Below are positions 1 to 64,000 of a DNA stretch of 64,000 nt, piece by piece. The DNA is taken from assembly GCA_026874595.1 (NCBI GenBank), contig CM049319.1:2628101-2692100 (forward strand). Direction: 5' to 3'. Within the stretch, counting starts at the first letter, position 1, and the number at the start of each line of letters is the position of its first letter. A program made the position numbers and the translations under genes. Source of the stretch: Sipunculus nudus. Its lineage: Eukaryota; Annelida; Sipuncula; Golfingiida; Sipunculidae. The notes under the pieces were generated by a model, which had not been told where the DNA came from, searched no databases, and was given only the letters and a program-made list of their open reading frames with translations.

Positions 1-1765
1 AATTATGTCAACAAGATTACATGACTGGGTGATGAAAATGTGGATAACTAGCCTTGAGTGTCAGTTAATGTAAGACAGATGTAGTGCTGTGTTCATGGGT
101 AAAATGCAGAAGTACTTTTTTTTCTCAATATCTCTATCGAACTTTGACATAGAGTGACATCTCACTAGTTCAATGCAGCTAGAAATAAATATTTACAAAT
201 ATTGTTAAATCAACACACTATTTTGAAGCTCATATGATTTTCACAATGCAGAAGTTTGTAGCCCCCCGGGTTGCCTATGTCTACCAGACTCAAAAATACA
301 AACATAATTGTTCTCCCAATGAGCGTATCAGCTATAAAGTTATAGAAACCAATATGTAAGACTGCTCTCGTCGTAGAAGACGATTTATTTATTTATGCAA
401 TGGTGTTTATCACGCCTTTTAGGCCGGTAGCAGCCCATAAGGACGACACCGACTTTCCTCAAAGAGTACTAAAATTATAAGGACGGCACAGACTTACCTC
501 AAAGAGTACTAAATAATTCTTACTAACAGTACATTTGATTCCAAGACGTTGTTAGGCTGGTAGTCATGGATAGCTTAATACAGTTTGTATGTTGAATATA
601 CGGTGTGCATGTGTATTTACATGTATATACATTGAAAACACGTCTTAAAACACGTCCATTTATAATACATATTTATTGTGAAGCACATTACGCTTTGTTA
701 TGTGTTAGCAAGTAAATATAGACCTAACAAACCTATAAAATCCTATCATTCGTTTTTGTATTGCAAAATAATTAGCTATTGATTCGACCCTAAACGTTTT
801 AAATAACTGGAGTGTGTTACATAAAGAATCGTTCGTGAAGTATTAAACGAATCTGCAATACTTATCACTGGCGGCCAAAATGCAATTGATTCCAGGTGTG
901 CTTGCATTTCAACTTGACACACATATTAAATATATACTCGCATAGCGCTACCATAAGGCAGGTATGCAGAATATCGCACACCAACTGTTATAAATATCAT
1001 TATTAATGACATTTATCACCAACACACTTTCCTTTCCATTTTTTTCATCTAAAAGCTGTCTAAACTAAACAGATCGGCCGATCAAGATTTTGTTGTCATT
1101 GGTTTGTTCCACATGCAATAAAACTGGGTTCATACCATCGGCCTATTTGTATTTATATTTTATCCAACATTTATACATATCTAGCAGGGTTGGAAACAAG
1201 GTTGGTCATTTCAGGCAGTGGGTCACAAACGATCCAAGAATAAAGAGAGCAGTTAGATGACTAAACAACCAACCATGAAAATAACATAATCACGTGACTT
1301 TGCATGCGTCCTGTGATATCATGTCATGTTGGCGTCATGACGATTGTAAAAATGCGGAAAATGTATCATGGACGATAATGTTCCTACCAAGCGTACTTGA
1401 TTATATTTTATATAAAATTTTGTTTTATTATTACTTTCCACATTTAACTACAAATGATAAAAGTCGTTTCATGACAGTTATCGGTCTAGCCACAAGCTCA
1501 GTTTGTGTATCATGAAACAGAGGCTCCGGATAAGAATCTCCTTGCTCATGGGTTATACCTATTTACAAATCACCGGTCGTCAGGTTTTATTTAAATCTCA
1601 GTACAATCCAGGGCGATACACTCAACGACACAACCATATTATCCATCTTGCCCAATCATAAATGATCTGATTAAATTTCACAATTAAATGTATCTGAATT
1701 ATATTGGTTGGTTTTGAACTAAATGCTGCTAGGGTCACGTTTCTGGTTTCGTAATGAAGTGTAAT
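1..1765. other. Intergenic, no gene recognised
   Basis: AT-rich DNA with no ORF resembling an exon of a known family. The only structure I see is a short direct repeat: a block at about 437-473 (ATAAGGACGACACCGACTTT and the following bases) recurs at about 478-516 with small changes. Upstream exons of the DUF1647 gene could lie here or before the window, but I could not identify one. Confidence 0.5.
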
Positions 1766-1769
1766 TTAA

Positions 1770-2655
1770 GATTAAGGAAACATCCCGGCAGGTTAAGAGG
1801 AAAACCCCTAAGGTTAAGGAAAGAAACCGACATGTTAAGGGAAGAACCCCTCCGGTTTATGGGATAACCCCACAGGATTAAGATGGAACCCCTCAGGTAA
1901 AAAAAGAACCCCATAGGGTGATTGGAGAACCTATCAGGTTAAAAGAAAAAAACCTATAAGTTAAGGAAAGAACCCCAAAGATTAGGGGAAGAACCCCTCA
2001 GGAAGAGAGGAGAACCCCAAAGGTAAGGGGAAGAACCCTGCAGGTTAAGAGGAGAACCCCTCAAGTTAATGGAAGAATCCCTCAGGTAATTGGAAGAAAC
2101 CCTCAGTTAAAGAGGAGAGCCCCAAAGTATAAGGGAAGACCTCCTTGGCTCAAGGGGGAACCCTAAAGGTTAGGGGAAGAACCCCCTCAGGTTATGAGGA
2201 CAACCCCAAAGGTTAAGTAAAGAACCATTCAGGATAAGGGAAGAATCCCTCAGGTAAAGAAGAGAAACCAAATGGTTAGTGGAAGAACCCCTCAGGTTAA
2301 GGGAAGAACCCCTGAAGTTAATGGAAGACTCCCTTAGGTAGAGAGGAGAACCCACAAAGGTTAGTGGAAGAACCCCTCAGGTTAAGGGTAGAACCTCTTA
2401 GGTTAATGGAAGAATACCTCAAGTAGAGAGGAGAACCCCCAAAGGTTAGGGGAAGAACCGCTCAGGTTAAGGGAAGAACCCATAAGGTTAATGGAAGAAT
2501 CCCTAAGGTAGAGAGGAGAACCCCAAAGGTTAGGGGAAGAACCCCTTAGGTTAAGGGGAGAACCCCTCAGGTTAATGGAAGAATTCTTCAGCTAAGGAGG
2601 AGAACCCGAAAGGTTATAGGAAGAACCCCTCAGGTTTAGGGAATAGCCCCTCAGG
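1770..2655. repeat. Minisatellite, ~20-22 bp unit
   Basis: About 40 degenerate head-to-tail units built on GGTTAAGGGAAGAACCCCTC, purine-rich on the + strand with periodic ACCCC blocks. Units vary (GAGAGGAGAACCCC and AATGGAAGAATCCCTC forms alternate), so a higher-order period of two or three units is visible from about 2260 onward. It ends about 110 bp before the splice acceptor of the DUF1647 exon, so it lies in an intron or in the upstream flank. The small ORFs across it are repeat translations, not genes. Confidence 0.9.
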
Positions 2656-2768
2656 TCACACTTCTTATCTAATACATGTATATAAACAAAATCAAACCGA
2701 CGTAACGTTCAGATATGGTGATATCATATTCCTGTATATGTTGAAGTGTGACTATTGATATATTTCAG

Positions 2769-4850
2769 GAGACCTATCATTACGAACTGACGGAGGGCAA
2801 CAAGACAATAAAGGGGAAGCCGTTTAACGTGAGCAGCAAGTACCTTCACCTGCCAGAGCTGGGATTTTATCGTCAGAACTACATCCAACTCAACAACGAA
2901 ACGTTAAAAAACTTCATCTTCGTCACTGCGGCCAGCAGTAACCATTTTGAAGAGAGCATGGATGCTATTGGTTCGATTCAAAAGCATTTCCCAAACTATA
3001 CGATCATCTACTATGACATTGGTTTAAACGCTGGTGAAATATCTCGATTGAACAAGATCTGCTCAATAATCTATCGCAAGTTCCGGTTTGAACTCTATCC
3101 TGAGCATATCAAAAACCTGCACACGTATGGTTGGAAAATTTTAGTTATCCAGGTATGTGTACAATTTGCAAAATGAGAAATCTTGTGTCTCTGTGAATTA
3201 TTTAACTTATTTGTAAATTATAACAATAGTCTCCGGTGCATAGACCGCATATAGACAAATGTCGACACTCAGATTATAATATGGTAAAATTTTGAAGGTG
3301 GACCAGCAAGAAGCAGTTTGTTATCTGGATTGGTCTAGATTATAAACGCAATCACTTTTGATTATAATTTTATTCTAGGCTTGCCTAGATTTATACTATC
3401 ATTTTTTACAGTAAAATAGTTCACGTTTTTCAATTATCCTTTGAGTTACTTTTCTTATTCTTTTAGCTGGTTACTTAAATGTCTTTCACTGTATAATTTA
3501 TATTCAATGTGAACATACTCAATATAAATATGTGCATTTATGTGGGGGGTTTCACTAAAGATATTCGAAATTGGCTACCTTTTTTTAAATAAATATACTA
3601 TATTTATAGTGAATGATTTAATATGCACTTATATTTCCCCCATTCTGACAAGGGAATGTATATCAGATAGACGTATTGAATTTTTGCAAGGATTACTCAA
3701 AATATTATATTTTTGCAGTCGTTTTAACATTTTGATATTTTAAGACATAAAATAAATAACAAGGTTAAACCTCAGTTTCCCTGCATCCAGGCATGGATTT
3801 TGTGAGTGTACTATATACATGTATATGTAGACTATCATTGAATGTTCTAATAAGACAGAGGAATTGCTCTGAGCAAAAGAATAATTGACTCCTAAGATAG
3901 GCAGCATGGTCTCACCTGTTGTGATAGGTGTTCTTAACAAACATTTTGATGATATATGACAATAATAACAAGGCACAACATTTACAGTTTTATTCAGTTG
4001 GAGAATCATTGAGAGATATTTAGTGCATGTATATGATAAGCTTAGAACCGAATCATTGTTAAAATATCAGTGCAGATGGAGGTCAGGACGGCTATGTCAA
4101 AAAGGATTACAATAGATTCAAAAAGGCCTCTCTCGGTCAAATGAATTGGCCGGCAATTTAATTATTTAGGAGATAAACGTCAACTGTGTTACGAATTCTA
4201 TAAATCTGCGCATATTTAGTATGTAAGTGATGAAAAACGAAGTTCTAATATAATGCACTATTTTTGCTGATTGTGCCACAAAGTTAAACATAAATTAGCA
4301 GTGTGTGATGCCTACTACGAATTTATTAAATCCTCCATTGCTTTAACAGGAAACGCTGCAGGACTACAGTGGAATCATCTGGGTGGACGCCTCTGTCAGA
4401 TTTATAACGTCAAAACTGTGGAGTGTACAACAGTATGTTCTGAAAACGGGAGGAGGTATCATATTAGAAAACACATTTTATTCTATTTATTCCCCCACAC
4501 ATCCCGGCATGTATGACTACATACCTATAGATAAAAAGAAGAGCCAGACTCACATGATGCGGGGATCTAACCACATGATATTCTACAACACCAAAGAGAT
4601 ACATGATAAAGTGTTAAAGTGGGCTGTGTTGTGCACCCTGGACAGAAGATGTATTGCCCCTACCTATAATCTGCAGTGTTCTTTCAGGAACCGCAAAACG
4701 ACTTGGGCTAAATGTCACCGTTTTGATCAATCTCTTTTGAATATTCTGTTTGCGAACGCTTACCATTTTAAACCTTGGCTTGTATTAATGCGCGTTGCGC
4801 ATGTCAAGCGCTTCGTTACACATATGTTTCGCGTACATTATTGTGCATAA
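2769..4850 (+). CDS. DUF1647 family protein, last two exons (5' partial)
   Basis: Two exons: 2769-3152 (acceptor TTTCAG before it, donor GTATGT after it) and 4350-4850 (acceptor TTAACAG), ending in TAA. Both junctions are phase 0, giving 294 residues of continuous reading frame. The first exon carries FIFVTAASSNHFEESMDAIG and a YTIIYYDIG segment. The second carries GIIWVDASVRF, a GSNHMIFYN segment and a C-terminal CHRFDQSLLNILFANAYHF block. This order matches the DUF1647 family, known from nematodes and molluscs, which resembles glycosyltransferase-type folds; the biochemical role is unknown. The N-terminus (normally a signal anchor) is missing and must be encoded upstream. The ORF extending left of 2769 starts in the polypyrimidine tract and is not real. 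An AATAAA at 5093 is a plausible polyadenylation signal. The last ~25 residues look less family-like. Confidence 0.8.
3153..4349 (+). other. Intron of the DUF1647 gene
   Basis: GT-AG intron of about 1.2 kb between the two DUF1647 exons. AT-rich; no repeat, ORF or RNA gene recognised inside it. Confidence 0.7.
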
Positions 4851-6170
4851 ATTCTGAATACACCTAGCAGTTAGAATGTTTACAGGTTATGCTGATTAAT
4901 TTTGATGCGCTCTTTCATTCCTAGACTGTTAAAATCGGTATAGATTAAATTATAATGTGCTTCTTGTAAATTAGAGTAAATTACTAAACACGGTTGCAAT
5001 CACACCGTAAAAACAATGTAAAAAGTGTACCTGACATGAAGGTGTTATCTTGATCAATATTGGGGATTTTCAGGAAATTTCACTGAACAGCAAATAAACA
5101 TAAAAATCGTTGTTCTTGACCGAAAGCTTGATGTACTAATATGCAAATGAGAGGGAATGATCGCCCGCTGGTTCAACAGCCTTGTGACAGGACCCCCCCC
5201 CCCCCCCCCATTTACAAGAAAGGTCGTTTGTATGAGCGACCAAACAAGAATTATTTTTCAGTGGCGTCTATCCAGGCGCTGAATTACGTTATATTCTATA
5301 TATTTCACTTATTTGCAAAATTAATTAGTAAAGGCATAGGAGGTTTATTTCATTCCGTCAAACTTAATTTATGATTAAGTTAAAGTAACAGAATCTAAGT
5401 GATACAAAAATCTCCTGTTTCTTATATTCTCTGATAAAAGGTCTGGTATATATGTTTCATAATGTTTCACTCCTCCCATTTAAGTTCAAATACGTGAGTT
5501 AGAATATGCTTTCATCTGTCGAAATCTCATATTAGTGAATTAATAACCTATTATGAATTAATAATACAAAACCGGATTTAAATTCATATTTCAATGTCAG
5601 ACTGCTTAATATAAAGTAAAAATGACTGCAGGGAAGCCATACACACAGAGGTTATGTTTGTTGTATAAGGATTAAGCAAATTCGACAATGTGCTCTGGTA
5701 TGTATCAAAGTATTATTGTCTAGCAGTAAATTTTTTAGAGCAGAAACGGGTACCTGAGTTTAGATGGGTAGAATTTTTTTTTCTTTGCTAAGCCCTTGGT
5801 ATTTGTTTTAATTTATTTTTCGTGAAATACTTTGCATTCGAAATAAGGGATTGTGCAAAATTAATATGTTACATGCAAACCATGGTTCTCATGGATAAAA
5901 TACAAATTTGCTGTGTATTTCAATAATACACCAGACTCCTCTGGTAACGTAGACTGCGGGATACGAAGAGGTTCGTTTGAGGTTTTTTTCTGCAGTTGAC
6001 ACCTTTTCGGCCTTCTCCATCACTGAGCGATGGGAAGGACATCTGGTGGACAAAGTGACAACTATATCTTATTCCCGTCTCTCTTTTCTCTCAGATACTG
6101 ACATAGCTGGTTACGGGGCTCCTGGTCGTTCTTTCATTCAAGACTGTGATTTCACACAGCACAATAAAGA
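4851..6170. other. Intergenic region downstream of the DUF1647 gene
   Basis: Contains AATAAA at 5093-5098 (probable poly(A) signal of the DUF1647 gene) and a 17-base C run at 5193-5209. The rest is AT-rich and shows no gene. The boundary of the large duplication lies near its right end. Confidence 0.5.
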
Positions 6171-7167
6171 AAACAGGAGAGGTTATAACACGTAATTTTA
6201 TTCAAATTATTGGATTTTCGTGCACGCTCTTATATACAATTATAGGAATATGACTGTAAGTGATACAAAATAAACATACATATGTCATATATATATCAAA
6301 ACATTTGCTGTACATATCACAACATTCGCTAGACACATTAACAGAGAGAACGGTCACATTAAATTTTCTTTTAAAAAAATCATACAGGTTTCCTTTTCTC
6401 CTTTTCTATCCTATGTCGATAACATGCTTTATTGAGAGACACAGTCAAAATATATTAACACAATACCCTATCAGCAAGATCAATAAAATGAGGCAATTCT
6501 TAACATAAATATCAGATGACCACCTTTGAAAATAATTCCTCAGAATTTGTTTTCCAAATTATATATTTAGTACACAGTGTATCCGGAAAAAAAATCTGTG
6601 GTCTGTCTGGATTTACATAAATATGGAGCATGTTTCACCATGTTTTATCCCGTGGTAACAGCCCGGAATGGCCGAGCGATGTGAAACCTGTCACTCAAAG
6701 TATTAGTATACTATAAAAAGAAATCATTTCCCTAAAAAGGAACGTCATGCATCAGAACATTGCTTTCCCCACCCAACTATAGCGACATGCATCGGCGCAA
6801 AATAACAGTGAAAGTGCAGATCTGTCACATCGCAAAAGAAAGTTGGTATTTAGTCATATTCTAACAAGTGACCTTATCTTTGACGACAAGTTCTTGTCAG
6901 AATCACTGGCTTGAATATAATATCACGTTACAGAACCACCGGCCTGCATGGATCATTTCATCAGTACACAACGCTCACAGAGGACCTTTACTCGCAGTGC
7001 GCATGCTCGTGGGAATGGTGTTTAGTTTGTGCAGTAAAACGGCCGATAATCAAGGCATTCTTTAAACGTACGAAAGCGTTAAACTTCCTCACGTTCACGA
7101 ATGATAATCAGTTTTTGATTAAATAAATGCATATCACAGACTTGTTGTAATGTTCTTGGGCAGTTTC

Positions 7168-7744
7168 TCACCAGTGCTTGTTCTTCTGAAAGTCTTTGAC
7201 CAGTCTCGCCAGAGCGTCCATTGATTCGTACACGCCTTCACCGTTAGAGGCGCACGTGCCCTGCACGTGCCAGGGGTGACCCACGAGTTTACGTAGATTT
7301 AGTATGTCGACCAGCTCCGACGGCTTGACTGAACCTGTAGAGAAAAGGGATATCATAAACTTTACGACTTTGATAATAATAATGATAATAATAATAACAA
7401 TGATAATAATCGTTATCATTGGGGCAGATCGTTAATTTATTTTCGTGAATTAATTATTTCTATTAGTTATTAGAATACTCCATGAAAAACAACTTCAAAC
7501 TAGAGGTATATTCATTTTTACATGACGGTTTGAGTGTTCCTGTAGAGAGAAGAAAGGGTACGTAAAATTATACGACTTTACTAATAATAATAATATAAAT
7601 AATATAATAATAATAAGAAGAAGAAGAAGGAGAAGAAGAAGATAATGAAGAAGAAGAAAATATTAATAATTTTAATTAATAATTTATAATAATAATAATA
7701 ATAATAATTATTATTATTATTATTATTATAAATTATTATTATAA

Positions 7745-7787
<43 letters not shown>

Positions 7788-8639
7788 TTGTTTGTACTCA
7801 CCGGGCAGGTCTTGCTTATTTGCCATTACAACCACCGGGACGCCCCTCATGTCGTCTGCTTCTAACACACCAAAAAGCTCGTCCCTCGCCTCGGTAAGTC
7901 TCGCGTGATCTGAGCTGTCCACCACGAACACGAGACCTTGTGAGTTCTGGTAGTAGTGCCGCCAGAGGGCGCGGATTTTCTCCTGTCCGCCCACATCCCA
8001 CACTGTAAAGCTGACCCCCTTGGTCGGGGTCACCGTCTCCACGTTAAAGCCGATGGTCGGGATGGTGGATATGGACTCGTTCAATTTGATCTTGTACAGA
8101 ACAGTTGTCTTTCCTGGAAATTAAAACATCAAAAGAATATGTCTCATATCTTTCTTCTGTATACCTACACACCTATAATTGAGTCAGCATCTGTTTGAAT
8201 TTCAATTTTGTTCATGATTCTGGTAAGAGAACAAAGCGATATTAATATTATATATATATATATAAGTTTTATAACACACTACTGGCCTATTGAACGACTG
8301 AAAGCCATTACAAACAAAATCAATAGTGATCTGAAGTTTACTCTGACCATTTTCATATTACATTTTGTTATAATGAAAGTGAATCATGTATCGGAGCTAT
8401 GAACAGCAAGTCTTTTCATTCGTTTTCATGATTCAATAAATTAAGCAAAACCATCGATATTTAATAACGATATAGATACTATTTTTAATTAAAGGTGACA
8501 AAAAAGACGAAAACAAATAAGCAATAATTATTAAATAGAACAAACCTGCAGCATCCAGTCCCAGCATGAGCACCCTGGCCGGCTCTCCTGTCGAAAAACT
8601 TTCCAAAGCTCGAGCAATTTTAGCCAGTAAAAGACCCAT
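7168..8639 (-). CDS. ARF/ARL-family small GTPase (copy A)
   Basis: Three exons on the minus strand: 8639-8546, 8113-7802 and 7334-7168, with consensus GT-AG borders and matching phases, giving 190 residues. Visible motifs: Gly2 in [12 protein letters not shown] (possible N-myristoylation and amphipathic helix), G1 GLDAAGKT at 27-34, TIPTIGFN around the G2 threonine, G3 WDVGGQ at 70-75, G4 NKQD at 130-133 and G5 TCAS at 162-165. The absence of a C-terminal prenylation motif and the DVGGQ Gln place it in the ARF/ARL group. Such proteins cycle GDP/GTP and recruit effectors to Golgi or other membranes. The C-terminus FQKNKHW and the [14 protein letters not shown] stretch are not those of canonical ARF1-6, so an ARL11/ARL14-like or lineage-specific member is likely. 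The track peptides extending past 7802 and 8546 read into introns. A near-identical paralogue lies at 32436-33935. Confidence 0.93.
7370..7795. repeat. Trinucleotide repeats in ARL intron 2 (copy A)
   Basis: Intron 2 is largely AAT/ATT repeat, with a GAA stretch at about 7614-7660 and an (AAT)n run meeting an (ATT)n run at about 7685-7790. The last part is self-complementary and could fold into a long hairpin. Copy B has its own (ATA)n/(TTA)n block in the same intron. Confidence 0.85.
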
Positions 8640-9095
8640 GTCTGACTAACAATAATGTCGGCGAACCAGTAACTCCAATATACAGTTGCGTAATTTGGTT
8701 AAGAATTTGTTTCTTCCTTTTCACCAATCTATATCTTCTTGTCAATTATTTTATAATATTATTTGGTTCTACAGGCAAAACACGTTCAGCTGCTGAGGCA
8801 TATAAAGGTGAACTAATGGGTTGTTGGGCTAGCCCGGATATTTATAAACATAGTTTGGACCATGTTAAAACCTCCACGTGTCATAGACCAGCATTAGTTT
8901 ACATTACGCCACTTGACGACATGGCGGTCCGTGTCGAGAGCTCCACGCTGGCATCAATGACGCACTTGGATATGGGAAATCCCCGTTTATATTTGTAGCG
9001 CCATCTGTCGGTATCATTCTACACCATTTCTCGCTCAGGTCTGTGCATGTGAAGATCCCGGTGTACACTCTAGGGGCCGAGGAAGGACTACAACT
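8640..9095 (-). promoter_or_regulatory. Conserved 5' flank of the ARL gene (copy A)
   Basis: The block upstream of the GTPase start is strikingly similar to 33936-34360 and 36675-37110, including a CCACGTG motif, AGAGCTCCACGCTGG and TAGCGCCATCTGTCGG. No TATA box is placed well enough to call. Promoter or 5' UTR function is inferred from position and conservation only. Confidence 0.35.
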
Positions 9096-9236
9096 TTTTT
9101 TGGGGGGGGGGGGGGAATTGAGGGACAAAACTAGTAGATATTTGAGTGAACGCGGCTCAAATATAATATCAGCAACCCTCCGGCATCAATGTTTAGTTAA
9201 TATCATCGGCTCTATATCGTTCTCGCCATCGTCTTA

Positions 9237-10740
9237 AGCCCCGTTCCCACTTTCACGAATTTGACGCCGAATCGCCACGAACTTACATCATTAAAATTCG
9301 TAGGGACGTCGTGGGAGTGTCGTAGATGATGTCTTGAACATTCGGTAATTTTCGTAGCGAGGTCTTGAGCACTCAGAATTCGTGGCGCTATTTTTGAAAT
9401 GTTCAAAAATTAAGCTTTGTCGTCACAAGTCGTAGCTAAGTCGTAACAGTTTCTTGGTAAGTCGTATGAGAGTCTTCATAATTCTTGTAAATTCGTGATG
9501 TAAAACAATGTCACGAATGCTCACGATGGACAATGACATTGACACGACTTCAACACGACTACAATACGACTACCACAAGAACCTCTCAAGAGAGAGTCAC
9601 GTTCATAAAGCCCCTTCCTACTTCCACGAATTTGGTGACGAATCATCAAGAACTGACATCATAATGTAACGAACAATTTTATTTTCTTAGTGATTTTTAA
9701 CTTTTTACAAACAAATGAGGAATAAGGTTTAGAAGTAAGAACACTGTGTAGATTTGTAGATTTGTTTTAAAGAAGATTTGTATTGTGGTTATTGTATCCA
9801 ACTAAATTTGAACGAAAATAATTTGAAGAAGCTGAATCAAATTACGTTTCCTTTGTAATTTGTAACTTCTTTGTAAACAAGCAAGGAAGTTTTTGCAGTG
9901 AATAAACCATGTAGTTTCGTTAATTTGTTTTAAAGATTTTTTTTATCGTGGATATTGGTTGACAAAATAAATTTGAACCAAAACAGTTTAAAGAAGCTGA
10001 ATATATTATACAGTTTCGTCATACTTAAACATATGGTCAATATAATAAATCATGAATTTCCTATTTCACTATGGGAGAATAAACTGAGCCTAACACAAAT
10101 TGATATTAACAGAATCTTATATCACATTGAGAGCTGAATCAGTAAGATATTTTAACCAATATTTTGAGAATACAGATATTTTACATCCGATTAAGACGGT
10201 CGTCTACTTGGACTTAAAGAAGTTAACGTCGTATTTGCCACCACATAAATAAGTTTGTAATTGTCTAATTACTCAAATAAAATGAGACATATATTATCAG
10301 TGTTTTAAACTGGATAACTTTTGTCAAATTAAAATATCTGGAGAAGTTGATTAAAGTGTTGTTATGGTGTCCTTTTACTAATATCGTCTTCTTTGTGACA
10401 TTACAATAGCTATATATCACATATACAGCTATCTAACAATCCGTAGCAAAATTGAATGATCGTAGGAGTATCGTCCACAAGTCGCAGATCAATCGTGGAA
10501 ATATCGTACCAGTATCTTAGACGTCGTCACGGAGCCGTGAACATTCTTAAAAGTGGCCTGTCATATCGTGCTGGCTTCGTGTCACTGTCGTAGCCAATCG
10601 TACTGGTATCGTACTCCTTTCGTACAATATCGTGGTCGTGATGGAATTTTTATCACTCGACAGGCCGATTGGCCACGAATCGCCACGAATTAAACATCGT
10701 GGCGATTCGGCGTCAAATTCGTGAAAGTGGGAACGGGGCT
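9237..10740. mobile_element. Harbinger-like MITE, 1.5 kb, with 44-bp TIRs
   Basis: Both ends carry the same 44 bp in inverted orientation (9237-9280 and 10697-10740), beginning AGCCCCGTTCCCACTTTCAC. TTA lies on both sides (9234-9236 and 10741-10743). The matching place in copy B (near 34493) reads GTCTTACTTGG without the element, an empty site that confirms a TTA target duplication. TWA duplications are typical of PIF/Harbinger elements. No transposase ORF is present, so it is non-autonomous. A degenerate second copy of the terminus lies at about 9606-9660, and internal stretches around 9740 and 9920 resemble one another, suggesting internal duplication. Confidence 0.88.
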
Positions 10741-11062
10741 TTACTGGGACACTTGCCGCTGCTCCGTCGGGCTAGTTCGCCCCGACTTGCATTGAAACTT
10801 GTCCTTCAACATGAATACAAAAATCTGTTGTTCTTAGAAAACATTTTTTTTTAAATTAATACTATAAAGTTGCAATCTGGGGTTGTTTAAAACAGTTTCT
10901 AAATTAACATCGGGTTTACAGTTTTGTATTTTTCATTTGTTATTACTAACATTTGATTCAAGGTTGCTTGTTCAGAATGTAACTCTATGCTTGTGAGCAA
11001 ACAAAATTCGAACGTTTCATGGCAGATATTAACTATGTAAGAATATATATGTAATTTTCGCA

Positions 11063-11064
<2 letters not shown>

Positions 11065-11120
<56 letters not shown>
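11065..11120. repeat. (AT)n microsatellite
   Basis: About 28 uninterrupted AT dinucleotides. Confidence 0.95.
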
Positions 11121-11122
<2 letters not shown>

Positions 11123-12197
11123 TAAGTAGGCCCATATTTCATATAATATATATAAATATACATGTATATTAATTCATAACGCAGGCACAATGTGAACACA
11201 TAACAGGGTATATACTTTTATTTCTTAGATTGTTTAGATCGACGTGTCCCTAAAATCAGCCCCTCATGTTGGTAATTCGATCAACGCTCTCATCGTATTA
11301 ATAAGATGCGAAATTAGGTTAATTAAAGGTGAATTTATAAGCGGGATTGATGACCCTTAAAACCTACTACACAGTAAATGGTACACCATGTTGGATCGAT
11401 AAAACAAACTTAGATTGGACTTACACCTGGACCCACTCAGTTAAGTATTCGCGTTTTTTTTTTTACTTTGCAGACATTTGCATGGATACAACAAAAGGTA
11501 TCACGGACTCGTGTGTTCAGGTATTTCGAGCTGGAATTCTATTTAATTATTATATAATAACAGGTCCTATGAGTTCAGTGAGCTGAGCGTGATATTTATA
11601 CAACATTTCTGACCTTTGTATAAGCTTGAGCGTACTGCACAGTGTAACGTTACACACAAACAGGGTTTCTAGCCCATACGCTAGCTGCTTGTAGTAATAA
11701 TTAGTGATCATTCACTTCTATTCGGATTAGCTTTGCCTTTGATGTATTCATCTCTCGCTTCTCTTCCTTGAAGGTCAAGGATGATTGCAATGACATGCAC
11801 CGGTCAACAAAGGTTTGTTTGTTAGTATAGGTTATCATTGGCTTAGGAAGTGTGGGGGGGGGGGCAAATAGCTCTTATCTACTGGCTCTTATCGTCGGAT
11901 GGTTTACAGGTGTGAACAACACGACAAGGCAGGATAAAAGCTAAGTTTGGAAACTTCACCTACAACTGCTCAAATGAGTACAACCCCAAGCAGAAGGTGT
12001 GTGCACAACCTGGGTGATTAGGTGATGTCTCACCTGCAGCACAGCCGGTGATGCATTCATTAATTAGTCGGGGACGGAAGTAAATACTCATGCCTCTTCT
12101 TCTGATGCAATGTATAGATGGCAAAGTTTTTGTTTGTAAACAAAGTTTCAATTACGGATAAACGGTGTTCGGATGAACGGTGCTCAACTGTATACTA

Positions 12198-12198
<1 letters not shown>

Positions 12199-12261
<63 letters not shown>
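12199..12261. repeat. (AT)n microsatellite
   Basis: About 31 AT dinucleotides. Confidence 0.95.
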
Positions 12262-12269
<8 letters not shown>

Positions 12270-13250
12270 TTCAGCATAGGCTTTGGAGCCCCCATTGTTT
12301 GGCCCAAGTGTGGAGGTCAGTGTGACCTTTTTTGTGAAATGACGTAAATTCCATCATTTTGCCTGGAAAATCCATTGTATTTCTTCTCAATCTACGTGCC
12401 TCGCGTGAAAACAACTGTGACTTCATTTCTTAATTGAGTGTGTTTAGTAATAAGGGTCATTATTGTGTAATTTTTACAGATAAGGGAATTAATTATAATG
12501 CTATTCATTTTAGTGAGAACGGTTGGGAATGTAGACTACTTATACTGACAACCTAAAGGAGAGTCGGATTTGGAACATACCATTTTTTATATTGGTCAAT
12601 GTGTATAATTATATACGACTGACATCAGGTCAGTTTTCTGTAAATTGATTGTTCATGGTAATATTTATTTATAATTAAAACTTTAACTTCAATTAAGTTT
12701 GAAAATTGTATATCCTTTGCCTCTCAGTAGGCCTATGTGTTTCGTGCTTTATACCATGCACACCAATGGTTTTGTGTAAAAACCCAGTCCCTACCTGCTC
12801 CCTCTCGGGCGCTTACATTTGCAGAATATGCTCCACATTTAAAAACGCTAAAAATTACGATATATGTATATTTATATATACACATATATACACACTGCAT
12901 CCATCATCATCTTTCAAATTCCGAAATATCTATTCCCCCCCCCCCCCCCACACACACACTTTTGATCTGCTTCCTATGCCTCTGTTATCTGCCTTCTTTA
13001 GTTTGTGTATGGTGCAGGGGTAAAAAGCGTATTGACGACCGGTCTGATTTCCGAGTAATGTATGCTGTTTAAAAATATCTGATGTTCTGAAAAAGAAGAG
13101 AACATTTTTTATACCCCACCCTTTTCCGAAACATGCCAAGACGTCATCTGACGGTAAAACGTGGCATATATTGTGAGTCTATTACAGATAATCATGTATG
13201 ATAACGCTGCATTTTTTCGTACAGACTGTACATGAGAAGGTGACATACCC

Positions 13251-13268
13251 CCCCCCCCCCCCCCCCCC
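13251..13268. repeat. C homopolymer shared with copy B
   Basis: A run of 18 C. C runs occupy the matching places at 36186-36201 and 38791-38803, so the tract predates the duplications. Confidence 0.85.
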
Positions 13269-13378
13269 TTTCAAGAAGGCGCCACCTGACGATGTAAAGT
13301 GACAGCATTTTGGGAGTCTATGAATGACCTTATATTACAATAAAATTCCTTCTTTTTATTTAGTCTGCACGTCAGAGG

Positions 13379-16300
13379 ATGGGACCAGTCTACGACATCT
13401 GTATAATAGGGGCGGGTATGATAGGGTCGGCGGCAGCACGTCACGTGATACAAATAGTAGCAACCAGTAAGGTGTGCATTATTGGACCAGGAGAACCTCA
13501 GGTAGGACAATTACAACGATATTCTCTAATTAAGTTTGGGGAACCTGCTGAGGTAGTACAAATACATCGATATACTCTAATTAAGTTTGGGTAACCTAAG
13601 GTAGTACAAATAATCGATATTCTCTAATTAAGGTTGGGGAACCTAAGGTAATACAAATACATCGATATTCTCTAATTAAGGTTTGGGAACCTAAGGTAGT
13701 ACAAATACATCGATATTCTCTAATTAAGTTTGCAATCAGTGAGATTCCGTTTCTGGTAAATCTAAAGACCCTGAATTCTAAAACGGTTAAAAAAGAAAAG
13801 CCTATATTTAAGCTTTTCACTTGCCATCTGAAGTCCTAATAACAAACAAATTATGAACAGAATACATATAACTTTATGACCTTTTAGCAATTGTTTAAGA
13901 CGTGCGAACATCATGTTAACGAATGGGATTTAAATACCAGATTATTGGGATTCGTAACTCCTGAGTTGCACCAGAGCTGTGGAATAAACTTCCTAGCAGC
14001 AGTACAGGAGCAAAAAGACTTTCTAGTTTCAAAAAATTACTTTTTAGCCCTACTTTGAATCTACACATTAGCTGCAATAATTTTAATTGTGCAACAGTGA
14101 ATTATATTTTAAACTTTTGTTTTCTATCAGTCTTCTAAATTCTTTCGTTCATTATTATCTCTTGTCTAGTTGTTTCATCAAATCTCATAGTTTTTTTAAT
14201 ATCTTATAAGTTTATACTGCATACGATTTCGTTATTATTAATTTTATTTTGACAATCACCTATATAAGATTTTTTGTTTATTATTATATAAGAAATGTAT
14301 ATTGTAAAACCCTTTAATATAAAAGTATAATAATGGTATAAAAATCTATGAAAATGCGTTTTATTCCTGCATATAGCTAATATCATCAAGACCTGTATGG
14401 TTCAGCATCTAGATATGTTCATTACACAATATCTAAGTATCGTTTACAAATTTTAGCCTCAAAAATAGCTGTCATCAGCTGGGTATTACAATATCTATAT
14501 TAATCATCACACTGTAGAAATAACGCACAAATCATGAATTTGTTGAAATAAAATCGTTAAATTCATTGTATTTTGATACACAGATGAGGTCAGCAGACGG
14601 CAAGCGAAGTATTTTTGGCGCGCATTATGATGAGGGCCGCATCACACGCCAAACAGCCAGCGACCCGGTGTGGTCATTATTAGCCAAGAGATCAATAGAC
14701 AGATACAGGGACCTGGAGCGGCAAACAGGTATGGTATAGTTGTAGGACAACCTGGTGAATTTGTTATGTGTTACATTATATCGTAGACAATCAGATTCAG
14801 ATTTCGCGAACATTCAAAGTCCGAGTTCAAACGAATTTTAATTTCTAAGTTCTCACTCGCCTTAATAGTCAGTTTAGTCAATGCTTAGACGGTTTGATAG
14901 AACAAGTTATTAATACCACTTGAATGAAACTAAAGAGAGGGCAATGAATCCTGCATCAACTATTAATACAAGGCAGGAAAACAACAAAAGGCAAATATTT
15001 CACATTTTCATCTCAGCTGACTGTAAGTCAACTGAGCAACAGCGATCACCCCATGTCTGTCGTCCATCCGGCAACTGTCCGTTAACAGGGCACAAATGAT
15101 AACTGTTAGACCTAGCAACTTTTAACTTGACATCCTCAGAGGTCTTTCAAAGTTCTTAAAAATCTTAAATTTGATCACTGCGACCTATTTCCCCGAGTTA
15201 TGCGGCCTGTTTGGACTCCCCAGAATAAATAAAAATTGATACAAAGGCTCCTGTATCTCGATAAATAACACATGGTTTTCCATAATATTTTCCTTGAATA
15301 TTGATCATGCACAGTTTCATCAGTTTTTGAAGACTGGTGGTATCACCTTTATTTTTCGAATTTTTACGCATGTTCCCTCTGTTCTTAATAGCAGTCGGAT
15401 GAGAGGATTTTTTCTTTCACAGGGCACAAATCGTAACTGTTGGACCTAGAAACCTCTTACATAGTATCCAGGGATGTCCTTGAAAATCACCATTAGACCC
15501 CTGAAATTTGACACAATTGTAATCATTGGATCGATCTCCACATGGGGGAATCTAGGGATTCTTGACTTTATTTGCATAAATTACTTGCTTTTTTTATTTA
15601 AATACCTCTAATATCACAACCCAGCCATTATATCAGTCAGCTGAGCGTCATGCCCCATGGGTCATTTGTTAAATATAAGCACAGAAATTGAAGAGAGCAT
15701 TTGAATTTCTGTTTAAAAAGTGGAGTTTATGTTAGACATTCAAATTTTTTATTAACCTCTTCTCGCATCACCTTTGCGTTCCTATGCATGTTTTGTTTCT
15801 TTAACAAGGGATCCGCTTCTTCGAGGACGTAGGATACTTAAGCGTGGCGCCAGAGACAAAACTATACAGCACACAAACAGAAATAACTGTACGAGAAAAT
15901 AACGTACCTGCAGCTGTGGGGAAGTGGTCGGACATAAAATCGACTTACCATTTTGAGTATTTATGTTTTGATAAAGATGACAAGGCGATTCTGGAACACG
16001 GTCAGTCCGGATATATAAACCCACGTGCACTGGTGGCGGCTGAGCTATTGGTTGCACAGAAAAGAGGATGTGACGTCATCCGTGATATTGTGAACGACGT
16101 CACCGAAGTTGTCGAAGATGGAGGACGATTCATGCATATTCAAACGGAGAATGGTCGAAAAGTCAAGGCTAGAAGAATATTAATCGCAGCAGGCGCGTTT
16201 GCGTTATTCAAAAATTTGTTTCCCCCTGGAATAAAACCAAACCTGTGGCTGGCGCCCCAAACTTGCGTTCTCGCTGAAGTGGAAAAAGAGGATCTCAAGC

Positions 16301-17817
16301 GCTTTTGGTAAGAGAATATCATGATTTATATAACCACTTGTGTCTTCATGCGCTTTACTTCGTAGAAGAAAATGGACCAAATGTTTATCTTAACTAACTC
16401 CTTTTTCCGGCTTATAGTACTTCTTATCAGGAGGCACCCGGATAATTTTGTCGTACGCTATATAAGCCACTTCAAGACTTGTGCATATACAGGGTCGAGG
16501 ATAACGGATTTGCACAGGGGGAGGGGCTTATATACAGGAGAGTGGGGGGGGGGGGGGGTTGTTGAATCGTTTTTAAAATCTAGGTTGTAATGGTTCAATC
16601 TTTGGTTGTTCCGTTGTTGTTTTCGGGATTAAGCCTTTATGCTTTGACACGCACACATCCAGTCCTGACCTTAATGTTAACGTTATTCCAAAAGCTTTAA
16701 TTCATTTTTTCTTCAGAGTTAAAAGAAACTGTTATCATGGTTTAATGAAATCACTGTAATAAATCTTTATCATGCAGGAGGATGCCCTGTGTGTCGTACA
16801 GACAACCGTCAGAAACTGACGCTGCTGCTATTGGCTGTTATATTTTGCCGCCAATTAAATACCCGGATGGTTTGTACATTTTTACCCTCTTACAATTATG
16901 AAAATTTAAAATTCCAATTCATTAGAAAAATCATTCAGTGTATACATCCGGTATCTCTATCAGCCCCTATTTATAATGTCAAACCAGAAATATGTCTTAA
17001 TTAAAAAAAATCATTACTCGACATTTTTGTTTTAGTAATTTAAGTGTACCTGAAATTAATATTTGCTTCTCAGGGAGATACTACATAAAACTGGGTCACT
17101 TGGACCAGTACAACCCCACGGCCACTACTGAAGAGGACGTAAAACGATGGTACTGTAAACCAGCCCCGACTGCATATAGGGAAGGACTGATTGATTTGTT
17201 GAGGCAGGTACTACCAGGTAAGATTTATAAATAAAAAAACGAGCATAATATAAATATATATATATACATTTTTTTATAATTTTGACATGTCTGTATAAAT
17301 TCTATTCTCTATGAATTCCTAGGCCCCCCCCCCCCCCAATGTAGATCATAAAAAAATCTCGTATTTTATAAGCTATTCCCATCATATCACAAACAAAACT
17401 TGGGCTGCACAAATTCCATGCACTTCCATTTTAACTATTTATTAATTAATTAGCGAGAATACATGTAGGTAAAGCATGTATGCAACTATTTATTTATTAA
17501 TTAGTGAGATTACAATATTTACATATATATGCCTAATCAAACATTTATAGTTTATACGGTGCTGTTTTTCTGTCGCAGATTTTAAGCCAGTGTCTATTTC
17601 TACCGACACCTGCGTCACAACACGGACCCCCGACAGACGACCCTACATTGACATGGTCACTCCGAGGCTAGGGGTCGCTATTGGCGGGAACGGATACGCC
17701 GCCAAGTCATGTGATGAAATCGGTCGTCTGGCAGCAGAGATGCTGGTGTACGGAAAGATAATAGATCCAGTACTTTATCAGGAACATTTCAAATTCAGGG
17801 CAGCATCAAATCTCTAA
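13379..17817 (+). CDS. FAD-dependent oxidoreductase (DAO / sarcosine-oxidase-like)
   Basis: Six exons join in frame to 413 residues: 13379-13501, 14584-14728, 15809-16307, 16778-16869, 17074-17217 and 17579-17817 (TAA). Every border is GT-AG and the phases agree. The N-terminal YDICIIGAGMIGSAAARHV is a Rossmann dinucleotide-binding motif (GAGMIG at 11-16). Exon 2 has the DEGRITR stretch, exon 4 has CYILPPIKYPDG (Cys276), and exon 6 has the C-terminal FAD-contact motif GVAIGGNGYAAKSCDEIGRL. The family (DAO fold, PF01266) oxidises secondary or N-methyl amines such as sarcosine and releases H2O2; the substrate here is not determined. No signal peptide or peroxisomal SKL tail is seen (ends ASNL). 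It is transcribed toward the receptor gene. Intron 1 holds a tandem repeat of the exon 1 donor region and a LINE tail. A broken copy lies at 39372-44391. Confidence 0.92.
13490..13735 (+). repeat. Tandem repeat of the exon 1/intron 1 junction, ~47-51 bp x5
   Basis: Five head-to-tail units, each starting with a GGGGAACCT...AGGTAG stretch and ending CTCTAATTAAG. The first unit contains the true splice donor of the oxidoreductase, so later units carry copies of the last exon bases and a GGTA(G/A) donor-like site. The pseudogene in copy B has one unit only, so the expansion is specific to copy A. Confidence 0.85.
13925..14065 (+). mobile_element. LINE 3' ORF remnant in intron 1
   Basis: The + strand reads APELWNKLPSSSTGAKRLSS then FKKLLF, after a nonsense codon. 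This WNxLP...FKxxL pattern is the usual C-terminal tail of CR1/jockey-type reverse transcriptase ORFs. Only the last ~45 codons are recognisable. Confidence 0.6.
14729..15808 (+). other. Intron 2 of the oxidoreductase
   Basis: GT-AG intron of about 1.1 kb. Its middle (about 15040-15560) contains two loosely related blocks (GGGCACAAATGATAACTGTT at 15089 and GGGCACAAATCGTAACTGTT at 15422), which look like a dispersed or tandem non-coding repeat. No gene seen. Confidence 0.55.
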
Positions 17818-19123
17818 GGAGGTAGTATATGTCTGACAGGTAGCATACATCTCCATCCTTGATCCTTAATCGTTATATTAAACTATATACTGGCATTCAG
17901 TCCTTCCGGAATTGCAAACTCCGAGCATTACATCTTGAATGAAATTTGTTTATATATATGGATAGGGGGTTTCATAATCACTATTAATCTGTAACAGTAT
18001 CATTTCATGTTATTATATATAAAACGCGCCACTATCAAAGGATAGTATTTCTAATTTTAAATTTAACAGTCAGGATTTTGATAGCATTGCTTTTAACAAA
18101 AGTGAAGTTTACTCATTTACAGGCTGCAAACTCTGGGCGGGGGTGGGGTATCCCGGATTTCTCAGAAATATTTCCATTTCTGTTACTAATAATTATAATG
18201 TTTCATATGTATAGGACACAGAATTTCATTCTCCCTAAAAGGGGGTAGTATTTCATAGGCCAGCATAATTCAAGTAATGCAAGACATGAAGTTAATGTGG
18301 TTGATATATGGAACGGGCTAACCACGTTGGGAAATAAACGATGCATAGCGATCCTAGCGACAGCTAATGCTTGACGTATTGGTATCAATGATATTCTCTT
18401 GTCATGCGGAAAATTTAAAAACTTCTTCAATTTGAACATGATTCTGAGGCTGTGTATGTGATTAGGCATCATTGGTGTAGGGGACTACGTAGCATCACCG
18501 AATCGTATGGTAAAAAGTAATTTAGACCAAGTGTGTGCGGTCAGGAAAATTATTTCTGTATTGATCCATGAATACCTTACTAAGAATGCATAATCAGCAC
18601 TTGCCACAAATAGTACATATTTTTTATTAAAGCCGTATATAATATCAGTACAAGCAAACGCTAACACGGAATTTTAAACATTATTAACAATATCCAATCA
18701 TTCAAATTGGAGGTTGTTAAGGTAAATTAATGTTTGAATATAATTCTTAAAATTAAAACATTGACTGAACAAATAAACTTACAGGATGTACTGGAAATAT
18801 GTGTTTTTGCACTAAATAAAAAAAAGTATCTTTAAAAATTTGTGCTTGGATTTATTTTCGGGATGTAAATTACATGATACGCAAAATTTCCCAGCCGGTA
18901 ATACAATGGGAATGATCCTATACATTATTGGTGCCTGACCCGAAAGTCCTTGCAATTTTGTCCTGGTGGAATTTCAGATTATTCGCGGCTATGAAAAACA
19001 AATTCTACTTGGTTATAATATACGCGTTAGTCTGGTTTTATAAAATCACACAATATCTCAATGTCATTATTGAAGGTAAACATGTTTTACATCCGTGTAG
19101 GTCTGTGAAAATATTGAATTATG
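17818..19123. other. Convergent intergenic region between oxidoreductase and receptor
   Basis: Holds the 3' ends of both genes. AATAAA at 18333 (+) could serve the oxidoreductase. TTTATT at 18851 and 18623 gives AATAAA on the minus strand for the receptor. The 18.6-18.9 kb part is still recognisable in copy B at about 45.2-45.8 kb. No further gene. Confidence 0.5.
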
Positions 19124-21502
19124 CTACACGTCTGTCGCTTCAATCTGAACACGTCTTGGAGGATCAAGACTTCTAATACTTGTCTGACTATCTGATGAAA
19201 ATCCGCGGAGAAAGTTCATTCCAGCTGCCCTAACCGATAGCAAACACATCGTGCTGAGAGCTAAAAGAAATCCTTGGGCAGCGAACAGGAGAGAAAATAT
19301 TCCAATACAAAGCCAATTTTCAGTAAAATGACCGAAAAACCACATGACCCACGTCAACCCCATCACTACAAACAGGCGAATGAAGAGAACGATATCTCTC
19401 TTATCAGGTGCTAACGCCACCTGGTTTGACCTAGATTTGATCAAGAAAATAAGCGATACTACAAAAGATATGATGTTTAAACAAGCCGAGATAGCAGCTG
19501 GGGTCACAAAGAAAATGAAAAGTGGGTAAGTATTCCCTATCCAGCAATTAGCTCTCCCATACCCAGGCCGGAATTGATCCGGGACGGGGGCATGGTCGAT
19601 AATCAGAGTTGTTACTGTGCAGAGTGTCGGGATTCCCCAGGCGACCAACGAGTTTTTTATGAACCTGTGCCTGCTGTCTCCTACGAGACGAAGACGCCAA
19701 GTGGAATAAGACATTTTACAAATACTCACTGAGAGAACGGACATCCATACAAATGTTGCCAGGAAGCTCCAATGTTTTCCAACACTGGCAACATAACATA
19801 AAGTTTTGTGTTTTGTATACGTCGGTGATAAAATCAGAATCATAATTGACGTTTCCATAGCAACTGCTAAACTTGTGTGTATTTTGCCCATAGGTTGACG
19901 GAGCTCAGGTATACACAGGGGTGCAGCAATTCGCAAAGCCAGGAATGTAAATGAAATAAAGAGAGCTGTGATCCATATCATATTTAACATCTTTCTCACA
20001 TGAGATAATGTACCCCCTTGTTTTTCGATACCATCCAAGCATATCAGAAACGTGTTCCTGCGAGCTAAGATTACTTGTGATTCGTTAAAAGTTTGGTTGT
20101 AACCAACCAGTATGAAATCATGGCCTACCGCTTTAATTTCTGTACCTGCGTATTCGTACCATGAACAGTTGGACTTTTGTAGAGCTTCATTCTTATAGCA
20201 TTTCTTTCGATCAACTAATACTTCACAGATATTGGTTCTATCAAATACACGCCGGCAGCGAAGGTGGCGCCACCTATGTCCGTGTGAGCATGTCGGTTCT
20301 GTCTTCCACTCATTATTGTCAGCGTTAGGTCCTAGGGAAAAGAGGATCGGTATACTCCATTCTATGTTAAAATGGTCGCCAGGGGAAGAGACAGGTGATC
20401 CGCATTCGGTCTTGGAAAATATAGGGTATGCACAAAGCAAGCAGTATATGTTCTTAAAAATTTCTTGTTCATGGTGAAGGGTATTGTACCCTGAAGACGG
20501 ACAAGCGTTTCGTAAGTCTGGGTTAGTACATTCCTCATATTGCTTCTCATTATAAGTATGGCACACTCTAAAACTTGAATTCATCGGTGCTTTCACTAAC
20601 AGCTGGCATTCAGGCTCCTTGCCTTGTAAAATGCTGCTAATTAGTTCCCCCTTTGATAAGTTTGCGAATTTGTCCTCGAAGAAATTAACCTGGCGAACAT
20701 CTTGGAATCTCGGTCGCTGACAGTAGACCTCAACTCTCCAAGACTGCATATTCCGTATATCATTACACACGGCACAGTGGACATTAGAATAATGAAGTCC
20801 GGAGTTCAAATCAGTTACTGGTACAAACCCATAAGGAGAGTCGGTTGATACGTTACAAGCAGTGGCCTCATTTGGACAGTCGGTGATTATTTTAACTTGT
20901 GAAGTGAGAGTATCATCCAGATTACTTCGTGGGAATCCACGAAGTGCACAGACTGATTCTGGAGTGTGCTGATTCGGTCCCCCCCAGGCTGAAGCTTGCT
21001 TATACTCCTGGGGACACTGTTCCCGAAAATCCAGACAGCAATCCTGGTAATACAAACATGATGTATCACAAGAACAGCTGTCCTCCAGCGACCCCGTTCT
21101 CTGACCACAACGGTTTCTGCATCTTGCACAATCCGGTAGACGTAACTCAAGCTCCTGACGGGTTGGTAAACCACTGACCAGCCAAGATGGGAAGTGTGGG
21201 TCCTCGTTTGTTGAAACACTTGTCACGGTTGGAACTGTCGTACTTATTGACGGCAGAACTTCTGTTGTAGAATTAGGTTTTGTATTCTGCTTTGGAGGTT
21301 TGTCCGTACTCTGCTTCGTTAATGTTACATTTATATGGTTAAAGCCGGTTATCTTCTTCGACACAGTGAGCCAAGGGACTGTACTGACCTTACGGTTCAC
21401 TACTGCTTTATCATTCTCCTTATGTGTTCTTGAAACTTCGCCCATAAACACAGGTAACAAATGTATCACTAACATCCATGACACAGCCACACAATATCCC
21501 AT
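19124..21502 (-). CDS. Somatomedin B / Methuselah-like 7TM receptor
   Basis: One uninterrupted 792-codon frame on the minus strand; an in-frame TAA lies 18 bp upstream of the ATG. Residues 1-22 form a signal peptide. A Ser/Thr-rich linker (about 60-100) precedes a somatomedin B domain at 125-163 whose cysteines (CARC..C....CSC...C....CC......C) fit the family knot. A long Cys-containing ectodomain follows. From about residue 505 there are seven hydrophobic segments (MIWITALFISFTFLALRIAA, then a SVSICKMSY segment, LTWVMWFFG and others) of the secretin/adhesion class, nearest in layout to Methuselah-like receptors. I see no clear GPS cleavage motif. It would act at the plasma membrane through G proteins; the ligand is unknown. 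It is intronless over the coding region, which is unusual for this class. It converges with the oxidoreductase. A decayed copy lies at 46015-48113. Confidence 0.9.
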   Translation of the reverse strand: MGYCVAVSWMLVIHLLPVFMGEVSRTHKENDKAVVNRKVSTVPWLTVSKKITGFNHINVTLTKQSTDKPPKQNTKPNSTTEVLPSISTTVPTVTSVSTNEDPHFPSWLVSGLPTRQELELRLPDCARCRNRCGQRTGSLEDSCSCDTSCLYYQDCCLDFREQCPQEYKQASAWGGPNQHTPESVCALRGFPRSNLDDTLTSQVKIITDCPNEATACNVSTDSPYGFVPVTDLNSGLHYSNVHCAVCNDIRNMQSWRVEVYCQRPRFQDVRQVNFFEDKFANLSKGELISSILQGKEPECQLLVKAPMNSSFRVCHTYNEKQYEECTNPDLRNACPSSGYNTLHHEQEIFKNIYCLLCAYPIFSKTECGSPVSSPGDHFNIEWSIPILFSLGPNADNNEWKTEPTCSHGHRWRHLRCRRVFDRTNICEVLVDRKKCYKNEALQKSNCSWYEYAGTEIKAVGHDFILVGYNQTFNESQVILARRNTFLICLDGIEKQGGTLSHVRKMLNMIWITALFISFTFLALRIAAPLCIPELRQPMGKIHTSLAVAMETSIMILILSPTYTKHKTLCYVASVGKHWSFLATFVWMSVLSVSICKMSYSTWRLRLVGDSRHRFIKNSLVAWGIPTLCTVTTLIIDHAPVPDQFRPGYGRANCWIGNTYPLFIFFVTPAAISACLNIISFVVSLIFLIKSRSNQVALAPDKRDIVLFIRLFVVMGLTWVMWFFGHFTENWLCIGIFSLLFAAQGFLLALSTMCLLSVRAAGMNFLRGFSSDSQTSIRSLDPPRRVQIEATDV

Positions 21503-24500
21503 CGTTAGCCTGCGCAGACATTAGTTTCCAAAAAAAAACTGAACCTTTTTTTGAGTCCAAAAGACACTGGACTTCCGATAATTTACTTGAATAATTTACC
21601 TGCTTTTGACGAAACCATTACGTGCAATTATTATTTGCTTCACCAAATTGAACTGTAGATCCAGAAACACCCCACAGTACACCGGAAGAGCGTAGCACCG
21701 GCTGTCCACACTCCATTATGTATTGGGCTTTTATTGTTTTTGGCACGGGCTGTTTGCCGTAGACACTGCTCCCAATCTCCCCTTTCGTGATTACGTGACA
21801 GGAATCATTTAAGCCTGTGTCGGTGTATAGGACGCTTTTATTTGTGAAGCCATGGATAATGCTTAAAATTGGTATCAGACAGGTCCATCAGGGGAAACGT
21901 TTTTCTAACATTTGGCGATACATTTAACTCCACATGCTATTGACTAAATGGAAGCTGATAAAGTTTACAAATATATAAATATAGAATTATTAAACTTTAG
22001 TTCATATTTAAAAATGTCATGATTCTTACATCTGTATTAGGAACAATATACACGGTAACTACAGAACATCACACTGGGGAATGTATTGAAGATTTAGTGC
22101 AAATGAATTAAGTGCCTGATCTTTTTGGCTGATGTTGAGAGCTCTTTGATATAATTTGTATTTTTTATGTCTTTATTTACTCTTCTCGGGTGTTCTATGT
22201 ATACTAGACAGAAAGTATCTACATTGAGTACATCAGCAACCTTTTCATCTGCTTTGCTGGTTGCCCTTTACTGATAATGCCACAAAGAACTTCCTGTTTA
22301 GGGGCATAGAGGCTTGAGATAGACCAACCTGCCAGCCCAGGCTTAACCACTCAACCTCAAAGTCTGCAGGGATTAAGCTTGGTAATTACCCCTGTCTGGC
22401 TAGCTTTCTGTCGTGACAGAAGTGACAGCTTTGTACAAATAACTGTCCCAAGCCTGGTATCCATTTCCTGTATCATACATGTACCGGAGTACCTTATACC
22501 AGGTACAGGTACTTCAGATCAGGGTACATGTACTAAGTACTTCCTGATCATGACAGACAGATACAAGTATTGGTACAGGTACTCTTAATTGTGTCCGTCC
22601 GTCCGTCTGTTCGTTTACCATTGTTATGCGGCGCGATATCTCGAAAAACTTTACTTAGATCTACTTCGAATTGTAGTAGCAGGTGCATCTTTATTGTCAC
22701 ACTTGAATGATTTTTTTTTTATATTTTTAATGATTTTTTATACAAAAGTTTTACATTTCAAATGCGACACGATTTTTCAAAAAGTTTTACAGGGATCTAC
22801 TTGTATTTTTAGTAGCAGGTTCATCTTATGTGTCTCCAGAGCTGATTAGTTTTTCTGTAACACATGAATGATTTTTTGGAGCCAGAGCCAAAGCTTTGCT
22901 GTTACACTTGAATGATTTTTGGATATTTTTCTAGATTTGATTATATGGAATGTTTACATTTCATATACGAAAAGATGATTAAAAATCTTTTACAGGGATC
23001 TACTTCTATTAATTGTAGCAGTTTCATCCTATTGGTCTCAAGAGGTGATTAGTTATTTTTTTTGTCACACTTGAATGATTTTTCTATATCTTTTATGAAT
23101 TTTATACAACATTTTTACATTTCATATGCGACACGATTTCTCAAACGATTTTACAGTGATCTACTTTTATTTATAGTAACAGGTGCATCTTTTGGGTCTC
23201 CAGGGCTGATTAGGCTGTTGTTCACACTTGGTTCCATTTTGGATTTTTTTATGAATTCATAATTCTTTTGCTTTTTTTATGAATTTCGAAATTCTATACA
23301 TTTGATATGCAATGCAAGATTTAAAAAACTATCACTCAAATGCATGCCTCCTCAAGATGGCGGGAATATCTCAAAGGCCTTACCTGAACAAGTTTAGGTC
23401 ACAGGTTAACGGATTGTGGGATTTATTTCTCAATTTTTATACTTAATATGAAACATTATATGCAATGTAAGTATTTTAAAAAAGTGTTACAACAATCCTG
23501 TTCCAATTAACTAGGCGGGTATATTTTATTGTCATCTATACTTGAATAGGTTTGGATGCACTCTAATCTTATTTTGTGATTTTTTGATACCCTTCTTTGC
23601 TTCAGCTTCGATTACAGAGCAAAGTGCACAATTCTCTCTTAAGTCACCGTATTGGCAGCAGATAACTGACCTTAATTGTTGTCGGTCAATTCTGTGAGGG
23701 TGTGTGTATGTCGCTGTGTGTCCACAACAAAGCTGAAGATTGGTCTAACTGATTTTAATGATATGTGACATATAGGTTTGTAATATGTACATCTGGAAAC
23801 AATTAATTGTTGGTATTCATCTCTGGACAAATAACCCCTGGATGAGCATTTTCTTGGTATTGACAACGTTCTTTCCATCTGTTATCGATGGGATGAGATC
23901 ATACAGCCATCTATGCACTAGATCAATATCACCACGCCATGTGCAGTTTGGTGAAAGCTGGCAGAAAGTCAACATATACTGCATGAATGATTTCTTTTTT
24001 TTTTTTTTCTTATTCTAAACCCGATATTCTTATGCAACGCGATATCTCAAAAACTTACTTATATCTAGAAACATGAAAGTTCAGTCCGTACCTATTACAA
24101 AATCGGTTAATAATAAATCAATTAGCGTTTCAACCTCATCGGAGGTCAAATGTGAGGTACATATTCCGTCTTTGCATTCTATCAATTCGGACAGTTAATC
24201 TAAATTCATGGATGTTGTAACCATCATCAACTGTCTCTTAAGTAACTTTATATTTCTAATGTCGCGTTGTATCCCATGTTTGTACATCTGACTTTCCAGA
24301 TATCGTAAGTTGCCTCCATTACACCGAGGTATAAGGAGCTCTGTTTGTAAAAAAATTTACGAAGTCACTTGCAAGATCCTGCATGTTCAGAAATAAATTT
24401 ATAAAGCGTGAGCTGATTATATTTATCAGAGCCAGAGAGCCCGACAATCCATGTACAACATATTTGTGCGATTTATATGCTGAGTGCCATCTATAGGTGA

Positions 24501-26005
24501 CGCAGAGCCTTATTATATGATGTACTTAATCGATCAATTGACTTATGCTTTAATAACCAGGTTTGAAACCCCTGAAAGGAACAACAAAAAGAGTGAAATA
24601 GCTTGTCCTTAACCTTGATAGAAAGCATCCGAAATTCGCCGTTAAGGTGATAAAGCTTGCAGAAAATTTGACTCTTTTACTGAAGACGTCATTGTTATCT
24701 GACAAGTTCCAAGTTACTGTATATCTTAATTACTGTACATTATCCTGCCATTCTAGCTTTGCTTACGTAGGTTATTCTCTTGTCTTTGGCAGTTTCTCAA
24801 TATTCTGTGATATTCTGCACGGGTTCTGCGTCTAATAACAGCCACATGTCCTGTATTTACCATTCTGTATCCATAGCCAGTGCCAGAACAAGGACTGTTC
24901 TTTAATTGGTTTTACCGTGGTAGCTACTTGATACTTGCATCTACCAACTTATAACTTTTGATTAATAAAATAATTGTTGAATATTGGTCTCCTGACCTGA
25001 TTAGGATAATGTCGCACCTCAATAATGTTTTATTTTTTTATTGGTTTTCAAGTTTGACTGTTATATTTTATATTTCATGCAATATTTCAAAGGCGCTATG
25101 GGGATCCACCTCTGATCAATAACTCATGTGCATCTCATGAATCTCCTCGATTTATATAGAAAATACTCTTATGCGTTGTGGTCAACCTTTTAAAGAAAAG
25201 CTCCATGCCCACAATAAATGTGCCTTAACCACTGGCTATAAGTGGATAATAATACAGTTAACCCCTGCTACAGCGGACAGTCAGGCGACATTATGGCTTA
25301 CCCGTTGTAGTGAGGTATCCTCCTAAGGGTTTATAGACGCTGCAGAAAAAAACATTTGACCTTTATAAACTATAGGTGATCCCCTGGAGCTTTTATAAAA
25401 AAAAAAGACCAGAAAACGCGTATATTACGGCACACAGACTGCATTTTTAGTTTATATAAACGTGTTTATAATATGTGGGGGCCCGCCAAAATAATCAAAA
25501 CAAATTCAACAAGGGCATCTGGTGGCGAGTCAGATAACCCACAGCTTTGCTAGTGGCGTTTTGCAACAAGCGACCTTTCTACCTCAGCATTTTTGCAACT
25601 TAAATTACCACCTTGGGTTACATACTTTTTTTTCCGTTTGTCAACATATTTGTGTTTACAAACACATTGTTGATAAACAAGTTCATACATCCTCCACGGA
25701 GGCCTTATAAGAAATTTTCATTACGAGAATTACCCTAAGTTAAAGTTAAGTTTAACAAATCTCGTCATTTCTGTCAATATTCTTCGCGAAATATCCTTTT
25801 TCGGTCTCACCGGGTTTTGTCAAGAAATATTAGACCAATATAAAAAAATTGTAATTAAATGTAAACAATTCATTTGTACGGACAAGTCCACGACTTTGCT
25901 ATGAATGTATGATTTTGGGCTATGACTGGCCACGTCACCTAAACGGGTTAATTAAAATCGTGATTGGCCACCTTAGGTATATAACCTATATGCCCTGCTC
26001 CCGGG
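21503..26005. other. Intergenic with degenerate repeats; no gene
   Basis: The first ~430 bp match the receptor flank in copy B (48117-48480). The rest holds a GTAC-rich patch at about 22480-22590, a tandem array at 22620-23260 and AT-rich DNA. No ORF resembles a known protein. Confidence 0.5.
22620..23260. repeat. Degenerate tandem repeat, ~200 bp unit
   Basis: Several imperfect units share the order: CGATATCTC or CGATTTTTC, AAA.TTTTAC, GATCTACTT, TAGTAGCAGGTGCATCTT, GTCTCCAG.GCTGATTAG, CACACTTGAATGATTTTT. A further CGATATCTCAAAAACTTACT near 24039 is a distant member. Confidence 0.65.
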
Positions 26006-26009
26006 CAGG

Positions 26010-27300
26010 GTTAGGTGTTATCAGTAGAAAACTTTTCACCTCAAGTGGTTTTTATCCTCGGTCCTAGGCTCATTGTAGTGTAGCCCGAAATCAGGTTGAC
26101 AAATTCACGTTAGGTCACAAGCAGCGGCTGTACACTGCTGTCGTTCTATATATCCTTTGTGTATACACATTGTACAAGTTTTAAAACGGTGAAGCTGAAC
26201 GTCTAGATGTTTAAAAGATGAACGTCTATTTTTTTATTTTAAGATGAACCTCATAATGTTTAAATTCTGAACGCCAAGGGGTTTAAAAGCTGAAAATCGA
26301 AGTGTTTAAAAGCTAAGCACATAGTTACATATTAGTCCATTTAAGATATCTGGCCTTTGGAATTTGTAGAAGAATCTATATATAGTTGTATTTTAAGATT
26401 TCAATAGTAAAATGTAAAATAGGTTTAAGCACAGCTCACTAAAAATGATGTGACCTATCACTTAGTGCCTTCCTTTTTTCGGCTAGACGTCTGGTCCTCT
26501 CTGATTAAGGCCCATGTCATTACCGTATTCCAAATCAAGATATGTCCTTAAAAGGGTAAAAAGGTTAATTTCTCAGGCATTTTTCACAAAGCAGAGGTGA
26601 GTGGATGATTTTTATTTACCTTTTTATGAAAGGTTTTAGAAGAATCCATGTGATCAGGGATTACATGATAATACCATAATTATGATCAAAAGGGAAAAGT
26701 TTGTTACAGAGGTGTTATACATGTAATAGGTGATAATCACATACAAAATATACTACAGATGCTTGCACGGTTTTTTGAGATAATACGTGAAGGAAATCCG
26801 GGATGGCTGATATCTGACGGTTATGGAATCAGATAAGGCACATTTTCCGATAGGTCTTAATTTACAGCAATATTTATCATGGACATTTTTGAGTTTCAGA
26901 ACTATCTTAATCGATAGCGTTCATCACCTCATCTTTAGCGAAAATCTCACAGCAGTCACGACAAGCGAAACATGTTTTTTTTTTTTATAAAGACATCTTC
27001 ATGCATTTCTACATGCTTGTGATGAGTAGGCCTCACCTCACTCTGCTGCTGAAAGTCAAAATTTAAAATGAGGTTATTGGGAAGTCTTTATATATAATTA
27101 CGGTAATCCTGCTTCTCAATCGCCATCTTGTGTTCATTAAGGAAAAGCAATACGGTGAGAGAGTGGACAGCAAACTCACCCTTCAAGTTCAAATCCGTTT
27201 CAATTTTAAACACTAAGATGCTATTACCTATTTACTATTACTTTTGACATATTGTAATTTCAAAGTATTTAAAAGGATACCACAGTGACGATGCGTTTCT
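26010..27300. other. Non-coding block duplicated at 50.7-53.7 kb
   Basis: Matches 50710-51500 and 52995-53690 (for example TAGCCCGAAATCAGGTTGAC against TGAGCCGAAATCAGGATGAC; AATAGGTGATAATCACAT in both). Contains a short degenerate array at 26180-26330 of a ~22-bp unit (GCTGAACGTCTAGATGTTTA) that is longer in copy B. No gene. Confidence 0.65.
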
Positions 27301-27899
27301 TTCAGGTAAATATATAACACAATTTTCACTGGATGATTAAGTATTTTATCTTTGTTAAGTTAACACGAAAAATAGCTCATTCCCTTTAAAATAAATCTGT
27401 ACCTGCCAATATATTGCCTTGAAATCGTTTGCTTACTCCTGTAAACGAGTGTTAAAAACAGTGGACCGGGTGCGATCGCAGGTGTCAACATAAACACCGT
27501 GTGCAGCAAGAAGCCACAGCACGTGTCAATCAGGAGATGACCTGACTGACTTGGCCAAAAAAAAATATAATACATTGTTCCCGCTGGCTGAAACGGCGCG
27601 TATTGCTCCTTTTATTCAGACCTCCGGTCATGCGGTGTTGTTATGGTAAACACGCACATATGGTGTTTACCAACACGCAAAGCCATAACAAGGTGTTAAA
27701 CAGCCGTATGCGAGGAAATGAGACTGTATGCTGGGATGGTTCTGCTGGGAAACTTTTGTATGAAGCAAAACTGAACTGATAATGTGAAAGAAAAAGCATA
27801 ATATTGCTCCTGATTATGACCCTTTAATTATTGTCATGTCATTCTCCTGGCGGAATTTCTTTGAAAAAAAAGTTTCATCTGCATTTTTATTAATACGAA

Positions 27900-27901
<2 letters not shown>

Positions 27902-27950
<49 letters not shown>
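27902..27950. repeat. (CT)n microsatellite
   Basis: About 24 CT dinucleotides. Confidence 0.95.
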
Positions 27951-27955
<5 letters not shown>

Positions 27956-28695
27956 TATATATATGTATATATGCTTGCGTTTAAATATATATATAAATGT
28001 GTGTGTGTGTGTTTAAGTACAAATAAATAAACTAGTCTGTCTTAAAGGTATCCCTCATTTTGTACCTTACACAAACTGACACTATAACACTCACACTAAA
28101 CGTTAACACAAATGCTATACGTTTAATATCCAAATAGGTAACATCTGCTTTTAAACATGTGTGTGTTTTAAATGACTAGCCATCCAACCTGATTTCGATT
28201 TACCAAATACACCTTTACACGGATGATTGATTTTGCATTTTTGGTTGATTTACATATATTGCAGCCACAAGTGGTTTACCTGAGTCTGTTTATATGACGG
28301 GATCTAGAGCGTAGACAGGATAAAATATTTCCATAATAATTTGTACACTGGACAAAATAAATGCCCATACGAATTGCCATCATAAAAGCTTCAGATAATG
28401 TGACATACCTCGACACGCTTTACTAATCAGTACCGGGAAGAAATAAAATTCCAGATTATGAAGCCTCATATTATATCAAATTAACTTTTCATGTTTACAT
28501 CATATCGCTGTGGTAAAATGTCATATATCATATTAATTCTAACCAGAAATTAATTAACCTGTGTACGTGTCTGAATGTACATATATAAGAAAGTTATAGC
28601 TCACAGGTAGATTATAACGTATGATTATTGTAAAAGTGACTATAAAACATACATAGATACAATGATCTATACACTAGGTGAGTGAATATATTATT

Positions 28696-28699
<4 letters not shown>

Positions 28700-28747
<48 letters not shown>
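28700..28747. repeat. (AT)n microsatellite
   Basis: AT dinucleotide run followed by a GT-rich tract; copy B keeps a shorter AT/GT tract near 63620-63655. Confidence 0.9.
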
Positions 28748-28757
<10 letters not shown>

Positions 28758-28869
28758 TTGTGTGTGGGTGGGTGGGTGTATGCCTGCGAAGCAAACAAGC
28801 TGTATTCAGTACCAGCATCAACGCTCTAGCCTGTTTTTCTGAAAAATATTTTCCAAAGCTTGGCAAAAA

Positions 28870-28953
28870 AAAATAGCCAAAATCTGACCCTTCAAGGAAT
28901 AACCCCCCCCCCCCCCCCCCGTCCTTTTCAAAATCCTGGATGCGCCCCTGCAC
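28870..28953 (-). mobile_element. hAT-like transposon terminus remnant (copy A)
   Basis: On the minus strand the block starts CAGGGGCGCATCCAGGATTT and runs into a G-rich stretch, matching the familiar CAGGGGCGGATCCAGGATTTT ends of hAT-type elements. A matching end lies at 63774-63810 in copy B. The opposite terminus was not found, so size is unknown. Confidence 0.5.
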
Positions 28954-29499
28954 AACAATCAAGTACACGATTTACCGACTTATAAGGTCAGGAATAAATG
29001 GAAGGCCTAAACCTCAAAAGTTGGTTTGAGACACCGATTGGACAGCAGTGAACCGACTGCTCTTTGTATTCATAGTCCATTTTTATTCTTTTGTTTGAAA
29101 AATTTATAAACACTGAGAAGATCAAATTTTTAATTTCACATATGTCGAAATAGCTTTACGTTACATAGATTAAGATGCACCTGGGCTATCCAGTGCAGTC
29201 CAGTACAGGTATAGTAGGAACATCATCGTGTGTTGAATGGAATGTTTTCCCAGCAATTCATTGTAATTCATAACACATTTTTTGTCATTGTTAAAGTCTA
29301 GACACTTATTAGGAGGCGAGCAGCAGTAATGCGGGTCATGGACCACCACGTGAAATGCTGTTTAGCCAGATCTAAGCTGATTAGCACGGAAATAAGATAT
29401 CAAAGTTTGCTTGATAAATACTTCAACAATATTTTCAGAACGATAAATAATCAATATGTTTTTTATAATCTTAGGGTCGGATTCGGTCCCTGTTTCTTT

Positions 29500-30207
29500 T
29501 GTTACCGATGCTCTTTTTATTGTGTGACACCCTCGCCGGGCCGTTTGTTACATTCGCAGTTTAATCCGTACTGGTTGAACTCTTGTTGTCATGCTGGCTT
29601 GGGGCGAGCTCACGTGAACACCATGGTGTGTAGAGGCAGGGCGATGTTTTTCTAGATGATTCCTGTAGCGCGTGTTTACTGTGTTGTGTAAGATCTTTTG
29701 GACTGTTCGAGAAGTAGAAAATTTTCGGCTTGAGGTGAAGAGTATATAAAGGGGCTGGGTTTTAGAGCCGAGAGGGCAGCAGAGAAGATTTCCAGCGGAC
29801 GCAGAAGCGTGTGTCAGTTTCTGGGACCTTATCCGACGAGTGCGGCAATTATAGCTTTTCTTTTCTGCTTCAGTTTACTTTCTGGATTGTTACAAGAGCT
29901 TTACACTGGACTGTCATTCTCCGAGAGTATACATTTAAAGAACATATCGTTGTGACGTTGGTGGTATCCAAGTACTCTGCACTTTGTGTATTTTACTGTA
30001 TAATTGTATTGATTTAGTGTATTGTAATGTTAGGGTTGTTTTAAGAATAAATTATGGTTATTTGTTAACAAAAAACCACTGACTTCTTTATTCATTCCCC
30101 TAGACATTTCACGCAGCCAAGTGTTACAGAATCTGATTTTTTTATCTCCATTGCAAAATGTGTGTTCATCGGGCATACGTGATCTGTTTATATTAGGTTC
30201 CGTAACA
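29500..30207 (+). mobile_element. Solo LTR (copy A side)
   Basis: Starts TGTTAC and ends GTAACA, a 6-bp inverted terminal pair of TG...CA form, and is about 708 bp long. Inside are a TATA box (TATATAA at 29743) and AATAAA at 30046, the U3-R-U5 layout of a retroelement LTR. It aligns over most of its length with 52205-52992, and the flanks of the two do not align, so the ends are set by comparison. Flanking bases CTTT and CTTA may be a damaged 4-bp target duplication. No internal coding region adjoins it. Gypsy-type is a guess. The ~68-codon ORF inside is not supported as a gene. Confidence 0.72.
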
Positions 30208-31592
30208 CTTAACAGATGATTGTTATATAAGCTGCCCTAAAGTCATAAGGGAAATAACAGGTTCTCAGAGAAAGGGTAAAACGTGCGTTAAGGATCATTA
30301 AATAACAGTTGTGTAATCTTAATGATGTGTTGTTCTTTCATCCAAGACCGTGAATATATATATATATGAAACGATAAAAAACGCAGCAAAGATTGCAACT
30401 CGTAATTTTATTCAAAACATTGGATTTTCGTATATATATATAAATAAAAATGGTAAAAAATGGTAAAAAAAAACTGTTAATATTATTAAATTACTGGCTA
30501 TAACGGACATATTATTTAAGTCCCTTGAAATTTCCCTATTTATTATGTATAGGTTCAGCCTCTCTAAGGCGGACACCTCCTTGATGCAGACTACGGACAG
30601 TTAATTTTAACCAGAGCCCATGTTTTCAGTGTCAACGAACCTGACAAATACGAACACGAATTGCACGTTTACTAATCAATTAGCCTGCGCGGTCCGCGAA
30701 ATGCTTTGACCTCCCATCCGCGGAAAGTACAAACAGAGGTCATTTATGTTGACCACTGAATATATCCCCCTTAATTATGGCTTATTACTCAACTGATACG
30801 TAAACTTGCTCATGTGGTGTGTAGAACAATTTTAGCCCAGAAGAGTTAACTTTACCCTTGTTGTCTTTCCCTGCCGTCTTAAGAACGACTTCCCGACACT
30901 CGCGAGTACAAGCGAATGCGGTTCGAATCGTGTAGTTTCGTTTCTCGTTTATAAGAGATTAAAATTCATTCCTTACAGGTTTAAACTTAACTTGAAACTT
31001 TCCCGATATTTCTTTGTTAATGTAGTTTACCAAATAAATAGTGGACGATTCCATATGTACATCGCGCACAATGGGAGCAATGTTATGACCAAGTTACCGA
31101 AGATTCGGAAGCACCGATTGCCTCGATAGACAGGGGTCATGGGACCCGAAAAGCAACGGTTACTTCAGTCGAGTAAATTTGTGCCTGAAAAGGAAATTAT
31201 TAGAAGGTAATACGGCCAGTCATGACAAAGAGGATGTTTGTTTGCCTTCGGAAGCCATGCGCCACCTGCTTTATATCCATGATCTAGAACCAAGTTTTCA
31301 TTCCAAAAAGGAGAATGCGTTCCCCCTCCGAAGGAACACCTCTGTTTAGCAACCCCTTTTCGAAAGATGGGTAAATCGGGTTACCGCCAAATACAGCCGA
31401 ATCCTGATTTCAGTTAACCTTCGATTAGACGTCTACGTGTGATCCGTTTGTGTAACCATGTTTACATTTTCTTGTTTTCTTTGAGTATTAAAATGATTTA
31501 TTAAATATATCTAATATATACATGATATGGAACACATTGCTATTAAGAACAAAATGTGTCCCTTGACTGTCCTGATCAGACAGGTTTCATTG

Positions 31593-31639
<47 letters not shown>

Positions 31640-32435
31640 TTATAGGATTATAATTATAAAATGTGACGCTAGCGTATTGACAAATATACAAAAAAAATAC
31701 AAAAATATATGACTTTGCAGATTACACAGATGAACACAGGGCATGATCAACTTTCAATTTACTTGAAAAAGTCATACAAGTAACCTTCGTCTTTTTCAAT
31801 CCTATATAACTGTAATATGCTATATGCAGAGACACAATAATAACATATAAACACAATACCCTGTCAGCGAGATCAATAAAATGAAGCAATTCCTAACATA
31901 AATATCAGTTGACCATCCAGTAAAACAGTTTTTCAGATGTTGTTTTAAATCATTTACATTATACACATCGTATTCGAAAACAAAGAAAAAATAAAGAAAA
32001 AACCTCGGTGGTCTCTCTGGGTTAACATAAACATGGAGTATATTTCATCTCGTGAATGTCTGAGCAATGTGGAACCCGTAATTTAAAGTATTGTAATCTT
32101 AATTCTAAAAAGAAATGGATATAATCAGAAAATACGTTTCCCTTCCAACCTCGTGACATGTAACGGCGAACAAAGACACTGTATGTTCAAGATGTTACAT
32201 CTTTGTAAAGAGTTCCTGTCAGAATCACTGGCTTGAATCACGTGACAGAACCACCGTCACTGGATTATGTGATCAGTACACAAAGATCGGAGACGATCGC
32301 CTGGCAGTGCGTTGAAATGGTGTATTGTTTGAGCAATGTAACGTCCGATACTTCCTCACGTACATGACATATGTTCAGTTTTTCATTAAATAAATGCATA
32401 TCACAGACTTGTTGTAAAAGCTCCTGGGCAGTTTC
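30208..32435. other. Inter-copy spacer and 3' flank of ARL copy B
   Basis: 30395-30420 resembles 6186-6213 (CGTAATTTTATTCAAA..ATTGGATTTTCG). From about 31745 on the sequence follows 6360-7165 of copy A up to the GTPase stop codon. Between them (about 30.43-31.74 kb) lies DNA not seen in copy A. No gene seen. Confidence 0.5.
31598..31640. repeat. (AT)n microsatellite
   Basis: AT-rich dinucleotide tract with CATATATA interruptions. Confidence 0.85.
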
Positions 32436-32676
32436 TCACCAGTACTTGTTCTTCTGAAAGTTTTTGACCAGCCTGGCCAGAGCGTCCATTGATTCGTACA
32501 CGCCTTCACCGTTAGAGGCGCACGTGCCCTGCACGTGCCAGGGGTGACCCACGAGTTTACGAAGATTAAGTCTATCTAATATCTCTGACGGCTTGACTGC
32601 ACCTGTAGAGAGGAGAAAATTTGTATAAAAATTATGCGACCTGAATGAAAGGAATAAAATATTTTGTTATTATTTT

Positions 32677-32720
<44 letters not shown>

Positions 32721-32725
32721 TAATA

Positions 32726-32774
<49 letters not shown>

Positions 32775-33935
32775 ATAATATTAAAGGAAACTATACGACT
32801 TTATATAAGAATAAGAAAACAAATTAAAAGTACGAATAAAAAAAATCAAGAATAGTTTTTTAATAATAGTTATCGTTACTAGAATGTTTTGCAAATATAA
32901 ACTTCAAGCAATAGATATTTTGAATAGCCTCTTCATTATAACATGTCACATATAAATTTTCTAATTGACAACTCTTGCAAAAAGGCAAGCCTAGGGCCCA
33001 TGCTCGAGGATATACTTTGAACAATCAGACTTGGTGGAGGTATGCGCTCTCTCGAGACCAATGTAACTAATCTTAACTGTAAATGTACTCACCAGGGAGA
33101 TCTTGCTTGTTTGCCATGACAACCACCGGAACCCCCCTCATGTCGTCTGCTTCTAAAACACCGAACAACTCGTCTCTCGCTTCGGTAAGTCTCGCGTGAT
33201 CTGAGCTGTCCACCACGAACACGAGACCTTGTGAGTTTTGGTAGTAGTGCCGCCAGAGGGCGCGGATTTTCTCCTGTCCGCCGACATCCCACACTGTAAA
33301 GCTGACCCCCTTGGTCGGGGTCACCGTCTCCACGTTAAAGCCGATAGTCGGAATGGTGGAAATGGACTCGTTCAATTTGATCTTGTACAGAACTGTTGTC
33401 TTGCCTGAAATCAAACAAAAAAAGAACATAGGTCTCACATCTTTGGATGCATACCTTCTTACAATTTAAAGGAATCATATAACTGTAATTAAGTTAGCAT
33501 CTCATTGTATTAAAATTGATTTTTTTATGACTCTTAAAGGATAACAAAGCGATATTAATAAATATCACTTTTATTACTCACCAACAAACCAAACGACTTA
33601 AAGCCACACAATAAAAATAAATATAATTTTGCTGTAATAATTTTCATAAGTAAACTTTGTTATTATTTAAGGGGATTCTACCGGTATTATAACTAGCAAG
33701 TTTATTCATTGATTTCAATGATTCAATAAAGTTAGCAATACGATCGATATAAAATATCGATATAGATATTTTTTTCTCAAAGGCCGGATAAAGGCAAAAA
33801 ATAATTATAATAAAAAGCAATAATTATTAAATAGAACAAACCTGCTGCATCCAGTCCCAGCATGAGCACCCTGGCCGGCTCTCCTGTCGAAAAACTTTCC
33901 AAAGCTCGAGCAATTTTAGCGAGTAAAAGACCCAT
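32436..33935 (-). CDS. ARF/ARL-family small GTPase (copy B)
   Basis: Paralogue of the gene at 7168-8639. Exons 33935-33842, 33404-33093 and 32602-32436 have exactly the same lengths (94, 312 and 167 bp) and phases and give 190 residues. Exons 1 and 2 appear to encode the same protein as copy A, with only silent base changes. Exon 3 differs at several residues ([12 protein letters not shown] for [21 protein letters not shown] for KDFQKNKHW). All G motifs (GLDAAGKT, DVGGQ, NKQD, TCAS) are intact. The introns have diverged much more than the exons, which suggests selection has kept both copies. The 5' flank is conserved as well. Part of exon 1 and this flank are duplicated again at 36607 onward. 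Confidence 0.92.
32679..32768. repeat. (ATA)n/(TTA)n repeat in ARL intron 2 (copy B)
   Basis: AAT repeats run into ATT repeats, making a self-complementary tract at the same intron position as in copy A. Confidence 0.9.
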
Positions 33936-35749
33936 GTCTGACTGACAATAATGTCGGCGAATTAGTAACTCCAATATCCAGTTGCGTTATTTGGTAATTA
34001 GGAATTAGTTTCTTCCTTTTCACCAATATATATCTTCTTGTCAGTTGTTTTATAATATTATTAGGTTCTACAGGAAAAACACGTTCAGCTTCTGAGACAT
34101 ATGAAGGTGAACTGACAGGTTGTTGGGCTAGCCGGGTATTTATAAACATTGTTTGGACCATGTTTAAACCTCCACGTGTCCCAGGCCAGCGTTAGTTTAC
34201 ATTACGACGACATGACGGTCCGTGCCGAGAGCTCCACGCTGGAATCGATGACGCATTTGGGTACTGGGAAATCCCCGTTTATGTTTGTAGCGCCATCTGT
34301 CGGTTTCATTTTACATCACTTCTCGCTCAGGTCTGTGCACGTGGAGATGCCGGTGTATCCTAAGGGGGGGGGGGGGCTTATGGCACACTCATTAAGTTAA
34401 GTGGATGCGGCCCCTACTACCATGGCATCACCAGCTAATAATTAGTTAATATCATTATCAAAGGCATCAAGATATTGTTCTCGCCATCGTCTTACTTGGA
34501 TACTTCCCGTCCCGTCGGGTCAGACCGCCTTGACTTGCATGGCTACTCGTCTCTAAACATGAATGTTGAGATGGTAAACATCAGGAAACGGTGCAATAAG
34601 ACTAAAAAGTTACTGTGTGGGTAGTTTAAAACATTTTCTTAATAAACATTTATTCTGACTTCAATTTGATTTTTCAGAATTATTGATTGATAATCTTTAT
34701 TCCTCCGAATTCGAAGTGTTCAATCAATTTGAGTTGAAAAGAAAAGAAAAATAATGCAACATGCAACATCATTGGAAATACTAAATAGCTATACAGAGGG
34801 TCATATTGTTCTAGTTAGTTATGCAAAGCAGATACAGAGTTAGTGAAATAATGCTTTTAAACCCAAACGCATGATTCCGGTAATAATTGATCAAGGAAAT
34901 ATTTTATACCTTGGCCTAACATAGCACGTGTGTACATAAAAACATATGGTCATAATAAGATAAACGATTTGTTTGTTTTCCAAGGATAAATTGTACAAGT
35001 TCATAATTGTCAAGACTGTGCAGCGAATAATTCCGTTCATTCATAAGACAAGTACAATTTGTACACAGTGACAGGGCATATTGTTCTATTTCTCAGATTG
35101 TTTTGGTCGGTAAAACGGGGTGTGTGTCCCCATTCCTCGCCCCTTAAATCCGCCCCTGTCGACGCCTCTCACGCTGGCATTTATCTCAATGAGTGGGTCA
35201 ACGCTCTCACCGTATTGATAAGAAGTGAGTAAAGCGTTTCTAATTAATTTTGTAAGCGGGATTGGTAACTCATAACGACCATAATTGAATTAATGGTATA
35301 CACAAAGAGCGATCGATAAAACAAACTTAGACTTAGACTTACATCTGAACCTAGTAAGTTAATTATTCGCGTTTTTATATTCGCCGATGACTGTGGATAC
35401 ATCAAAACTCGTGTGTTCAGGTATTTGGAATTGGCATTCTTTTTTATATTTAAACATATTCAGGTGTCAGACCTCAACCGTGACATTGTGTTTTATTAGT
35501 ATGAACAGTGCGTGATATTCATACAACATTTCTGAACTTGTACGAGCCTATGTGTACTGTTCAGTGTAAACTGTAACGCTACACAACAACACGGTATCTA
35601 GCTTCTACGTACAGTACCGCTAATTGTCTGGTGGCTTAATTTACTGACCATCCACTTCTACCCGGATAATCTTTGCTTTATGTATCGTTTCTTTTCAATG
35701 AAGGTCAAGAAAGGATGCAATGACATATACGCATCCACAGAGGTTTTTT

Positions 35750-35980
35750 GGTTGGTATATGTTATCTGCCATCCTTAGTGACTAGTATGTATACTTTAAA
35801 GGAAATAAGCGTATATTACGAAGTTCTAATTTCTAATAATGGTAAGCTGTATCTATATATATAACAAAGCGATATTTTGGTTGGTATATGTTATCTGCCA
35901 TCCTTAGTGACTAGTATGTATACTTTAAAGGAAATAAGCGTATATTACGAAGTTCTAATTTCTAATAATGGTAAGCTGTA

Positions 35981-36007
<27 letters not shown>
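35750..36007. repeat. 129-bp tandem duplication inside unit 1
   Basis: The block starting GGTTGGTATATGTTATCTGC at 35750 recurs at 35879, and the second copy runs into (AT)n. Unit 2 has one copy, near 38498-38610. Confidence 0.9.
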
Positions 36008-36018
<11 letters not shown>

Positions 36019-36218
36019 GTTCTGAAAAAGAAAGAAAAGTTCTTTAATAAGCCACCCCGAAACATACCAGGGCACAATAAGACGATGAAACGTGGCATAT
36101 ATTGTGAGTCTATTACAGATAAACACGTAAAACGTAGTTGTTTTTTGTCTCATATATTCTGTACTTGAGAAGGTGACAGAGATACACCCCCCCCCCCCCC
36201 CTAATCTCCCAGACTCAC

Positions 36219-36606
36219 TAAAGCCTCGGGGATACGGTCGCCGCACGGCGGGTTTTTTCGGGCTATTCCGTGCGGTTGACGTACGGCAACCGTGCGTTTT
36301 TTCGAAGGCCGCAGGTACTCCGCAACGAGCGTAAGTGACATTAGCGCGTGCGCTTTAGTTGATGCGGCCGCAGCCGTGCGTCAGGCAGCCACCTACGGGC
36401 TCCGTACGGGCACCGTTCAGTAGACGTATGGATGTCGTCGTAGGATGCCCGTGCGATTTTTAATGCCTACTCGGCTACCCGAGAGACGAACGGTGTACCT
36501 GCGGCTGTCGTAAGGGGTCTTTGCGGCTTCCGCAAGCTAGGTTACCTTGCGGCGTCCGTAAGGTAAGCTTACTTTACCGTGCGAAGGCCGTGGGAATGAT
36601 GAAGAT
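36219..36606. mobile_element. Foldback MITE, truncated copy
   Basis: Left part of the element described at 38823-39267, cut off by the duplication joint. Its terminus lacks the TCACAACC bases, and its right terminus is absent. Confidence 0.75.
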
Positions 36607-36674
36607 ACCCTGGCCGGCTCTCCTGTCGAAAAACTTTCCAAAGCTCGAGCAATTTTAGCGAGTAAAAGACCCAT
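36537..36674 (-). pseudogene. Truncated ARL exon 1 fused to MITE sequence
   Basis: The inner duplication copied the first 23 codons of the GTPase ([15 protein letters not shown] and onward to ARV), with its start codon and upstream flank, but not the P-loop. At the joint the frame runs on into the foldback MITE for 22 more codons and stops at TAG 36537-36539, giving a 45-residue chimaeric ORF. It cannot bind GTP. Since the copied 5' flank is nearly identical to that of the active copy, transcription is possible but unproven. Confidence 0.75.
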
Positions 36675-39209
36675 GTCTGACTGACAATAATGTCGGCGAA
36701 TTAGTAACTCCAAAATCCAGTTGCGTTATTTGGTAATTAGGAATTAGTTTCTTGCTTTTCACCAATATATACCTTTTTGTCAGTTGTTTTATAATATTAT
36801 TAGGTTCTACAGGCAAAACACGTTCAGCTGCTGAGGCATATGAAGGTGAACTGACAGGTTGTTGGGCTAGCCGGGTATTTATAAACATTGTTTGGACCAT
36901 GTTAAAACCTCCACGTGTCCCAGGCCAGCGTTAGTTTACATTACGCCACTTAACGACATGACGGTCCGTGCCGAGAGCTCCACGCTGGAATCGATGACGC
37001 ATTTGGGTACTGGGAAATCCCCGGTTATGTTTGTAGCGCCATCTGTCGGTTTCATTTTACATCACTTCTCGCTCAGGTCTGTGCACGTGGAGATGCCGGT
37101 GTATCCTAAAAGGGGGGGGGGGGGGGGGGCTTATGGCACACTCATAAAGTTAAGTGGATGCGGCCCCTACTACCATGGCATCACCAGCTAATAATTAGTT
37201 AATATCATTATCAAAGGCATCAAGATATTGTTCTCGCCATCGTCTTACTTGGATACTTCCCGTCCCGTCGGGTCAGACCGCCTTGACTTGCATGGCTACT
37301 CGTCTCTAAACATGAATGTTGAGATGGTAAACATCAGGAAACGGTGCAATAAGACCAAAAAGTTACTGTGTGGGTAGTTTAAAACATTTTCTTAATAAAC
37401 ATTTATTCTGACTTCAATTTGATTTTTCAGAATTATTGATTGATAATCTTTATTCCTCCGAATTCGAAGTGTTCAATCAATTTGAGTTGAAAAGAAAAGA
37501 AAAATAATGCAACATTCAACATCATTGGAAATACTAAATAGCTATACAGAGGGTCATATTGTTCTAGTTAGTTATGCAAAGCAGATACAGAGTTAGTGAA
37601 ATAATGCTTTTAAACCCAAACGCATGATTCCGGTAATAATTGATCAAGGAAATATTTTATACCTTGGCCTAACATAGCACGTGTGTACATAAAAACATAT
37701 GGTCATAATAAGATAAACGATTTGTTTGTTTTCCAAGGATAAATTGTACAAGTTCATAATTGTCAAGACTGTGCAGCGAATAATTCCGTTCATTCATAAG
37801 ACAAGTACAATTTGTACACAGTGACAGGGCATATTGTTCTATTTCTCAGATTGTTTTGGTCGGTAAAACGGGGTGTGTGTCCCCATTCCTCGCCCCTTAA
37901 ATCCGCCCCTGTCGACGCCTCTCACGCTGGCATTTATCTCAATGAGTGGGTCAACGCTCTCACCGTATTGATAAGAAGTGAGTAAAGCGTTTCTAGTTAA
38001 TTTTGTAAGCGGGATTGGTAACTCATAACGACCATAATTGAATTAATGGTATACACAAAGAGCGATCGATAAAACAAACTTAGACTTAGACTTACATCTG
38101 AACCTAGTAAGTTAATTATTCGCGTTTTTATATTCGCCGATGACTGTGGATACATCAAAACTCGTGTGTTCAGGTATTTGGAGTTGGCATTCTTTTTTAT
38201 ATTTAAACATATTCAGGTGTCAGACCTCAACCGTGACATTGTGTTTTATTAGTATGAACAGTGCGTGATATTCATACAACATTTCTGAACTTGTACGAGC
38301 CTATGTGTACTGTTCAGTGTAAACTGTAACGCTACACAACAACACGGTATCTAGCTACTACAGTACCGCTAATTGTCTGGTGGCTTAATTTACTGACCAT
38401 TCACTTCTACCCGGATAATCTTTGCTTTATGTATCGTTTCTTTTCAATGAAGGTCAAGAAAGGATGCAATGACATATACGCATCCACAGAGGTTTGTTTG
38501 TTGGTATATGTTATCTGCCATCCTTAGTGACTAGTATGTATACTTTAAAGGAAATAAGCGTATATGACGAAGTTCTAATTTCTAATAATGGTAAGCTGTA
38601 TCTATAAATATATATACGAGGTTCTGAAAAAGAAAGAAAAGATCTTCAATAAGCCACCCCGAAACATACCAGGGCACAATAAGACGATGAAACGTGGCAT
38701 ATATTGTGAGTCTATTACAGATAAACACGTAAAACGTAGTTGTTTTTTGTCTCATATATTCTGTACTTGAGAAGGTGACAGAGATACCACCCCCCCCCCC
38801 CCCTATCTCCCAGACTCACTAAAGCCTCGGTCACAACCGGGATACGGTCGCCGTACAGCGAGTTTTTTCGGGCTATTCCGTGCGGTTGACGTACGGCAAC
38901 CGTGCGTTTTTTCGAAGGCCGCAGGTACTCCGCAACGACCGTAAATGACATTAGCGCGAGCGCTTAAGTTGATGCGGCGGCCGTGCGTCAGGCAGCCACC
39001 TACGGGCTCCGTACGGGCACCGTTCGGTAGACGTATTGATGTCGTCGTAGGATGCCCGTGCGATTTTTAATGCCTACTCGGCTACCCGAGAGACAAACTG
39101 TGTACCTGCGGCTGTCGTAAGGGGTCTTTGCGGCTTCCGCAAGGTTACCTTGCGGCGTCCGTAAGGTAAGCTTACTTTACCGTGCGAAGGCCGTGGGAAT
39201 GATGAAGAT
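36607..39209. repeat. Inner tandem duplication, unit 2 (~2.6 kb)
   Basis: Second unit of the duplication at 33868. At several differing positions it agrees with copy A where unit 1 does not (for example GCTGCTGAGGCAT at 36826 and 8792), so it keeps more of the ancestral state. Confidence 0.93.
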
Positions 39210-39267
39210 ACCCTGCCGAACGGTGATCTACGGTGTCCGGTGACCGCAGCGGGTTGTGACCGAGGCT
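38823..39267. mobile_element. GC-rich foldback MITE, 445 bp
   Basis: Bounded by a 16-bp perfect inverted repeat, AGCCTCGGTCACAACC at 38823-38838 and its complement at 39252-39267. The interior is much richer in GC and CpG than its surroundings and full of short CGTACGG/CGTGCGG and CCGTAAGG/CCTTACGG words on both strands. It has no coding capacity. Copy A has the same flanks (C run, then TCAAGAAGGCGCCACCTGAC at 13271) without the element. The target duplication is unclear; the flanks are TAA and CAA. Confidence 0.8.
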
Positions 39268-39687
39268 CAAGGCGCCATCTGACGATAGAAAGTGACAATA
39301 TAGTATGAACCTGTAATTGATAATCCTGTATTATACAGTTGTTTCTATTTATTTAGTCTGCACGTCAGAGAATGGAACTGGTCTTCCACATCTGTAAAAC
39401 AGGGGTGGGTATGATAGGGTCGGCGGAGGCACGTCACGTGACAGAAATAGTTTCAACAGGAAATCGTGCATTACTAGACCAGAAGAACCAAAGGTAAGAC
39501 TAATGGAATGATACTCTCTATTTAAGTGTGCACTAGGTGAACATTCCATTCCGGGATAAACCCAAAATAGCTTGATGTTATATTCTAGAATGTTAAAACA
39601 GAAAAGCCTATGCTAGTCACCTGACATCTGAAAATCTAGCTCGTCCATTTCATGAATAAACTAGGAAATTATATTTCAAAATATCGT

Positions 39688-40460
39688 ATTGTTTGATAAA
39701 ATGGTACAACCAGTTCTGTCTTATGGCAGTAAACTACTGGGTCATGTGAAAAGGGATAAATAGAACAAGTACACACTAGGTTTTGTAAATATATTCTTGG
39801 TATTAATTAATCTGCACCAAATGCTGCAGTAGTTGTAGATTGTGGCAGACTGTTAATTAAAACCAGGTATATGATGAAATGTATTTCTTATTGGATTAAA
39901 TATTAAGAATGCAAGAAAATATATTCTTGAAGCAACTTTACTATAATTTCTGCAAATTAGACGAAAAGGGCAAGGAAAACTGGACAACAAGAATAAAACA
40001 TATAAAAACATCATTTTCACTTGGTTTTCGAAATGCATGGCTATCACAAGACGTAGGGGACATAAATTTATTTTTGTCATGTTTTAAGCAAAGAATGCAG
40101 GACAATGAACGACATGAATGGTCAGCAAGCATTGTAAATAATGGAAGATTAAAACCTATGTTATTTTTAAAAATACATTGGATATTGAATTATATTTATC
40201 ATTCATTCAAAATAAGAAATATCGAACTAGTTTGGCAAGACTAAGAACATCTTCCCATGAACTAGAAATAGAATAAGGTCGTCATAAGAAAATAAATTGG
40301 GAAGACAGACTCTGCAGATACTGCTTAAACCATGGGAAAGCATACGTAGAAGATGAATATCATTTTATTATGAAATGTCCTTTGTATGATAACTTTAGGA
40401 GAAAATATATGTCAAAAGTAAACAATACACAATTCCACTTACTTATGTCAAGAAAAAAAT
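39688..40460 (+). mobile_element. LINE reverse-transcriptase C-terminal remnant
   Basis: Translation in shifting + frames gives LFDKMVQPVLSYGSKLLG, then a VHTRFCKYILGIN stretch, an open frame (39909-40244) with LGFRNAWLSQDV, and finally RLCRYCLNHGKAYVEDEYHF with MKCPLYDNFRR. This order (PVLxYGxE, FCKyiLG, nW...Gf..W, then C..C...EDEYHFL..CP.Y) is the C-terminal region of CR1/L2-type LINE ORF2. Stops and frameshifts show it is dead. It is absent from copy A. Confidence 0.82.
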
Positions 40461-41640
40461 CCTTTCATAATAAACAGTCTTGCGGCCTTCATATATCATG
40501 CATTTGATAAAAGAAAAAACTGCGTTAGATGATATTCCATAGTAAGATTCTATGTAATGGGTGAGCTTAAGTATCCTACGTCCTCGAAGCCCTAAAATTG
40601 TTTTGTTTATGTTTTACTTGTTGCATTCTTATTAAGACGAGCGGGAGCTTAGCAATTAAAATCCGTATTTTAACTCAGTATTTGAATGATCCCGAAATCT
40701 GAATCATATTATTTACGATAATGTAAATTATAAGAAATACATGAGGTTGTCCTACAACTATTCCATACCTGTTGCCGCTCTAGGGCTCTATATCTGGCTA
40801 CTGATTTCTTGGCTTATAACGACAACACGGGTCGCTGGCTGTCTGGCGGATGATATGCGGCTCTCGTCATAATACGCGGCAAGATACTTCGCTTTTCGGC
40901 TGCTGAGCACATCTGTGTACCGAATGGCAATGAGGCTAATCATTTTTCGTGACTAAATTTATTTTTTTTAGTGCGTGATTGCGGTAGTTAGAGATAAGTA
41001 TATGGATACTGTAATAGCCAAGGTATGACAGTTATAATTATAGGCTAACATTTGTAAACGATACTATGATATTGTGAAATGAACATAGATGTAGATGCTA
41101 AACCGTACAGGTCTGCCTCATATCAGTTTTACACGTAAATAAAACGCATATTTACATATTATTATACCATATTTATATAGCACCCTTATTCAATCTGGAT
41201 TGAGTGTGTGGCTGGCGCCAAAATCTTACGTTCTCACTGAAGTAGACAAAGAGGATCTCAAACGTTTTGTTGAGAAAATATCATGGTTATATAAAAGTAA
41301 ATGTTCACACAACCACTGATCTCTTCATGCGGGTTATTCCTTAAAACAAAAAGGGCCAACTGTTATTTGTATCTAAAATTCTGCCATGCGCTACAAAAGG
41401 ACTTCAATTCAGCCACATCATGACTTGTTCACGTACAAAATCGAGGAAATCGGATTTAGTAAAGAGGAGAGGAGCTCATATATAGGAGAGGACAAAGGTA
41501 TTGAATTAAGGGGTAGTGTAGAATCGTTTTGAAAATCTAGATGGTAATGGTTCAATCTTTAGTTGTCTTGGTGTTGTTTTCAGTATTAAGGCTAGGTTTT
41601 AAAAAGCTATCGAGTTGAAAAAGAAGGTGGGGGCCCGCCG

Positions 41641-41658
41641 CCCCCCCCCCCCCCCCCC
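41641..41658. repeat. C homopolymer
   Basis: A run of 18 C within the pseudogene; not present at the matching place in copy A. Confidence 0.85.
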
Positions 41659-42675
41659 TTATTCCGTCTTTGACACGCACACGTCCAGTTCTGACCTTGA
41701 CGTTAATGTTATTCCAACGCTTTAATTAATTTATAAATTAGAGCTGATAGAAACTTACTGATTACATGTAATAACTGTAACTAATCCTTATGATGCAGTG
41801 TGATGCCATGTGTGTCATACAAACAACCATCAGAAAGTGACGCAGATAACGGCTGTTATATTTTGCCGCAAAAAAACCCCAGATAGTTTATACGATTTAC
41901 CCTTTGAGAATGTTATAGCAGCGGAAAAAAATCCGATTTCGTGTAAGAATCGCTCAATATATGTTATTAATTTCCTTCCCAATCCCATGCGACTGACATA
42001 TCACTCCTTATAAATAAAATCGATACAGAAAAATAATCAATTATAACATTTTGTATAATATTATATGTTATCGAATATAATGGCATGATTTCATTAAGCC
42101 GGGGTTTTTTTCAATGGGAATTGTATCAAAAGTTTAATACAAAATCCTGTCTGTACTTATGTTACTTTTTTGAGGATTAATAAAATTTGAAAAGATCATA
42201 ATTAGCAAGATAGTTGAATAACACCACGTAATATGCATATACGTTATATTATTAAATAAAATATTAAATAAAACTAACACTTTTTGTATGAAAGTGTACA
42301 ACTATATAGGCTAGCCATTTCTTGAATCCGAGTAGACCTACGTATACAGCTCGACCTCAAATTTAATGGATATCGAGTGTGGAGTAAAACATGATTTGTT
42401 GGTCTTCTCATTTCAAGGTAATTAATCTAAATTAAAATTAAAGAATATGGGCTGAGTGAAGCAAGATATGTGAACATCGCATTAACACTTGGTTGTCAGA
42501 TCGATACTAAATAAAACTGGGCCGCTTTGACCAGTACAACCCTACGGCCTGTGATGAGCACGATGTTAACGACGGAACTGTAAACCAGTCCCGACATCCA
42601 CAGGGAGGGATTGATTGATTTGATTAGGCAGATACTGCCGGGTAATAAAATTGAACTACTCACACAGAGAACGTG

Positions 42676-42985
42676 GGGTCCTGAACAGCTGAGCGGTAAA
42701 ATGTCGGCCTTCTCCATTGGCGACCCGGGTTCGATCCCAGGTGTTGCCATGAGATTGGGTTGTATTGGCCTGTCCAAGGTCGATGGTTCTCTCCGGATTC
42801 TCCGGCATCCTCCACCTCTTTCACTACGATCTTAAACTCTATTAGTGTCTCCTACTTTCGTCTTAAAAATCTAACTATAAGAACAACTCAATCTGTGAAA
42901 CTTTGTCTGAGGAAGCCACTGCGGGCCGGATTTTCCGGAGACCTGTGACTGGCTCGAGCGCCGACTTCACTTTCAGTCAGACACA
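42676..42985 (+). mobile_element. tRNA-derived SINE
   Basis: A tRNA-like head with an A-box-like CAGCTGAGCGGTAAAATGTC (42687-42706) and a perfect B box GGTTCGATCCC (42728-42738) is followed by a body with GGTTCTCTCCGGATTCTCCG, a word similar to conserved V/Deu-type SINE cores. The right end is uncertain. It lies just 3' of pseudogene exon 5 and is absent from copy A. Confidence 0.65.
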
Positions 42986-43499
42986 GAAAACGTTGAATGT
43001 TTGCACAGTATTAGTGAAATTAAAAGTTATTGTAAATGATTATATTAAGAATTTTAAGCCATATAGTTGATATACCTTGAATTTAAAAAGAGGCCTTTTA
43101 TGATATCTGACGTCTATCAACTAAGATCATCTCTTGTAATTTTTTATAACATAGGGCCAGAAAACGTCGATCCAATCACACATAGACCACTTGTTTTCTT
43201 TTTATCCCCGTTTTATAACATGTGGCAGGCCCGCCAATATAATATAATAGAATTATATATAACAAGGACATCTCATAAAGTGCACATTTTTCAGATAGAA
43301 AGTGAACTAGAAAATTTATAATTTTTTTTATATCATCCTTCTGTCATATATAGGGTCTTAGCATGTCACATTTATTGTTGGTCAGATCTCCAGGCTTGTC
43401 TAGAGAGGCAATCAATTTATATAATATAAAGAGTGGACATACAGAGATAAGACATACGACTTGATAAGATTGGCTGTTATGTACTGTTAGTCATCTTGC

Positions 43500-44090
43500 T
43501 GTAAATATAACATTTAAGAACTCCTCATTTTTTATCTTGTCGTCAACCGGGCCCGGTGACTACTACACCTGCGGGCCATGGGTACGTTATCGCCCTCATT
43601 GGTGGGTCATATAACTGAGAAACCCCCAAAAGGCGCACTCGTTCGGAGTGAAATACGGCCATCGGGCACGGCCTTACCATTAACCCTGCAGAGCGCTCAC
43701 CCTGGGTTGTAGCCGACCGTGATCAATACTTCATGTCGGATTGAAATTCTAAATTTTACCTTAGTGTAAAAAATGGCACAATATAAGTTAAATATTGTGA
43801 TGGAGCATTGGATATTTCATTCCCTATAAATCTCCCAACCTTTCAATACGCAATCTTAAAGACTAATACAGGATTAATAACTTAATGAATTAATAATGTA
43901 TTCCCATGGAATAGATTTTCACAAATAATTTGGTAATCACCACATCTTGAGCATTTGCAGAAACCAATCCGGATTCGGACTACGTGTTAGGGCAGTATCA
44001 AACGCTTCCTCACATTTTATATCATGGCGTCAACCAGTCCCGGAGACGACTGCTTCTGCATGCAGGCCCTGGGTGCCCCTATTCCAATGC
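43500..44090. repeat. Two related dispersed-repeat fragments
   Basis: CGTCAACCGGGCCCGGTGAC at about 43541 and CGTCAACCAGTCCCGGAGAC at about 44027 head two GC-rich blocks that end in a GCGGGCC/GCAGGCC..GGGT word. They are probably fragments of one repeat family; the class is unknown. Confidence 0.4.
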
Positions 44091-44391
44091 ATTTGTATGT
44101 AATAAACTGTTTATAGGTTAACTAGCGAGAATACAATATTTCTGTAACAATAATCCGAATCTTAATCAGTAATTGATACGCTCTTGTTTTAGTTTTTAAG
44201 TCAGTCTCTCTTTCTATACTGACACCTGCGTCACCACACGGACCCTCGGTAGACGAACCTACACTGACATGGTCACTCCGAGGCTGGGGGTCGCTATTGG
44301 CGGAAACGGATACGCCGCCAGGCGTCTGGCGGCGGGAATGCTGGTGTGTGGGAATGTAACAGATCCAGTACCCTCGCAGGAACATTTATAA

Positions 44392-45373
44392 TCCAAATAT
44401 ACACTGAGGATACAGTGTATTCCTGATAGGTATCATGATTCTCTAAATAATGGGCGAACTATACTTAGTCGTTTTATAAAAAAAAAATGTACTGGTAAGT
44501 AGTCCTTCGGCAAAGGAGAGAAAACTGTAATTTCCAAGCATCAACGCAATTTTCCATACATCGAAATGGGATTTCATAATCGGTATAAATTTGTGACTGA
44601 ATCCTTTTAATCATCACATAAAGGCCGCGCTACTGTCAAAGGATAGTTTTGAATTTAACTGTGAGGGTTTTACTGAAATTGAAATCAACAAAGGTGAAAT
44701 TAATTTATATCACCGGGAGTCTGTAAAAATATAAGAAATAGATTCTATATAATTCTAATATTCTAATGATAAATAGAGTCTATTAAAAAGTATATAAAAA
44801 TGATAATTATGTAGCTTTACAACATGATACATCTTACATGTCTTGCTATCAGTTGACATTCAGCTCTGTTTACAGTTTACACAGGGTCTTTTCTGTAACA
44901 GAATCATCCTTCAATGTGCCCTATAAATTGTTATTAATAGTTTGTTAAAATGTAACCATATAAACCATATATTTCGAGGGCATACACCCCTCTTAAACTG
45001 ATCTTAAACTACAATTGGCGCCCTTGCTTACTTTAAAGCATATTTCTTAGACTTAGCCCATTTATGAGCTGTGGTACCATATGTAGCTGTGTAATTACAC
45101 ACGGTTAAAGAAACAAATAGCCTACAGTGTATGAGATAAGGATATATATTTTCTGTATTCATGCAAGAAACTAAAATTCTGAATAAAAATGTATAAAAAG
45201 CCTTTGTCACAATTAGTTGATAATTTTATTAAAGCCATTTCCAATATTTGTACAAATGTCAATGGGAAATTATAAACATTATTAGCATTATTAAATTATT
45301 CAAGATTGTGGTCGTTCAGGTAAATTAATGTTTCAATACAATTCCTTAAGTTAAATTACAATTATCCGACCAT

Positions 45374-45428
<55 letters not shown>

Positions 45429-46014
45429 AACCTTTCTATGGTATGACACCAGAGCCTTGTAGTTATATAAATATAGAGGAATCAAATTTAGTAGCTGTGC
45501 AACACTTTCTATTGTGGTCCGTTTCTGATGAAAATGGGATTTTTTTTCCTAGAATACTCAGGACGTATGGATTTCATGTTCAGAGTTTTTTGCTAGAAAC
45601 TAAGTAGTAGTAAAAATTTGATTCCTCTATATTAACTATATAACTATATATGTATATACATCTTTATATATTTATATATATATATATGTATGTGTGTGTG
45701 CTCACGTTCTGTGAACATGTACTTCAAAACATTTGTGCTTGGTTTTTATTTAAGGAATGAAAATTACATGTACGTGAAATTTACATGATGCTACACCAAT
45801 ATTTCATAGTCCCTAATACAATAGCAATGAGGTTATACCTTAATTTTGTATTTGTGCCTCACCCAGAAAGAGCGACCACGAAATATTTGTTTCTGGTTAT
45901 AAATATATAACATATATAAGAGAGGTTCTGTTTTGTAACATCATTCAGTATGACAATTGTAATCGTTACTGTTGATGGTACACTCCTTAAGCTCTGTGAA
46001 AATATTAAATTACG
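44392..46014. other. Intergenic between the two pseudogenes
   Basis: AT-rich; contains a (CT)n tract at 45376-45427 and short (AT)n tracts near 45650. The right part follows the 3' flank of the receptor in copy A (a TTTGTGCTTGG stretch at 45736 and 18839). No gene. Confidence 0.5.
45376..45427. repeat. (CT)n microsatellite
   Basis: About 26 CT dinucleotides. Confidence 0.95.
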
Positions 46015-48113
46015 TTACACATCTGTCTGTGCAATCTGTACACGTCTTGTCGGATCAGGAATTTCATTACTGGTCGGGTTATCTGATAAAAGTCCCCGGA
46101 AAAAGATCCTTCCAGTTCCCCTATGGTAAACACATAGTGCTCGGAATTTATCCGGAACGGGCGCATGGTCGATAATCAGAGTGATAACAGTGCTGAGTGT
46201 CGGGATTCCCCAGGCTTCCAACGAGCTTTTCATGAACCTGTGCCTGCTTCTTCCTACAAGACGAAGACGCCAAGTGGAATAAGACATTTTACAAATATTT
46301 ACCGATAGAACGGACATCCATACAAAAGTGGCCAGGTAGCTCCAATGTTTCCCAACACTGGCCACATAACATAAAGTTTTGTGTTTTGAATACACCGGTG
46401 ATGAAATTAGAATCATAATTGACGTTTCCATGGCAACTGCTAAACTTGTGTGGATTTTACCCATTGATTGACGGAGCTCAGGTATACACAGAGGTGCAGC
46501 GATTCGCACAGCCAGAAATGTAAATGAAATAAAGAGAGCGGTGATCCATATTATATATAAAATCGTTCTCACATGAGATAATGTTCCCATTTGTTTTTCG
46601 ATACCATCCATGCAGATCAAGAACATGTTCTTGCGAGCTAAGATTACCTGTGATTTGTTCAAGGTTTGGCTGTAACCAACCAGTATAAAATCATTGCTTA
46701 CCGCTTTAATTTCTGTACCTGCATATTCGTACCATGAACAATTTGACTTTTGTATAGCTTCATTCTTATAACAATGCTTTCGCTCAACTAATACTTCACA
46801 GATATTGGTTCTATCAAATACACGCCGGCAGCGTAGGTGGCGCCACCTATATCCGTGTGAGCAAGTCGGTTCTGTCTTCTACTCATTATGATCAGCGTTA
46901 GGTCCTAGGGAAAAAGGATCGGTATACTCCATTCTATGTTAAAATGTTCGCCAAGGGAGGGAACTGGTGATCCACACTCGGTCTTGGAAAAGATAGGGTA
47001 TGCACAAAGCAGGCAGTATACGTTCTTAAAAATGTCTTGTCCATGGTGAAGGATATTGTACCCTAAAGACAGAAGCATTTCCTATGTCTGGATGAGCACA
47101 TTCCTCATATTGCTTCTCATTAAACGTATGGCACATTCTAACACTTGAATTCATCGATGCTTTGACTAACAGCTTGCATTCAGGCTCCTTGCCTTGTAAA
47201 ATGCTGCTAATTAGTGCTCTCTTTGACAAGTTTGCGAACTTGTGCTCGAAGAAATTTACCTGGTGATCCTTTTATGTTTGTTCATCAGTCACGTCCCAAT
47301 CTTGAAATCGAGGTCGCTGGTAGTAGACCTCAAGTCTCCAGATTGCATATTGCGTATTGATTACACGCCGCGCAGTGGACATTAGAATAATGAAGTCCGG
47401 AGTTCAAATCAGTTACTGGTACAAACCCATAAGGAGAGACAGTGGACACGTTACAGGCAGAAGTCTTATTTGGACAGTCGGTTATTATTTTGACTTGTGA
47501 ATTGATAGTATCATCCAGATTATTTCTTGGGAATCCACGAAGTGCACAGACTGATTCTGGAGTGTGCTGGTTCTGTTCCCGCCATGCTGAACCTTTTTTA
47601 TACATCTGGGGACAGTGTTCCCGAAATCCAGAAAGCAGTCCTGATATACGAACATGACCTATCACAAGAACAGCTGTCCTCCAGCGACCCCGTTCTCTGA
47701 CCACACCGGTTTCTGCATCTTGCACAATCCGGTAGACGTAACTCCAACTCCTGACGGGTTGGTAAACCACTGACCATCCAAGATGGAAAGAATGGGTTAT
47801 GATTTGCTGAAACACTTTTCACACTCGGAAATGTCGGTCCTATTGACTGAAAGGTTTCCTTCAGCAGGTGGTTTCTTGTAAAGATTGGTGTTGTGGTCTG
47901 CTTTTTATCGTGGCCTGTCGTCTGCTTCTTGATAGTTACATTTACTGGGTTATCGACCAAACTCTTCACGGACACAGCGCGGGAAATGACTTTACTACTA
48001 AGATGCCGCTCTCCTACTTTTTCATTCGCCGAATGTCTTCTTGTCACTCCACCAGGAAACAAAGGTATCACGGGTATCACTAATATGTGCGACACAGCTA
48101 CGAAATGCGCCAT
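46015..48113 (-). pseudogene. SMB/7TM receptor pseudogene (copy B)
   Basis: Collinear with 19124-21502. The ATG and a signal-peptide-like start (MAHFVAVSHILVIPVIPLF) and most of the SMB domain (CARCRNRCGQRTGSLEDSCS) remain. The frame then breaks near 47600-47660 (small deletions), again around 47230-47330 (local insertion) and near 47090. A nonsense codon lies at 46879-46881, where copy A has Trp. TM1-TM4 are open in 46015-46662. About 0.3 kb covering TM5-TM7 is deleted, and the frame after the deletion again matches the copy A C-terminus (RRVQIAQTDV). It cannot make a 7TM receptor. Confidence 0.93.
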
Positions 48114-48116
48114 AAG

Positions 48117-50205
48117 TTAGCCTATGCAGAAATTGGTATAGCAAATATACTGACTGTACCTGAAGTGAATCCGACAGACACTCGTCATCGAAAATCTACT
48201 GCAAACATATATATTTGTGACGCAACAACTACTTGCAAATGATATGTGATTCATCAGTCGACTCGGAGATCTTGTATGTATTGCGCGTTCATTTTGTTTT
48301 GTTTTTCTCTGTACAGACTGCTTCCTATTACCCACTCTCATGACAGAAATCATTAATCCCGTGTCGGTATATGGTTAGCTTTTGTTTGTGCAGCCATGGG
48401 TTATGTTAAAATTGGTATCGGGCGGGTCCATCAGTGTAAACACGTTTGTATTACATTTGCGATGCATTAAAGCCCGCCTATTATTGATAAAATTGACTTT
48501 CATCATAGATTGATTCATAGATCACATAGTTACACAGGAACAAAAAAAGAACTTAAATAATTTATAAAGATCAAGCGTTACTAGTTGATATTTCTTCGAT
48601 GAGAGACTGCAGGATACCTTGGTGAATAAAAAAAAATCTGAGAACTTACTATCCTTGACCTAACAGCATTTCGATTTTTCTACAGTCTTTTAAAAAAATG
48701 GGTCCAGTGACTTTGGCCCTTGACCAGGTAACCTCAAAATGTACACATTTATCCCCTTTGGGCAAATAGGCCATATATGAAAGATGGAAGGTTTGGTATG
48801 ACAAGAATTTATTTACAATGCTTCCACAATGTTTATTTAGAGATATGGGCCCTGTGACCTTCCCCTTTGACCCCTGGATCCTGTAAGCAAAATGATTCTT
48901 TCTTTAGTGCTTGGTTTTTAATAATTCAAGGTTGAAGCCAATCCATCCATCCAAAACCAGAGTTATCATCGATAACCTAATTTGTAAATGAATGGACCCT
49001 GTAACCCTAAAAAATCAGAAGAAAAAAATTCTTCCCCTGTTGACAGGTGTGCAATATCTGGAAGATGGACGGTTTGTGCTGAAAAGATTTGCTTAAAATG
49101 CACCGACAAACTTATAAAGGAACTGCGACCTTGACCTTTGACGTCATGGCCCCAAAATCGATTGGGTTCTTCCTTTAGTTGTGTGCCACATATAAGTCAA
49201 GTTTGAAATCAATATGTCAAACCAAAGTGGAGGTGGGGTTATCATCTGGAAAAAAATGTAGATAGACGGACAGTCAGAGTGACGGACAGACGAACACACG
49301 GACGAACAGGGTGATTTCTATAGGGAATCCGCTTTGATCACTAAACACACCCGTTTTCAGGACACGAAATGAAAACACAGCTAAGAAACTGACATGATTG
49401 CTGTAATTTTATAGCCTGAAAATAGAAAAAATATCTTTATAAAATTAGAAATAAATACAGGTGAGGCCATCGGCTTTGAGGAACTAATAAAATTAGTCAT
49501 GGTAAATATTCAAGGCAAGATTGATGACAATGCAATCATTAATTATCAAGATACAGGAGGTTTTGTATCAAATTTGTAATTATTCGGGGGGGGGGGATTC
49601 CTACAAGCCCTATAGCTCGGAGGATATCCAAAGTGATTTTTTATTAACCTCAATGTTCAGCGGTGTTTTAATTTCCGTTGCTTGTGGACGGAAGGAAGGA
49701 CGACGGGCATGAATGTGACTCACGTGGTACGTTTGAACCATCGACCTTTGCTATGGACAATACGCTTGTATTTTATTATTATCCCCTAATATCATAAAAC
49801 TCCTTGCCTACAAAAAAATAACTATATACGGTAGTCTGAAAATACTGAGATATTTGCCAGAGGGTTCAGACGTCCCACATAAACATCAATAAAAATAATA
49901 TTACCTATAAATCATGTACTTTAACCTGCTTATTATATGTGAATAAGATAATTACACCGTTATATTTACTTTAAAGTGGGGACATTAAATGGATTAAAAT
50001 CTAAGCCTGGATAACTGGATATGGTCAGACAATTGTGCTTAGAAAGCCCTCCATTTCTGATAGCTGGACTAGTTACATCTGCGTAAAAGTTTAGTTTACT
50101 AAAATATGACAAACAGAAACAGGATTTTTATCAATATGCATAAGGGAACAATATCCTGCTTGTTCTCGTCATATAAAAGAAGATATGTCCGAAATAATGT
50201 GTGCA
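48117..50205. other. Intergenic with dispersed repeat; no gene
   Basis: 48117-48480 matches the receptor 5' flank of copy A. At about 48690-49330 there is a block with recurring 'GGCCCTGTGACCTT..CCTTTGACC' and 'GGAAGATGGACGGTTTG' words, ending in a GACGGACAGACGAACACACG tract, typical of a dispersed non-coding repeat in molluscs. A G run lies at about 49586-49595. Confidence 0.5.
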
Positions 50206-50660
50206 ATACAAAATCACCGATTGCGCTGTGGTGGCCATAAATGAATTCCGACAGGTTTGTATTTGAAAGATCCGGCGCCCTCAAGGGTAACAATCTTCAA
50301 AGTCAATTTGAGAGCATTAGGTTTGTTTTTGTTGAGATATTGAACGCAAAAGAAAATCACCGATTGCGACCATATTGGAATTCCGACAGGTGTGTAATTC
50401 AACAGGTATAGAGCCCTCATGGGAACCAATTAGCACAGTGAATTTGAGAAAGATCAAGCATGTTCTTGTTGAGATATCACGATTCAATGAAAATCATTGA
50501 TTTCGCTGTTGCGGCCATATTGGAATTCCGACAAGTCTGTAATTCAATTGGTCTGGAGCTCTCAAAGGTACCAATCATCCCTGTGAATTCGAGAAAGATT
50601 AAGCATGTTCTGTTTGAGATATCATCAAACATTCCCACGACTTCATGACTTTGGGCGAAT
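50205..50660. repeat. Tandem repeat, ~130 bp x3
   Basis: Three units share AAAATCACCGATTGCG or a variant, GGCCATATTGGAATTCCGAC, GGT.TGTAATTCAA, then GAGCCCTCA.GGGAACCAAT, TGAATTTGAGAAAGATCAAG and GTTGAGATATCA. Overlapping small ORFs on both strands come from the repeat and are not genes. Confidence 0.8.
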
Positions 50661-51019
50661 AATTTGGAACACATGTTTGATCACTTTTGATCTGTAGAGT
50701 AGGAGGTTATTGTACACTTCTCAGCTCAAGTAGTTTCCATCCCCAGTTCCGGACTCATATTATATTAATGTGAGCCGAAATCAGGATGACACATTCAGTT
50801 CAGTATAGGCTCTGCAATATGGAACTTTGCAACTCGTTATTTATTCAACGCCTACATTAATTACACAGCGGTTATCGCAGTCAGTCTACATATCTCCTTT
50901 TTTTTTTTACTCCCTGCTATGTGTAGTAACATTCGCCGGGTTTCACCACCAGGGCTGGTACAGGTCATAGAATTATAATAAGACCAATGAGAGCGTGGTA
51001 TCTTATTGTGCATCCAACT

Positions 51020-51335
51020 GCAAGTTTTAAATCCGTAAAGCTGAACGCCTTGTTTAAAACCTAAAAGTCTGAGTGTTTGTGTGAATGAGAGGCATTAAAA
51101 GCTGACGCCCAGGTGTTAAGATACTGAACATCTAGGCGTTATTAGGAAGAACGTCCAAGTGTTAACATGCTGAACGCCGCGGTGTTTAAAAGCCGCACGC
51201 CAAGTCGTTTAAAAGCTTTAAATTCGATGTGTTTAACAGTTGAATGCCAAGGTATTTAAAAGATATTTAAAAATATATTTAAAAGCTTGTGCCAAGGTAT
51301 CTTAAATCTGAACATGTAGGTATTTTAAAACTGCT
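51020..51335. repeat. Minisatellite, ~22 bp unit (expanded relative to copy A)
   Basis: Degenerate units around GCTGAACGCC(C/A)AGGTGTTTA, 12 or more in number. The matching block in copy A (26180-26330) has about six. Confidence 0.7.
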
Positions 51336-51752
51336 GGCTAGTGTAGGGTAAGGTTGTATTTTAAGATGTCAATAGTAAAATGTAAAATAATTTTTAGCTC
51401 AGTTGATTGAGTGGTCGTTCGGCCGTCTGAGCCTCTGTTAATAAGGCACAAATCATGACCACAACTCCAAATCAAGCAAACTCCGCACAGGACTAAAAAG
51501 GTTGGTTTATCTGGTATTTTTCTTTTCAGAATATATATAGTGGGGGCGGGTCGATTTCGTTTCCTTATTAAGTATATATTAAAAAAGGATACATTTTGTT
51601 ATTTTATTTTAATGACAGACTTCTCCGTAAATTAAATTGATAAATTTTTACTGAACCTCATAATGAGCATTTTGATACGGGGTCAAAGTTTTGTCGTTGT
51701 GTCTGAGATACCAATTTTCTTTTTGGCTTATAAGAAAATTTAAGTGGAAAGT

Positions 51753-52284
51753 CGAAATAAGGTCATGATAACCAATATTCTAGGGCCAACAAGGCCAAAG
51801 GCAAGATCTTAATACCTTGAAAAATGAGATTCTTCTTAGGATCCGATGAGCTGCGCAGATATTTTGTGCTGTTCAAGAAATCTAAGTTGTGTGGCTCAGC
51901 ATTTTTCAATGAAATATTTAAAGATCCTATGTGTATGCTGTTACAGGTGGTCTTTTTATTGAGTGACTCGGGCGTAACTCCTGTTGTGGCACTCGTGTCT
52001 GGCCGCGTTTTACATTTTCGAAATAAGGTCATGATAACCAATATTCTAGGGCCAACAAGGCCAAAGGCAAGATCTTAATACCTTGAAAAATGAGATTCTT
52101 CTTAGGATCCGATGAGCTGCGCAGATATTTTGTGCTGTTCAAGAAATCTAAGTTGTGTGGCTCAGCATTTTTCAATGAAATATTTAAAGATCCTATGTGT
52201 ATGCTGTTACAGGTGGTCTTTTTATTGAGTGACTCGGGCGTAACTCCTGTTGTGGCACTCGTGTCTGGCCGCGTTTTACATTCC
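51753..52284. repeat. 266-bp perfect tandem duplication
   Basis: 51753-52018 and 52019-52284 appear identical. Each contains about 186 bp of flank plus the first ~80 bp of the solo LTR, so a partial LTR (51939) precedes the full one (52205). The two identical ORFs on each strand arise from this repeat. Confidence 0.93.
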
Positions 52285-52992
52285 ATGTTTAATCCGTACT
52301 GGTTGAACTCTTGTTGTTATGCTGCCTTGGGACGTGTACACCACGGTGTGTAGAGGCATGGCGATGTCTTTCTAGAGAATTCCTGAAACGCGTGTTTCAC
52401 TGTGTTGTGCAAGATCTTATAGACTGTTCGAGAAATGGAAAATTCTTGGCTTGGGGTGAAGAGTATATAAGGGACTGTGTTTAAGCAGGAGGGAGAGAGA
52501 GCAGAGAAGATTCCAGCGGACGTAGAAGCGTGTGTCAGATTCTAGGACCGTATCCGAAGAATGCGGCAATTATACATTTTTCAAAGACTTTCTCCTGGAT
52601 TTTATGCATTTGGACTTCAGTTTACTTTCTGGGTTGTTGCAAGAACTTTCCACTAGACTGTCATTCTCCGGGAGTTTACAATTAAAGGACTTATCGTTGT
52701 GATGGTGTTGGTATCCAGGTACTGTGCGCATTGTTTTTCTATGTGATAGTATTGACTTGTTGTTATACCGCTGTTTTACTGTATAACTGTATTGATTTAG
52801 TGTATTGTATTGTTAGGGTTGTTTTAAGAATAAAATATAGTTGTTTGTTAACAAAAAAACACTGACTTCTTTATTCATTCCCCTAGACATTTCACGCTGC
52901 CTAGTGTTACAGAATCTGATTTGTTTTTATCTGCATTACAAAGTTTGTGTTCATCACGCATACGTGATCTGTTTATATTAGGTTCCTTAACA
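52205..52992 (+). mobile_element. Solo LTR (copy B side)
   Basis: Same family as 29500-30207: starts TGTTAC, ends TTAACA, TATA box at 52464, AATAAA at 52829. The 4-bp word ATGC lies directly on both sides (52201-52204 and 52993-52996), a good target duplication. It interrupts a block that is continuous in copy A near 26.6-26.7 kb, so it inserted here separately from the other LTR. Confidence 0.82.
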
Positions 52993-52999
52993 ATGCATA

Positions 53000-53800
53000 A
53001 AGTGTTTGGTACAGAAAAATTACACATTTAATAGGTGATAATCACATGCAAAACAAAAGTTGCGCTTCAGTGGGGGAATACAAGTAAAACATTACTGTAT
53101 TTGCTTTGAGGGTTCTTAAGATAATACCTGAAGGAATCCCGGGATGGCTGCTTCAAAGCGATACCTGATTTCCGTTGGGTCGGTAATCATTCGGTAAATT
53201 CTCAAAAATTCATATTTTTTTTCAGTAAATATGCATTATGGGAAGATTTGTATTTCAGATATACTGAAACATTAGCGTACATCGTTAAATCTTCAGTAAA
53301 GCGTTACCACGGTCACGGCAAGTAAGGAAATTGTTCATTGAATTATGTTTCCTATAACAAAATCAAGTTGATACCAGCTACATTCTTGTGATGAGGAGGC
53401 TCCATCATATGAATCCTAACCTTGTAAATATATGAAAGTCAAATTCAGAATGAGGTTCAAAAAATGTCTTTAGAATGTTTTTAAAAATGTATTTTCAATT
53501 ACCTTACTCCTTATGGAACTCCAAATTATATTATTATTACGGTAATACTGCTATAAAAAGATGTCTCTATTGTGAATTACGGTAATACTGCACCGAAGAC
53601 TGTCTTTAGAGAGTATTTGCGGTAATACTGCTTCTGCATCTCGGCCCCAGCTGGTGTCTGTTAAGCGATACACCACGACGTGAGAGAGAATATATATCAT
53701 GGCGTGGTAAGTAATCTAACACTTCATGCAAAAAAGAAATCTTTTCACCATCGAATTCGTTTCGATTTCATAAACTAGCTTGAAAAACAACCTCGGTATT
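53000..53800. other. Non-coding block matching copy A 26.7-27.2 kb
   Basis: Recognisable by AATAGGTGATAATCACATGC and GGGATGGCTG words. A ~55-bp motif with GGTAATACTGC recurs three times at 53542-53632 (TACGGTAATACTGC, TACGGTAATACTGC, TGCGGTAATACTGC). No gene. Confidence 0.5.
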
Positions 53801-54404
53801 AGTGTACAAAAATACACAGACAATGCGTGTTTTATATTTAGTCCCATTGCTCAGACCGTTGTAACTAATTAATAATATTTTGCATACAATATGATAAAAT
53901 GTCTGAATTAATGCGATCTTTAGGGTGTTCTTCTAAAGAAAAATATTTTATTTCTCACATTTGACTTGAGTTAAATTAAGTTATCAGGATACATATAAAG
54001 TTCCTGTAAAAGCAGTCAATGGTAAGTGGAGTCAACACCTAAAGCCATCGAATGTATATAGAACTTATTGAAATATATTTCTCATATCATGAACAAAAGC
54101 AAGGAATGCACCTAACCCATTAAAATGTGCTCAGGTGGCTATTTCTCTTTTGTTAGACTTTACTTTATTATTTCTAATGAAATCACATTTCTAAAATGTT
54201 AAAACCTCGAAGCGATTTGGCTCTTGAGCCATGTATCACTGTCACTCTAACACGGTTTATCGCTCATACCGAAACTCATGTGTGTGGAGGCAGTAAATGA
54301 CCGCCTGTCTGAACAACTGCAGGCAACCAACCTGTGCCCCCTAGCATTCAGCCTGACCAGCCCATTCACAAAGCTGTGTGTGCACTTTATTGCTGATTAC
54401 CATG

Positions 54405-54408
<4 letters not shown>

Positions 54409-54451
<43 letters not shown>
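54409..54451. repeat. (AT)n microsatellite
   Basis: About 20 AT dinucleotides. Confidence 0.95.
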
Positions 54452-54454
<3 letters not shown>

Positions 54455-54902
54455 GCTGTGTTCAAAATATTACAAAAACATGAAAATACATTAGATTTGC
54501 TCTATTCGGCACAGTTCGCATTAGAACTTGAATTAACTCGAATCAACCGCTACGCAGTAGGTCTATAATTGTAAGGGAAAGTTACACAGGTTCTTTTATT
54601 CATACACGGATTAACGTCTAAATTTACTAGTTTTCTTGATTGAGTCGTAAATTGTAATCTCGTATTTATGCAATAATCATATTTATTTAGTAAGTTCATA
54701 GCGTTAGCTATCATAGTGGGAATAGTCAATTTCGTCGATGCTAATAAGTGTCCGGCTGAATCACGCTTGCCTGCACAAACCGGATTCCGGCTGCGCCAGC
54801 GAGTCGTTTTTCTCTTCCATCTATACGAGAAACTGCATTTGCGAAAACCCGGAACAGGCAATCGTTTCCTATATCAAATATACCTATAACTTGTCTCTAA
54901 TT

Positions 54903-54903
<1 letters not shown>

Positions 54904-54971
<68 letters not shown>
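54904..54971. repeat. (AT)n microsatellite
   Basis: About 33 AT dinucleotides with one AAAT break. Confidence 0.95.
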
Positions 54972-54975
<4 letters not shown>

Positions 54976-55286
54976 GTTGAAATATAACGCAATCACTCTA
55001 TTTGAATTTACATAAAAACAATTCCTGTAGGCCAAAAAAGTACCAAATATCCTCGTCTTCCAAAACACGAGCTAGATTTTAAAAGCTTGTATCGACATTC
55101 AGAGATTAAGTGAGGAGGAAAGGTGGAGTGAGTGTTTTGATCCACCGTGTGTCTGTGTATACAGAGGCTTTTCTACAAATCGCTTTATAGTCGGGTATAT
55201 GCATGGCACGTTCGAAGGTTCTTACGGCGACTTTTTTTAACTTTGAACTCATATGTCGTGTTTGAAGCTGAAGATTAAGTAGCCTT

Positions 55287-55386
55287 CAGGGGCGTAGCCA
55301 AGGGGCGGCCGCAGGGGGCCATGCCCCCCGCCCCGGTCGCATCCAGTTCTCGCCATCCTTTCGGAATTCCACTTATTCTAATATAA

Positions 55387-55456
<70 letters not shown>

Positions 55457-56391
55457 TAAATCAGTGGCAGGTATATGCTAACAGTGGTGAATCCAGCGGT
55501 GGCGCCTTTGGCGCGCGGCCCCCGTTGAGCTGCAAAATCTCTCATTTAATCTTCGTGATTCATTTTTTTTCCATATTTCGTATTATTAATAAGCAATTAG
55601 ACTTTATTTAATTATCTGCAGTTATAATTACTTTAAAATTTATCAGTTGAGTATAAGGATATTTATGAACAACTGCAGATCGATCGAGCACTTGGCCCTG
55701 GTTGGGGGCGACCGTGAACAATCTTGTGGCTCCTCTGGTGATACCGGTACTCTTAACTCGCGATCTGTGCTGAGCTTATAGGAGTGCTGTGTGCTGTCGA
55801 GACCACGGAACCCGGTAAAATGCAAAGTTTAACATAATAATTCAGCTTATCAGTTATTTTATCACGAACATTACATTTAAAAGATAAAATTTTGATAGTT
55901 ACAAACGTGATAGCGCTTTTGCGCCATCGATTCTTTTGAAAACGATTGAAATTGTATATCCTAATTTTGAAGACATATAAATATTAATTTCTTGAACCTC
56001 TCTACCGTTTGACTACATAACGCAAAGACACAAGGGAACAGTTTTTCAGGAACAGAAAATTTTCATTTTTTTTGTGAACAAAATATCCTCTTTACATTGT
56101 ATATTCAAAAAATGTCCCGATATTTGAGGGGGAAACCCTAAAAATTTAACCATGGTTCATAATTGAAAATAAAAAAGAATTATATTTTCATACACTAAAA
56201 TATATAAAGTATAGTAAAAATTATAATAATAATGATAATAATAATAGTAATAATATATATACTTGTATATATAACCGTTTTCATATTACCCATACATACA
56301 TATTAGCGCCCCCCGTTCCCCAGTTTTCGAATTTCTTGATCCGCCACTGATGATGGCCCCCTCCCCTCCCTCAATCCTGGCTACGCCCCTG
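55287..56391. mobile_element. Nested hAT-like elements (outer pair of termini)
   Basis: Left end CAGGGGCGTAGCCAAGGGG and right end the complement of CAGGGGCGTAGCCAGGATTG: about 15 matching bp. Inside is a second pair, CAGTGGTGAATCCAG at 55482 and the complement of CAGTGGCGGATCAAG ending at 56349. Both styles are typical of hAT ends. I could not find matching 8-bp target duplications for either pair, so boundaries and nesting are tentative. No transposase. Confidence 0.5.
55389..55453. repeat. (AT)n microsatellite
   Basis: About 32 AT dinucleotides, inside the left arm of the hAT-like element. Confidence 0.95.
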
Positions 56392-58106
56392 AATATGCCA
56401 TAGTGACCTATATTATATGAACTTTAAGCTAAAGCATAATTCTGAGCAATCTGAAAGTCAGACAGGCACATATCACAACTAATGGACCTAGAAATTTCTT
56501 ATGTAATATCAATGGAGTTCCAAGTGAAATGTAAGAAACCTGAAATTATATCACTGTGACCTATGTTCTGCAACTATGTTCAATAACATGATTTTGATAA
56601 CAGGTTTAATAAACATGCACAGTGTTCAGGGTTGTATACATATAATTTGCATTTTTACATACCATTAAAATATTATAAAGCAAACTAAAATCTACAATGA
56701 TGTACTTTTTGCAAAATACAATTATTTTCACAAAAAAGGCCAAAATAACCTCTACAGAAATGACAAAAGCACTTGTTAAATCATAAATGAAATTATTTCA
56801 GTTTCAGTAAATTAAAAGATATATACACTGGTATATCAATAATTAATGCTTGGATTGCCTGTCAAGCAAATTAAGCTGAACCTCATGCCCATGGTAACAA
56901 TAACTTAATTCATTTTTGAAGTTTTTATTATTTATAAACGCCCAAGCCAAAAAAAGTAATTTTCTTTATGAAAGTAAAATCATTCCATTTTTTTTAAATA
57001 TTTTTTCATACGCAAAATGGTCACGTGTGAGCATTCGGTTTTTATCCAAGAGTTTTATCATATAGGTACAGATATTATTCTCACACAGGCCGAGCGGGGC
57101 AAGTAAATTTAAAACATTTGCTCCGCTTGTTTAAATTTTTATCAACATTCAAGTTTCCTTAAAATCATATTAAACGCTTATGAATTCAAACGTGGGCAGT
57201 CCATTACCTAATATGTGCACCATTTATTTGTGTAGAGACACTGAACCTACCTTGAATGAGTAACTGGTCGCAATGGTCTGATTCACCTCCTTCCAAGAAA
57301 ATGACAAATAAACAATCATCAGTGTATCATAAGTGTAAGATCAGTGTTGCGTCAGTAATGGAGGCCAGGATTTTACGTTTTTCAATTCTGGCAATGATGC
57401 CATTCGTGCTTAACCGTGCATATAGCATTTAACTAACAGGACTCTTAAACGTCCCCTCGATTCCTACGAGGATACAACGATCATCTCAGCATCTGATAAG
57501 TCTGCTGATATGATGAGCAGGTAAGGTGAAAGTAAGCATGTATGGCATTGCACATTAAAAAAAAACTAAGATATTAACATCATGCGCGTGATACTGATCT
57601 ACCAATATTTATAACTGTGGATATTCAGACGAACACACTCCATTGTGTAACACCATGAGACTTGATTTCATTTTGGTAATCAAATACAGCAGCCATTATG
57701 TGAAAACAAAGTTAAATTTCAGACCAATACAATTCTACTGGTCGCATCTTTGGTGAAAGGTAAGTGGAGGTAATTTGCTACTTAACTATTTCATCGACAG
57801 TCTGCGGTCAACCAGACCTCAAACATTCGAACTAATTTTTAATTTGGTTTACAAACAATACCTGGAATGGCTGGCTCGTATTGTTGTTAAGATGACAGTC
57901 CCACCTGACATACATGTTCATGCAATAACTAATTCACACGGCCCATCTTGGATGTATAACTGTTCTTTTAATGTTATTATTGGTCGTGGCATTGCCTAAC
58001 TGTAAGCAAATGAGTATAAATGTTCACATATCGGAAACGGAAGTGCAATAAAGTCGCGTATAATATCACGAAAAGTATTACTAATCATCGGTTGAAATTA
58101 TATACA

Positions 58107-59090
58107 AGTATATTTGTAGAGACGACAAAACTGGAAAATGTAAACACCATTCATTATATCTGATCTGTTTAAATGATTGTGCTTTTTATATTCTTATATT
58201 TAAGTAGGGTCGTCCTGAAGTCACTTGGAAGGTTCGTACTGAATACTTTTGTTAGTAAGGCCCAATCTTAATTTTATTTTTAACTTTGCCAATACATTTA
58301 CAGATAAAGATGTGCTGCTGCAGGTAGAGTAGGTCGTTATGTAGCAGTAACAGATGTTACAAAATATTCTGATACATTTTTGGAACCAATGTTTTTTGGA
58401 AATCTTAGACCATCGGGAATAAATCTAGCGTTGGTTCTCTTTTTACTGCTTTTATGACAGCCAAATTGTATTTCCAAATGGCAGGTGTTTTTCCATGTAA
58501 TGCTATATGTGTGCACGGTCCCTAGGGGAACAGTGTCTCTGGGTGTTCTGAATGTTACTTTTATGTCATGGAATGTAACTTTATTCAATGCTTATTACTT
58601 TAGAATAGATATATAGCAAATAAATTGATATGATGCGGTTTATCAATAACAAATATGCATACCGAAAGCCTATGAAATTAAAAAAAATTAAACAAATTAT
58701 AGCACCAAATATATTTTAATATATGCAAATTTAATTGATAATTAAGGGACAGATTTTATTTCAAATGGCATTTCGTTGGTATGGGCACATGGACCAAACA
58801 AAATTTTAATTGACGTTGGTACCACTTAACCTTTATCACGGAACTCCTTTTCAGATGTTCCCCACAAATCGTCAGATATGTTTTTAGTGCATATTAGAAT
58901 ATATTTGTGGAGACAACAAAAACCTGAAAATATAAACACCATTCATCATATCCGGCCTGTTTGAGGGACTGTGCTTTCATGATACTGTTATTTTAGTAGG
59001 GTCATTTGTTTTCTTGAAGGCACTTGGATGGCTCATACAAAATACTTTTATTAGTTAGGCCTAATCTGAATGTAATTTTTTAACTATGCG
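58107..59090. repeat. Direct repeat pair, ~190 bp
   Basis: 58107-58290 and 58898-59090 share TATATTTGT.GAGAC.ACAAAA, TAAACACCATTCAT.ATATC, TAGTAGGGTC and AATACTTTT.TTAGT with many substitutions, so this is an old local duplication or two copies of one repeat. Confidence 0.7.
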
Positions 59091-60743
59091 AATAAGTGAC
59101 AAGGACATTCCATTTTCGATACTGTGCTGATATTTTGGGCCTACATTAAATAGAAAAAATCCTGAATAAATTTCAAAACATGCCTCGGATTGACAATGTT
59201 AATTAATCGAATTATGCTTGGAGGTCATATACTCGAGCATATGTATAAGCTGTATACTTGATGCAGTCGGCTTAGTTTATTTTTTAAGTTGGAAGTGCCT
59301 TTCAATGCATACAAGACATTCAACGTTCCGAACGGTCTCAGGGAGTCTCTTTCTCCACACTGATCAGCAGTTTAGTATTCTGGAAAATAATTGGAGTGTG
59401 TCTGGGAAAACCCATGTGTTGTTATTCGTTCTAGCATGTCTGTGCAGTGTACATTAACGGTAGTTCCTCTAGGCAAGGTCTCTGCTTTGGCTGGGGCGGA
59501 TCATAGAATAAATCTCGAGTCCATCGGCATCATGGGTCATATTTTAAAGGATTGTGTCACATTCAAATTTAAAATTCAATCAGAGGAGGGAAAACTATAT
59601 AGACATCGATAAAGTCAAGATCTTTACATCGCTTTATGATCCCAGTACTGTGATGGAAGACACGTGATAAGCCATCAACAAATCACAGATTGAGGAGTAA
59701 ATTAGGCCACTTTCTTGCGGCAGGTAATCTATTTTTCCAATGAGTCATATTTTCAGGATTGTATCATATTTCAATTTCAGGGAGTTATAGATCTTCATTG
59801 CGCTTATGGTCTTCAGACTGAAGGATAAGGTATCAACTAGTCGCAAATTGATGAATGGAGGTCACCTTGCTGCAAAATTAGATAAATACGAGGTACTTTA
59901 ATCCTTCAGATAGTTTTATGTGTATATATTTTGTAAACTCCAGATGAGCAGTAAAACATATATATATAAATGTCATAGTAATAAATGCCAACATATACCC
60001 TAGCGAACGGTCAATTGACGTGAGTATTTGAGGACATTGGATGGCACTAAACAATAGTGGACACTCGTAAAAAAGTAGGATTTCATTGGATTTGTAGGAC
60101 AAGTTGGAGCACCCATGAACGCATATTTCTCCATGTTTATTACAGATAGCACTCTAAGAACTGCATCTATATTTAAAAATCAATAGTTTTCACACTTAAA
60201 TGCAAGTATTCTATTATAAGCAAGTGTTTGGGATGTTAGAGTTTAGGATGCAAAGGAAACAATTCATTTTCTTCATAAGCTTTGAGGTACAACCTTTATT
60301 TCACGTGTTCTCCTTACAAAGAATTTATTTTCAGCTTTTAAGTGATAATAGGAGAAATGTTTCCATTTAAGCTAGAGGTTAAAGAAAACATGGAGATCTT
60401 AAATGTTCTAAAAGTTACATATAATATCTGAAATAATTAATCCAATATCTTCTCTTCAGAACAAGTCAACAAAAGACCAACCACTACTTTATACCAGTAA
60501 ATGCTGGTGGTTAAAGCGCCCTGAGGAAAAAATAACAAGCCAACACAATCAAACATTCAAGCAAAAAGAACTGCAATTGAATTAAACGTGCGGAAGCTTC
60601 ATTTGGGATACAAAACCTAATTATGCTTTTAAAATTAAAAAAAAACAGAAATGTGTGTAGCAAAAGCTTCGGTAGCAAAAGCATGAATTATTGTCTGATG
60701 AACATTGATGGATTTAGCGATCTGCTAGAATGTTAATTTAAGC

Positions 60744-63076
60744 ATGGCGTGTAAATGGTTTACATTTTTTAGAGGTTTGTTCTTTGTCTTACAGTTTTTT
60801 TTTTGCTATGGCGGACTTGCATTAGCAGCTATTGTTCCGTTATTTATATATAATGTTACAGGAAAAAGGGCTAGTATGGCCATGGGTCTTGTCATTTTGT
60901 TTTTATCAATCTGTATGGGCATCCTTGCTAAATATTGCAATCGAAAAAATGCACAGCGATGCACAGACTCGTGCCCAGACATTTCTTGTAAGTGTTGTAT
61001 GCAGGACGAATGGATCAATAACGGAACCAGGGAACATTTCAATTTATCCGGGCAGAGCCATATTAACAGCAGGTTTGCATTTGATATTATATATTTTTTA
61101 TTCTAACATCTTACCAAAATTGATAAATTTCACAAATTTCAAAAATATATTTCTTTCCGCCCGTAATCGAAGTGGTATCTACATCTTCCAGGTTATAAAT
61201 TCATTTAAACGTGAAACTCTATATAAGGGACCTCTATAGTCGCAGTTGTTCAGAACTATAAGGTACTGTGTTCTCATGATATGCATTGATTTTTTTTTTT
61301 TCAAAAATGTATTCATTTATTATATTTGTATCAGCCAACCATCGTCAGCCAACCATCCTCCTCAACAGTTGTCGGTCAACTTGCAGCCGTCAGATGGCGC
61401 TGTGAACGAAGGTTTCTCTGAGGGAGATCCGCCATCTAATGACGTAGTGATGCGTCAACCAGGAATGTATGTACATGGTATCCGTAACTTATACCCGCAT
61501 ATATCAAATATAAAGTTGATCAGGCCTTATCTCCCTAGCTCGCAAAGGGTAAAAGGATTATTATTCTTTGCCAAAATCCCTTGGTAATTTAATTCGTATA
61601 GTTTACATCTGTTTATAACATTTACAGATTTGACACGACCAGCCGACCCATCGCACATGCATCAACCCATTGCGGTCATCCGCAGCGGTTTGGAATAAAC
61701 TTGCAGCCGTCAGATGGCGCTGTGAACGAAGGTTTCTCTGAGGGAGATCCGCCATCTAATGACGTAGTGATGCGTCAACCAGGAATGTATGTACATGGTA
61801 TCCGTAACTTATACCCGCATATATCAAATATAAAGTTGATCAGGCCTTATCTCCCTAGCTCGCAAAGGGTAAAAGGATTATTATTCTTTGCCAAAATCCC
61901 TTGGTAATTTAATTCGTATAGTTTACATCTGTTTATAACATTTACAGATTTGACACGACCAGCCGACCCATCGCACATGCATCAACCCATTGCGGTCATC
62001 CGCAGCGGTTTGGAATAAACTTGCAGCCGTCAGATGGCGCTGTGAACGAAGGTTTCTCTGAGGGAGATCCGCCATCTAATGACGTAGTGATGCGTCAACC
62101 AGGAATGTATGTACATGGTATCCGTAACTTATACCCGCATATATCAAATATAAAGTTGATCAGGCCTTATCTCCCTAGCTCGCAAAGGGTAAAAGGATTA
62201 TTATTCTTTGCCAAAATCCCTTGGTAATTTAATTCGTATAGTTTACATCTGTTTATAACATTTACAGATTTGACACGACCAGCCGACCCATCGCACATGC
62301 ATCAACCCATTGCGGTCATCCGCAGCGGTTTGGAATAAACTTTCAGGCGACAGAGGGCGCTGTAAATGACTGGTTCTCTGAAAGAGATCCGCCATCCTAT
62401 GACGTAGTGATGCGTCAACCAGGAAAGTATGTACATGGTATCCGTAACTTATACCCGCATATATCAAATATAAAGTTGATCAGGCCTTATCTCCCTAGCT
62501 CGCAAAGGGTAAACGGATTATTATTCTTTGCCAAAATCCCTTGGTAATTTAATTCGTATAGTTTACACCTGTTTATAACATTTACAGATTTGACACGACC
62601 AGCCGACCCATCGCACATGCATCAACCCATTGCGGTCATCCGCAGCGGTTTATAAACTTGCAGGCGACAGAGGGCGCTGTCAATGACTGTTTCTCTGAAA
62701 GAGATCCGCCATCTTATGACGTAGTGATGCGTCAACAAGGAAAGTATGTACATGGTATCCGTAACTTATACCCGAATATATCAAATATAAAGTTGATCAG
62801 GCCTAATCTCCCTAACTCGCAAAGGGTAAACGGATTATTATTATTTGCCAAAATACCTTGGTAATTTAATTCGTATAATTTACATCTGTTTATAACATTT
62901 ACAGTTTTGACACGACCAGCCGTCCCATCGCACATGCATCAACCCATTGCGGTCATCCGCAGCGGTTTATAAACTTGCAGGCGACAGAGGGCGCTGTCAA
63001 TGACTGCTTCTCTGAAGGAGACCCGCCATCTTATGACGTTGTTATTATTGTTCAAAGGATTTCGACTGACGTCTGA
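60744..63076 (+). CDS. Two-TM protein with exon-repeat PPxY tail
   Basis: Seven exons join in frame: 60744-61072, 61335-61466, 61628-61786, 61948-62106, 62268-62426, 62588-62743 and 62905-63076 (TGA), giving 421 residues. An in-frame TAG lies 18 bp upstream of the ATG. Exon 1 encodes two hydrophobic segments (about 8-37 and 44-64), then a Cys-rich stretch (CTDSCPDISCKCCMQ). Exons 3-6 are phase-2/phase-2 and 159 bp (156 bp for exon 6); each encodes one 52-53-residue unit beginning FDTTSRPIAHASTHCGHPQR and ending in PPS(Y/N)DVVMRQ. Exon 2 has only the second half of a unit; exon 7 replaces VMRQ with a new terminus VIIVQRISTDV. Donors are GTATGT and acceptors TTTACAG. The motif is PPSN in units 1-3 and PPSY in units 4-6. 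PPxY binds WW domains, for example of NEDD4-type ligases, so a membrane adaptor role is inferred. No known family recognised. If an intron is retained, each unit instead reads to a stop after KIPW. Confidence 0.75.
61381..63060 (+). repeat. Tandem exon-intron array, 320/317 bp x6
   Basis: Units start at 61381, 61701, 62021, 62341, 62658 and 62975. Each holds the second half of one exon, a 161-bp intron and the first half of the next exon. Units 1-3 look identical over all 320 bp, including the intron. Unit 4 differs in the exon half, and units 5-6 differ more and share a 3-bp deletion (317 bp). The last unit is cut short after the exon. Confidence 0.95.
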
Positions 63077-63229
63077 ATCATACGCTGATGCCTTCGTATT
63101 GGCCGGAGGACAACGTATTGTCTGTAGTGCTGAAATAAGTTTGGTTTAAGTTTGGTTCCGTAAACAATTATCTAATATAGCGGAAACCAATTACTATTAT
63201 GAAATACCAGCTCAATATATGTGTGTATA

Positions 63230-64000
63230 AGAGTTAACATAGGTTAAACAAGCAACCAGCTAAGACCTTTACACGGATGATTGATTTTGCATTTTATGGC
63301 TTGATGTACATATATTGCAGCTACAAGAGGTTTACCTGACTGTGTATTTGTAATGGGATCTAGAGCGTGGACAAGTTAACATATTTCCGAAAAAAAATTG
63401 ATTTGTACACTGGACAAAAGAAATGCCAATACAAATTTCCATCATAAAGTTTCAGTTAATGTTGCATACCTCGACACGCATTGTCTGTACAGCGAAGAAA
63501 TAAAATTCCAGATTGTGTAGCCTGGTGTAAAATGTCATATATCATATTAAATGTAATCAGAAATTAATTAACCTGTGTACATGTTTGAATTTACATACAT
63601 TTATCTGAATTTATTATAATATATATATGTGTGTATATTTATGTATATGTGTGTGTGGCTGCGGAGCAAACAAGCTGTTTCCGGTATTAGCATCAACGCT
63701 CTGACCTGTTTTTGTCACGAAATGCTTTCCAAAGCTTTGCGCAAAAATAGCTCATATCTGACCTTCAACGGATAACCCCGCCTCCTTTTCCAAAATCCTG
63801 AATCCGCCCCTGCACAACAATAAGAGGGAGGCTTAAACCTCAATAATTGGTTTGAGACACCGTTTGGACGGCAGTGAACCGACTGTTCTGTGTATTCATG
63901 TTCCATTTCTATCCTCTCTCTTTGAAATATTTATAAACACTGAGATCATATTTTAAATTTCACATATTTCAAAATAGGCTGACCGTCAACATTATATAGT
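63230..64000. other. Non-coding block matching copy A 28.2-29.1 kb
   Basis: Follows 28200-29110 closely (CTTTACACGGATGATTGATT at 63269 and the same word near 28213; CATACCTCGACACGC in both). AATAAA at 63499 could serve the PPxY gene. No gene. Confidence 0.65.
63774..63810 (-). mobile_element. hAT-like transposon terminus remnant (copy B)
   Basis: Minus-strand CAGGGGCGGATTCAGGATTT, the counterpart of 28870-28953 in copy A, so this insertion predates the segmental duplication. Other end not found. Confidence 0.5.

Follow-up and report, generated by a model that had tools for sequence, protein, structure and literature searches.

Paralogs and tandem tail-exon duplication of a predicted PY-motif membrane protein gene in Sipunculus nudus

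Does the row of closely similar exons near the 3' end of this 64,000-nucleotide stretch of the Sipunculus nudus genome (hereafter 'the window', C14:2628101-2692100) belong to a real gene and, if it does, what is gained as the exons multiply? The question bears on PY-motif membrane adaptors, which influence the choice of receptors that NEDD4-family ligases degrade, and which are hard to trace because little is conserved outside their motifs. Seven exons, referred to here as the ladder gene, span 60744-63076 on the forward strand and read in a single frame of 421 amino acids to a TGA stop codon (63074-63076, +), giving a protein that ends in RISTDV. All six introns are GT-AG, the first of 262 nt and the following five of 161 nt each (61467-61627, 61787-61947, 62107-62267, 62427-62587 and 62744-62904, +), and all six splice joints are in phase 2. 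The start codon lies in exon 1 (60744-61072, 329 nt), which also encodes two hydrophobic segments, at residues 11-38 and 42-66, and a cysteine-rich stretch, and has the donor GTTTGC. The remaining exons, also on the forward strand, carry one repeat unit each: exon 2 (61335-61466, 132 nt; unit 1, PPSN), exon 3 (61628-61786, 159 nt; unit 2, PPSN), exon 4 (61948-62106, 159 nt; unit 3, PPSN), identical in sequence to exon 3, exon 5 (62268-62426, 159 nt; unit 4, PPSY), a mosaic, exon 6 (62588-62743, 156 nt; unit 5, PPSY), from which 3 nt are missing with the frame kept, and the terminal exon 7 (62905-63076, 172 nt including the TGA; unit 6, PPSY). Since the unit is present in the 3' part of exon 2 and in exon 7 as well, there are six PPS[N/Y] motifs in all. 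Copies can be added or skipped in frame because every repeat exon is phase 2-2, and, as the lengths of exons 2-6 are all multiples of three, any subset of these could be skipped without shifting the frame. A donor-like GTAAGT occurs within exon 1 (60988-60993), and a paralog, P2, has GTGAGT at the matching cysteine codons; splicing at GTAAGT would cause a frame shift.

Exons and introns were copied together. The array (61378-63039, +) is described by TRF as 5.2 copies of period 320 with 97% matches, the unit being 320 nt, or 317 nt in the copy that lacks 3 nt, which is the only indel among the units. A preliminary description of this locus had proposed tandem exon duplication, with exon copies of phase 2-2 and six in-frame joints leading to a TGA, and both the 421-residue model and the 320-nt exon-plus-intron unit agree with it. 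Units 1 and 2 do not differ across the 277 nt they share, nor do units 2 and 3 across 320 nt of exon and intron; the absence of differences in these 597 nt limits divergence among units 1-3 to less than about 0.5% (95% bound). Such identity may reflect assembly error. Unit 4 differs from unit 3 at 14 exon sites, all of them within the final 84 nt, and at 2 of 161 sites in the intron (Fisher p 8.9e-6 for 14/84 against 2/161); from unit 5 it differs at five exon and seven intron sites, plus the 3-nt gap. Mosaicism of this kind is what conversion or unequal crossing-over between units produces. Diversifying selection acting on the exon's 3' half was dropped as an explanation, for a conversion-tract boundary accounts for the contrast equally well and no dN/dS value exceeds 1.

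Two further tandem duplications, at 51752-52282 (266 nt) and 35746-35992 (129 nt), have 100% matches, and thus very recent local duplication has occurred elsewhere in the window as well. The window also has a diverged minisatellite array (1789-2656; periods 21 and 42 nt), diverged repeat pieces spaced at ~790-800 nt upstream of the ladder gene (58100-59080), and a segment 3' of it (63265-63388) that is 87% like 28211-28332 and is probably a dispersed repeat. Genes of other kinds are represented by a 7TM receptor of secretin type, whose single open frame of 798 residues includes a somatomedin-B domain (19124-21520, -), a second, similar receptor copy broken across several frames (46015-48116, -), and an exon with a DUF1647 match (2745-3173, +; E 2.4e-20). 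Immediately past the end of the window come 2,500 N in a row (C14:2692101-2694600).

The locus itself speaks only faintly for coding. An exon of 159 nt with the composition of the array is open in the required frame in 15.5% of dinucleotide shuffles, and because the copies are not independent of one another, the open frame alone is weak evidence. Nor is the length of exon 1 unusual, the window having 16 other ORFs of at least 100 codons outside the stretches set aside. With a codon-usage score trained on six ORFs of the window, and 329 other ORFs as the null, exon 1 scores -0.072 against a null mean of -0.077 and a null 95th percentile of 0.09; the six repeat exons score 0.044-0.155, four of them above that percentile, and some of their reverse frames match the forward scores. 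Rfam and tRNA scans across the window gave no match.

Firmer evidence comes from the rest of the genome (1,426,538,692 bases in 153 contigs). Used as a DNA query against the whole assembly, the unit has at least seven matches, six of them in the array; the match outside the array, C14:2738007-2738126 (82% identical), lies at P2 (C14:2736955-2738176, +; 205 aa). Two further paralogs, P3 (C14:32421698-32420536, -; 182 aa) and P4 (C14:33790044-33789021, -; 217 aa), occur on the same contig. Each of the three is built of two exons: the first has an ATG and encodes two hydrophobic regions, a phase-2 intron follows, and the second, the only tail exon, carries two PPSY motifs. Exon 1 of P2, with its phase-2 donor, is also rich in cysteines, and its tail exon ends GDPPSYEVVMRKPGKYIPGEDKPPSYTDIISGL. 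Searches of the genome with P2 found the P3 tail (E 5.3e-12), P3 exon 1 (E 5.8e-4) and the ladder gene (2.6e-11), and searches with P3 found the ladder units (8.0e-12). P4 was reached through a weak tail match at C14:33.79 Mb (E 2.1 with P2 as query, 7.75 with P3), next to which an open frame supplies exon 1, rich in cysteines and encoding two hydrophobic regions, and joins the tail in phase 2. A genome search with most of P4 exon 1 revealed no further family member (only other match, E 1.46). Ladder exon 1 as a genome query did not find P2, P3 or P4 at E<=10, and its weak matches on C7 (E 0.5-2.3) were dropped since no family tail lies beside them. Two relatives have decayed, C14:2742990-2743289 with four stops and C14:32551159-32551335 with two. 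Downstream of P3, at about C14:32418800-32420100 (-), lie frames that, by their motif, resemble a decayed non-LTR reverse transcriptase.

The ladder gene, P2, P3 and P4 were compared pairwise for both parts of the protein. Tails are more alike than shuffled sequences in all six pairs (p 0.001-0.002), and so are first exons (p 0.001-0.043) when shuffling preserves composition separately in residues 1-70 and in the remainder; for ladder exon 1, whose likeness to the paralog first exons is weak, the p value is 0.001 with P3, 0.001 with P4 and, at its weakest, 0.043 with P2. Over a 25-codon core of the tail, dN/dS is 0.06-0.66 in 21 pairs, which share sequences and are not independent; seven pairs reach p<0.05, all with dN<dS, and 14 are not significant. 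An earlier idea, that substitutions carry no purifying signal, was abandoned once the paralogs had been added and these seven pairs showed a silent excess. By sequence, then, contig C14 carries at least four intact genes of the family, and we judge the ladder gene to be real because three intact two-exon paralogs with a common plan reside there.

The paralogs also indicate the origin of the repeated exon. Over its 5' half it aligns to the tail exon of P3 (HASTHCGHPQRFGINLQ in the ladder gene, NASSENRHLQKLGINLQ in P3), and the 5' end of exon 2 is similar to the tail exon of P2, from which it follows that the whole repeat exon corresponds to the tail exon of the family. In P2 and P3 the frame continues across the position of the ladder splice donor to the second PPSY. 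That the ladder intron is a lost coding end, with its second PPSY, was rejected: alignment to paralog exon continues through the first 8 bases of the intron, past these there is no recognizable likeness, and the next 60 have no similarity to the paralogs (p 0.73-0.97 in four tests), whereas the matching 60-base stretch is similar between P2 and P3 (p 0.0005). The tail exon was duplicated in tandem, and with it went adjoining sequence that would now serve as the 161-nt intron.

The motifs themselves have not all stayed the same. Canonical PPxY motifs number three in the ladder protein and two in each of P2, P3 and P4. Tyrosine is ancestral and asparagine derived, because PPSY occurs in all three paralogs and in units 4-6; PPSN occurs exactly in the three youngest, identical units, 1-3, and the latest growth has therefore added no canonical WW-binding motif. 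Units 4-6 retain PPSY, and one copy with a Tyr-to-Asn change would then have spread as units 1-3. According to the authors of a study of YAP and PTCH1, exchange of this tyrosine for alanine abrogates WW binding (PMC4301871); by analogy PPSN probably fails to bind WW domains, and units bearing it probably do not act through them. The preliminary description saw here a ladder of PPxY repeats whose number tunes valency for a WW partner. Six motif positions, and hydrophobic segments, are indeed present, but three of the six positions are PPSN, and tuning by repeat number sits badly with a canonical motif in only half of the positions and the derived form in the youngest units. One extra canonical motif could nonetheless matter, given what motif loss does elsewhere: in the report on CYYR1, which has three PPxY motifs, losing one barely matters and losing two drastically reduces binding (PMC11399591), and the two PY motifs of Commissureless (Comm) are described as acting additively (PMC12101832).

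Known families offer no ready placement. Pfam gave nothing above its curated cut-offs for the ladder protein, exons 1-2, unit 4, P2, P3 or P4, a zf-CHCC match to the ladder protein (E 0.0026; 18.2 bits, below the cut-off of 27) being set aside. A sequence search of the PDB found no relative (one match, E 0.29). Protein-database searches likewise yielded none with the full ladder protein (scored against the 7998 candidates with most words in common), exon 1 (6 candidates) or P2 (663 candidates), and 21 pattern matches among viral contigs included no relative. A literature search of limited journal coverage turned up no account that we recognized as this gene. Coding status, which the preliminary description had assumed, gains support, chiefly from the intact paralogs, and its remark that no family could be recognized agrees with the Pfam, PDB and protein-database results; its 'previously undescribed' adaptor stands in that no described family was found, and should be applied to the whole family, at least four genes, and not to the ladder gene by itself. 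Kyte-Doolittle hydropathy gives two hydrophobic regions in all four genes, and a structure predicted with low confidence from the single sequence of exon 1 (mean pLDDT 64.1) has helices at 2-39 and 46-75. Ahead of the first hydrophobic region there are only one or two cysteines; most of those in the ladder protein, P2 and P4 follow the second, and P3 has six, scattered. Only six of the nine PPSY motifs, including all three in the ladder protein (PPSYDVV) and three of the six in the paralogs, have an acidic residue directly after the tyrosine. The C-termini RISTDV (ladder) and ISGL (P2) fit the class I PDZ-ligand pattern; as a family feature it was discarded, for it fits two of the four genes only.

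The reading that we favor, and hold to be fairly probable, is that the ladder gene is a real coding gene of this small family, that its product is a membrane PY adaptor for NEDD4-family ligases, and that its tail exon was duplicated and a PPSN copy spread. All seven exons would be spliced together. The hydrophobic regions, going by hydropathy, would anchor the protein in the membrane, the PPSY motifs of the tail would be bound by the WW domains of HECT ligases of the NEDD4 family, and a ligase so brought to membrane cargo would ubiquitinate it for endosomal sorting. The newest growth would lengthen the tail and supply no further canonical WW ligand. Genome-wide there are 26 WW and 68 HECT matches, and the two are same-strand neighbors at C2 8.32-8.33, C8 72.81-72.85, C11 10.48-10.51 and C13 13.79-13.80 Mb. 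From distance and strand, each of these four places would represent one WW-HECT gene, and such genes are possible partners of the ladder protein.

What drives the growth can be read in several ways. We would give an even chance to the idea that unequal crossing-over and conversion multiply any unit, extra in-frame units being tolerated, without function, in a disordered tail. The identity of units 1-3, the mosaic unit 4 (p 8.9e-6), the perfect tandem duplications elsewhere in the window and the fact that the spreading copy carries PPSN all accord with it; that every copy keeps frame, splice sites and phase, and that seven of 21 pairs have an excess of silent changes, does not. Selection for extra units, each a WW docking site, could account for six motif positions against two in the paralogs, and three canonical motifs against two, and would profit from additivity of the kind described for Comm (PMC12101832), but it seems unlikely, as the three youngest and identical units carry a PPSN derived from PPSY. 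The striking point at this locus in fact opposes the valency idea, for the latest growth multiplied a motif that had lost its key residue.

Might the PPSN units have a purpose of their own, as spacers or as ligands of a partner without WW domains, the RISTDV terminus perhaps being a PDZ ligand? The PPSN copies are identical and in frame, and RISTDV and the ISGL of P2 fit the class I pattern, but that pattern occurs in two of the four genes only, and we think the proposal improbable. A related suggestion, that the PPSY/PPSN ladder is still changing, with splicing or copy number of cassette exons setting the number and spacing of docking sites and PPSN units serving as spacers or binding another partner, strikes us as unlikely. 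Very unlikely is that the locus is a non-coding tandem repeat or a dead gene, its frame a chance reading of one 320-nt unit. The modest improbability of the open frame (0.155), the unremarkable codon usage of exon 1 and the decay of two relatives in the genome would suit that explanation; the three intact paralogs with their common plan and intron phase, the likeness of the tails beyond chance, and an only indel of 3 nt speak against it.

On the favored reading, a single genome holds a small PY-adaptor family with a common exon plan, one member of which is changing its motif number by exon duplication. Because its units differ at a key residue, the ladder is a natural experiment on motif count, spacing and identity.

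Two groups of known proteins invite comparison. Comm of insects and PRRG4 of vertebrates are likewise short membrane proteins, with acidic and hydrophobic residues after the PY motif (GLPSYDEAL, GLPSYEQAV), and Comm is said to require GLPSYDEAL (PMC5578492); the ladder family has Comm-like PPSYDVV, PPSYEVV and PPSYDAV. Comm has one transmembrane domain, however, whereas the ladder family has two hydrophobic regions; unlike in Comm and PRRG4, the tail exon of the ladder gene is duplicated, and Pfam finds no Gla domain in the family. The Shisa-like, or STMC6, proteins (CYYR1, WBP1, WBP1L, VOPP1 and TMEM92) are also membrane proteins with several PPxY motifs, and CYYR1, with three, is reported to bind the WW domains of WWP1 (PMC11399591). 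STMC6 proteins are described as single-pass, and in most of them the N-terminal part has six cysteines arranged as C*C*CC*CC (PMC5578492). Predicted tails with PPSY, three in the ladder protein and two in each paralog, recall this group, but there is no such cysteine block before or between the hydrophobic regions, and these number two in all four genes by hydropathy and the low-confidence model. By layout, then, the ladder protein is neither Shisa-like (STMC6) nor a Commissureless. By analogy it most likely works as Commissureless, PRRG4 and CYYR1 do, serving NEDD4-type ligases as a PY adaptor at the membrane. In tandem exon duplication, symmetric exons are copied head to tail along with their introns; the ladder gene departs from this in that its youngest copies bear an altered ligand motif. 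The kind of protein and the mode of growth are both already known; the variant itself appears new.
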